From: Cytophagales bacterium
GTDB taxonomy: Bacteria; Bacteroidota; Bacteroidia; Cytophagales; JAHDFW01
NCBI GenBank assembly: GCA_020627945.1
Contig: JAHDFW010000022.1
Location: forward strand, 1-32,329
Direction: 5' to 3'
DNA length: 32,329 nucleotides
Shown here: positions 1 through 32,329 of the stretch, in pieces
Position numbering within the stretch: the first letter of the stretch is position 1
How the letters are laid out: every line of letters starts with the position of its first letter
Program-made: the position numbers and the translations under genes
The notes under the pieces: model-generated
The model's database searches: none
Seen by the model: the letters and a program-made list of their open reading frames with translations, nothing else
Told to the model about the DNA's origin: nothing

Positions 1-47
1 AGTTTCTAGTTTCTAGTTTCTAGTTTCTAGTTTCTAGTTTCTAGTTT
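1..47. repeat. Tandem 7-base repeat (AGTTTCT), about 6.7 copies
   Basis: The heptamer AGTTTCT is repeated six times without error and then continues for five more bases. The array starts at the window edge, so its true length is unknown. Read on the other strand the unit is ACTAGAA-like, which is close to the units of the second array at 75-141, so the two arrays face each other. No coding frame is visible here. Confidence 0.95.
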
Positions 48-74
48 ATGGTTTAAGTTGCTCGTCAAAAAATT

Positions 75-141
75 CAGAACTAAAAACTCAGAACTAAAAA
101 CTAAAAACTAATAAATAACTCAGAACTAAAAACTCAAAACT
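75..141. repeat. Second heptad array (ACTAAAA / ACTCAGA units), inverted relative to the first
   Basis: Three exact copies of the 14-mer CAGAACTAAAAACT lie at 75-88, 89-102 and 121-134, with extra ACTAAAA-type units between and after them. The period is 7 bases, as in the array at 1-47, but the A-rich strand is opposite, so the two arrays could pair imperfectly as a hairpin. The array runs into the stop codon (140-142 on the plus strand) of the minus-strand nucleoid-protein gene. Confidence 0.85.
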
Positions 142-1180
142 ACTTCTCCTCATCATAGTACAGTTTGTAGAACTTATTTCCATCTTCATCAGCACCTTTA
201 ATAATCTTTTCACGATCTCCGTGTATATACACATGGAAGTTCTTGTCTAGTTTAAGGATACTTTTGAAAAACTTCTGTTGTTTACGTACCGCTTGTGGTG
301 AAACTTCAAATAGAGGTTCAATATTTAGGTTGTTTTCGTCTCTTACATTTCTTTCGAAGGTACGATAAGAATCAATTACACTGTCGTCTTGAAAAACTTC
401 TTCTTCGAACTCTGATTGGTTGTAGTGTTCTTTGTTCTTGAAATACTCAACCGAACGACTCATAAGTTCAATTTCGTCCGTTTTGTCTAGTTCGAACTCC
501 TCTGGTAATTTGCCTGTAATAAATTGACGAGCGGTGTCTAACACATGCGTTGTTTGGAAAAACTCGTTAGAAATCACCTCTAAACCAAGGAAATCTTCTT
601 TCCAAAATGCTGCTTCGCTACCTTTACTTTGCGTATCAATGATAATTGTTTTGTAGCCTTCCTCTTCGTCCACATTGAAAACAACACACCCTTTATCCAA
701 TTTCTTTAGATCGATACCTTCTTTGTAAGCAATATTCATGTCACCTGAAGCTCTTTGAATTTCGAAGAAACCAGATTTCGTTTCTGTTTTGAATATTCCA
801 ATAGCTTTACACGTTTGGCCGTCCACGAAACATCCATCAAACTGACATACGTAAAGTTCACCACTTTTAATCATTGGATGATCGGACTGTTGGTAAAGTT
901 GCTTAGCTATTTCTTGAGTTTTTGGATGAAATTCTTCTGCCGCAAAAATCGAACGGCAAAAGTTATATACTTCGTTAAAACTCAAAGCATTTGGATGCGT
1001 AAAACGATATTGATCCAGAGAGTTCTTAAATTTTCCAAGAAAGAACTCGACTAATCTTTCTTCCAGTTCGATATCTGGCTGTAATTCTTGTTCAGATAGG
1101 ATTAATTTTTCCTCTTTAGCTGCATTTCCAACATGGTGCAACGAAATTTTTTCTAATACAACGTTCTCTAAATTCATCAA
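140..1180 (-). CDS. Nucleoid-associated protein, NdpA/YejK (37-kDa) family
   Basis: A 346-residue protein of the size of the NA37/NdpA/YejK family, which binds the nucleoid in Proteobacteria. The N-terminal half has the typical start (a short strand segment, then a Leu/Glu-rich helix) and the middle has the family pattern of a strand with FxIETK-like text (FKTETKSGFFEIQ, about residues 131-143) followed by a Lys-Gly-X-Val strand. The C-terminal part is acidic and ends in KLYYDEEK. The protein is soluble with no signal peptide. Two Met codons open the frame; either may be used. A TAAATTTG box on the minus strand at 1248-1241 could be the -7 element, but no TTG box is seen at the right distance. 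The gene is monocistronic and the stop codon lies inside a heptad repeat array. Role in this phylum is inferred from the family only. Confidence 0.82.
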   Translation of the reverse strand: MMNLENVVLEKISLHHVGNAAKEEKLILSEQELQPDIELEERLVEFFLGKFKNSLDQYRFTHPNALSFNEVYNFCRSIFAAEEFHPKTQEIAKQLYQQSDHPMIKSGELYVCQFDGCFVDGQTCKAIGIFKTETKSGFFEIQRASGDMNIAYKEGIDLKKLDKGCVVFNVDEEEGYKTIIIDTQSKGSEAAFWKEDFLGLEVISNEFFQTTHVLDTARQFITGKLPEEFELDKTDEIELMSRSVEYFKNKEHYNQSEFEEEVFQDDSVIDSYRTFERNVRDENNLNIEPLFEVSPQAVRKQQKFFKSILKLDKNFHVYIHGDREKIIKGADEDGNKFYKLYYDEEK

Positions 1181-1295
1181 TTCAATGTTTTAACCCCTCA
1201 ATGCTCCGTTCTGACTAATTCGTCCATTCAAAAAAGGACACAAATTTACTTGATATTTTCTATTAACGGAAGTAAAATTTGACCGTAAGATGGAA

Positions 1296-3797
1296 TTACT
1301 TTGGGTTTTTCTTTTTTACGCCCCGTACAGCCTCTGCTGACCAAGGATCATCTGGCCAATGATGTTTTGGATATCTTCCTTTTAAATCCTTTTTAACTTC
1401 GAAATAAGTATTGTCCCAGAAGTTTTTTAAATCTCCCGTAATCTGAACAGGTTTGAAGCCTGGAGATAATAAATGCATCAAGACCGTATTTTTACCTTCG
1501 TTTACGGTAGGCGTGTCTGGCAAACCAAAAACCTCCTGAAGTCTTACGGCCAAAATAGGATTTTCACCCTTAGAGGCATATTGTAGTTTAATATTTGATC
1601 CGCTAGGTACTTCTATGCGTTGTGGAGCTAATTTATCAAGAGATTGCTGTAAATCGAAATCTAAGGTATATGATAAAATTTCAAGCAAGTTCAACTTTTT
1701 CAAATCAGCAGAAGATTTAACGTCGTTTAAATAGGGAACCAGCCATTTATCCGTTGTACTAAGCAAATTTGAAGTACTTACATCTGGCCATTGTTGCTCA
1801 GGGTTCCAAATACGTAATGACAATACTCGGTTTTGCCACTGTTCAACTTCTGTGGTCCAGTCAAGAAGTCGATCTCCTTCTTTTTGAACCGCTTTTGAAA
1901 TCGCCATGGTTTTTAATTCAGGATCCGGATCGGGGAGAGGTGTTGATTTTAGAATTATATTACCAATTCTAAGGTCTAAGGAAGCTTTTAATTCGTCTTC
2001 CTGGGTGTCCCAAACAATAATTTCTTCTTCCTTAACCATAGAGGCAAGATCCTTTGGGTTTAACGGAGCTGCCAGAAAAATTTTACCCATTCCATCTCGC
2101 GCATTAAGATTGGCTACAGCCAACCATGGTTGATAAGCTAAATCATCCTTATGTCCAGCCATTGCAAATCTTCCATTGGCTAACTGAAATTGAGCATTAT
2201 TACCAGGACGTGCGCATGCAATTCGTTCTGGATATGCAAAGGCAACCAGAATCCCCGTTTCGTAATAGTCAAAAGAATCGTTATCCTCTTCAAGATTGAA
2301 GATCGAGCGATATTGTTTGGCAACACGTTCTATTTTGGCAAAAGCCCCATGCCTTTGTTCAGAATTTTGCGCTCTAAATCTTCTAAGCGCCTCAATGCGA
2401 TCGTTTATATCAACGCCAGCTTTACCTTGTAATGGGTCTCTTTCTTCTAAAAGTGCAGCTAGATCTGTCGCTAAATGAGTAGCGTCCAAATCTTCAGCAG
2501 AAATGAGCATATGCGCTATTCTTGGATGTGTTGGGATTTTATGAATAGCAATACCATGTTCAGTTATATTTCCGTCTTCCAAGGCTTCCAATTTCTCCAA
2601 TAAATCAACAGATCGTTTTATTGATCCAGAAGAAGGTTGATCTAACCATTGTAATTCTCCAACATCTTTTATTCCCCATTTGGCTAATTCTAAAGTAAGT
2701 GGAGTTAAGTCTGAGTCTAGAATTTCAGGGGTTGTATGTTCTGACATTTGCTGGTGAGTGCCTTGGGTCCACATTCTATAACATGTTCCAGGAGCCAATC
2801 TACCCGCTCTACCCGCTCTTTGATCTGCCGAATCTTTGGAAATTTGTACCGTTTCTAATTTGCTTAATCCAGAATTAGGATCAAATTTCTGTGTTCTTCC
2901 AAATCCAGAATCAACTACAATTTTAATTCCCTCTATGGTAAGACTTGTTTCAGCAATCGAAGTAGCAAGAACAACTTTTCTTCTACCTGAAGGATCTGGT
3001 AGAATGGCCTGTGTTTGTTTTTTGAACGGAAGAGCACCATATAATGGATGAATTCTAACATCACCCGGTAAACTTTTTCTGAGTAAATCTTGACATTTAA
3101 GAATTTCTCCCTGTCCTGGTAAGAATACCAAACAATCTCCATCATGTTGTTCCATAGCCTGTTTTATAACTTTAGAGGTCATTTCAGGAATGAGATACTG
3201 ATCTGTATTTCCAACATGTTTTATGTCAACAGGATATTGACGTCCTTGACTAACTACTGTAGGGCATTCGAGTAGTTTGGACAATTTGGGCATATCTAAG
3301 GTAGCAGACATAATCATTATTCTCAAGTCTGGCCTAAGTACCATTTGTGATTCTAGCGCAAAAGCCAACGACAAATCTGCGTGAATACTACGTTCATGAA
3401 ACTCATCAAAAATGATTAATCCAATATTATCAAGTGCATTATCAGACTGAAGCATCCGAGTAAGTATTCCCTCCGTTACTACTTCTATTTTTGTGTTTTC
3501 CGAAACTCTTGTTTCAAAGCGAATCCGATAACCTATTTCATCTCCTAAATTAACATTTCCTAAATCAGCAAGTCGAGCAGCCACGGACTTAGCTGCTAGT
3601 CTTCTAGGTTCTAAGAGAAGAATTTTCTTGTCGCCCAGCCAATCTTCATCATGAAAAACTAAAGGAACTACCGTACTTTTACCAGCCCCTGGAGGAGCAT
3701 TAACAATAAGTCGATTGTTAGTTCTAAGATTTTGCTTGATGTCATTTATAACTTCCAGAATTGGAAGGTCTAGTTTTTCAAGTTTATGTGTATCCAT
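1296..3797 (-). CDS. hrpB: ATP-dependent helicase HrpB (DEAH-box)
   Basis: An 833-residue superfamily-2 helicase of the usual HrpB length. Visible motifs: Walker A APPGAGKS ending at residue 41, DEFH at 131-134 (motif II; DEFH instead of DEAH is normal in HrpB), SAT at 164-166 (motif III), and QRAGRAGR in the second RecA-like domain (motif VI). The C-terminal third matches the HrpB-specific region, ending with a conserved RYPKHHWPDDPW-like segment just before a basic tail. The family hydrolyses ATP; its cellular substrate is poorly known. The gene is divergent from siaC with a 132-base spacer; a TATTTTTG box on the minus strand (3822-3815) could be its -7 element. It reads as intact. Confidence 0.95.
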   Translation of the reverse strand: MDTHKLEKLDLPILEVINDIKQNLRTNNRLIVNAPPGAGKSTVVPLVFHDEDWLGDKKILLLEPRRLAAKSVAARLADLGNVNLGDEIGYRIRFETRVSENTKIEVVTEGILTRMLQSDNALDNIGLIIFDEFHERSIHADLSLAFALESQMVLRPDLRIMIMSATLDMPKLSKLLECPTVVSQGRQYPVDIKHVGNTDQYLIPEMTSKVIKQAMEQHDGDCLVFLPGQGEILKCQDLLRKSLPGDVRIHPLYGALPFKKQTQAILPDPSGRRKVVLATSIAETSLTIEGIKIVVDSGFGRTQKFDPNSGLSKLETVQISKDSADQRAGRAGRLAPGTCYRMWTQGTHQQMSEHTTPEILDSDLTPLTLELAKWGIKDVGELQWLDQPSSGSIKRSVDLLEKLEALEDGNITEHGIAIHKIPTHPRIAHMLISAEDLDATHLATDLAALLEERDPLQGKAGVDINDRIEALRRFRAQNSEQRHGAFAKIERVAKQYRSIFNLEEDNDSFDYYETGILVAFAYPERIACARPGNNAQFQLANGRFAMAGHKDDLAYQPWLAVANLNARDGMGKIFLAAPLNPKDLASMVKEEEIIVWDTQEDELKASLDLRIGNIILKSTPLPDPDPELKTMAISKAVQKEGDRLLDWTTEVEQWQNRVLSLRIWNPEQQWPDVSTSNLLSTTDKWLVPYLNDVKSSADLKKLNLLEILSYTLDFDLQQSLDKLAPQRIEVPSGSNIKLQYASKGENPILAVRLQEVFGLPDTPTVNEGKNTVLMHLLSPGFKPVQITGDLKNFWDNTYFEVKKDLKGRYPKHHWPDDPWSAEAVRGVKKKNPK

Positions 3798-3894
3798 CTT
3801 AACATATTAGGATGCAAAAATACCGTTTTAACAATTAGAAAATCTATTTTACCTGAATATGTACAAATTAAATATGCTGTTCCTGTCAAAAAAG

Positions 3895-3925
3895 TTTGTT
3901 AACGGAGGGAATTCCTTTAAATTTG
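3895..3925 (+). promoter_or_regulatory. Bacteroidetes-type promoter of siaC, predicting a leaderless mRNA
   Basis: TTTG at 3895-3898 (-33 box) and TAAATTTG at 3918-3925 (-7 box) are separated by 19 bases, the canonical spacing. The start codon ATG is at 3930, only four bases after the -7 box. Transcription normally starts about 4-7 bases beyond this box, so the transcript should begin at or within a base or two of the ATG. Confidence 0.75.
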
Positions 3926-3929
3926 TTTT

Positions 3930-4349
3930 ATGGAAAATTACCTATTGGATAGGAAATTAGATGAGATCCCTAAAATCAGCTTAAATGCTGGTACTCATCG
4001 TCTAGAATTTGTTGGGAAATCGTGGCCTGAAAACACGGTTAAATTGTATGCGCCTGTTCTTGATTGGTTGGAACGGTACAAAAGTTATTTAGGCCAACCT
4101 GGAGGTTCGGTAGGAAGTAACTCTGTACTGGTAAAATTCGAATTTGAATATCTCAATTCAGCCACTTCTGTAATGCTTCGAAGAATTTTAGATGCCATAA
4201 AAGCTATTCAGGTAGAAACGAAAGTAAATATTAAAGTAGAGTGGCATTATGTGGAGTTGGATGATGATATTTTTGGACTTGGAAGAGAGTTAGAAATGTA
4301 CTCAGAATTGTCTTTCGTGTTTTTTCCTATTCAATTGGAGGACTATTAA
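3930..4349 (+). CDS. DUF1987 / SiaC-family regulatory phosphoprotein
   Basis: A 139-residue cytoplasmic protein of the DUF1987 (SiaC) family. In Pseudomonas SiaC is switched by a kinase (SiaB) and a PP2C-type phosphatase (SiaA) and controls a diguanylate cyclase. Family features seen: an early PKISL strand, the SWPENTVKLYAPVLDWLE segment (about residues 31-48) and the FEYLNSATSVMLRRILDAI stretch near 72-90, where S77/T79/S80 sit at the place of the usual phospho-site; which residue is used is not shown. No kinase or phosphatase gene lies beside it. A strong promoter is directly upstream with almost no 5' leader. Partner function here is inference. Confidence 0.85.
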   Translation: MENYLLDRKLDEIPKISLNAGTHRLEFVGKSWPENTVKLYAPVLDWLERYKSYLGQPGGSVGSNSVLVKFEFEYLNSATSVMLRRILDAIKAIQVETKVNIKVEWHYVELDDDIFGLGRELEMYSELSFVFFPIQLEDY

Positions 4350-4414
4350 GCTTATGCTTAGCATAAGTAATAACAACATTGTCCGATTCTGGTTTTCGTG
4401 AAAAAGTTATGTAA

Positions 4415-4448
4415 TTTGGATGATACTTATTTCCTTTGCCTATATTTG
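4415..4448 (+). promoter_or_regulatory. Probable promoter of accA
   Basis: TATATTTG at 4441-4448 fits the -7 box. The nearest TTTG (4415-4418) lies 22 bases upstream, slightly longer than the usual 19-21, so the -33 box is less certain. A start about 5 bases after the box would give a leader of roughly 23 bases before the ATG at 4476. Confidence 0.55.
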
Positions 4449-4475
4449 TTTTTGAAATTATTGATCTAGTGAAGA

Positions 4476-5435
4476 ATGGAAGCAAGAACATATCTTGATT
4501 TTGAAGAACCAATTGCGAAATTAGAGTCAAAATTGGAAGACCTGCTTAAACTTTCTGAAGAGAGTGAAGTTGACGTTAAAGAAGCAGTTTTATCATTGGA
4601 AGAAAAAATTAAAGCTTTGAAAAAAGATACTTTTAGTAATCTAACCCGATGGCAAAGAGTACAATTATCTCGTCATCCAGATAGACCTTACACCCTTGAT
4701 TATATTTTAGATATCGCCGATAAATTTGTTGAATTGCATGGTGATCGTACTGTTAAAGACGATAAGGCAATGATTGGTGGTTTTGGAGAAATTGAAGGGC
4801 AAACAGTGATGTTTGTTGGTCAACAAAAAGGGCGTAACACCAAACAACGTCAAATGAGGAATTTCGGAATGGCAAACCCAGAGGGTTACCGAAAAGCACT
4901 TCGTTTGATGAAATTGGCTGAGAAGTTTGACGTTCCCGTAGTATGCTTGATTGATACTCCAGGTGCATTCCCAGGATTAGAAGCTGAGGAGCGTGGACAA
5001 GGAGAGGCAATTGCACGTAATATCAGAGACATGTTTATGTTGAAAGTTCCTGTAATTTGCTATATCATTGGTGAGGGAGCTTCTGGAGGAGCATTAGGAA
5101 TAGCCGTTGGAGATAAAGTAATGATGCTTGAAAATACTTGGTATTCAGTTATTTCCCCAGAATCATGTTCTTCTATTTTATGGAGAAGTTGGGAATATAA
5201 AGAGCAAGCCGCCGAAGCATTAAAGTTGACTGCAAAAGATATGCTTAAAATGGGTCTTATTGACGGTATTGTGAAAGAACCAGTAGGTGGAGCACATACC
5301 GACGCGGTTAGAATGTCCAAAACATTGAAAAGATCGATTCTTACCAATATTGAAGAGCTATCCAAAATGAATGTGGAGGATAGGATTTCTGCAAGAATCG
5401 CAAAATTTGATCAAATGGGTGTAGTAAAAGAGTAG
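4476..5435 (+). CDS. accA: Acetyl-CoA carboxylase carboxyltransferase subunit alpha
   Basis: A 319-residue AccA of normal length. It pairs with AccD to move the carboxyl group from carboxybiotin to acetyl-CoA, giving malonyl-CoA for fatty acid synthesis. Visible landmarks: N-terminal coiled-coil start, the [19 protein letters not shown] stretch (about 65-83), FxELHGDR, the [16 protein letters not shown] segment (about 166-181), the [11 protein letters not shown] glycine loop (200-210) and [14 protein letters not shown] (about 226-239). These are the crotonase-fold elements that form the active site. The gene is monocistronic with its own promoter and a following terminator; accD is not in the window. 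Confidence 0.97.
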
Positions 5436-5471
5436 CACTAGTTTGACAAACCATAAATGATTTTATTTGAT

Positions 5472-5506
5472 AAAACCCAGAGTCTGAAAAGATTACTGGG
5501 TTTTTT
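5472..5506 (+). terminator. Rho-independent terminator after accA
   Basis: A perfect 9-bp stem, AAAACCCAG (5472-5480) with CTGGGTTTT (5496-5504), a 15-base loop and a run of T to 5506. It lies 37 bases after the accA stop codon. Confidence 0.85.
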
Positions 5507-5536
5507 ATTGTTTGATATTTTACACAGAATAACAGT

Positions 5537-6382
5537 ATGAAATTACATGTAATAAACACAGGTTTTTTTAAACTGGATGGAGGAGCAATGTTTGGAGTTG
5601 TTCCTAAGTCGTTATGGCAACGTACCAATCCAGCAGATCAAAACAACATGTGCAATTGGGCAATGCGTTGCTTGCTGATTGAAGATGGAGATAGACTAAT
5701 TTTGATTGATAACGGTATTGGTGATAAGCAAACAGAGAAATTCTTTAGTTATTACTATTTACACGGTGATGATTCTCTTCAAAAGTCTCTCAATCAAAAA
5801 GGATTTGACTTCTCCGATATCACGGATGTGTTTATGACCCATTTACATTTTGATCATTGCGGTGGAGGTGTGAAATGGAATAAAGATAGGACAGGTTATG
5901 AACTTGTATTTCCGAATGCTAGATATTGGTCTAATAAAGAGCACTGGGAGTGGGCTACTCAACCAAATGCTCGTGAGAAGGCGAGTTTTCTAAAAGAGAA
6001 TATAATGCCAATTCAAGAAAGCGGACAATTGAACTTCGTAGATGTAAATCAACCATCACCATTTACTCAATTTGATATTTTCTTTGCTGATGGTCATACA
6101 GAAAAACAAATGATTCCAATCATTAATTACAAAGGGAATAAGGTCGCGTTTATGGCTGACTTATTACCTTCTGTTGGACATATTCCTTTACCATATGTTA
6201 TGGGATATGACACAAGACCTTTATTGACTTTAGGGGAAAAAGAGCATTTTCTAAATAGGGTAGTGAATGAGGAAATGATACTATTTTTAGAGCATGATGG
6301 AGAGAACGAATGTTGCACTTTAAAGCAGACGGAAAAAGGTCCTCGACTTGGAGAAACTCTTGTTTTAAGCGATTTAGGTTAA
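5537..6382 (+). CDS. Metallo-beta-lactamase-fold hydrolase
   Basis: A 281-residue soluble MBL-fold enzyme. The zinc motif HxHxDH is complete: H102, H104, D106, H107 in THLHFDHCGG. Later metal ligands are visible as H in the FFADGHTEKQ segment, D in MADLLPSVGH and H in FLEHDGEN. The N-terminal GGAMFGVVPK segment and the layout are like the quorum-quenching-lactonase/YtnP-like branch of the superfamily, but the substrate cannot be read from sequence. No signal peptide, so the protein is probably cytoplasmic. It starts 102 bases after accA, beyond a terminator, and thus is likely transcribed on its own. Confidence 0.85.
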   Translation: MKLHVINTGFFKLDGGAMFGVVPKSLWQRTNPADQNNMCNWAMRCLLIEDGDRLILIDNGIGDKQTEKFFSYYYLHGDDSLQKSLNQKGFDFSDITDVFMTHLHFDHCGGGVKWNKDRTGYELVFPNARYWSNKEHWEWATQPNAREKASFLKENIMPIQESGQLNFVDVNQPSPFTQFDIFFADGHTEKQMIPIINYKGNKVAFMADLLPSVGHIPLPYVMGYDTRPLLTLGEKEHFLNRVVNEEMILFLEHDGENECCTLKQTEKGPRLGETLVLSDLG

Positions 6383-6525
6383 GCTAAATATTATCCATAA
6401 ATAAATGTATTACAGGTAGTTGTGTTTATTTGCGTGAACAAGTAAAATAGTTGTAGGTAGGACGAAGGAGAGAGTTGGATACCTTTGAATTTTTGTTTGC
6501 AAATACCCACTATACTGTCTTAAAA

Positions 6526-6556
6526 TTGTTTAATTTCTAATTATTGGCTATATTTG
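6526..6556 (+). promoter_or_regulatory. Bacteroidetes-type promoter of the lipoprotein/OMP pair
   Basis: TTG at 6526-6528 and TATATTTG at 6549-6556 are separated by 20 bases. Transcription should start near 6561, giving a leader of about 45 bases to the ATG at 6606. The space from 6383 to 6525 shows no gene. Confidence 0.7.
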
Positions 6557-6605
6557 ATAGTTAGAGGAAACAGATTTGTTTTATTATAAATTTTACTTTT
6601 TAGAA

Positions 6606-7088
6606 ATGTTGAACCGAAGATTGTCCTTACTAGCAGTGATCGTATTTTGCAGCACTATGTTTTTTGGATGTTGTGGTGGATATGAAGAAGGTCCTGGATT
6701 AAGTTTTAGATTTAAGGAAACAAGAGTTGCAGGATTTTGGTTGTTTTCAAAGTTTGAAATAAAACATTTGGATACAGGTGAGATTGAAGACAAATTAGCA
6801 GACAGCACCATAACTGATGAAGATGCGTATGTTGAATTTACCAAAGGTGGTATTTACGAGGTTGTGAATGAAGGAGAGTCTAAGTTCGGAGCTGAATCAG
6901 GTGTATGGCACATGGGTAAAGGCTGTAAAGGAAAAGCCTACATGGAGGTAGATAAGAACGATCGTTTAATCAATTACTACGTAATAAAAATGACAAACGA
7001 CGAACTTAAGTATACTTTTACAGATCGTTATTGGGGAACTGATGAAGAAGTTGAGTATACGATTCACTTAGTCCCTAAGATTTTATAG
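6606..7088 (+). CDS. Small lipoprotein, unknown function
   Basis: A 160-residue protein beginning MLNRRLSLLAV, a lipoprotein signal peptide with two Arg, a hydrophobic core and a Cys after FFG (residues about 17-20; C20 C21). The frame is also open from a TTG at 6576, but the ATG at 6606 gives a proper signal peptide and is preferred. The mature part has alternating polar and hydrophobic strands and a GVWHMGKGCKGKAYMEV segment, resembling a small beta-barrel or lipocalin-like fold, but no family was recognised. It is followed 40 bases later by an outer-membrane protein gene, probably in one operon, so an envelope role is likely. Confidence 0.7.
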   Translation: MLNRRLSLLAVIVFCSTMFFGCCGGYEEGPGLSFRFKETRVAGFWLFSKFEIKHLDTGEIEDKLADSTITDEDAYVEFTKGGIYEVVNEGESKFGAESGVWHMGKGCKGKAYMEVDKNDRLINYYVIKMTNDELKYTFTDRYWGTDEEVEYTIHLVPKIL

Positions 7089-7128
7089 TCAAAACGCAAG
7101 TATTTTTAAAAGGAGCAAGAAACGTTTT

Positions 7129-7998
7129 ATGATCAATTCTTTGAAGTTTAAAGCATTAGTAGTTGGTGTGCTGAGCATGTTGACAATATTACCAGTGGCT
7201 GTGGAAGCGCAGGACGCAGGTCTTACGGTGTTTGTGGGAGCAAATCAGTCGTGGTGGCGAGGTAAAGATCTAAGTACATTAGGAGTAGAGGGAGTAGGTA
7301 TTACAATGGGTAAAGATTTGCCTAATTTGGAAGCAGGAGATACTAAACTTTACGATGATGAAGGAATGGATCAAACCAGAGTTAATCCACTGACAGGCCA
7401 AGAAGAGGTGTTAAGTGAATATATTATGGCACTTAGCTCATTGCAGAATAAAACGGGTTATATGATTGGGTTTGAAGTGAACTCAGAAATTACGAGTCAC
7501 TTTTGGCTTAAGCACCAGTTCTTTTTCAATACGAAAGGTTTTGCTTTCCAAGGAACTCGTTTCGATACTCTAGGTAGAACTATTCAAACAGGAGTTCAAA
7601 TGAGATTAAGGACCCTAAACGTGGATATTGTACCATTTGGAGTAGATGCTTCGTTTGAAGGGGTGCAGGTTTATACAGGACCATACGTATCAGTATTGCT
7701 AAATGCACAATGGGTCGAGTTCAATAGAGCTGGAGAAGCAGAAGTTACCCAAGCTGGCGTATATGATTTTCATTACTATGATTTGGCTACAGATAAACTA
7801 GAAGCACGTGAAATCGGAATTTTAGATTATGGATGGGCTGGCGGATTAGAGTATGAATTTCCTTTCGGAATGGTAGTAGGAAGTTCGTTTAAGTGGGGAG
7901 TTGGTCGTATGCTTGAAGCAAGACCAAGACATACTAAAACGGCTATTTATAATAGTCAAATTAGCTTTTATTTAGGATATATGTTCGGAGAAGAGTAA
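7129..7998 (+). CDS. Outer-membrane beta-barrel protein, unknown function
   Basis: A 289-residue protein with a signal peptide (residues 1-27, cleavage near VEAQ). The rest alternates strands with aromatic ends, typical of Bacteroidota outer-membrane barrels: VFVGANQSWW at the N terminus, a run of strands with GFEVNSEITSHFWLKHQFFFNTKGFAFQ-like pattern, and a C-terminal strand ending ISFYLGYMFGEE. Its family was not identified. AGGAG lies 13 bases before the ATG. It is the second gene of a probable operon with the upstream lipoprotein and ends at a strong terminator. Confidence 0.75.
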   Translation: MINSLKFKALVVGVLSMLTILPVAVEAQDAGLTVFVGANQSWWRGKDLSTLGVEGVGITMGKDLPNLEAGDTKLYDDEGMDQTRVNPLTGQEEVLSEYIMALSSLQNKTGYMIGFEVNSEITSHFWLKHQFFFNTKGFAFQGTRFDTLGRTIQTGVQMRLRTLNVDIVPFGVDASFEGVQVYTGPYVSVLLNAQWVEFNRAGEAEVTQAGVYDFHYYDLATDKLEAREIGILDYGWAGGLEYEFPFGMVVGSSFKWGVGRMLEARPRHTKTAIYNSQISFYLGYMFGEE

Positions 7999-8083
7999 TC
8001 CGAATACATTGCGATACAGTTAGAACCTTAACAATCAAATATAAGTGCAAATGATTATGTGAGAAGAGGGGTGTAACAACATA

Positions 8084-8118
8084 AAAAAAGGCGATTTTCG
8101 AAGAAAATCGCCTTTTTT
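8084..8118. terminator. Two-way terminator, 16-bp perfect stem
   Basis: AAAAAAGGCGATTTTC (8084-8099) pairs perfectly with the reverse complement at 8103-8118 around a three-base GAA loop. The A and T runs on both sides make it work in both directions: it ends the outer-membrane-protein gene (plus) and the gene ending at 8144 (minus). Confidence 0.92.
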
Positions 8119-8143
8119 GTTTGGCTTATATTTCGTTGTGATT

Positions 8144-8821
8144 TTACTCAACCACAGCTTCTTCATTACTCATATGGAATCCAAGTTTAGAACCTGCTTT
8201 ACCTTGGTTATTGCTCATTTGTTGTTGCCAAGAAATCAATTGTATATTTTGATATGGTGGCGCAACAAGATCACTATCAATCGCAGAGATCATGGCACTC
8301 TGAATGAAGAATCTTAAGTTATTTTCATTCAATACGTTTTTCTCAATATTAGGCTGAATATGATTGAAGTACACTGGAGATTCAATATGATAGTGCTTTT
8401 CCCAGTTAACCATCAATCTTGCTAACAGCACTCCTTGATCCTGAATTCTATTGTATTTAATAGTGTCCGAAAGGAAGTTGTATACTCGAATAGTTCCGAA
8501 GAATCCGTTATTTGGATTCTCAGACAGATAGCTTTGTTGGTTCAATGGGTCCTGAGCCATTAGTTTAACAACGTTTGAGTGCATTTGGAATACCAATGTG
8601 TCACCACTGAATTTTACATGAAACTCAAACTCACCTTTATCAGTGAATTCTACTTTCACTTTTTCATCAATAGGTGCAATGTTAGAAGCTAATTCTTCAG
8701 CTATTTCCTTAGTTATTCGCTTCATTTCTTCAAATGTATCTAACGTATGCGCATAAATAGCTTGCTTTAAACTAGCCTTGGTAGTTAGTTTTTCTAAAAT
8801 CAATTGTCCTCTCTCGTCCAT
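8144..8821 (-). CDS. Conserved protein of unknown function
   Basis: A 225-residue soluble protein with no signal peptide or membrane segment. The N-terminal half is helical (MDERGQLILEKL... EEMKRITKEIAEELAS), then a strand-rich middle (KVKVEFTDKGEFEFHVKF), then GFFGTIRVYNFLSDTIKYNRIQDQG and a helical C terminus. I did not recognise a named domain; similar proteins seem to occur in other Flavobacteriales, but this is from memory. It starts 41 bases downstream of the amidohydrolase stop codon and shares the strand, so both may be one transcript ended by the terminator at 8084. Confidence 0.7.
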   Translation of the reverse strand: MDERGQLILEKLTTKASLKQAIYAHTLDTFEEMKRITKEIAEELASNIAPIDEKVKVEFTDKGEFEFHVKFSGDTLVFQMHSNVVKLMAQDPLNQQSYLSENPNNGFFGTIRVYNFLSDTIKYNRIQDQGVLLARLMVNWEKHYHIESPVYFNHIQPNIEKNVLNENNLRFFIQSAMISAIDSDLVAPPYQNIQLISWQQQMSNNQGKAGSKLGFHMSNEEAVVE

Positions 8822-8862
8822 AATTTATTTCAATGTTTTCTTAGTTTATTGTTTAGTCGAAT

Positions 8863-10173
8863 TTACTCTGTAACAGCGTTCATTCCGTATTTGTTCGAAT
8901 ATTTACGATATAAAACTTTTTGTGGGTTGTCAAGATCAATTTGATTCCCATCAATATAAGCAATAGTAACTTTATTACTTCTCATGTCTAAAGCATCTCC
9001 ATCGGTTACAAATAGGGTAGCTGATTTGTTTACTTCTAAAGATCCATACTTATTGTCAATTCCAACGATTTTGGCCGCATTCAGTGATATCGACTGAACC
9101 GCATTTTCATAATCCACACCATAAGCTACCGTTGTACCAGCTAAAAAGGGCAAATTACGGCTTTGCATAGGTTCCATGTCACCTTCCATAGATAATGCAT
9201 ATACAATTCCGTTCTCATCCAGAATTTTAGCCACTTTAAAAGGTTGCAGTACGTCATCATCTTCTCTTTCTGGAAGACTATGGACTCTTTTAAGAATTAC
9301 GGGAATGTTGTGCGCTTTAAGTTCTTCTATCACCGTATAGCTTTCTGCTCCTCCAGTAATGACCACATTTGGGATTTCATAGTTTTTACAGAAACTGATC
9401 GATTCCAGAATTTCTTGTTTTAATTCAGCATGTAAATAAAGGCGCTTAGTACCATCAAAAACACCTCTCATACTCTCCAACTTCAAGTTTGATGGTGATT
9501 TAGGGTCATTTGCCATACAGTATGCCTTAGCATCGTCAAAGAATGTCTTGAGTAGCTTTAATCTTTTGTCTTTCGATTTGCTAGGCTTTTTGCTCCACCT
9601 AGAATAGGCAGCAGGCCAATACAAATGAATTCCATCATTTTCTTTAACCACAGCATCTTGCCAGTTCCAAGCATCCAACTTCATCATTGCAGACTGACCC
9701 GTGATTAATGTACCTCTCGGTGTAGGTTGGGTAAGAAGAACACCATTTGAACGAACCGTAGGTATAATCCTAGATTCAGTATTAAAAGCTATCATGCTTC
9801 TTACGTTTGGATTCAGACTTCCAATCTCTTCAAGATCGTTACTAGCATGCACCGCATCGATTTCAGTAATTCCTAGTGTATTATTTAAGTTAATAAAACC
9901 TGGATACACATGTTTCCCCACCATTTTGATGGTTTTTACATTAGGATCAGAAGGTATTTCAGTACTGTTAAGAGGTCCAACGTGAGTAATAACTCCATTC
10001 TTGAACGCGATCACACCAGATTCAATAACTTCGCCATTACCTAAGTGAATTGTAGCTCCATGAAGTACAACTAATTCTTTAGATTCTGAACCAGGAACAG
10101 GAATCTGACCAAACATGGATGTTACAAAAGTAAATATCGCACAGATCAGGAATACTAATTTTAACTTTTTCAT
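8863..10173 (-). CDS. Secreted amidohydrolase-fold protein lacking the metal ligands
   Basis: With the start at 10173 this is a 436-residue exported protein with signal peptide MKKLKLVFLICAIFTFVTS (cleavage after MFGQ). It has the composite fold of the amidohydrolase superfamily: a strand-rich N-terminal part (VLHGATIHLGNG, about 36-47), the PGFI segment at 91-94 and the C-terminal GSLEVNKSATLFVTDGD. The metal motif PGFIDxHxH reads PGFINLNNT, so both His (positions 97 and 99) and the Asp are replaced. It is probably not a normal metal hydrolase. A longer frame opens at 10221, but the ferredoxin terminator (10209-10237) lies across that start, so 10173 is chosen. It is likely co-transcribed with the gene ending at 8144. 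Confidence 0.85.
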   Translation of the reverse strand: MKKLKLVFLICAIFTFVTSMFGQIPVPGSESKELVVLHGATIHLGNGEVIESGVIAFKNGVITHVGPLNSTEIPSDPNVKTIKMVGKHVYPGFINLNNTLGITEIDAVHASNDLEEIGSLNPNVRSMIAFNTESRIIPTVRSNGVLLTQPTPRGTLITGQSAMMKLDAWNWQDAVVKENDGIHLYWPAAYSRWSKKPSKSKDKRLKLLKTFFDDAKAYCMANDPKSPSNLKLESMRGVFDGTKRLYLHAELKQEILESISFCKNYEIPNVVITGGAESYTVIEELKAHNIPVILKRVHSLPEREDDDVLQPFKVAKILDENGIVYALSMEGDMEPMQSRNLPFLAGTTVAYGVDYENAVQSISLNAAKIVGIDNKYGSLEVNKSATLFVTDGDALDMRSNKVTIAYIDGNQIDLDNPQKVLYRKYSNKYGMNAVTE

Positions 10174-10208
10174 GGTAGATGCACCGTTTTGACTTTGTGT
10201 AAAAATAA

Positions 10209-10237
10209 GAAAAGCCATCAATTATTGATGGCTTTTC
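10209..10237 (-). terminator. Terminator of the ferredoxin gene
   Basis: A 13-bp stem (10209-10221 with 10225-10237, core AAAGCCATCAA) around a TTA loop, followed on the minus strand by a T-rich run. It lies 38 bases beyond the ferredoxin stop codon and overlaps the extra 16 codons upstream of the amidohydrolase ATG at 10173. Confidence 0.85.
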
Positions 10238-10274
10238 CTTTAATATTCTAAATAGAAATTAATCTGATTTCAAA

Positions 10275-10610
10275 TTAAACGTGCATGTATGCTTTTTTGT
10301 CAAGTAACTCCTCTTCAGACTCTACGTTAGCCTCATCAGGAATACAACAATCTACTGGACAAACTGCAGCACATTGAGGTTCATCATGGAATCCTTTGCA
10401 CTCGGTACATTTATCAGTAACAATGTAGAAGAATTCATCCGAAACAGGCTCAATTTTGTCATCCGCATCTACTCCAGTTTTAACCGCACCTTTAAGCGAT
10501 GTACCGTCTGCCCAAGCCCATTCTACACCTCCTTCATAAATAGCGTTGTTTGGGCACTCTGGTTCGCAAGCCCCACAGTTGATACACTCGTCTGTAATTA
10601 AAATTGCCAT
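10275..10610 (-). CDS. 2[4Fe-4S] ferredoxin, Alvin (Allochromatium) type
   Basis: A 111-residue electron carrier. The first cluster motif is [12 protein letters not shown] near the N terminus. The second motif is [18 protein letters not shown], with the eight-residue insertion between the second and third Cys that marks the Alvin-type 8Fe ferredoxins. A long middle segment (about 40 residues) and an acidic C-terminal tail fit this family. It is cytoplasmic. The promoter upstream (10634-10664) and the terminator at 10209 make it a single-gene transcript. It faces away from the LuxC-like reductase, which could be a user of low-potential electrons, but that link is only neighbourhood. Confidence 0.93.
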
Positions 10611-10633
10611 ATTTGTGTTTTTATCGTTTAATG

Positions 10634-10664
10634 CAAAAATATTGTTTAAAGATTTCTATTACAA
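10634..10664 (-). promoter_or_regulatory. Bacteroidetes-type promoter of the ferredoxin gene
   Basis: On the minus strand TTG (10664-10662) and TATTTTTG (10641-10634) are 20 bases apart. The start should be near 10628, giving a leader of about 18 bases. Confidence 0.65.
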
Positions 10665-10727
10665 CAAAAACAATTAAAATTGTGTTCAGAATTGAAATCT
10701 AATTTTTTGATTAACTAAAAGAACGTC

Positions 10728-11741
10728 ATGGATCTTAATAAAAGGCTGAGTGCATTTGTGCAGCTTGGTAAAAGCTGGAGCAATCTTTCCGAAGATGATA
10801 TAAAATACTTATCGGTTAATGCAGAAGCCAAAAATGGTTGGTTTATTGAGCAGAATGTTCGATCCGCAATTGCAGGAATTTGTGTGATGCTGGAAGAGGA
10901 AAAACTAACAAAGTGGGTAGGTAATTATCAATTAAATCCATCAGTAGCTAAAAATATTGGGCTTGTTTTAGCAGGCAATATACCTATGGTTGGGTTTCAC
11001 GACGTACTTTGTGTATTGCTTTCGGGCCACAACGCAATGATCAAACTTAGTTCGGATGATGAGTTTTTGATGAAGCAATTGTTAAAAGACCTTGTTCAAA
11101 TTGAACCTGAATTTAAAGAACGAATCAAATATGCGGAGCGCTTGAATGAAGCAGATGCATACATCGCAACAGGAAGTAATAACACGGCTCGGTATTTCGA
11201 ATATTATTTCTCATCGAAGCCCAACATAATTCGTAAAAATCGAACATCGGTAGCACTTCTTAAAGGAGATGAAAGTCGGGAGGATTTAATGGATTTAGGG
11301 AAAGACGTATTTCAGTATTTTGGATTAGGTTGTAGAAATGTTGCTAAAATCTTCATGCCTAGAGGACAGAAACCGGACATTATCTTTGAAGCTTTTGAAA
11401 GTTGGAAGTGGTTAGGTGATGAAAATAAATATGCTAATAACTACCATTATAATCGTTCTATTTATTTATTAAGTAAAGAAGATTTCTTTGAGAACGGTTT
11501 TTTTATAGTAAAAGAGAGCAGTGAGTTTGTAGCTCCGGTAAGCGTAGTATTTATCGAGTATTATGATGATCAACCTTCTTTGGATGATCGAATCAACGGT
11601 CTTAAACCCAATTTGCAATGTATAGCAAGTCATAAAGGGTGGTATGAAGGTTCTTTGCCCTTTGGTACATTACAACAACCAGAAGTGGATGATTATGCCG
11701 ATGGAGTAGACACTATGAAATTTCTAGAAGGATTGAATTAA
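10728..11741 (+). CDS. LuxC-like acyl-CoA reductase
   Basis: A 337-residue protein of the LuxC (PF05893) family, shorter than the bacterial luciferase LuxC (about 480). The family reduces acyl-CoA to aldehyde with NADPH. Typical text: the NIGLVLAGNIPMVGFHDVLCVLLSGHNAMIKLSSDDEF region (about 84-120) of the nucleotide-binding part and GLGCRNVAKI with C202, the expected acyl-accepting Cys. The C-terminal part has the LQCIASHKGW and FGTLQQPEVDDYADGVDT segments that are typical of the Bacteroidota branch. Its true substrate is unknown; many Bacteroidota carry one copy. The next gene starts 9 bases later and encodes a fatty-acid transporter, which supports a short- or medium-chain acyl substrate. 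Confidence 0.83.
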   Translation: MDLNKRLSAFVQLGKSWSNLSEDDIKYLSVNAEAKNGWFIEQNVRSAIAGICVMLEEEKLTKWVGNYQLNPSVAKNIGLVLAGNIPMVGFHDVLCVLLSGHNAMIKLSSDDEFLMKQLLKDLVQIEPEFKERIKYAERLNEADAYIATGSNNTARYFEYYFSSKPNIIRKNRTSVALLKGDESREDLMDLGKDVFQYFGLGCRNVAKIFMPRGQKPDIIFEAFESWKWLGDENKYANNYHYNRSIYLLSKEDFFENGFFIVKESSEFVAPVSVVFIEYYDDQPSLDDRINGLKPNLQCIASHKGWYEGSLPFGTLQQPEVDDYADGVDTMKFLEGLN

Positions 11742-11750
11742 TCGACCAAA

Positions 11751-13085
11751 ATGAGTGTAGTTCAGAAAATAGAAAAATGGATGCCTTCGCCTTTCACCAT
11801 TGCAGTACTTCTAACTGTGGTGGCATTTGTTTTGGCGGGTATCTTCACTACAACTTCGGATTCTGCTACAGAACATTATGGAAACCTAATTAATTATTGG
11901 AACAAAGGATTCTGGGAATTGCTTTCTTTCGGGATGCAAATGGTACTGATGTTACTTCTTGGACATGTAATTGCTCTAAGTAAACCAGTAGATAAGTTAA
12001 TTCAGGTTTTTACTTCTAATATTAAATCAGGGGCACAAGCGGCTTACCTAACTACGCTACTCACTATACTAGTAAGTTTATTCAATTGGGGGCTAGGGTT
12101 GATATTTGGAGCAATTTTAGCTCGAAAGTTTGGAGAGCAGCTTCAAAAGCAACGAATAGAGCATAATTATCCATTAATAGCTGCTTGTGGATATGTAGGA
12201 CTTATGGTTTGGCATGGAGGATTATCAGGCTCAGCACCTCTTAAAGTTGCAGACGAAGGACACTTTCTTGTTGATAAAATAGGCGTAATAACGGTGGATC
12301 AAACGGTATTCTCCACTATGAATATCGTCTGTATGATATTATTAATAGCTCTTGTGCCTTTTGTAATGTACTTAATTGGAAAACGTTCGTCTCAATCCAA
12401 TGTAGTTGCGGAATTGGAAAAGGAAGCAAACAACTCAAGAAATGAACAGGAGGGGAGCCAATTATTAGATCGAACAAATATGGTGGGCTGGTTTTTAGGA
12501 GCTATAATGCTCATTTACTGCGTTTATGTCGCCTTATCTTCTTCTAGCACCGGAATAATGGGGTTTGTGAATACGAACTACATTAATTTTCTGTTGTTTG
12601 GATTAGCGGTTGTTTTGCATGGTAGCGTAAACAACTTCACGGGGGCAGCACAAAAAGCAGTTGAAGGAACTTTAGGTATTATTTTGCAATTTCCGTTGTA
12701 CGCAGGGATTATGGGCATCATGAAATACTCTGGGTTAACCTTAGTGGTATCCGAAGCAATGGTTGCAGGATCAAGTGAGTGGTCATTACCAGCATTGACG
12801 ATGATTAGCTCTGGGTTGGTAAATATTCTTGTACCTAGTGGAGGAGGACAGTGGGCAGTACAAGGGGAGATTGTGGTATCTAGTGCACAAGTTTTAGGAG
12901 TTTCAATACCGAAAAATATTATGGCATTAGCATATGGTGATCAACTTACGAATATGTTGCAGCCATTTTGGGCTTTACCACTGTTAGGAATTACAAAATT
13001 GCAGGCAAAACACATTTTTCCATATACATTTATGCTGTTTTTGGTTGGTTTGAGCATCTTTTTAGGGATTTTATTAATTTTCTAA
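11751..13085 (+). CDS. Short-chain fatty acid transporter, AtoE family
   Basis: A 444-residue membrane protein with about 10-12 hydrophobic segments, of the AtoE short-chain fatty acid transporter family (PF02667; length about 440). It begins KIEKWMPSPFTIAVLLT, as the family does, and holds the NWGLGLIFGAILARK loop (about 113-127) and the PSGGGQWAVQGE motif (about 363-374). In E. coli AtoE takes up acetoacetate and butyrate-like acids. It sits 9 bases after the LuxC-like reductase and ends 77 bases before a small gene. The start ATG overlaps nothing. Confidence 0.9.
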   Translation: MSVVQKIEKWMPSPFTIAVLLTVVAFVLAGIFTTTSDSATEHYGNLINYWNKGFWELLSFGMQMVLMLLLGHVIALSKPVDKLIQVFTSNIKSGAQAAYLTTLLTILVSLFNWGLGLIFGAILARKFGEQLQKQRIEHNYPLIAACGYVGLMVWHGGLSGSAPLKVADEGHFLVDKIGVITVDQTVFSTMNIVCMILLIALVPFVMYLIGKRSSQSNVVAELEKEANNSRNEQEGSQLLDRTNMVGWFLGAIMLIYCVYVALSSSSTGIMGFVNTNYINFLLFGLAVVLHGSVNNFTGAAQKAVEGTLGIILQFPLYAGIMGIMKYSGLTLVVSEAMVAGSSEWSLPALTMISSGLVNILVPSGGGQWAVQGEIVVSSAQVLGVSIPKNIMALAYGDQLTNMLQPFWALPLLGITKLQAKHIFPYTFMLFLVGLSIFLGILLIF

Positions 13086-13161
13086 AGAAAAATGTAACCC
13101 TTCTAAGAAAGTGCCGTATAAACCTCCTACAACGTGTATTATACAACCAAATTGAAGCCGC

Positions 13162-13449
13162 ATGGAGAATACATCTACTAATAATCAAAATTCACTTTCA
13201 AATATTTGCTTCTATAGAGATGAAGTATGTGAGACCACCGAGACCAGAGAAGTTCGGTTACGAAAATTAAAACGCGCTACTATAATTGGCAATGGCCAAA
13301 GAAAAGAAGCGCGTTTAGTGTTTAAAAAGGAGGATGGTGATATTTTTGAGTTAGTATCGAAGGTCTGGTGTGTATCAGAAAAGAATGTTACACTTATGGC
13401 AGGAATTACTATTCCGCTTTGTTCAATATTGAGCGTGGAATTGCTATAA
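13162..13449 (+). CDS. Small hypothetical protein
   Basis: A 95-residue protein without signal peptide or membrane segment. The N-terminal 30 residues are polar and look disordered; the rest (VRLRKLKRATIIGNGQRKEARLVFKKEDGDIFELVSKVW) predicts several beta strands. The last part ends in VTLMAGITIPLCSILSVELL. No family was recognised. A terminator follows directly at 13475. It could be the last gene of the luxC-atoE transcript (76-base gap) or independent; no promoter is evident in the gap. Confidence 0.6.
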   Translation: MENTSTNNQNSLSNICFYRDEVCETTETREVRLRKLKRATIIGNGQRKEARLVFKKEDGDIFELVSKVWCVSEKNVTLMAGITIPLCSILSVELL

Positions 13450-13474
13450 AACATAAAAATATATTGACAATTGG

Positions 13475-13496
13475 AAGGAGCTATAGGCTCCTTTTT
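13475..13496 (+). terminator. Terminator
   Basis: AAGGAGC (13475-13481) and GCTCCTT (13487-13493) form a 7-bp stem with loop TATAG, followed by a T run to 13496. Confidence 0.8.
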
Positions 13497-13540
13497 CTAT
13501 TTTTAGGTTTTCCGTCAAATGATAATTTTTAATTCAACTT

Positions 13541-15184
13541 ATGGTTAAGCTCAAAACGAACAGACTAATTTATTTTATATGTATTTCCATTTTGTCCATT
13601 GGTCAAGTTTTTGGACAGGATGAATTAGCTCCGCCACTGGATGGAGTTAAATTTACTTTTGGTAAAGAAATGAAACGATCTTTCAATAGTGGTGTATATG
13701 AGATAATAGCTCTGAAAGACAAAAATATCTATACGATGGACCTTGTGAGAAAAGGTATGTTGAACTACAATGTGCAAGTTTCCAAATATGGTCAAGATAT
13801 GCAATTAGCCAATCAAGTTACCTTAGATTTTAAGAAGCCTAAGCGTCAATATGTTGGAAAAACGTTTGTTGGCGATGAACTTTATTTTTTTACATCGATT
13901 AGAAACAAAGAGACTAATAAAAAGAAAATTGTCTCTCAACATTTAAGTACTCCAGACCTGTTTTTGAACACCGAATTAAACGAATTAGCCGAATTTGACT
14001 TTAAAAGCAACTGGACTCCAGGACAAAATGGAGGTTTCCAATACCTTAAATCTCCTGACGAAAAAATAATAATGGCATATACCTACGATAATCAAAAAGT
14101 AGAGGAATATGAGAAGATGACTCTTGAATTATATAATTCTAATTTGACTTCAATGTGGAAAAAGCAAATTACCATGCCTTTTAAAGAAGATTTGTTTTTG
14201 ATAGAGACCATGAGAATCGACAATGAAGGGAATTATTATATTTTAGGTAAGCTATATGAACCTCCAGCTGCGGATGCGAAGAAAAATGTGAAACGTGGTA
14301 AAAAGTTTATTTATAAACTGGTAGCGTTCACTAATCAAGCAAATAAGCAAATTGAGTATGATATTAAATTGAATGAGAAAGTCCTTACTGATGTTCAATT
14401 GAGCTTTTCTAAAGAGAACAGCTTAATATGTGCTGGATTCTATTCTGATACTTGGGATAAGTACCGAACGGGCGTGAATGGAACATTTTTTATGAAAATT
14501 GATGCGACATCTGGAGCCGTAATATCTCAAAACACAAAAGACTTCTCTTTTGAGTTTATAACGAGCACGTATAGTGAATCAGAACAGGCTAAGGCCAAAA
14601 AGAAATTGGATAAAAGAGGAAAAGAGCCAGTAATGACTAGGTATGTGATGCGAGACCTAATTAAAAAGGACGATGGAGGAGCTGTATTACTTGCAGAAAA
14701 GTATTACACGTACACCACTACAACCACCTCTTATGTCAATGGTCAACCTCAAACACGAACGGTGTATCATTATGTTTATAAAGATATTATGGTAGTTAAT
14801 GTAAATGATCAAGGTAATATAACTTGGGCTGAAAAGATTCCTAAATATCAGCATAGTACCAACGATGGAGGTTTTTATTCATCCTTTGGATTAGCTGTTG
14901 TGGAAGATAAAATGTATTTCTTTTTTAATGACAACGCTAAAAATCTTGGCTGGAAGAAAGGAGATCCCGTTTATAACTTCAAACGTAGAGGTAAAAACTC
15001 AGTTTTGACTGCCGTTATTATTGATGCAAAAGGTAACGTGTCTGATCGTAAAACAGTTTTTTCGAAGAAAGAGGCAGGTACACTTACGATCCCAAAAATG
15101 TGCAAGCAGACGGACAAGAAGGAATTTGTAATGTATGGAGTGAGATTTGGGAAGCATCGTTTTATCCGACTAGATTTTGATTAA
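13541..15184 (+). CDS. Exported protein of unknown function
   Basis: A 547-residue protein with signal peptide (residues 1-25, cleavage after VFG-Q). The mature part is rich in short strands with many Lys and Asp and includes blocks that repeat a strand-turn-strand pattern (YEIIALKDKNIYTMDL; NYYILGKLYEPP; GGAVLLAEKYYTY; MYFFFNDNAKN), compatible with a beta-propeller, but I did not recognise a family. A Thr-rich stretch near residue 388-395 (TYTTTTT) precedes a KDIMVVNVNDQGNITW strand. It lies 10 bases upstream of the BNR/sialidase-like gene, same strand, so both are probably one operon. Confidence 0.75.
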   Translation: MVKLKTNRLIYFICISILSIGQVFGQDELAPPLDGVKFTFGKEMKRSFNSGVYEIIALKDKNIYTMDLVRKGMLNYNVQVSKYGQDMQLANQVTLDFKKPKRQYVGKTFVGDELYFFTSIRNKETNKKKIVSQHLSTPDLFLNTELNELAEFDFKSNWTPGQNGGFQYLKSPDEKIIMAYTYDNQKVEEYEKMTLELYNSNLTSMWKKQITMPFKEDLFLIETMRIDNEGNYYILGKLYEPPAADAKKNVKRGKKFIYKLVAFTNQANKQIEYDIKLNEKVLTDVQLSFSKENSLICAGFYSDTWDKYRTGVNGTFFMKIDATSGAVISQNTKDFSFEFITSTYSESEQAKAKKKLDKRGKEPVMTRYVMRDLIKKDDGGAVLLAEKYYTYTTTTTSYVNGQPQTRTVYHYVYKDIMVVNVNDQGNITWAEKIPKYQHSTNDGGFYSSFGLAVVEDKMYFFFNDNAKNLGWKKGDPVYNFKRRGKNSVLTAVIIDAKGNVSDRKTVFSKKEAGTLTIPKMCKQTDKKEFVMYGVRFGKHRFIRLDFD

Positions 15185-15193
15185 GATTAACGA

Positions 15194-16366
15194 ATGACAA
15201 GAAAATATTTCCTCTTATTCAACCTTCTTTTCGTGTCCTTGAGTTTTTTTGCTCAAGAAGGGCCAGGTAAGGTTCGTTTCGTAAAGCAAAACTCAATCTT
15301 TCAGATTCGTGTTGATACGCAACATCATTTGGCTTTCCCAGATGTGGTGAAACTTTCAAATGACAGTCTTCTTGTTACTTATAGGCAAGGCGAGGAGCAT
15401 ATTGATACGTTTAGTACGTTGATTAGTCAGGTTGGGAGTCCAAATGGAACGCTTTGGATGAAACCAGATACTATTTTCAACGACCCTCTAATGGACGATA
15501 GAGATCCTTCCACTGAGGTTTTGAGCGATGGAAGTTTAGTTATTAATTTCTTTAAAAGGCAACATAACGACCCTTTAGAAGCTCCTCCAATTTCACATTT
15601 GTTTATTGCACATATCAATGAGCAACATAACGCAATCAATCGGGTTAAACAGATCGATAAGGGAGAGTTTTTACCTAAGAATCCCCGTCTTTCCAAAGAT
15701 AACTTCTGGATTAAAGGCTTATGGGGTAGGAAAATAGAAACACATGCTTCTGCCAGTTCTTTAATTGAATATAAGAATAAACTGTTGTTGCCGAGTTACG
15801 GAGGATATCCATTAGTACGAAAGAAAGGCTTTGATGGGTTTCTTTCACCAAAATCTACAATTGCCATTTATCAAAGTAGAAATCAAGGTAAATCATGGAA
15901 GAAAAATGATATTGAAATACCGAATACAAGTTCGCTGTGGCTTCAAGAACCAGCGTTGGTCAATATAGGAGACAGTTTGTTAATATTGCATGTTAGAACA
16001 GCGGGAGGTAATTCTGCATTTGGTGCAAGTACTATGATCCAAACGACTTCCAAGGATGATGGTAAAACCTGGTCTAATCCAACAGAATTTGACTTCATAG
16101 GTCAATCACCAGAATTATATCAATTGAGTAACGGAGTTCTAATAGATGGATTTCGATTAGTTGATAAGAATAATAAGGTAGCCTTTATTTTTTCCGACGA
16201 TAATGGGGCTAGTTGGTCAGAACCGCAAGTGATAGATTATTGTAGAGGGGAGTGTGGTTATCCTGCTATGGTTGAGATAGATAAGAATCATGTGCTATTT
16301 GTGTACTACAACGAAAACGCCCACCAAGTGAAGGGTGTGATTTATACAGTCGTGCATGATAAATGA
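15194..16366 (+). CDS. Sialidase-like (BNR/Asp-box) exported protein
   Basis: A 390-residue protein with signal peptide (residues 1-20, cleavage after FFAQ). Three Asp-box motifs of the type S-x-D/N-x-G-x-(S/T)-W are visible: SRNQGKSW near residue 227, SKDDGKTW near 286, SDDNGASW near 334. A DDRDPSTEVLSDGSLVINFFKRQ stretch and a closing GYPAMVEIDKNHVLFVYYN fit BNR_2 six-blade propellers of the sialidase superfamily. I cannot point with certainty to the catalytic Arg triad, Tyr and Glu, so a non-sialidase function is possible. It is placed behind a second exported gene (10-base gap). Substrate unknown. Confidence 0.75.
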   Translation: MTRKYFLLFNLLFVSLSFFAQEGPGKVRFVKQNSIFQIRVDTQHHLAFPDVVKLSNDSLLVTYRQGEEHIDTFSTLISQVGSPNGTLWMKPDTIFNDPLMDDRDPSTEVLSDGSLVINFFKRQHNDPLEAPPISHLFIAHINEQHNAINRVKQIDKGEFLPKNPRLSKDNFWIKGLWGRKIETHASASSLIEYKNKLLLPSYGGYPLVRKKGFDGFLSPKSTIAIYQSRNQGKSWKKNDIEIPNTSSLWLQEPALVNIGDSLLILHVRTAGGNSAFGASTMIQTTSKDDGKTWSNPTEFDFIGQSPELYQLSNGVLIDGFRLVDKNNKVAFIFSDDNGASWSEPQVIDYCRGECGYPAMVEIDKNHVLFVYYNENAHQVKGVIYTVVHDK

Positions 16367-16479
16367 TGAGTGTTTATTATTTGTAATCTAATTTTAACAC
16401 TTGCGGATTTGCTTTGAGTTTTTTAGTGGGATGTAAATAATTTTTATAAATTGTTGCACAATACTAATATAACTTAACC

Positions 16480-18111
16480 ATGAAATCACTAAACATTATT
16501 AAACTGGCAGTTCTAGGTGGCTGTATCAGTTTGTATTCCTGTAATGGGAATAATGGCAATGATGGGGGCAAAGATGATCCTGTCAAAGAAACGGGCTACG
16601 GAAATCCAGAGTATACATACAGCATGTCTGTTGAACTTATGACGGATACTACTGGGCCAGAATTACAATCTTTCGTTCATGCAACCAATGGTTCGGATTG
16701 GTTATTATTTTCAGGAAGAACCAATTACAAAAAAACGGATAACGGTGGATTGCATAAAATGACGCATTCTGACTATGCTAGAACTTCGTTTCCACCAAAT
16801 TCGTTTAATACTAATCTGTATGTTTATAATATAGATGATACCACAACACACAGTTGCACAAGTGAAAAACTTCTAAGCGATATGAAGCAAATTTGGACTT
16901 CAGTAGCAGGTAGTGATGAGGGTAAAAAAGCATATTTAGAAATGTTAATGCCTAAATTGCAACGTGTTTTTAGATGTAGTAACCCGGAAGTAACGCAAGA
17001 TGATACCTATACCTATGTAATAGGTGGATATGGGCCAAATTCGGCGTCTGACACAAGTCAATATTCTACATTCAACCATGTAGCAAGATTTAAAACCGAT
17101 TTGTTAATTAATTATGTGAAAGGCACGGAAGTACCTGACTTTAGTAGTCTAGATTCAAAATGGTATGATTTATTAAGTTTTGGAGAAGGCACTAACTTGA
17201 GAGCTACAGGAGGTGAAGTTTTCAAGATAGGAGACACTCTATATTTATGCGGAGGACATAATTTTGGTGGGGGAGCAGCAAATGGTCAAAAATACCAAGA
17301 TGCAGTTTACCCTTTTGCAGTTGCAGGTTCGTCAAGTGATCCTTGGGCGTTAGATGTTCAAGAAGGAAGCGTGATCACTGATATTAGTCCTGTATCTGAT
17401 GTTACTAATCCTGCATCAGATAATACATCAAAAATGAGAAGAAGAGATGGGCCTATTGTGCCAATCGTTTATAACGAATCCAATTCCTTAAAGAAAGGTC
17501 TTACATTTTACGGAGGTGTATTCATGCCAGGTCCAGATAGTGATTTAAGAGCTTGGGATTTTGCCATATATATAACACCAGAAGGTACAACGCGTTATGC
17601 AATGGATAGTGCAAATCGTCAATCGCAAAACGTATATTCTTGTCCTGACTTTGGGTTATACGATTCTTCTCACGACAAGGTTTATACATTCATGCCTGGT
17701 GGTATAGGTGATGGTACTTCAGATACTATGCTTTCTCCATTTGCAAATGGTGTTACACTAGCGACCTTGGATGTTGGAACAATGACATCCACATATGAGA
17801 ATGCGACGTGCTTTCCTTTCTTAAATGGAGACACAACATTTTTTGGTGCAGAGGCAGGATTTATGCTTAAGTCCGGAATGGACGCAAATATGTTTACGCT
17901 AAGCGATGGATCCTCAAGTGAACTTCTTGATGTATCTAAAATCTTTCCGGCAGGTAAAACTAGTGTTGATATAGGTTACGTGTATGGAGGAATAGAATCT
18001 AAAAAGAAAAGTCCAGGAGCCTATTCTACTGGTTATGGAAAGAACATTTCCAAAGCAACAGGTAAGATCTGGCGAGTTACGGTGAGTAGAGCTCCGTTAG
18101 AACTTGAGTAG
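16480..18111 (+). CDS. Kelch-like lipoprotein, unknown function
   Basis: A 543-residue lipoprotein: signal peptide MKSLNIIKLAVLGGCISLYSC with Cys at residue 21 and a Gly/Asn/Asp-rich linker after it. Several GG-type motifs (YVIGGYGPNS, LYLCGGHNFGGG, LTFYGGVF, YVYGGIES) recur along the protein, each after a strand, as in Kelch-type beta-propellers, and the Thr/Ser/Tyr content is high. No enzymatic motif is seen. It lies 113 bases after the BNR protein and ends at a terminator. Possible roles are binding of a glycan or of another surface protein, but that is inference. Confidence 0.7.
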   Translation: MKSLNIIKLAVLGGCISLYSCNGNNGNDGGKDDPVKETGYGNPEYTYSMSVELMTDTTGPELQSFVHATNGSDWLLFSGRTNYKKTDNGGLHKMTHSDYARTSFPPNSFNTNLYVYNIDDTTTHSCTSEKLLSDMKQIWTSVAGSDEGKKAYLEMLMPKLQRVFRCSNPEVTQDDTYTYVIGGYGPNSASDTSQYSTFNHVARFKTDLLINYVKGTEVPDFSSLDSKWYDLLSFGEGTNLRATGGEVFKIGDTLYLCGGHNFGGGAANGQKYQDAVYPFAVAGSSSDPWALDVQEGSVITDISPVSDVTNPASDNTSKMRRRDGPIVPIVYNESNSLKKGLTFYGGVFMPGPDSDLRAWDFAIYITPEGTTRYAMDSANRQSQNVYSCPDFGLYDSSHDKVYTFMPGGIGDGTSDTMLSPFANGVTLATLDVGTMTSTYENATCFPFLNGDTTFFGAEAGFMLKSGMDANMFTLSDGSSSELLDVSKIFPAGKTSVDIGYVYGGIESKKKSPGAYSTGYGKNISKATGKIWRVTVSRAPLELE

Positions 18112-18195
18112 GACAAATTGATAATTAAGGAAATTAGGAAAGTTACCTTAATGGAAGATTTGAGACTTTGAATAATTGTGTTTTAAACTAGCAAG

Positions 18196-18229
18196 ACTCC
18201 TTGTAACGAAAGTTGCAAGGAGTTTTTTT
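18196..18229 (+). terminator. Terminator after the Kelch-like lipoprotein
   Basis: ACTCCTTG (18196-18203) pairs with CAAGGAGT (18216-18223); the stem extends inward with one G-U pair to 12 bp closed by a GAAA tetraloop (18208-18211). A T run to 18229 follows. Confidence 0.85.
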
Positions 18230-18282
18230 ATACTCAAAAGTAGTTGAAAAAAATGATTGATATCAGTTTTGATAAATTAAAA

Positions 18283-18300
18283 GGATATTAATGTCCGAAT
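18283..18300. promoter_or_regulatory. Putative operator in front of the Rrf2 gene (GGA-N8-TCC dyad)
   Basis: The dyad GGA (18283-18285), eight bases, TCC (18294-18296) followed by GAAT shares 16 of 18 bases with the site at 18808-18825. It lies upstream of the -7 box at 18315, across the place expected for the -33 box, so binding there would block transcription. Autoregulation by Rrf2 is inferred. Confidence 0.5.
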
Positions 18301-18314
18301 TTAAATTGAAGTGA

Positions 18315-18322
18315 TATATTTG
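18315..18322 (+). promoter_or_regulatory. Putative -7 box of the Rrf2 gene
   Basis: TATATTTG fits the Bacteroidetes -7 consensus TAnnTTTG. No clear TTG is present at -33; ATG at 18291-18293 is 21 bases upstream and would be a weak substitute. The start would be near 18327, 26 bases before the ATG. Confidence 0.45.
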
Positions 18323-18352
18323 TATTGAAGTAATCTAAGAAAAGAAGAATAG

Positions 18353-18787
18353 ATGTTTTCAAAATCTTGTGAATATGCGTTTCGAGCCTTGATATATATA
18401 GGTTTGTGTTCTCAGAAAGGTGAGAAGACAAGTTTGAAATATATTGCAGAAAATATTGATTCTCCTCAGTCATTCACAGCGAAAATATTACAAAAGTTGT
18501 CTAAGGCTAATATTTTGGTTTCTGAAAAAGGGGCGAACGGGGGATTTATAATTACACAAGAGAAGCTTCAGACGACACGGTTATATGATGTGGTAATTGT
18601 GGTTGATGGGGATAAAATCTTTACGGGTTGCGCATTAGGGTTGGTAAAATGCAATAGTGAAAAACCTTGCCCGTTGCATTACTCATTCCTAGAAGTACGT
18701 GAGAAACTAAGAAAGACTATGTTGCATACTAATTTGGAAGATATGGTAAATGGTGCTTCTGATGGAAGCTCTGTTTTAAGACTTTAA
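18353..18787 (+). CDS. Rrf2-family iron-sulfur transcriptional regulator (IscR/NsrR-like)
   Basis: A 144-residue winged helix protein of the Rrf2 family. The N terminus (FSKSCEYAFRALIYIGL) and the wing KGANGGF (about 59-65) are typical. Three Cys, C93, C100 and C106 (spacing 6 and 5), lie where IscR and NsrR bind their Fe-S cluster, so it may sense iron-sulfur status, redox or nitric oxide. The CALGLVKCNSEKPCPLH text fits this group in Bacteroidota. A dyad operator lies in its own promoter and a near-copy in the promoter region of the next gene, which suggests autoregulation plus a target. The signal is not decidable from sequence. Confidence 0.9.
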   Translation: MFSKSCEYAFRALIYIGLCSQKGEKTSLKYIAENIDSPQSFTAKILQKLSKANILVSEKGANGGFIITQEKLQTTRLYDVVIVVDGDKIFTGCALGLVKCNSEKPCPLHYSFLEVREKLRKTMLHTNLEDMVNGASDGSSVLRL

Positions 18788-18803
18788 TATTTTTTTAACT
18801 ATA

Positions 18804-18825
18804 ATTCGGATAAAAATGTCCGAAT
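18804..18825. promoter_or_regulatory. Putative Rrf2 operator in front of the small membrane protein
   Basis: Perfect inverted repeat ATTCGGA (18804-18810), spacer TAAAAATG, TCCGAAT (18819-18825). It lies 23 bases before the ATG at 18848 and matches the site at 18283 in half-site, spacing and most of the spacer. No TAnnTTTG box is seen between it and the gene. Confidence 0.55.
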
Positions 18826-18847
18826 AATAAAATCATAATAATACGCT

Positions 18848-19213
18848 ATGGAAACTTTACAACACAAGAGAGTAGTGGTGCTAAACCAAGAATTAGAAAG
18901 TCAGAATTTAAACTTTATTCAGCAGTTTTTGAACTGGTGCGAAACTAGGCAGGATTATAGTATGTCTTTTTTGGTAGGGATGTTTCTCATTCATGGCAAC
19001 CTTACCGTTCCTGCAACATTACTTACGATGCACTTCTCTGCAGCAGGAGAATATCAGGTAATAGTGAGTCTGATTGCAACTTTTAGTATTTTAATAAGCA
19101 ATCTAACTTTATTTCCAACAAGGATTACTATTCCAATATTTTTATTGGCTAGCGTAACTATGTGGGGACTAGTAATAAGCAATGTATTACATCTGTTAAA
19201 TTTTATAGGTTAG
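18848..19213 (+). CDS. Small membrane protein, unknown, likely Rrf2 target
   Basis: A 121-residue protein. A polar N-terminal part of about 35 residues (ending NWCETRQDY) is followed by three hydrophobic segments, roughly 38-60, 68-90 and 94-118. The family was not recognised. It follows the Rrf2 gene by 60 bases and has its own dyad operator at 18804-18825, so transcription is probably controlled by the Rrf2 protein. A role in respiration or stress at the inner membrane would fit, but there is no direct evidence. Confidence 0.65.
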   Translation: METLQHKRVVVLNQELESQNLNFIQQFLNWCETRQDYSMSFLVGMFLIHGNLTVPATLLTMHFSAAGEYQVIVSLIATFSILISNLTLFPTRITIPIFLLASVTMWGLVISNVLHLLNFIG

Positions 19214-19223
19214 CAAACTCACG

Positions 19224-19790
19224 TTATTTAACCTCCAATAGATTTAATTCTATTTGCATATTTTGGGGTGCTGGATTATTTCCTCCGAAATAGGGAAAAA
19301 GATAGTACCCCATTTTAGGTTTTAGGCCTTTGGCTTGAAAAGCAGATTTATTACCAGATTCGTCAACTAGGGTAACTAAACCATTAGATTCATTGTAACT
19401 AAAGGACAAATTAACCGTCTTATTCAGAGGGACCAGGATTGGTTTAGCAACAGATCTTTTACCTTTACAATACACATACGTTGCTAATTCAACATTTTTA
19501 GAATCCTTATGTGATCTCCAAGCTATGCGAACGCTATTCCTATGATGTCTACCATAGCTCCATCCAACGAGTTTATTATAGTCATGTTCCCAATCGATGG
19601 GTTCATACCAGCAACTAGGAGAGAATTTGACAGAAAACTTCATCTCCTTGATTCCAGAGTGAAGTTTGAACCCGTACACACTTCTGTGTTTTCCTTTCTT
19701 TATCGAATACGTTTTTTTATTCACGCTACAGTGGTTGAAAGTTAAAAGACATCCTAAGATCAGTCCGAAGATAATTAGGTTACGTTTCAT
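19224..19790 (-). CDS. Lipoprotein-like exported protein, unknown
   Basis: With the start at 19790 the protein has 188 residues and begins MKRNLIIFGLILGCLLTFNHC, a signal peptide with Lys-Arg and a hydrophobic core; the Cys after FNH could be lipidated, although the lipobox is imperfect. The frame is open further to 19817, but the ATG at 19790 gives the better signal peptide and starts 8 bases after the stop codon of the phosphatase fragment. The mature part has strands, many aromatic residues and basic patches and may be a jelly-roll or lectin-like domain, unverified. It lies tail to tail with the small membrane protein, 10 bases apart. Confidence 0.65.
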   Translation of the reverse strand: MKRNLIIFGLILGCLLTFNHCSVNKKTYSIKKGKHRSVYGFKLHSGIKEMKFSVKFSPSCWYEPIDWEHDYNKLVGWSYGRHHRNSVRIAWRSHKDSKNVELATYVYCKGKRSVAKPILVPLNKTVNLSFSYNESNGLVTLVDESGNKSAFQAKGLKPKMGYYLFPYFGGNNPAPQNMQIELNLLEVK

Positions 19791-19797
19791 TGATTTA

Positions 19798-20001
19798 TTA
19801 TTGGAATTTATACCCAATCAGACAAACATCGTCCAATTGTTCTAAGTTTCCTTTCCAGTTTTCGAATGTTTTGAGTAACTGTTCTTTTTGTTCCTGCATA
19901 GGTAGTTGATGAATTGATAATAAAAGATTACCCAGTTGTTTATTTTTGAACCTTTTACCCTCAGATCCGCCCAATTGATCAGTCGTACATAAAAAAATGG
20001 A
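19798..20001 (-). pseudogene. Fragment of a SpoIIE-family PP2C phosphatase gene (3' end)
   Basis: The minus strand holds a 67-codon frame with no usable start codon, ending in a TAA at 19798-19800 and preceded by an in-frame TAG (20002-20004). Its translation, with segments GGSEGKRFKNKQLGNLLLSI, PMQEQKEQLL and WKGNLEQLDDVCLIG, resembles the C-terminal 60 or so residues of SpoIIE/PP2C phosphatases of Flavobacteriales, including the final DD metal-binding motif. The conserved TDG motif near the start of the fragment is lost (TTDQ). Everything upstream of it, including the catalytic core, is missing. It looks like the leftover of a deletion or recombination. It stops 8 bases before the downstream lipoprotein start, which may once have been the next gene in its operon. 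Confidence 0.72.
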
Positions 20002-20077
20002 CTAGCAAAGTACGAAATTTAACTTACTTTTATCCCGATATTAAACCCTGAACGGATCAATTAGCTAAAAAATATGC

Positions 20078-20085
20078 TAATTTTG
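20078..20085 (+). promoter_or_regulatory. Possible -7 box of the coiled-coil ORF
   Basis: TAATTTTG fits TAnnTTTG and would start transcription about 20 bases before the ATG at 20110. No TTG stands at the -33 place. A short inverted repeat (TTAGC 20061-20065, GCTAA 20076-20080) overlaps the box. Confidence 0.35.
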
Positions 20086-20109
20086 ACACTATCTGGTAGT
20101 GAGCTATAA

Positions 20110-20394
20110 ATGGGTAACGTAAAAAAACTTAAAAAGGCATTTCTTAAGTCGGATGTTCAACGACGAAACGATAAGCAAAAACTTAAGGAGGCTAAAGAAG
20201 AATTGGACTCTGAGTCTAAATCGGCTAAGGCGGGAAAAAAGTCACAATCTTCCTTAATGAACCTAAAAGCGAACTTGAAAGAACTTAAAACAGCTTATAA
20301 GCACTCCAAAAAGATCAGTAAAAAGTTACGGGAAGAATACGTTAAGGAAGTACAGAAACGACATTCCAAGTTGAAAATAACATCTATCAAATAA
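20110..20394 (+). CDS. Small lysine-rich coiled-coil protein
   Basis: A 94-residue protein, very rich in Lys, Glu, Ser and Leu (NVKKLKKAFLKSDVQRRND..., LKANLKELKTAYKHSKK). Heptad-like spacing of Leu and Ala suggests a coiled coil with basic charge. There is no signal peptide, no membrane segment and no recognised family. It may be a small nucleic-acid-binding protein, but composition alone cannot show it. It is bounded on the left by the phosphatase fragment and on the right by the inverted repeat of a MITE-like element that begins right after its stop codon. Confidence 0.5.
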   Translation: MGNVKKLKKAFLKSDVQRRNDKQKLKEAKEELDSESKSAKAGKKSQSSLMNLKANLKELKTAYKHSKKISKKLREEYVKEVQKRHSKLKITSIK

Positions 20395-20538
20395 AAAAGA
20401 GGCTGTATCATAAGTCAAATTGATGTAAACATCAAAACGAAAATCCGTCAAAACAAACGCTAAGTGAGCATTAGATTCTTTCCCCTTACATATGAGGTCT
20501 GAATGACGTTTTTTCGGACTTATAAGACAGACTCTTTT
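20395..20538. mobile_element. MITE-like element with terminal inverted repeats (144 bp)
   Basis: The left end (20395-20416) and the reverse complement of the right end (20517-20538) match at 19 of 22 positions, both starting AAAAGAG, then CTGT and ATAAGTC. The inner 100 bases hold no gene. The end text (GAGxCTGT followed by TATAAGTC-like bases) resembles the ends of transposons common in Bacteroidota, possibly of the IS1182 type, but that is from memory. No clear target-site duplication was seen. Because it lies between convergent genes, it may also act as a terminator. Confidence 0.55.
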
Positions 20539-20561
20539 CTTTTTCTTATTATTCCAGCTTA

Positions 20562-21737
20562 TTAGCAGTTCTCAATAACCATGGCAGATGCACCTCCACC
20601 ACCGTTACAAATACCAGCAGCTCCAATCTTACCACCGTTTTGCTTCAATACATTGATCAAAGTAACTATGATTCTTGAACCTGAACTCCCAAGAGGATGA
20701 CCTAGTGCAACAGCACCACCGTTCACATCTACTTTAGCTGGATCAAGACCCAATTCTTTTGTGTTTGCTAATCCAACTACAGAGAATGCTTGGTTAAGCT
20801 CCCAGTAATCTACATCGGCAGTTGTAATTCCTGCTTTATCTAAAGCAACAGGAACAGCCTTAGAAGGGGCAATAGTAAACCATTCTGGATCAGTTGCAGC
20901 ATCCGCATTAGATAATACTTTTGCTAGAGGTTTAACACCTAACTCTTCCATTTTTGCCTTACTCATCAAAATCAAAGCAGAAGCTCCGTCATTCAATGTA
21001 GAAGCATTTGCAGCAGTAACAGTTCCTTCTTTTGCAAATACAGGACGTAATGCTGGAATTTTCTCCATTTTCACATTCTTGTACTCTTCATCTTCAGCAA
21101 CTACGATAGGATCTCCTTTACGCTGTGGTACTTCAACAGGTACAACTTCATCATTAAATTTACCTGCACTCCATGCATTTGCGGCTCTGTTGTAAGACTC
21201 AATTGCAAAATTATCCTGATCTTCTCTAGAGAAGTTCTTTTCAGTAGCACATTTCTCAGCACATACTCCCATGTGAACCTGGTTGTATACGTCAGTTAAA
21301 CCATCTTTAACCATTCCGTCTACCATTTTCACATCACCTAGTTTAGTAGCATTACGAGCAGAGTAGTAGTGAGGTACAGCACTCATGTTTTCCATTCCAC
21401 CTACTACAACACAGTCACGATCTCCAACACGAATACTCATTGCTCCTAAAGCGATTGACTTCATTCCTGAAGCACACACTTTATTTACCGTTGTACAAGG
21501 TACATCCTGATTGATCCCAGCAAATAATGCCGCTTGACGTGCAGGAGCTTGACCTAAGTTCGCTTGAAGAACATTCCCCATAAATACCTCTTCAACTTTA
21601 GATGCGTCTACACCAGCTTGATCAAGAGCACCTTTAATAGCTGCTGCTCCAAGTTTTGTTGCCGATACTTTAGATAAAGCACCACCAAAACTTCCCATTG
21701 GAGTACGAACAGCCGCTACAATATATACTTCGTTCAT
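20562..21737 (-). CDS. Acetyl-CoA C-acetyltransferase (thiolase)
   Basis: A 391-residue thiolase, the normal length. Catalytic residues are in place: C88 in VCASGMKS (acyl-enzyme Cys), H347 in GHPLGSSGSR and C377 in CNGGGGASAM. The family condenses two acetyl-CoA to acetoacetyl-CoA or cleaves 3-ketoacyl-CoA; the short loop pattern favours the AtoB/acetyl-CoA acetyltransferase type over the FadA type, but this is not certain. The gene stands alone on the minus strand, with the MITE-like element 24 bases beyond its stop codon. It could feed acyl-CoA pathways such as that of the LuxC/AtoE locus, though 8 kb away. Confidence 0.95.
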   Translation of the reverse strand: MNEVYIVAAVRTPMGSFGGALSKVSATKLGAAAIKGALDQAGVDASKVEEVFMGNVLQANLGQAPARQAALFAGINQDVPCTTVNKVCASGMKSIALGAMSIRVGDRDCVVVGGMENMSAVPHYYSARNATKLGDVKMVDGMVKDGLTDVYNQVHMGVCAEKCATEKNFSREDQDNFAIESYNRAANAWSAGKFNDEVVPVEVPQRKGDPIVVAEDEEYKNVKMEKIPALRPVFAKEGTVTAANASTLNDGASALILMSKAKMEELGVKPLAKVLSNADAATDPEWFTIAPSKAVPVALDKAGITTADVDYWELNQAFSVVGLANTKELGLDPAKVDVNGGAVALGHPLGSSGSRIIVTLINVLKQNGGKIGAAGICNGGGGASAMVIENC

Positions 21738-21908
21738 TATATCTATTTTTTTGGTTCTTAAATTTCTTGCGAAATTGCTAAAAAATCACGCCAAAAGCAA
21801 GGCTCATTATTTATATAATTCTCTAAACCTAATTACTTTACACACTAGATTTTTCTATTGTAATTTTATTTCTACCTTTAGCTTCTTAATTCAACAATCT
21901 ATCTACGT

Positions 21909-23312
21909 ATGAACAAGTTTATCGGCCTTCAGGTTCGTAACCTTCCTATTATTTTTATAGTGTCAATTGCTTCCTTAATATTCGGTTGTCAAGGGTCTGA
22001 ACAAACTACAGATTCGATGGATGACCTAACTAAGACAGCTATACCTGAAGGTTCCAAAACATACACAGTACAGGTTAAGGAGCTAGTAGATAAGGATTAT
22101 CCAGATAACCCAGATATTGGATACTACAGCAAAGATTATCAAAACTTTCATCACACCACATTAAATATTCATGTTCAGGGTGATAGTATAGCTACTTTCG
22201 AATTTAATAACGACGATGAACATGCTTCTAAAGTCACTTTAAAAGACTTAAACATACTTACGTTTATGCCAGGAGTTCCATCTTGGGTTAAAGATGATAG
22301 CTATTTAACAGAAATTGGAATTGTGAATCAAGAATGGAATCGTCAACAAGTAAAATTTACAAAAGAGGATGCTCAGCTGATTATAGAAGGAGGAGATGTT
22401 CATGATCAAATTAATAGGGTAGATCTGGCTCGTAATTGTTTGAACTCTGGACTTTGGGAAATAGCAATGTGGAAAGAAGAAGATGGAGAGAGCAAAATTT
22501 ATTATCATGGTTGGTTCGACTTCCCCTTAGACCTTTACTCTAATCTGGTAAATAAAAAATCTGGCATAGACTACGAAACTTATAAACCTTCATGCGTAGA
22601 ATGGAGAGAACCTGCACACAATCCGATCGATCTAAACAAACTAAGAACTCGTAATGGGATGATTTCTGCACTCGAAGTTCATGACCTACAAGATGAATTT
22701 TACCCTAAAAAAGGAGCAAGGCTAAAAAAGTATAAAAACATAATTTACCCTGAAAACCCTACCAAAATAAGTCAGTTCCTTACCGACAGCAGCTTATTTT
22801 CTACATTCACTATTCCTGGTTTTTATAATACAAAAGACCCAAGAACAACAGAGCTGGGACGTTTTTCACAATTTAAAGCGATTATGGCATTTAATATTGT
22901 GAATCCAAATACAACGCAAAAAGACCTTTTCGAAATGCAACTATTCTTTCAAGATAAAGAGGCTAAAAGAAATACTTCGTTGGTTTTTGGTGGATTAAGC
23001 AAATCTGAAATTCCTACTTTATCTATCGAAGACATGAACAACGGATATAAAATGCCAATGGGAATCTGTAACCACAGCTTTTATGAAACCTATGACTATG
23101 CAGTAAATCACCCGATCAATAATAATCCGTATTACGGTTTTATTTTGGATCATGAGGGGAGTTGGTTAGATAGTCACTCAATCGGAATCGATGGACCTTT
23201 GTTACATTGGGACGATCAAGACCCAAATACATTGCATCTATGGATGTTATCGTTCGAGAGACATGCTTTTGTAGGGCATTATAAAATCAAATTCAATAAT
23301 ATTAGAAGTTAG
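21909..23312 (+). CDS. Lipoprotein of unknown function
   Basis: A 467-residue lipoprotein. The signal peptide ends in LIFGC with Cys at about residue 27, followed by a Ser/Thr/Asp linker. The mature part contains many aromatic-rich strand segments (YYSKDYQNFHHTTLNIHV, LWEIAMWKEEDGESKIYYHGWFDFPL, SFYETYDYAVNHP, LLHWDDQDPNTLHLWML) that look like a beta-sandwich, perhaps a glycan-binding or glycoside-hydrolase-like fold. No family was recognised. A small protein gene begins 13 bases after it and may be co-transcribed. Confidence 0.65.
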   Translation: MNKFIGLQVRNLPIIFIVSIASLIFGCQGSEQTTDSMDDLTKTAIPEGSKTYTVQVKELVDKDYPDNPDIGYYSKDYQNFHHTTLNIHVQGDSIATFEFNNDDEHASKVTLKDLNILTFMPGVPSWVKDDSYLTEIGIVNQEWNRQQVKFTKEDAQLIIEGGDVHDQINRVDLARNCLNSGLWEIAMWKEEDGESKIYYHGWFDFPLDLYSNLVNKKSGIDYETYKPSCVEWREPAHNPIDLNKLRTRNGMISALEVHDLQDEFYPKKGARLKKYKNIIYPENPTKISQFLTDSSLFSTFTIPGFYNTKDPRTTELGRFSQFKAIMAFNIVNPNTTQKDLFEMQLFFQDKEAKRNTSLVFGGLSKSEIPTLSIEDMNNGYKMPMGICNHSFYETYDYAVNHPINNNPYYGFILDHEGSWLDSHSIGIDGPLLHWDDQDPNTLHLWMLSFERHAFVGHYKIKFNNIRS

Positions 23313-23325
23313 TCTATCTTAAATC

Positions 23326-23568
23326 ATGAGAGTTGTTTGCGAAATTCCACATCCACAGTTGAAAATAACAGTTTTCAATTACAACGATAAATATCAAATT
23401 CAAATTGAGGCTGGACCATTTAGGCAAATGTATGCTATACCGAATGATAAAGTAAAGTCCGTGGATCATCTTAAAACTCTAATCGATGAAGAATTTCTTA
23501 AAGGATCAGACGAGATCATTGATTTGATGTACAAGAATTTTAAAGAGACGATCACAAGAAATTTGTAA
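23326..23568 (+). CDS. Small conserved protein of unknown function
   Basis: An 80-residue soluble protein: strands (VVCEIPHPQLKITVFNYNDKYQIQIEAG) followed by helices (VDHLKTLIDEEFLKGSDEIIDLMYKNF). This layout is seen in small Flavobacteriales proteins of unknown role, from memory. It starts 13 bases after the lipoprotein stop codon, likely in the same transcript. Confidence 0.65.
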   Translation: MRVVCEIPHPQLKITVFNYNDKYQIQIEAGPFRQMYAIPNDKVKSVDHLKTLIDEEFLKGSDEIIDLMYKNFKETITRNL

Positions 23569-23636
23569 TTTTCTCAAATTCAATTGTAACAAAATTTATT
23601 TTCTACGTTATGGATATGAATTAACATCCAAAACGT

Positions 23637-24458
23637 ATGAAAACTTTGATTCCAATTGGCGTTTTATTGCTTACAACACTTATACCCTTAAACGGTGGTG
23701 GAACAGAGCCCGTAGACCCAACTAACCCTTCTAAATCAACTACAAATAAACAAAAGAGTAAGGTTATTAATGCTACATTATTAGTTCAAACTGAATCACT
23801 TAATCCAGATTCCGTTAGCTTTCGAACTGTGCCTAAGCCAGGAATATCCTATACTTCCGTAAAGCAAGGAGTGTTAGCATTAAGAAATACTCTTCGAAAA
23901 CAATATGAAGGCGGTAATAAAAAAGGAGCCATAGCAAAGGGAAGACAAGTTTTTACTACCAAACTACTTAATGATATAATTCCTTATTGGTACGGAACTG
24001 AATGGGATTTCAATGGGTATACTAACACTCCAGGCACAGGAACCATTGCTTGCGGATATTTCGTATCCACTACGCTGAAGCATATGGGAGTAAATGTTAA
24101 TCGATATCACCTAGCACAACAGGCTGCCCTAAACGAAATTAAAAGTCTGCAAACCAACGGCAACTATCATCAATACCACAATATGACTTTGGATCAATTT
24201 ATTACCAAGGCAAAATCTGAATTGAAACCAGGTTTATATGTAATTGGTCTGGACTTTCATGTGGGTTACTTTTTAATTCGTAATAATGAAGCTTACTTTA
24301 TCCATTCAGATTACTTTTCGGATAAAGTGCGCGTAGAATTAGCCTCAGAATCAAATGCAATTGAAAGCAATAGTTACTATCTTGGGGATATTACCAACAA
24401 TGACGAACTAATTCGAAAATGGATCACGGGAGAAACGGTGGAAATTGTCAGGAATTGA
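23637..24458 (+). CDS. Exported papain-like (NlpC/P60-like) cysteine hydrolase, tentative
   Basis: A 273-residue exported protein: signal peptide of about 20 residues, then a polar Thr/Pro/Lys-rich linker. The C-terminal half has the order Cys-His-polar expected of NlpC/P60 and related papain-like folds: C139 in IACGYFVST at a helix start, H208 in DFHVGYFLI and H223/D225 in FIHSDYF. The text is not close to standard NlpC/P60 (no DCSG), so the class is inferred from order and spacing. It may cleave a peptide or amide bond at the cell surface. It lies 68 bases after the small protein gene. Confidence 0.55.
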   Translation: MKTLIPIGVLLLTTLIPLNGGGTEPVDPTNPSKSTTNKQKSKVINATLLVQTESLNPDSVSFRTVPKPGISYTSVKQGVLALRNTLRKQYEGGNKKGAIAKGRQVFTTKLLNDIIPYWYGTEWDFNGYTNTPGTGTIACGYFVSTTLKHMGVNVNRYHLAQQAALNEIKSLQTNGNYHQYHNMTLDQFITKAKSELKPGLYVIGLDFHVGYFLIRNNEAYFIHSDYFSDKVRVELASESNAIESNSYYLGDITNNDELIRKWITGETVEIVRN

Positions 24459-24507
24459 TTAAGTTTGTCTTGTTAAATCATAGTTAACAAAGTTAACCAC
24501 CACTGAC

Positions 24508-25233
24508 ATGAAAGTAGAGATCTTCATTCCTTGTTTTATTGATCAATTATATCCTGATACAGGATTCAACATGGTTAAAATACTTGAAAAACTGGGGTGT
24601 GAAGTTCATTACAATACCAACCAAACTTGTTGCGGACAACCTGCTTACAACTCTGGTTTTTTCGACGAAGCTCGTGATGTAGCGAAAAAATGTCTTACGG
24701 ACTTAAACTCTGACGCAGACTATATTGTAATTCCCTCTGCTTCTTGTGGCGGAATGATTAAACATGGATATAAAGAACTTTTTAAGCAATCTACAGACGT
24801 TCAAACCTATCAAGAATTCACAAAAAAGGTGTATGAATTCACTGAATTTGTGGTAGATGTTCTTAAAGTAGATAGGATAGAAGGTGCTCGTTTAGATGGC
24901 GTAGTCACCTATCATGATTCTTGTTCTGCGCAAAGGGAGTGTGGAATTAAATCTCAACCTCGAACTTTACTGAACAATGTCGAGGGGTTGACGTTGGTGG
25001 AAATGAGTAATACAAACGATTGTTGTGGCTTTGGTGGTAGTTTTGCGGTAAAGTTTGAACCTATTTCAATTGGGATGGGAGATCAAAAGATTAACAGCGC
25101 TTTAGAAACCAAAGCGGAATATCTTGTATCAGGAGATTTATCTTGCCTAATGCACCTTGGAGGTTATATTGAGAAACAAGGTAAACCTTTGAAACCAATG
25201 CACATTATTGATGTTTTAGCATCTGGATGGTAG
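24508..25233 (+). CDS. CCG-domain (Fe-S)-binding protein, LutA/YkgE-like
   Basis: A 241-residue protein with two CCG domains. C41-C42-G43 (CCGQPAYNSG) and a later CCGFGGSF, with the partner Cys in IPCFID (C9), SASCGG, HDSCSAQREC and SGDLSC. This is the domain pair of LutA, YkgE and the glycolate/heterodisulfide reductase families. In Bacillus LutA works with LutB and LutC in lactate oxidation; those partners are not in this window, so a stand-alone Bacteroidota version is likely. A small repeat GTTAAC-AAA-GTTAAC lies 11 bases before the ATG. Its stop codon is 2 bases from that of the convergent gene. Confidence 0.88.
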   Translation: MKVEIFIPCFIDQLYPDTGFNMVKILEKLGCEVHYNTNQTCCGQPAYNSGFFDEARDVAKKCLTDLNSDADYIVIPSASCGGMIKHGYKELFKQSTDVQTYQEFTKKVYEFTEFVVDVLKVDRIEGARLDGVVTYHDSCSAQRECGIKSQPRTLLNNVEGLTLVEMSNTNDCCGFGGSFAVKFEPISIGMGDQKINSALETKAEYLVSGDLSCLMHLGGYIEKQGKPLKPMHIIDVLASGW

Positions 25234-25235
25234 AT

Positions 25236-26225
25236 CTAATGATCTCCTGAGTGCTCTTTTTTATTGGACTCCTTTGATTTGTTTTTATCACTGTTCTGGT
25301 CACCGTGATGTTCGCCATGATCAAAATGTTCATGCTCCTCATCCTCCTCATCTTCTTCGTGCTCATGATGTCCGCCATGACTATCTTGCTTACCAAAATG
25401 AAATACCAATTGTCCATTAATCGAATAATATAGATTCGGAATAGGAGCAATTGGTTTATTATCATAGAACCAATCGTATGATACTGAAAAGCTAAACCTG
25501 TCATTAAATTCATAATCAAGATTAGCAACACCTGCAAATCTATTTTGGCCATCGAAATTTGGTAAACCTTGCAAGTAACATTTAAACCCTCCAGTAATAT
25601 GAGGAGTCAATTTGTGATAGGCACCAAAGTAAAGATTAAACTTTAAGTACTCAACATTCACCAATGTATCTACGTGATCATATTCTTCCAAAATGCTCCC
25701 CGAATAATTCCAAGCTTCATTCTCATACATTAAGCCAGTCCCACAGTTTATCATACCATCGGGAGACTCAAACAGTTTATACCTAAGGTTTGAACCAACC
25801 AAATACCTTTTCTCCATACCTCTAATTCCATCCCATTGATATTGCGTGAAAAATTCAGGTGTAATTTTTTGATTTGGTGCAAGTCGGTATCTCAAATGAG
25901 AAAAGCCTTTATTAACGAGTTGTTGACCTTCAGAAACCAATACATAGTTACTCAATACGAGCATTAAATCACTTTGTTTAACCTTTGCCGTAACATTAAA
26001 CCTTCCGTGAATTTTATGAATTAAAAACTTCTGTTTAATCCCGTGATATCCAACATCAAAATTTCCAATAACCTTGTGTAAACTATCCACTTCTTCATAA
26101 AAACGTTCCGCATTAAGGATTTGTCCAACAGAGCAGATAGGAGTAAAGAAGACACCTACTACCAAGAGCAATACACAAGTATATGTTTTTGGAATTTTAA
26201 AATTCCTTAAAAGTCCCGTTCTCAT
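25236..26225 (-). CDS. DUF481-like outer-membrane protein with His/acid-rich tail
   Basis: A 329-residue protein with a signal peptide (about residues 1-35, hydrophobic TYTCVLLLVVGVFF, cleavage after SVGQ). The centre matches the DUF481 outer-membrane family pattern (VLVSEGQQLVNKGFSHLRYRLAPN; EFFTQYQWDGIRGMEKRYLVGSNLRYKLF). The last 51 residues, from about 279 on, are a low-complexity tail with 11 His and many Asp/Glu, which could bind metal ions. The only Met before the signal peptide is at 26225, so the start overlaps the upstream XRE gene by 29 bases, which suggests translational coupling. It converges with the CCG-protein gene with no terminator between. Confidence 0.72.
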   Translation of the reverse strand: MRTGLLRNFKIPKTYTCVLLLVVGVFFTPICSVGQILNAERFYEEVDSLHKVIGNFDVGYHGIKQKFLIHKIHGRFNVTAKVKQSDLMLVLSNYVLVSEGQQLVNKGFSHLRYRLAPNQKITPEFFTQYQWDGIRGMEKRYLVGSNLRYKLFESPDGMINCGTGLMYENEAWNYSGSILEEYDHVDTLVNVEYLKFNLYFGAYHKLTPHITGGFKCYLQGLPNFDGQNRFAGVANLDYEFNDRFSFSVSYDWFYDNKPIAPIPNLYYSINGQLVFHFGKQDSHGGHHEHEEDEEDEEHEHFDHGEHHGDQNSDKNKSKESNKKEHSGDH

Positions 26226-26526
26226 AAAACGCTATTATTTTAGAAACATCCGAATTTGCATTCTTACATTGATCAAGTACATCCTCAAGTGAACTAGCCT
26301 TAAAATCAATAGTTTCGGTACGAATCATATCTCCATGACCAAGTAAAAGCCAATCACCAGAGATGGTTGGAAATGAGGCCAAAATTTTCATCACAAAATC
26401 TAAACTAGGTTTGTTCCGTCCACTAAAGATATGGGACATGGTAGCCTTTGGCACTCCTAACACTTCAGACATTTGTGTAGCACTATATCCAAAATGATTT
26501 TGTAATGTTTTAATCCTATCTACCAT
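26197..26526 (-). CDS. XRE-family helix-turn-helix regulator
   Basis: A 109-residue protein. The N-terminal helix-turn-helix (residues about 4-60) reads TQMSEVLGVPKATMSHIFSGRNKPSLDFVMKIL, a classic Xre/Cro pattern. The C-terminal part is a short helical segment (EDVLDQCKNANSDVSKIIAFYENGTF) with unknown sensing role. The stop codon lies inside the start region of the DUF481 protein gene, so the two are likely one transcript and perhaps one regulatory unit. An imperfect dyad CCTA-AAA-TAGG lies upstream at 26539-26549 and could be its own operator; this is weak. Confidence 0.88.
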   Translation of the reverse strand: MVDRIKTLQNHFGYSATQMSEVLGVPKATMSHIFSGRNKPSLDFVMKILASFPTISGDWLLLGHGDMIRTETIDFKASSLEDVLDQCKNANSDVSKIIAFYENGTFKEF

Positions 26527-26600
26527 AGTTGGTGGAATCCTAAAATAGGGGACCTCTCAAACCGAATTACAAGTAAAGAAGAATTTATCTTCTATAAAAC

Positions 26601-26630
26601 AAAAAACCCTGACATTTCTAGCCAGGGTTT
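26601..26630 (-). terminator. Terminator of the OmpA-TPR lipoprotein gene
   Basis: AAACCCTG (26604-26611) pairs with CAGGGTTT (26623-26630) around an 11-base loop. On the minus strand it is followed by six T and then TGTTTT, so it ends the gene that stops at 26666. Confidence 0.82.
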
Positions 26631-26665
26631 CTCTTTGTGTTATGTAGTATTTTTTATCGATTCAA

Positions 26666-28444
26666 TTATTTGATCGCGTTCATAAATGAAGTAGCAGACC
26701 ACATTTTCTTGAATTCAAGATCTTTCATTGCTTTTTCTCTTAAGCTAGAATCCAATTTAACAGCAGCTTTCAAGTTAGAAGCAACACCATCTTTGTTTCC
26801 TAATCTTGCATGAGCAATTGCCATACAGTAGTGATTCCAAGCATCGTTATCTACTTTCTCAAAGCTCTTAAGAGCAGTTTGGTAATCGTTAGATAACAAT
26901 TGAGCTAAACCAAGGTTATAGCTAGTTACTGGGCTTAATTCAGATTTAGCAAGGTTTCTTTTAGCATCTGCATATTTAGCGTGACGAATTTGAGCAGCAC
27001 CTAAGTTAGCACGAAGACCTTTGTTGAAGTCAGCGTTTCCACCTTTCTCAGCAGCTTTCTTGTAGTTCTCAAGAGCTTTAACTTTATCGTTAGTCATAGA
27101 GTAGAATACAGCAAGGTTGTTGTGAGCCTCAGCTAATCCTTCTTTCTTGATAGCAATTTCTGCGTTAGTCTTTGCCTTTCTAATCAATTCAGCAGACTTA
27201 GTTTTATCCGCTTCTTTCTTAGCCATATCAAGGTAAACAGCAGCTAAGTTGTTGTAAGCGTGAGCGCTTTCAGTTTTCTTAATTAAAGCTTGATAGATTT
27301 GCTCTCTTTCAGCCAAATCAGGAGTAAGAGTAGCAGCGTATCCTAATTCTTCAGCGTTAAGAGCATCAGCACTAGATTCACCTTTAGTGATCATACCTGC
27401 TAGACTTGCCATCTCAGCATCAGTTTTCTTAGGCTTAACAGAAAGGATTTCTGTTTTAGCTGTACGAAGAGTAGGGTAAATGTGACGCTCTAAAGTTCTG
27501 TAAGAACCTAAAGTCTTCAATTTACGCTCTTGCTCTACGAAAGATCCTCCACCAGAGATAGTACTCATGATTTCAGATTTTTGAGCATCTGTAAGTTTAT
27601 CAGAAGCAGTTACCAATTTCTTGAACTCATCCCAGTTTTGAACTACAGGAACAACATTAAACTGAATTGAATCAGCCATTCCTTTGTAGTCATACTTTTT
27701 CATCATCTTTCTATAGTACGTCTCAATAGCAGCTGGACGATCTTTAGCAAGTGCTGAGTTAATCTCCTCGTTACCTTCTGGAGAGTGCATACCTGTTACA
27801 TTAACTTTTCTAGTCAAGATTTTATCAGCGATAAAAGCAGCCATTTTCTTTCCTTCTCCTCCGCGGATTTCACTGTACTTTAATACAGATCTTGCTTTGT
27901 CGAAGTAAAACTCAACGTTAGTTGGCTCCAATTCTTCTTGATTATTATATCCGTGATCAGCATAAGCTACGTAGTTCTCATTTTTCACTAATAAAGAAGT
28001 AGTGATAATTCCCTCAGAAATTGGGAATTCAGGAGCTGCTTTAGATTTACCAGTTACTTTAGCTGCAGAACAGTTTACAACTAAATCTCCACGGCTCTTG
28101 TCTGGGTGATATGCGAAAGAGAAATTTTTCTTAATCAACGGTTGTTGATCAGGAGTAGCTTCATAATCCTCATATCTAAAAGTAACAACCCCTAACTTTT
28201 CAACTTGATCACCATATTTATACGATGGTTCAACATTGTATAAGTGGTTCTTTTTCATCATATTAAGAGGTAGTAAGGCAGACATTTCAAACTGAACACT
28301 GTCACCATGTAATTCTAATGGATCTGGTGTTACTGTTAATTTCTGCTGCGCCGCCATCTTCAACATTTTTGAAAGTGTACAACCGGACAATACTACGGAT
28401 CCGATCGCAATGGCAGCAATAATCTTAGAGGTTCTTTTTATCAT
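26666..28444 (-). CDS. Lipoprotein with OmpA-like and TPR domains
   Basis: A 592-residue lipoprotein. The signal peptide ends VLSGC (Cys 22). After a strand-rich region comes an OmpA-like segment (about 180-240: TNVEFYFDKARSVL..., VTGMHSPEGNEEINSALAKDRP) that resembles the peptidoglycan-binding fold, though its usual Asp and Arg were not matched one by one. The C-terminal third has TPR units, for example AYNNLAAVYLDMAKKE (about 395) and AHNNLAVFYSMTNDKVKALENYKKA (about 435), with further AxxNLGLAQLLSNDYQTALKSF. It could scaffold the outer membrane to the wall or to other proteins. The promoter at 28479-28508 is canonical, and the repeated use of a few codons suggests good expression. Confidence 0.8.
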   Translation of the reverse strand: MIKRTSKIIAAIAIGSVVLSGCTLSKMLKMAAQQKLTVTPDPLELHGDSVQFEMSALLPLNMMKKNHLYNVEPSYKYGDQVEKLGVVTFRYEDYEATPDQQPLIKKNFSFAYHPDKSRGDLVVNCSAAKVTGKSKAAPEFPISEGIITTSLLVKNENYVAYADHGYNNQEELEPTNVEFYFDKARSVLKYSEIRGGEGKKMAAFIADKILTRKVNVTGMHSPEGNEEINSALAKDRPAAIETYYRKMMKKYDYKGMADSIQFNVVPVVQNWDEFKKLVTASDKLTDAQKSEIMSTISGGGSFVEQERKLKTLGSYRTLERHIYPTLRTAKTEILSVKPKKTDAEMASLAGMITKGESSADALNAEELGYAATLTPDLAEREQIYQALIKKTESAHAYNNLAAVYLDMAKKEADKTKSAELIRKAKTNAEIAIKKEGLAEAHNNLAVFYSMTNDKVKALENYKKAAEKGGNADFNKGLRANLGAAQIRHAKYADAKRNLAKSELSPVTSYNLGLAQLLSNDYQTALKSFEKVDNDAWNHYCMAIAHARLGNKDGVASNLKAAVKLDSSLREKAMKDLEFKKMWSATSFMNAIK

Positions 28445-28478
28445 TACTTTAGAAGTTTATTTGCGTTTTACTAAGCCG

Positions 28479-28509
28479 CAAATATATTTAGTTATTCTTA
28501 CTATACAAA
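28479..28509 (-). promoter_or_regulatory. Canonical promoter of the OmpA-TPR gene
   Basis: On the minus strand TTTG (28509-28506) and TATATTTG (28486-28479) are separated by 19 bases. The start should lie near 28473, giving a leader of about 30 bases before the ATG at 28444. Confidence 0.82.
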
Positions 28510-28674
28510 CAATATAAAACAATAATTACTTAAAGTAAATGGTACAACATTGCTTGTAGATACAGCCTTTTAAGATAACCGTTTTCCGAAGTGGTCAAAT
28601 TTTATACTTATAGGTACAAAATCCACTTATTATAAATATTACAGCACTACACCTTATTTCTTTGCATTCTTACG

Positions 28675-28704
28675 TTGTATAAATTAGCTATTCATATAAC
28701 TTTG
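28675..28704 (+). promoter_or_regulatory. Canonical promoter of the coiled-coil/menD/menB operon
   Basis: TTG at 28675-28677 (-33) and TAACTTTG at 28697-28704 (-7) have the standard 19-base gap. The same TTG could be misread as a start codon of a longer protein, but a promoter box cannot normally be translated from its own transcript. The start should be near 28710, about 16 bases before the ATG at 28726. The remaining space from 28510 to 28674 shows no gene. Confidence 0.82.
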
Positions 28705-28725
28705 CAACGAACAAGAGTGCATTTT

Positions 28726-29685
28726 ATGAACCAACAGATTCAACCTGCTGAACCTAACAATAAATTGAAATACCTATTAATAGGTGTAATCATCCTATTA
28801 TTATGTACCAATGGGGTAATGATCTATTTCTACGTAAATAATACCAATGAGATTATTGATAAGAAAAAACAGTTAAAATTTACCACGGTTGAATTGCTAA
28901 GTGCTAAATCTAAGGTTGATTCGATGGAAACTGAAATAGAAAGTCGAATTAAGGCATATGAAGATTTAAAAGTGGCTAATGACACGCTTTCTCAAAACTA
29001 CCAAGATTTAAAAGACTTGAAAGCTGCTCTTGCAAAAATGAGAAGTTTAAAACGCCATTTTGAAAAAGATGCTGGTAAAGCTTGGCGATTATATAATGAT
29101 AGCAAAGACCAACTGATGGGTTTCAAGGAACTGTTAGAAGTAAAAGACGAAAAAATCGAACTGCTCAAAAAACAGATGAATTATCTTTATACAGAGGTAA
29201 AAGAACTCAAGGAAGAAAAGGTAATGGCTGAGGGTAAAGTAGATTCGATTCGTTTTATAGAGGAAGAACTCAAGGAAAAAGTTAAGGTTGCGAGTAAACT
29301 TGAAGCTACTAATATTAAAGTCTCATACATCAATTTAAAGCAAAAGGAAAAAGACAAGCAACCTTTTAGAGGTGATAAGATTGCTCGATTGAAAGTTGTA
29401 TTTAATCTTCCAGTAAACAAAGTAGCAACTGTTGAGAACAAGAAAATCTTCTTAAAACTTGAAGATCAGAATGGAAAACTGCTACTGAATGAATCTTCAG
29501 GGAATATGGCACAGTCGGAAGATGGTAAAGTATTTACGGAAGTTAAAACAGTAATGTATCGAAGAGATAATCAGGAAGTTGAAATTTTCTTTAGTAAAGG
29601 CGGAAACTATGCTGAAGGAAAATACACTCTTGAGTTATATTGTGAAGGAAACACCATTGGTACAGGGTCTTTCGAAATAAAATAA
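28726..29685 (+). CDS. Membrane-anchored coiled-coil protein, unknown
   Basis: With the ATG at 28726 it has 319 residues. A single membrane segment lies at about 14-37 (YLLIGVIILLLCTNGVMIYFYV), followed by a coiled coil from about 40 to 190 (repeated Glu/Lys/Leu heptads) and a C-terminal strand-rich domain (about 195-319, e.g. KIARLKVVFNLPVNK, KYTLELYCEGNTIGTGSFEIK). No family was recognised. The start was moved from 28675, which is the promoter box. menD begins 14 bases after its stop codon, so it is the first gene of the men operon, though a role in quinone synthesis is not indicated. Confidence 0.72.
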   Translation: MNQQIQPAEPNNKLKYLLIGVIILLLCTNGVMIYFYVNNTNEIIDKKKQLKFTTVELLSAKSKVDSMETEIESRIKAYEDLKVANDTLSQNYQDLKDLKAALAKMRSLKRHFEKDAGKAWRLYNDSKDQLMGFKELLEVKDEKIELLKKQMNYLYTEVKELKEEKVMAEGKVDSIRFIEEELKEKVKVASKLEATNIKVSYINLKQKEKDKQPFRGDKIARLKVVFNLPVNKVATVENKKIFLKLEDQNGKLLLNESSGNMAQSEDGKVFTEVKTVMYRRDNQEVEIFFSKGGNYAEGKYTLELYCEGNTIGTGSFEIK

Positions 29686-29699
29686 CCACGTACGAACTT

Positions 29700-31379
29700 A
29701 TGAATTATGCTCACATAATTGACCTTGTAAATGTCTTTGTAGGGCATGGTGGTGAACATGTAATTATTTCACCAGGGTCAAGAAGTGCTCCTTTAACAAT
29801 TGCCTTCACATCTCATTCGGAAATTAAATATCGAATGATTCCAGATGAACGTAGTGCTGCATACATAGCCTTAGGTATTGCTAAGAAAACTAAGAAACCA
29901 GTTGGACTAATTTGCACGTCTGGAACTGCCGCAATGAATTTTGCTCCCGCGGTTGCTGAAGCCTATTTTCAAAAAGTCCCGTTGATCGTACTTACTGCCG
30001 ATAGACCTGCCGAATGGATTGGACAGCAAAACGGACAAGCGATTTATCAAAATGAACTCTATGGAAAAAACTGTAAGGCTTCATTCGTATTTCCAACAAA
30101 CCCTGAGCATACAAACGAACTATGGCATGGCAATCGAATTATAAACGAAGCTATGCTTAAGGCGGTAAGTTATCCTATTGGACCCGTACATATTAATGTT
30201 CCTTTTAGAGAGCCTTTTTATCCAGAAGCAAATACCGAGTTGAATTTCGACGTTCCAACCAAGGTGGTTAAAGAGCTTAAAATTCGAGGTACATTAACCC
30301 TGCGAGAATGGAATACACTTGGTAAAACTATTACCAAAAGCCCTAAAATACTGTTGATTGCGGGAATGTTAGAACCTGATTGGCAATTTATTCAACAAGT
30401 AGCCAACCTACCATTTCCTATTCTTGCTGATGTTACTTCTAACTTGCAAACCTGTTCGAACGCTATTACAAAGCATGACAGCATATTGTTAAAAGAGCAT
30501 TCAGAATTAGTTCCCGACCTTGTGATAAGCTTTGGAGATATGATCTTATCTAAACCTCTTAAGAAGTTTATTAGGGCAAATCCACCAAAAGAACATTGGC
30601 ATGTACAGGAAGGAGACGGAATAGTGGATGCTTTGCAATCTGTAACAAAGTTTATTAGAACTAAAGCTCAAGATTTCTTACGTGATCTAAACGAATATGA
30701 TTTTTCCATTCATGAAAAAACGTATCTTGATTCCTGGAAAGCAGCGCAAAATAAAGTAAACGAGAAGTTAGATACACTTTTTGCAGATAAAACACAGTTC
30801 AACGAATTTGTTGCCGTCCAACGAATCATGAGAAATATCCATGAAAAGTGTACTTTACATTTAGCAAACTCCATGACGGTTCGATATGTTTCAACACTTT
30901 CTACCACAAAAGACCTGTGTATTCTATCTAATCGAGGAACAAGTGGCATTGATGGATGTACCAGTACAGCAATAGGATATGCTCTTTATGATCATAAAAT
31001 CAATGTGTTGATTACCGGTGATATGGCCTTTTTGTATGATAGGAATGCATTCTGGAACAACTATGTGCCCGAAAATCTAAGAATTATCGTTTTGAATAAT
31101 TCGGGTGGAGGAATCTTCAAACTAATTGAAGGTCCAAATAATGTTAAAAACGCAGATGAAATTTTCGTAACACCTCAAATTAGTACAGGAGAACATTTGG
31201 CAAAAGAGTTTGAGATTGATTACGAAATGGTGGATAATTTGGAGGATTTAAACGTTGCACTTAAGAAATTCTTTGGTGTGAGTAGAAATCCCGAGCCTAA
31301 AATTCTAGAAATAAAAACTGATATTAATAAAAATACTGAGTTCTATTCACAGTACAAAAAAATAATGAAAGATGAGTAA
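29700..31379 (+). CDS. menD: MenD, SEPHCHC synthase (menaquinone pathway)
   Basis: A 559-residue thiamine-diphosphate enzyme of normal length. It joins isochorismate and 2-oxoglutarate in the menaquinone pathway. Visible parts: N-terminal pyrimidine domain with ISPGSRSAPLTIAF (about 23-36), the DERSAAYIALGIAK segment, the TSGTAAMNF loop, the PLIVLTADRP motif, and a C-terminal pyrophosphate domain with SNRGTSGIDG and LITGDMAFLYDRNAFW, where the GD near the Mg-binding site and the NN-ending segment sit. Its stop codon overlaps the menB start by 8 bases, so the two are coupled. Confidence 0.96.
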   Translation: MNYAHIIDLVNVFVGHGGEHVIISPGSRSAPLTIAFTSHSEIKYRMIPDERSAAYIALGIAKKTKKPVGLICTSGTAAMNFAPAVAEAYFQKVPLIVLTADRPAEWIGQQNGQAIYQNELYGKNCKASFVFPTNPEHTNELWHGNRIINEAMLKAVSYPIGPVHINVPFREPFYPEANTELNFDVPTKVVKELKIRGTLTLREWNTLGKTITKSPKILLIAGMLEPDWQFIQQVANLPFPILADVTSNLQTCSNAITKHDSILLKEHSELVPDLVISFGDMILSKPLKKFIRANPPKEHWHVQEGDGIVDALQSVTKFIRTKAQDFLRDLNEYDFSIHEKTYLDSWKAAQNKVNEKLDTLFADKTQFNEFVAVQRIMRNIHEKCTLHLANSMTVRYVSTLSTTKDLCILSNRGTSGIDGCTSTAIGYALYDHKINVLITGDMAFLYDRNAFWNNYVPENLRIIVLNNSGGGIFKLIEGPNNVKNADEIFVTPQISTGEHLAKEFEIDYEMVDNLEDLNVALKKFFGVSRNPEPKILEIKTDINKNTEFYSQYKKIMKDE

Positions 31380-32220
31380 TAACATTAACTGGGTAACCGC
31401 TAAGGAATACGAAGACATAACGTATAAAAAGGCAAATGGAGTAGCTAGAATCGCTTTTAATCGACCAGACGTTAGAAATGCGTTTAGACCTAAAACGACT
31501 TCTGAATTATACGACGCTTTCTACGATGCACATGAAGATCGTGACATAGGAGTGATTCTTTTGTCCGCAGAAGGGCCTTCTTCTAGAGATGGTGTTTATG
31601 CATTTTGTAGTGGTGGTGATCAGAAGGCTAGAGGAGAACATGGTTATGTTGACCAAAAAGGTGTGGCAAGACTAAATATCCTAGAAGTTCAAAGGTTGAT
31701 CCGATTTACGCCAAAAGCAGTAATCGCGGTAGTTCCAGGATGGGCTGTAGGAGGTGGACATAGTTTGCACGTAGTGTGTGACCTTACTTTAGCAAGTAAA
31801 GAGCACGCAATTTTTAAGCAAACTGACGCAGATGTTACAAGTTTTGACGGAGGATATGGTTCTGCATACCTAGCAAAAATGGTTGGTCAAAAGAAAGCAC
31901 GTGAAATATTCTTTCTAGGGCGCAATTACTCTGCACAAGAAGCTTATGAAATGGGAATGGTAAATGCTGTTATTCCTCATGCAGAGCTGGAAGATACTGC
32001 TTACGAATGGGCTCAAGAAATTCTTGCTAAATCTCCGATTTCCATAAGGATGTTGAAGTTTGCAATGAACTTGACAGATGATGGTATGGTTGGACAACAA
32101 GTGTTTGCAGGAGAAGCTACAAGATTAGCTTACATGACTGAAGAGGCCAAAGAGGGGAGAAATGCCTTTTTAGAAAAAAGAAAACCAGACTTCAAAAAGT
32201 TTGGTCAAGTTTCAAGTTAA
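31372..32220 (+). CDS. menB: MenB, 1,4-dihydroxy-2-naphthoyl-CoA synthase
   Basis: A 282-residue crotonase-fold enzyme of normal MenB length; it closes the naphthoate ring from o-succinylbenzoyl-CoA. Diagnostic motifs: SGGDQKARGE in the N-terminal third (the MenB loop), GWAVGGGHSLHVVCDLT, then TDADVTSFDGGYGSAYLAKMVGQKKAREI (about 156-184), and a C-terminal EGRNAFLEKRKPDF that is typical of MenB. It starts 8 bases inside menD. A terminator follows at 32251. Confidence 0.97.
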   Translation: MSNNINWVTAKEYEDITYKKANGVARIAFNRPDVRNAFRPKTTSELYDAFYDAHEDRDIGVILLSAEGPSSRDGVYAFCSGGDQKARGEHGYVDQKGVARLNILEVQRLIRFTPKAVIAVVPGWAVGGGHSLHVVCDLTLASKEHAIFKQTDADVTSFDGGYGSAYLAKMVGQKKAREIFFLGRNYSAQEAYEMGMVNAVIPHAELEDTAYEWAQEILAKSPISIRMLKFAMNLTDDGMVGQQVFAGEATRLAYMTEEAKEGRNAFLEKRKPDFKKFGQVSS

Positions 32221-32250
32221 TATCTAATTAACGACAACTCCAAAAGAATT

Positions 32251-32278
32251 AAACCCTGACTTAATCGTCGGGGTTTTT
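32251..32278. terminator. Terminator after menB (possibly two-way)
   Basis: AAACCCTGAC (32251-32260) pairs with GTCGGGGTTT (32267-32276), ten base pairs with one G-U, loop TTAATC, then T to 32278. It lies 31 bases after the menB stop codon and 4 bases before the stop codon of the minus-strand gene, so it may serve both. Confidence 0.85.
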
Positions 32279-32281
32279 CAT

Positions 32282-32329
32282 TTATTCAGCAACCTTTTCT
32301 CCTTTAATTTTTCTTTTCCAAAACCATAC
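32282..32329 (-). CDS. 3' end of a minus-strand gene (partial)
   Basis: The last 15 codons of a gene whose rest lies beyond the window; the translation is VWFWKRKIKGEKVAE followed by TAA. The aromatic then basic sequence fits the cytoplasmic end of a membrane protein, but it is too short to name. Confidence 0.45.
   Translation of the reverse strand, partial: VWFWKRKIKGEKVAE

Follow-up and report, generated by a model that had tools for sequence, protein, structure and literature searches.

The two near-identical dyads at positions 18279-18300 and 18804-18825 of the window (the whole stretch of 32,329 nucleotides from a Cytophagales bacterium that was analysed here) are best explained as the operators of the Rrf2 family protein encoded between them (rrf2, 18353-18787, on the forward strand like the operators, the terminator, the promoter box and the target gene described below). 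At a probability of roughly 0.78, we favour an NsrR-like iron-sulfur repressor that would act through its own twin operators on its own gene and on one target, and that would be released by nitric oxide (NO). This reading is built on the sites themselves, their two fixed positions, their conservation together with one Rrf2 subfamily, the ligand pattern of the protein, the linkage to NO genes and a promoter scan of the organism's own genome. A dimeric Fe-S regulator working in the manner of NsrR would bind GGAYA-N4-TRTCC over its own -33 region and also at the promoter of the gene that follows, and would repress both. Damage to its presumed cluster, most likely by NO, would make it leave the DNA, and the regulator would then be made together with the small membrane protein encoded next to it.

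When we compared the 18-mers at 18283-18300 (GGATATTAATGTCCGAAT) and 18808-18825 (GGATAAAAATGTCCGAAT), they were identical at 16 of 18 positions and differed only at the adjacent positions 6 and 7, as the original prediction had stated. No further match with up to three mismatches was found in the rest of the window, where shuffled sequences give a chance expectation of 0.21. The second copy had been described as a perfect 7-bp inverted repeat, and so it is: the full dyad at 18804-18825 reads ATTCGGA-TAAAAATG-TCCGAAT, with perfect 7-bp arms around an 8-bp centre. In the first dyad (AAAAGGATATTAATGTCCGAAT), symmetry is confined to the core (GGAtA/TgTCC; 18283-18296, GGATATTAATGTCC) and the left flank is AAAA instead of ATTC. 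A weight matrix scored the upstream operator at 22.6 and the downstream one at 26.0, and the third-best site in the window reached 5.8. The motif first proposed, GGA-N8-TCC flanked by ATTC and GAAT, survives in part: the dyad is conserved in relatives, but the conserved core is GGAYA-N4-TRTCC and the outer flanks vary, TAAA/TTTA being as common as ATTC/GAAT.

Searching 98 genomes from the same order, we obtained 25 closer Rrf2 relatives (36-51% identity) and many more distant ones. The core adjoins rrf2 in 10 of the 19 loci first examined for the closer relatives (L016-L034, window included), and no operator site was found at 11 more distant relatives (L035-L045). A scan of GTDB with a pattern that included Cys6 of the protein gave 80 Bacteroidota rrf2 loci, from Aquimarina, Zobellia, Maribacter, Arenibacter, Cellulophaga, Algoriphagus, Echinicola, Kaistella, Myroides, Sediminibacterium, Saprospiraceae and others. 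Forty of the 80 have the exact core no more than 150 bp ahead of rrf2, against none for the reversed control, and these cores lie at -48 to -63 in 39 cases and at -86 in one. With the 22-bp weight matrix, trained on the same 80-locus collection and used at a threshold of at least 10 bits, sites were found upstream of rrf2 in 62 of the 80 loci (at -44 to -63, once at -86) and downstream in 36 (at +450 to +457 from the start, a few at +478, which is about 20 bp past the stop codon). Both sites are present in 30 loci, where shuffled regions lead one to expect about 0.1.

Because this first matrix had been trained on the loci that it scored, we ran a held-out test in which the matrix was retrained on the upstream exact sites only and the downstream regions were never used. 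Scores of at least 10 were obtained for 24 of the 40 held-out upstream regions and for 44 of the 80 regions downstream, compared with 13 of 12,033 background windows of 70 bp, and the window's own sites, excluded from training, scored 21.5 and 23.7. No site could be recognised in some relatives, L116 among them. The held-out scores and the position-specific conservation indicate that the twin architecture is a conserved trait and not a quirk of one genome. Conservation of the dyad upstream of rrf2 orthologues, one of the points on which the original prediction was to be judged, was therefore found, along with a second copy after the gene, and the paired sites are very probably the binding sites of the Rrf2 regulator itself.

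The rrf2 gene encodes 144 amino acids, and its product belongs to the Rrf2 family by its matches to PF02082 (84.2 bits, cut-off 30) and TIGR00738 (79.4 bits, cut-off 73.3); it is NsrR-like by context. Codons at 18629-18679 specify a probable Fe-S loop, C93-x6-C100-x5-C106-x2-H109, whose four named residues are invariant both in alignment A1 and in 81 of 81 sequences (the 80 loci and the window), so that the three conserved C-terminal-loop cysteines of Fe-S-binding Rrf2 regulators are present. Cys6 is nearly invariant in A1, while its invariance in the 80-locus set follows from selection, since the scan pattern contained it. It may be an extra or a replacement ligand, and the putative set C-x6-C-x5-C-x2-H plus Cys6 is unlike that of NsrR (with Asp8) or IscR.

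The NsrR proteins of E. coli, B. subtilis, Neisseria and Streptomyces resemble the window protein in fold family, in their three C-terminal cysteines, in autoregulation and in a regulon that centres on NO defence genes, the latter being seen here in relatives. The regulon of S. coelicolor NsrR is likewise tiny and contains the regulator's own gene (PMC4432287). However, the ligands of Streptomyces NsrR (ScNsrR) are Cys93, Cys99, Cys105 and Asp8 (PMC11500311), a C-x5-C-x5-C arrangement, whereas the window protein has the spacing given above and Tyr occupies position 8 throughout the 81 sequences. It scores 33.4 bits with the NsrR equivalog NF008240, against a cut-off of 182. The NsrR operator, gATGyAT-N5-ATrCATc (PMC1274295), also differs from GGAYA-N4-TRTCC, and the remark in the original prediction that the motif was unlike the E. 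coli NsrR site proved correct. Judged from its sequence, the protein is not a canonical NsrR, for its cysteine spacing, residue 8, HMM score and operator all differ.

What surrounds rrf2 in the 80 loci points to the signal. RIC is encoded beside it in 45 (a representative passes TIGR03652), a group III-like truncated globin (trHb) in 21, a quinol NO reductase (qNOR) in 20 and a hemerythrin-domain protein in 17, the neighbour families having been checked by HMM; in 13, a nearby gene encodes what we take to be NosZ, from recognising its sequence. At least one of these five lies nearby in 64 of the 80 loci. Other recurrent neighbours are CcoN/CcoO-like oxidase genes and a cupin. The operator also stands ahead of the NO-inducible flavohaemoglobin Hmp in L048, of a RIC fusion (an ORF with a RIC-like domain) in L065 and of a DUF2249-cupin-COX1 operon in L062. 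A metagenome study of 2018 noted that Rrf2 genes adjoin clade II nosZ and did not give a binding site (PMC6264515). Since genes for NO metabolism and denitrification surround rrf2 in relatives, NO would be the most likely signal for the regulator.

The same neighbourhoods bear on the possibility that the protein is an Fe-S-homeostasis regulator of the IscR or RisR type, whose sites would answer to cluster supply and not to NO. A histidine three residues after the last cysteine occupies the position of the IscR His ligand, and H109 stands exactly there, so that the window protein shares with IscR both the family and the Cys-Cys-Cys-His pattern. RisR of Myxococcus xanthus is likewise an Rrf2 repressor with a similar site that overlaps promoter boxes, T(t/g)GAC-N7-GTCC(t/a), which comes near to GGAC-N6-GTCC (PMC9973013), and the full NO-defence set was not found in the organism's own genome. 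However, RisR controls isc and suf and uses C92, C102 and C108 as ligands (PMC9973013), whereas the window subfamily sits in a NO-defence neighbourhood: its recurrent neighbours in the 80 loci are RIC, NOR, trHb, hemerythrin and NosZ, and in a non-exhaustive search of these loci no recurrent neighbour cluster was recognised as isc or suf. The IscR equivalog TIGR02010 gives 40.1 bits against a cut-off of 207.6, and ligand spacing and target genes differ from those of IscR as well. We consider regulation by cluster supply unlikely, and retain the NsrR-like repressor that NO would release. With (T/G)GAC-N7-GTCC, the RisR operator has one base more between its arms than GGAC-N6-GTCC, and the two subfamilies may share recognition residues.

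Both operators are placed as one would expect of a repressor. A strong intrinsic terminator with a 15-bp stem (18193-18226; terminator scan, RNA fold -21.5 kcal/mol, z -5.8) follows the lipoprotein-like gene at 16480-18111 and insulates the rrf2 promoter from it. Downstream of the first operator (18279-18300) we read a probable -7 box of the Bacteroidota type, TATATTTG (TAnnTTTG), at 18315-18322, an assignment made by direct reading and from the box spacing in relatives. Over the upstream operators of the 62 relatives, 48 such boxes start 29-31 bp past GGA, compared with +32 in the window. This distance places the operator over the -33 element, with the TTTG of GGATAAATTTGTCC at the -33 position, in keeping with the location originally proposed for this site. 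In most upstream sites the operator overlaps promoter elements at a fixed distance, as is expected of an autoregulated repressor. The downstream operator (18804-18825), between rrf2 and the next gene, overlaps with its start a TATAAT-like box at 18800-18805 that belongs to a promoter-like TTAAGA-18-TATAAT, and ends 22 bp ahead of the ATG at 18848, that is, shortly before the small membrane protein gene, as had been predicted. The placement of both operators would suit repression by occlusion.

The downstream dyad also folds as RNA, at -10.6 kcal/mol (z -4.3), and it could be imagined as a terminator, an attenuator or a stabiliser of the rrf2 transcript whose likeness to the upstream site is secondary. 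Yet no T-run follows the dyad and the terminator scan did not call it, the same core sits upstream of the rrf2 -7 box where transcription is not expected, and conservation falls on particular bases (GGA, A, T, TCC), with near-matches at both places in relatives. A role as RNA is, on these grounds, very improbable. Conservation beside a gene does not alone name the protein that binds, and the sites could in principle belong to another regulator that controls rrf2 and its neighbour. To this we would give equally little credit, because in many Bacteroidota genera the motif accompanies this Rrf2 subfamily regardless of which genes adjoin it, and is absent before other Rrf2 relatives. The reading to which these observations return us is that of operators recognised by the protein encoded between them.

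In the organism's own genome (3.87 Mb in 227 contigs, 88.6% complete), the exact core GGAYA-N4-TRTCC occurs 8 times, which equals the 8 matches of the reversed-pattern control, so the core alone is not over-represented. A mere chance repeat could be argued from this count, but it is refuted by the matrix and held-out tests and by position-specific conservation in dozens of genomes, and its probability is close to nil. All six cores other than the pair fall within coding ORFs, five of them inside long ones and the sixth inside a putative lipoprotein ORF of 54 aa (L071), and a longer pattern with one mismatch allowed gave 5 additional matches, every one inside an ORF. The two sites that flank rrf2 are the only promoter-located cores in this 88.6%-complete assembly, which agrees with a two-promoter regulon. 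Many random copies in coding regions would have spoken against the original prediction; those present are few, and its claim that the pair is unlikely by chance stands by virtue of position and conservation, even though the core count equals the control. Its suggestion of autoregulation plus one target is well supported by the scarcity of promoter copies and by the conserved twin sites, together with the held-out test. TTCGGA-N8-TCCGAA with two mismatches was set aside as a scan pattern, since it gave 149 matches against 122 for the control and was uninformative, the flanks not being the conserved part.

The presumed target gene (18848-19213) encodes a small membrane protein of 121 aa with three helices, for which neither Pfam nor NCBIfam gave a match. 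The homologues are likewise small and membrane-bound, about 85-145 aa long. In L197 and L198 a homologue comes directly 3′ of rrf2 with its operator; in L198 a truncated globin, a 4-TM protein and RIC come next. A small membrane protein family with the motif QSCLGS occurs in 22 of the 80 rrf2 loci. Iterating an HMM from this family, we recovered the window protein in round three (E 1.5e-10), and the matches listed from 2414 ORFs included no unrelated one, although the training of that round partly used proteins that the window protein had itself retrieved. With hhalign, the window protein alone gave no signal against cluster 5, and a profile-profile comparison with that cluster reached a probability of just 67 (E 5e-5). 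It is the intermediates (L197, L198, L143, L158) and the iterated HMM that make the link to the family convincing, and on this sequence evidence we place the target in a family of small membrane proteins with three helices that recurs in rrf2 loci. Aligning the window protein to cluster 5 with MAFFT (A4) gave a poor result, which was set aside as evidence.

The AlphaFold model of a cluster-5 relative (pLDDT 81) has an amphipathic helix and three long helices, and since no credible PDB match for it was found, the fold gives no function. The protein may plausibly work near respiratory oxidases or NO reductases, and may serve in nitrosative stress. Homologues are found just 3′ of FixG(-C), FixH and DsbD-like cbb3-assembly genes (L189, L191, L195, L196), suggesting a possible connection with haem-copper oxidases. 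In L081, L084, L085, L087 and L090, homologues stand beside universal-stress-protein genes without the operator, in another family of the order.

The regulon looks stripped down in the organism's own genome. Searches at E of at most 0.001 found no RIC (TIGR03652), no COX1 (PF00115, the family of haem-copper oxidases and NO reductases) and no hemerythrin (PF01814) in the 88.6%-complete assembly, and for flavohaemoglobin (Hmp) only sub-cut-off matches of the reductase type, while control genomes gave matches for each NO family searched. About 11% of the genome is missing, and the absence of NO-detoxifying genes is thus suggestive rather than proven; with no full NO-defence set at home, the link to NO rests on the relatives. 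The window also carries genes that read as MenD (29700-31379) and MenB (31372-32220), and hence for menaquinone, in a genome with no detectable haem-copper oxidase. It is possible, if doubtful, that the Rrf2 subfamily with its own operator and ligands governs a phylum-wide NO regulon in Bacteroidota, in which the three-helix protein would be a dedicated nitrosative-stress effector, kept here as the sole target after the loss of the known NO-detoxifying enzymes.

Among characterised systems, Thermus thermophilus NsrR, with NsrS/NsrT, is alike in being an Rrf2 regulator in a NO and denitrification cluster, in having sites ahead of both nsrR and its neighbour, and in the small ScdA-N-like and cupin proteins encoded alongside; unlike the present system, it recognises CTTGACCNNGGTCATGG and acts as an activator at some promoters (PMC5748679). 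HcpR of Bacteroides is likewise a nitrosative-stress regulator of the Bacteroidota with a small regulon (PMC1274295, PMC13370916), but it belongs to the CRP/FNR family, and protein and site are unrelated to those described here. We found no earlier account of the GGAYA-N4-TRTCC operator in the open-access literature, although the subscription literature or RegPrecise may have one. What we describe is most likely an autoregulated, NsrR-like regulon of two promoters, run by an Rrf2 subfamily of the Bacteroidota through an operator of its own.

Bacteroidota are abundant denitrifiers and N2O reducers, and their NO response, in the literature searched, has been treated mainly through HcpR. With a conserved operator that accompanies a single Rrf2 subfamily across much of the phylum, NO-responsive genes, among them those for membrane proteins as yet uncharacterised, could be sought by a sequence rule, and direct tests of cluster type and of NO sensing come within reach. 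How far the NsrR mechanism depends on Asp8 could likewise be probed with the different ligand set. Tryptophan 2,3-dioxygenase-like genes, unexpected in a putative NO regulon, occur beside rrf2 in 8 of the 80 loci, for example in L174 (about 920-1882 after the rrf2 start) and in L210 (1781-2707, PF03301).

Follow-up and report, generated by a model that had tools for sequence, protein, structure and literature searches.

The stretch of DNA that we analysed (the window) is a 32,329-nucleotide contig, C154, of the draft genome of a Cytophagales bacterium (3.87 Mb in 227 contigs, 88.6% complete), which is the sole genome of its family sampled. On the minus strand, a gene for a small XRE-family regulator runs into a gene for a DUF481 outer-membrane barrel, and the latter is met by a convergent gene with CCG Cys-rich domains, which we take to be LutA-like (Table 1). 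The stop codons of the barrel and of the convergent gene are 2 bases apart, which is too close for a terminator to fit between the genes. A terminator-like hairpin lies on the other side of the pair, after an upstream TPR gene; if it ends the TPR unit, 74 bases remain up to the XRE start codon. Because the region holds one such site against a mean of 1.3 in shuffled sequences, this hairpin is weak evidence that a new unit starts with the regulator. Matches to sigma-70-type promoters (4, against 9.5 in shuffles) were fewer than chance and uninformative. Of the window proteins, 17 were scanned with Pfam, and none of these was named as a metal transporter or chaperone. Just one regulator of the same set, of the Rrf2 family (18353-18784, plus strand), has a Pfam description that refers to metal, and a metallo-beta-lactamase-fold protein (5537-6382) carries the other metal-linked name; a SiaC-family regulatory phosphoprotein is encoded at 3930-4349 (plus strand).

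Table 1. Genes and sequence features of the XRE/barrel locus (positions are those of the window).
Feature	Position	Strand	Basis or remark
Convergent gene with CCG Cys-rich domains	24508-25233	+	ORF list, Pfam
DUF481 outer-membrane barrel gene, 329 aa	25236-26225	-	ORF, Pfam, alignment A1
His/Asp/Glu-rich tail, residues 278-329	25239-25394	-	Composition, model; predicted to be periplasmic
12-stranded beta-barrel, residues 52-277	25395-26072	-	AlphaFold2 model, matches to solved barrels
Signal peptide region, about residues 1-35	26121-26225	-	By eye; helix 13-30 in model
XRE-family regulator gene, 109 aa	26197-26526	-	ORF, Pfam HTH_3, model
XRE/barrel gene overlap, 29 bases	26197-26225	-	ORF coordinates
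XRE C-terminal motif and hairpin, residues 98-109	26200-26235	-	Strands 98-100 and 106-108 in model
Contracted palindrome TTACTTGTAA (minus strand)	26567-26576		Upstream of XRE; possible diverged operator, weak
Terminator-like hairpin, 13 pairs and T run	26601-26633	-	After upstream TPR gene, before XRE

The original prediction described an XRE regulator that shares 29 bases, in a different frame, with a DUF481 outer-membrane protein ending in a 51-residue tail with 11 His and many acidic residues. This description was borne out: the barrel protein scores 32.6 bits against Pfam DUF481 (cut-off 21.1; residues 74-258) and the regulator 29.9 bits against HTH_3 (cut-off 23), with Phage_CI_repr also above its own cut-off, the overlap is present as described, and the tail, which we count as 52 residues from the end of the family profile, had been placed correctly within one residue. 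The overlap is probably real, since its XRE side encodes ENGTFKEF (residues 102-109), the end of a motif present in all 35 XRE family members, and since a barrel started from the next possible codon, the TTG at residue 19, would lose part of its hydrophobic signal segment. As judged from the sequences, the 5' end of the barrel gene, which encodes the beginning of the signal region, coincides with a C-terminal stretch of the XRE that is under constraint. Mainly on the grounds of this overlap, the two genes are likely to form one transcription unit, perhaps with translational coupling.

The barrel is the only DUF481 match in its own genome, and a search of the genome's contigs with its sequence returned no relative. 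A single-sequence search of the order gave matches in 69 of 291 genomes. For more distant relatives we used a profile of alignment A1, which comprises the window protein and 46 of 49 non-redundant relatives (the short L058, L059 and L067 were left out); DUF481 is above cut-off in 40 of these 47 members, window protein counted. This profile matched in 123 of 395 genomes of the class and in at least 238 of 390 genomes of the order, many of the matches in both being weak and over part of the profile. The window barrel shares 20-29% identity with its aligned relatives. Plasmid records yielded one match, from Prevotella nigrescens (25% identity, residues 17-277, i.e., without the tail). The best sequence match in the PDB (E 0.064) was a restriction enzyme and is not credible for a barrel.

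In the AlphaFold2 model (mean pLDDT 77.7, pTM 0.68), 12 strands are found between residues 52 and 277, their ten-residue blocks reaching pLDDT 66-97 and most of them exceeding 80. Foldseek ranked NanC first for this model, while VIA-align gave better ranks to autotransporter barrels (EstA, AaaA, NalP; Z 17) and to Tsx than to KdgM, NanC and PcoB (Z 16.7 to 14.5); OmpG was also among the structural matches. Such matches indicate a barrel of this size and say nothing on function. The DUF481 family (PF04338, TCDB 1.B.75) is listed with 277 +/- 41 aa and 12 strands, and as including Bacteroidetes, in the family entry of PMC4827864. The window protein agrees with this in its Pfam match, its 12 modelled strands and its 277 residues without the tail. 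With the tail it has 329 aa, just beyond one deviation, and it differs from all 206 of its other full-length relatives in the 52 residues that follow the last strand. Up to the end of its last strand, then, the barrel is an ordinary DUF481 protein. Its signal region, fold and family point to export and to a place in the outer membrane. The three longest loops of the model (174-187, 221-228 and 256-264) sit opposite the termini, and the other loops on that side are short. A barrel of 12 strands with an N-terminal signal is expected to have its two ends in the periplasm, and the longest loops are then outside. The tail therefore probably faces the periplasm in this model, and the view of a surface protein, as far as the tail is concerned, probably does not hold.

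The tail itself is set apart by its composition. Its 52 residues, which follow the end of the profile at residue 277, contain 11 His and 18 Asp/Glu, and are of low confidence and unstructured in the AlphaFold2 model. At a mean His frequency of 2.3%, the binomial probability of at least 11 His in 52 residues is 2e-8. We also took ORFs of 150 aa or more mechanically from 215 loci, 530 in total, and counted the His in their 52 C-terminal residues: the window barrel alone exceeds 8, and one other ORF, perhaps a shadow frame, reached 8. The tail DNA holds just one tandem repeat, 2.6 copies of a 9-mer, and the codons are mixed (CAT 8, CAC 3; GAG 7, GAA 4), which rules out a simple DNA repeat artefact as the origin of the tail.

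The 284 loci examined contain 227 distinct barrel ORFs that are complete at the 3' end (the window's included), and 207 of these reach the end of the profile. Tails of at least 10 residues occur in five barrels, namely that of the window (52), L209 (34), L206 (20), L062 (15) and L023 (13), and those of the latter four contain 0, 0, 0 and 1 His, respectively. The final 52 residues of L182 and L193, which lie inside the barrel, include 5 and 4 His, respectively, and the remaining barrels have fewer. The conservation of the tail among relatives, which had been proposed as a check, was thus not seen: a His-rich tail is present in 0 of the 206 other full-length barrels. The tail alone, searched in the 291 genomes of the order, was found in its own genome only, in a kind of search that low-complexity sequence limits. 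The tail appears, as far as sampled, to be specific to the source genome, and a feature seen in one draft genome provides no conservation evidence of selection.

A pattern of this kind could arise from a neutral or nearly neutral event, in which loss of the stop codon behind the last strand let the gene extend into the gap before the convergent gene, as low-complexity sequence with no metal role. The presence of the tail in a single genome agrees with such an origin, as do the 199 of 207 full-length barrels that stop no more than 3 residues from the profile end, the 2-base distance to the convergent stop and the short 9-base repeat. However, such numbers of His and Asp/Glu, in mixed codons, would hardly come from random intergenic read-through, and we consider a neutral extension possible but rather unlikely.

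Other functions could also make use of these residues. By computation, the tail has a net charge of about +1 at pH 5 and of about -11 at pH 7, and OmpG, one of the structural matches of the barrel, is pH-gated, so the tail might gate or plug the barrel in response to pH or charge, instead of binding metal. We regard this as improbable, because no relative examined carries such a tail, because the literature examined, in which DUF481 occurs in the text of papers and in the title or abstract of none, mentions no pore activity for a barrel of this family, and because the clustered HxH and HH of the tail also fit metal binding. The His and acidic residues fit a charged spacer as well. A metal role of the tail on its own is plausible, as a candidate function.

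The closest precedent for a barrel with such a tail is PcoB, and the window protein would work likewise if its tail binds metal. Both combine an outer-membrane barrel with a His-rich extension, disordered in PcoB and unstructured in the model of the window protein, and the PcoB structure 7pge aligns with the barrel model at Z 14.5 (rmsd 4.1 over 190 residues). The differences are that the extension of PcoB is N-terminal and His/Met-rich, whereas the window tail is C-terminal and His/acid-rich, and that autotransporter barrels and Tsx outscore PcoB as structural matches. PcoB/CopB (TCDB 1.B.76) is listed with 10 strands in PMC4827864. Pfam comparisons with E up to 1 returned DUF481 and one sub-threshold row for the window barrel and no CopB match, so we do not class it as a PcoB. 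For the Caulobacter PcoB, the disordered N-terminal region is described as critical for function and stability; in the mutants reported there, replacement of nine His or of four Met between positions 34 and 109 led to more copper in the cells and did not alter growth under copper, and only the additional removal of residues 3-33, with eight more His, made cells as sensitive as a mutant without the genes (PMC12509749). For the E. coli PcoB, removal of residues 27-81 is reported to leave the single bound copper unaltered (PMC9210255), which advises caution against seeing a His-rich arm as the main site.

The regulator belongs to a widespread family, and a search with its sequence gave matches in 163 of the 291 genomes of the order. 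We compared 35 XRE sequences (29 from the search of the 291 genomes, 5 from a further search and the window's own), of which 32 form alignment A2 (L083, L092 and L094 were left out). The aligned sequences share the invariant residues S-H...R-N-K-P-S in the HTH, and all 35, the window's included, end in a motif of the kind FYx[DN]xxF, a pattern written after the sequences were seen. In the model of the window XRE, helices between residues 2 and 62 form the HTH and are followed by a short C-terminal beta-hairpin. The linker before the FYxDGTF-type motif is very variable in length in the family, with ORFs of 109 to 296 aa. We met no family name for XRE/HTH_3 regulators with this motif. The window XRE is like the family in its invariant HTH residues and C-terminal motif, and unlike it in being the shortest (109 aa), in being overlapped by a barrel gene and in having no TTACAnnTGTAA site at the family spacing.

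This site came from the upstream regions of the XRE genes. The word ACAAATG is found upstream of 28 of the 35 genes, and in 100 shuffles no word was present in more than 15. The palindrome TTACAnnTGTAA is matched at 9 or 10 of 10 scored positions in 26 of the 35 XRE upstreams, a count that is not independent, as the motif was derived from these same regions; 3 of 224 upstreams of barrel genes and 18 of 700 shuffles reach this score. The sites often stand in arrays, the largest with five (loci with sites include L085, L088, L093, L078, L076, L081, L092, L097 and others). Genome-wide, a double site exists at 11 places in 9 of the 291 genomes (5 genera; for example G129:C1:3418389 and G075:C1:2010096), and the reversed control pattern at none. 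Each of the 11 is followed, 42-149 bases downstream, by an XRE match, as found by comparing positions by eye, and most genomes carrying an XRE of the window type have no double site. Operator-like sites before the own gene in so many relatives point to self-regulation, for which the XRE members behind the double sites provide good sequence evidence. TAnnTTTG is a promoter element of Bacteroidota, and a single TTACAnnTGTAA site partly resembles it. A literature search for the exact TTACAnnTGTAA 12-mer and for XRE autoregulation in Bacteroidetes gave nothing on the subject, as judged by titles.

The window XRE is among the 9 of 35 members that score below 9, so that TTACAnnTGTAA does not define membership of the family; the small relatives L133-L135 (117 aa) also lack the site. 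Its upstream region has a best score of 7 of 10, the commonest score in controls, and no site at the family spacing. A 10-mer of the contracted TTACTTGTAA type occurs twice in the window, one of the two being upstream of the XRE. A further palindrome before the window XRE, CCTATTTTAGG, was dropped as an operator, being found in 0 of 34 other upstreams, with a shorter look-alike in L073 only.

The idea behind the original prediction was that regulator and barrel make up a metal-response pair, the XRE sensing metal and controlling a metal-binding envelope protein. The overlapping genes, which are likely one unit, and the metal-like tail agree with it, and a DUF481 gene appears in an iron-dependent table of a study of Prevotella intermedia (PMC10434189). 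However, the association of the two genes is not seen elsewhere. Relatives of the window XRE, the only regulators sought, lie beside the barrel in 0 of 245 other barrel loci, where the flanks searched were 1.5-2 kb on each side and shorter at contig ends, and a barrel lies in 0 of 34 other XRE loci. The barrel set comprises 250 loci, five of which are copies of the own locus and some of the others one gene fetched twice; two weak single-sequence matches, most class matches weaker than E 1e-20 and many weak order matches lie outside it. Neighbours vary on both sides of the barrel relatives and of the XRE relatives. Conservation of the pair was what the original prediction had itself made decisive, and its absence counts against a shared metal-response pair; on the sequence comparisons, the pairing looks like a one-off. 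Among the 109 residues of the regulator are 3 His and 1 Cys, with no clustered metal ligands by eye, and the sites that many relatives carry before their own gene point to self-regulation. It does not resemble a metal sensor. A metal-response pair is, in our opinion, a poor prospect, and the candidate role left for the window XRE is most likely to set the level of the unit by feedback.

Taken together, we give about even chances to the reading in which a barrel of a known family bears a lineage-specific, metal-buffering tail and shares its unit with an unrelated, feedback-acting XRE. An ordinary 12-stranded DUF481 barrel would have gained a disordered His/Glu/Asp C-terminal tail in the source lineage. 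With the barrel seated in the outer membrane after export, its C-terminus and the tail would lie on the periplasmic side, where the tail may bind divalent metal ions loosely and several at once. It could in this way buffer metals or concentrate them at the periplasmic mouth of the barrel, as is thought for the N-terminal extension of PcoB with copper. The barrel would be co-transcribed, and perhaps translationally coupled, with the small XRE, which would set the level of the unit by feedback rather than by sensing metal. It is a more remote prospect, and in our view an unlikely one, that a DUF481 barrel independently evolved a periplasmic His/acid metal-buffering arm, at the chain end opposite to that of PcoB, and was captured behind a self-regulating XRE, which would make the locus an undescribed feedback-controlled envelope buffer.

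The TTACAnnTGTAA arrays before XRE genes represent a directly testable binding site and are perhaps the more useful by-product of this analysis. DUF481 barrels are common in the genomes searched, and the family name carries no assigned function. If the tail binds metal, it would hint at the role of at least one DUF481 barrel, and would provide a second, convergent case of the PcoB design, in which a barrel is combined with a disordered metal-binding arm.
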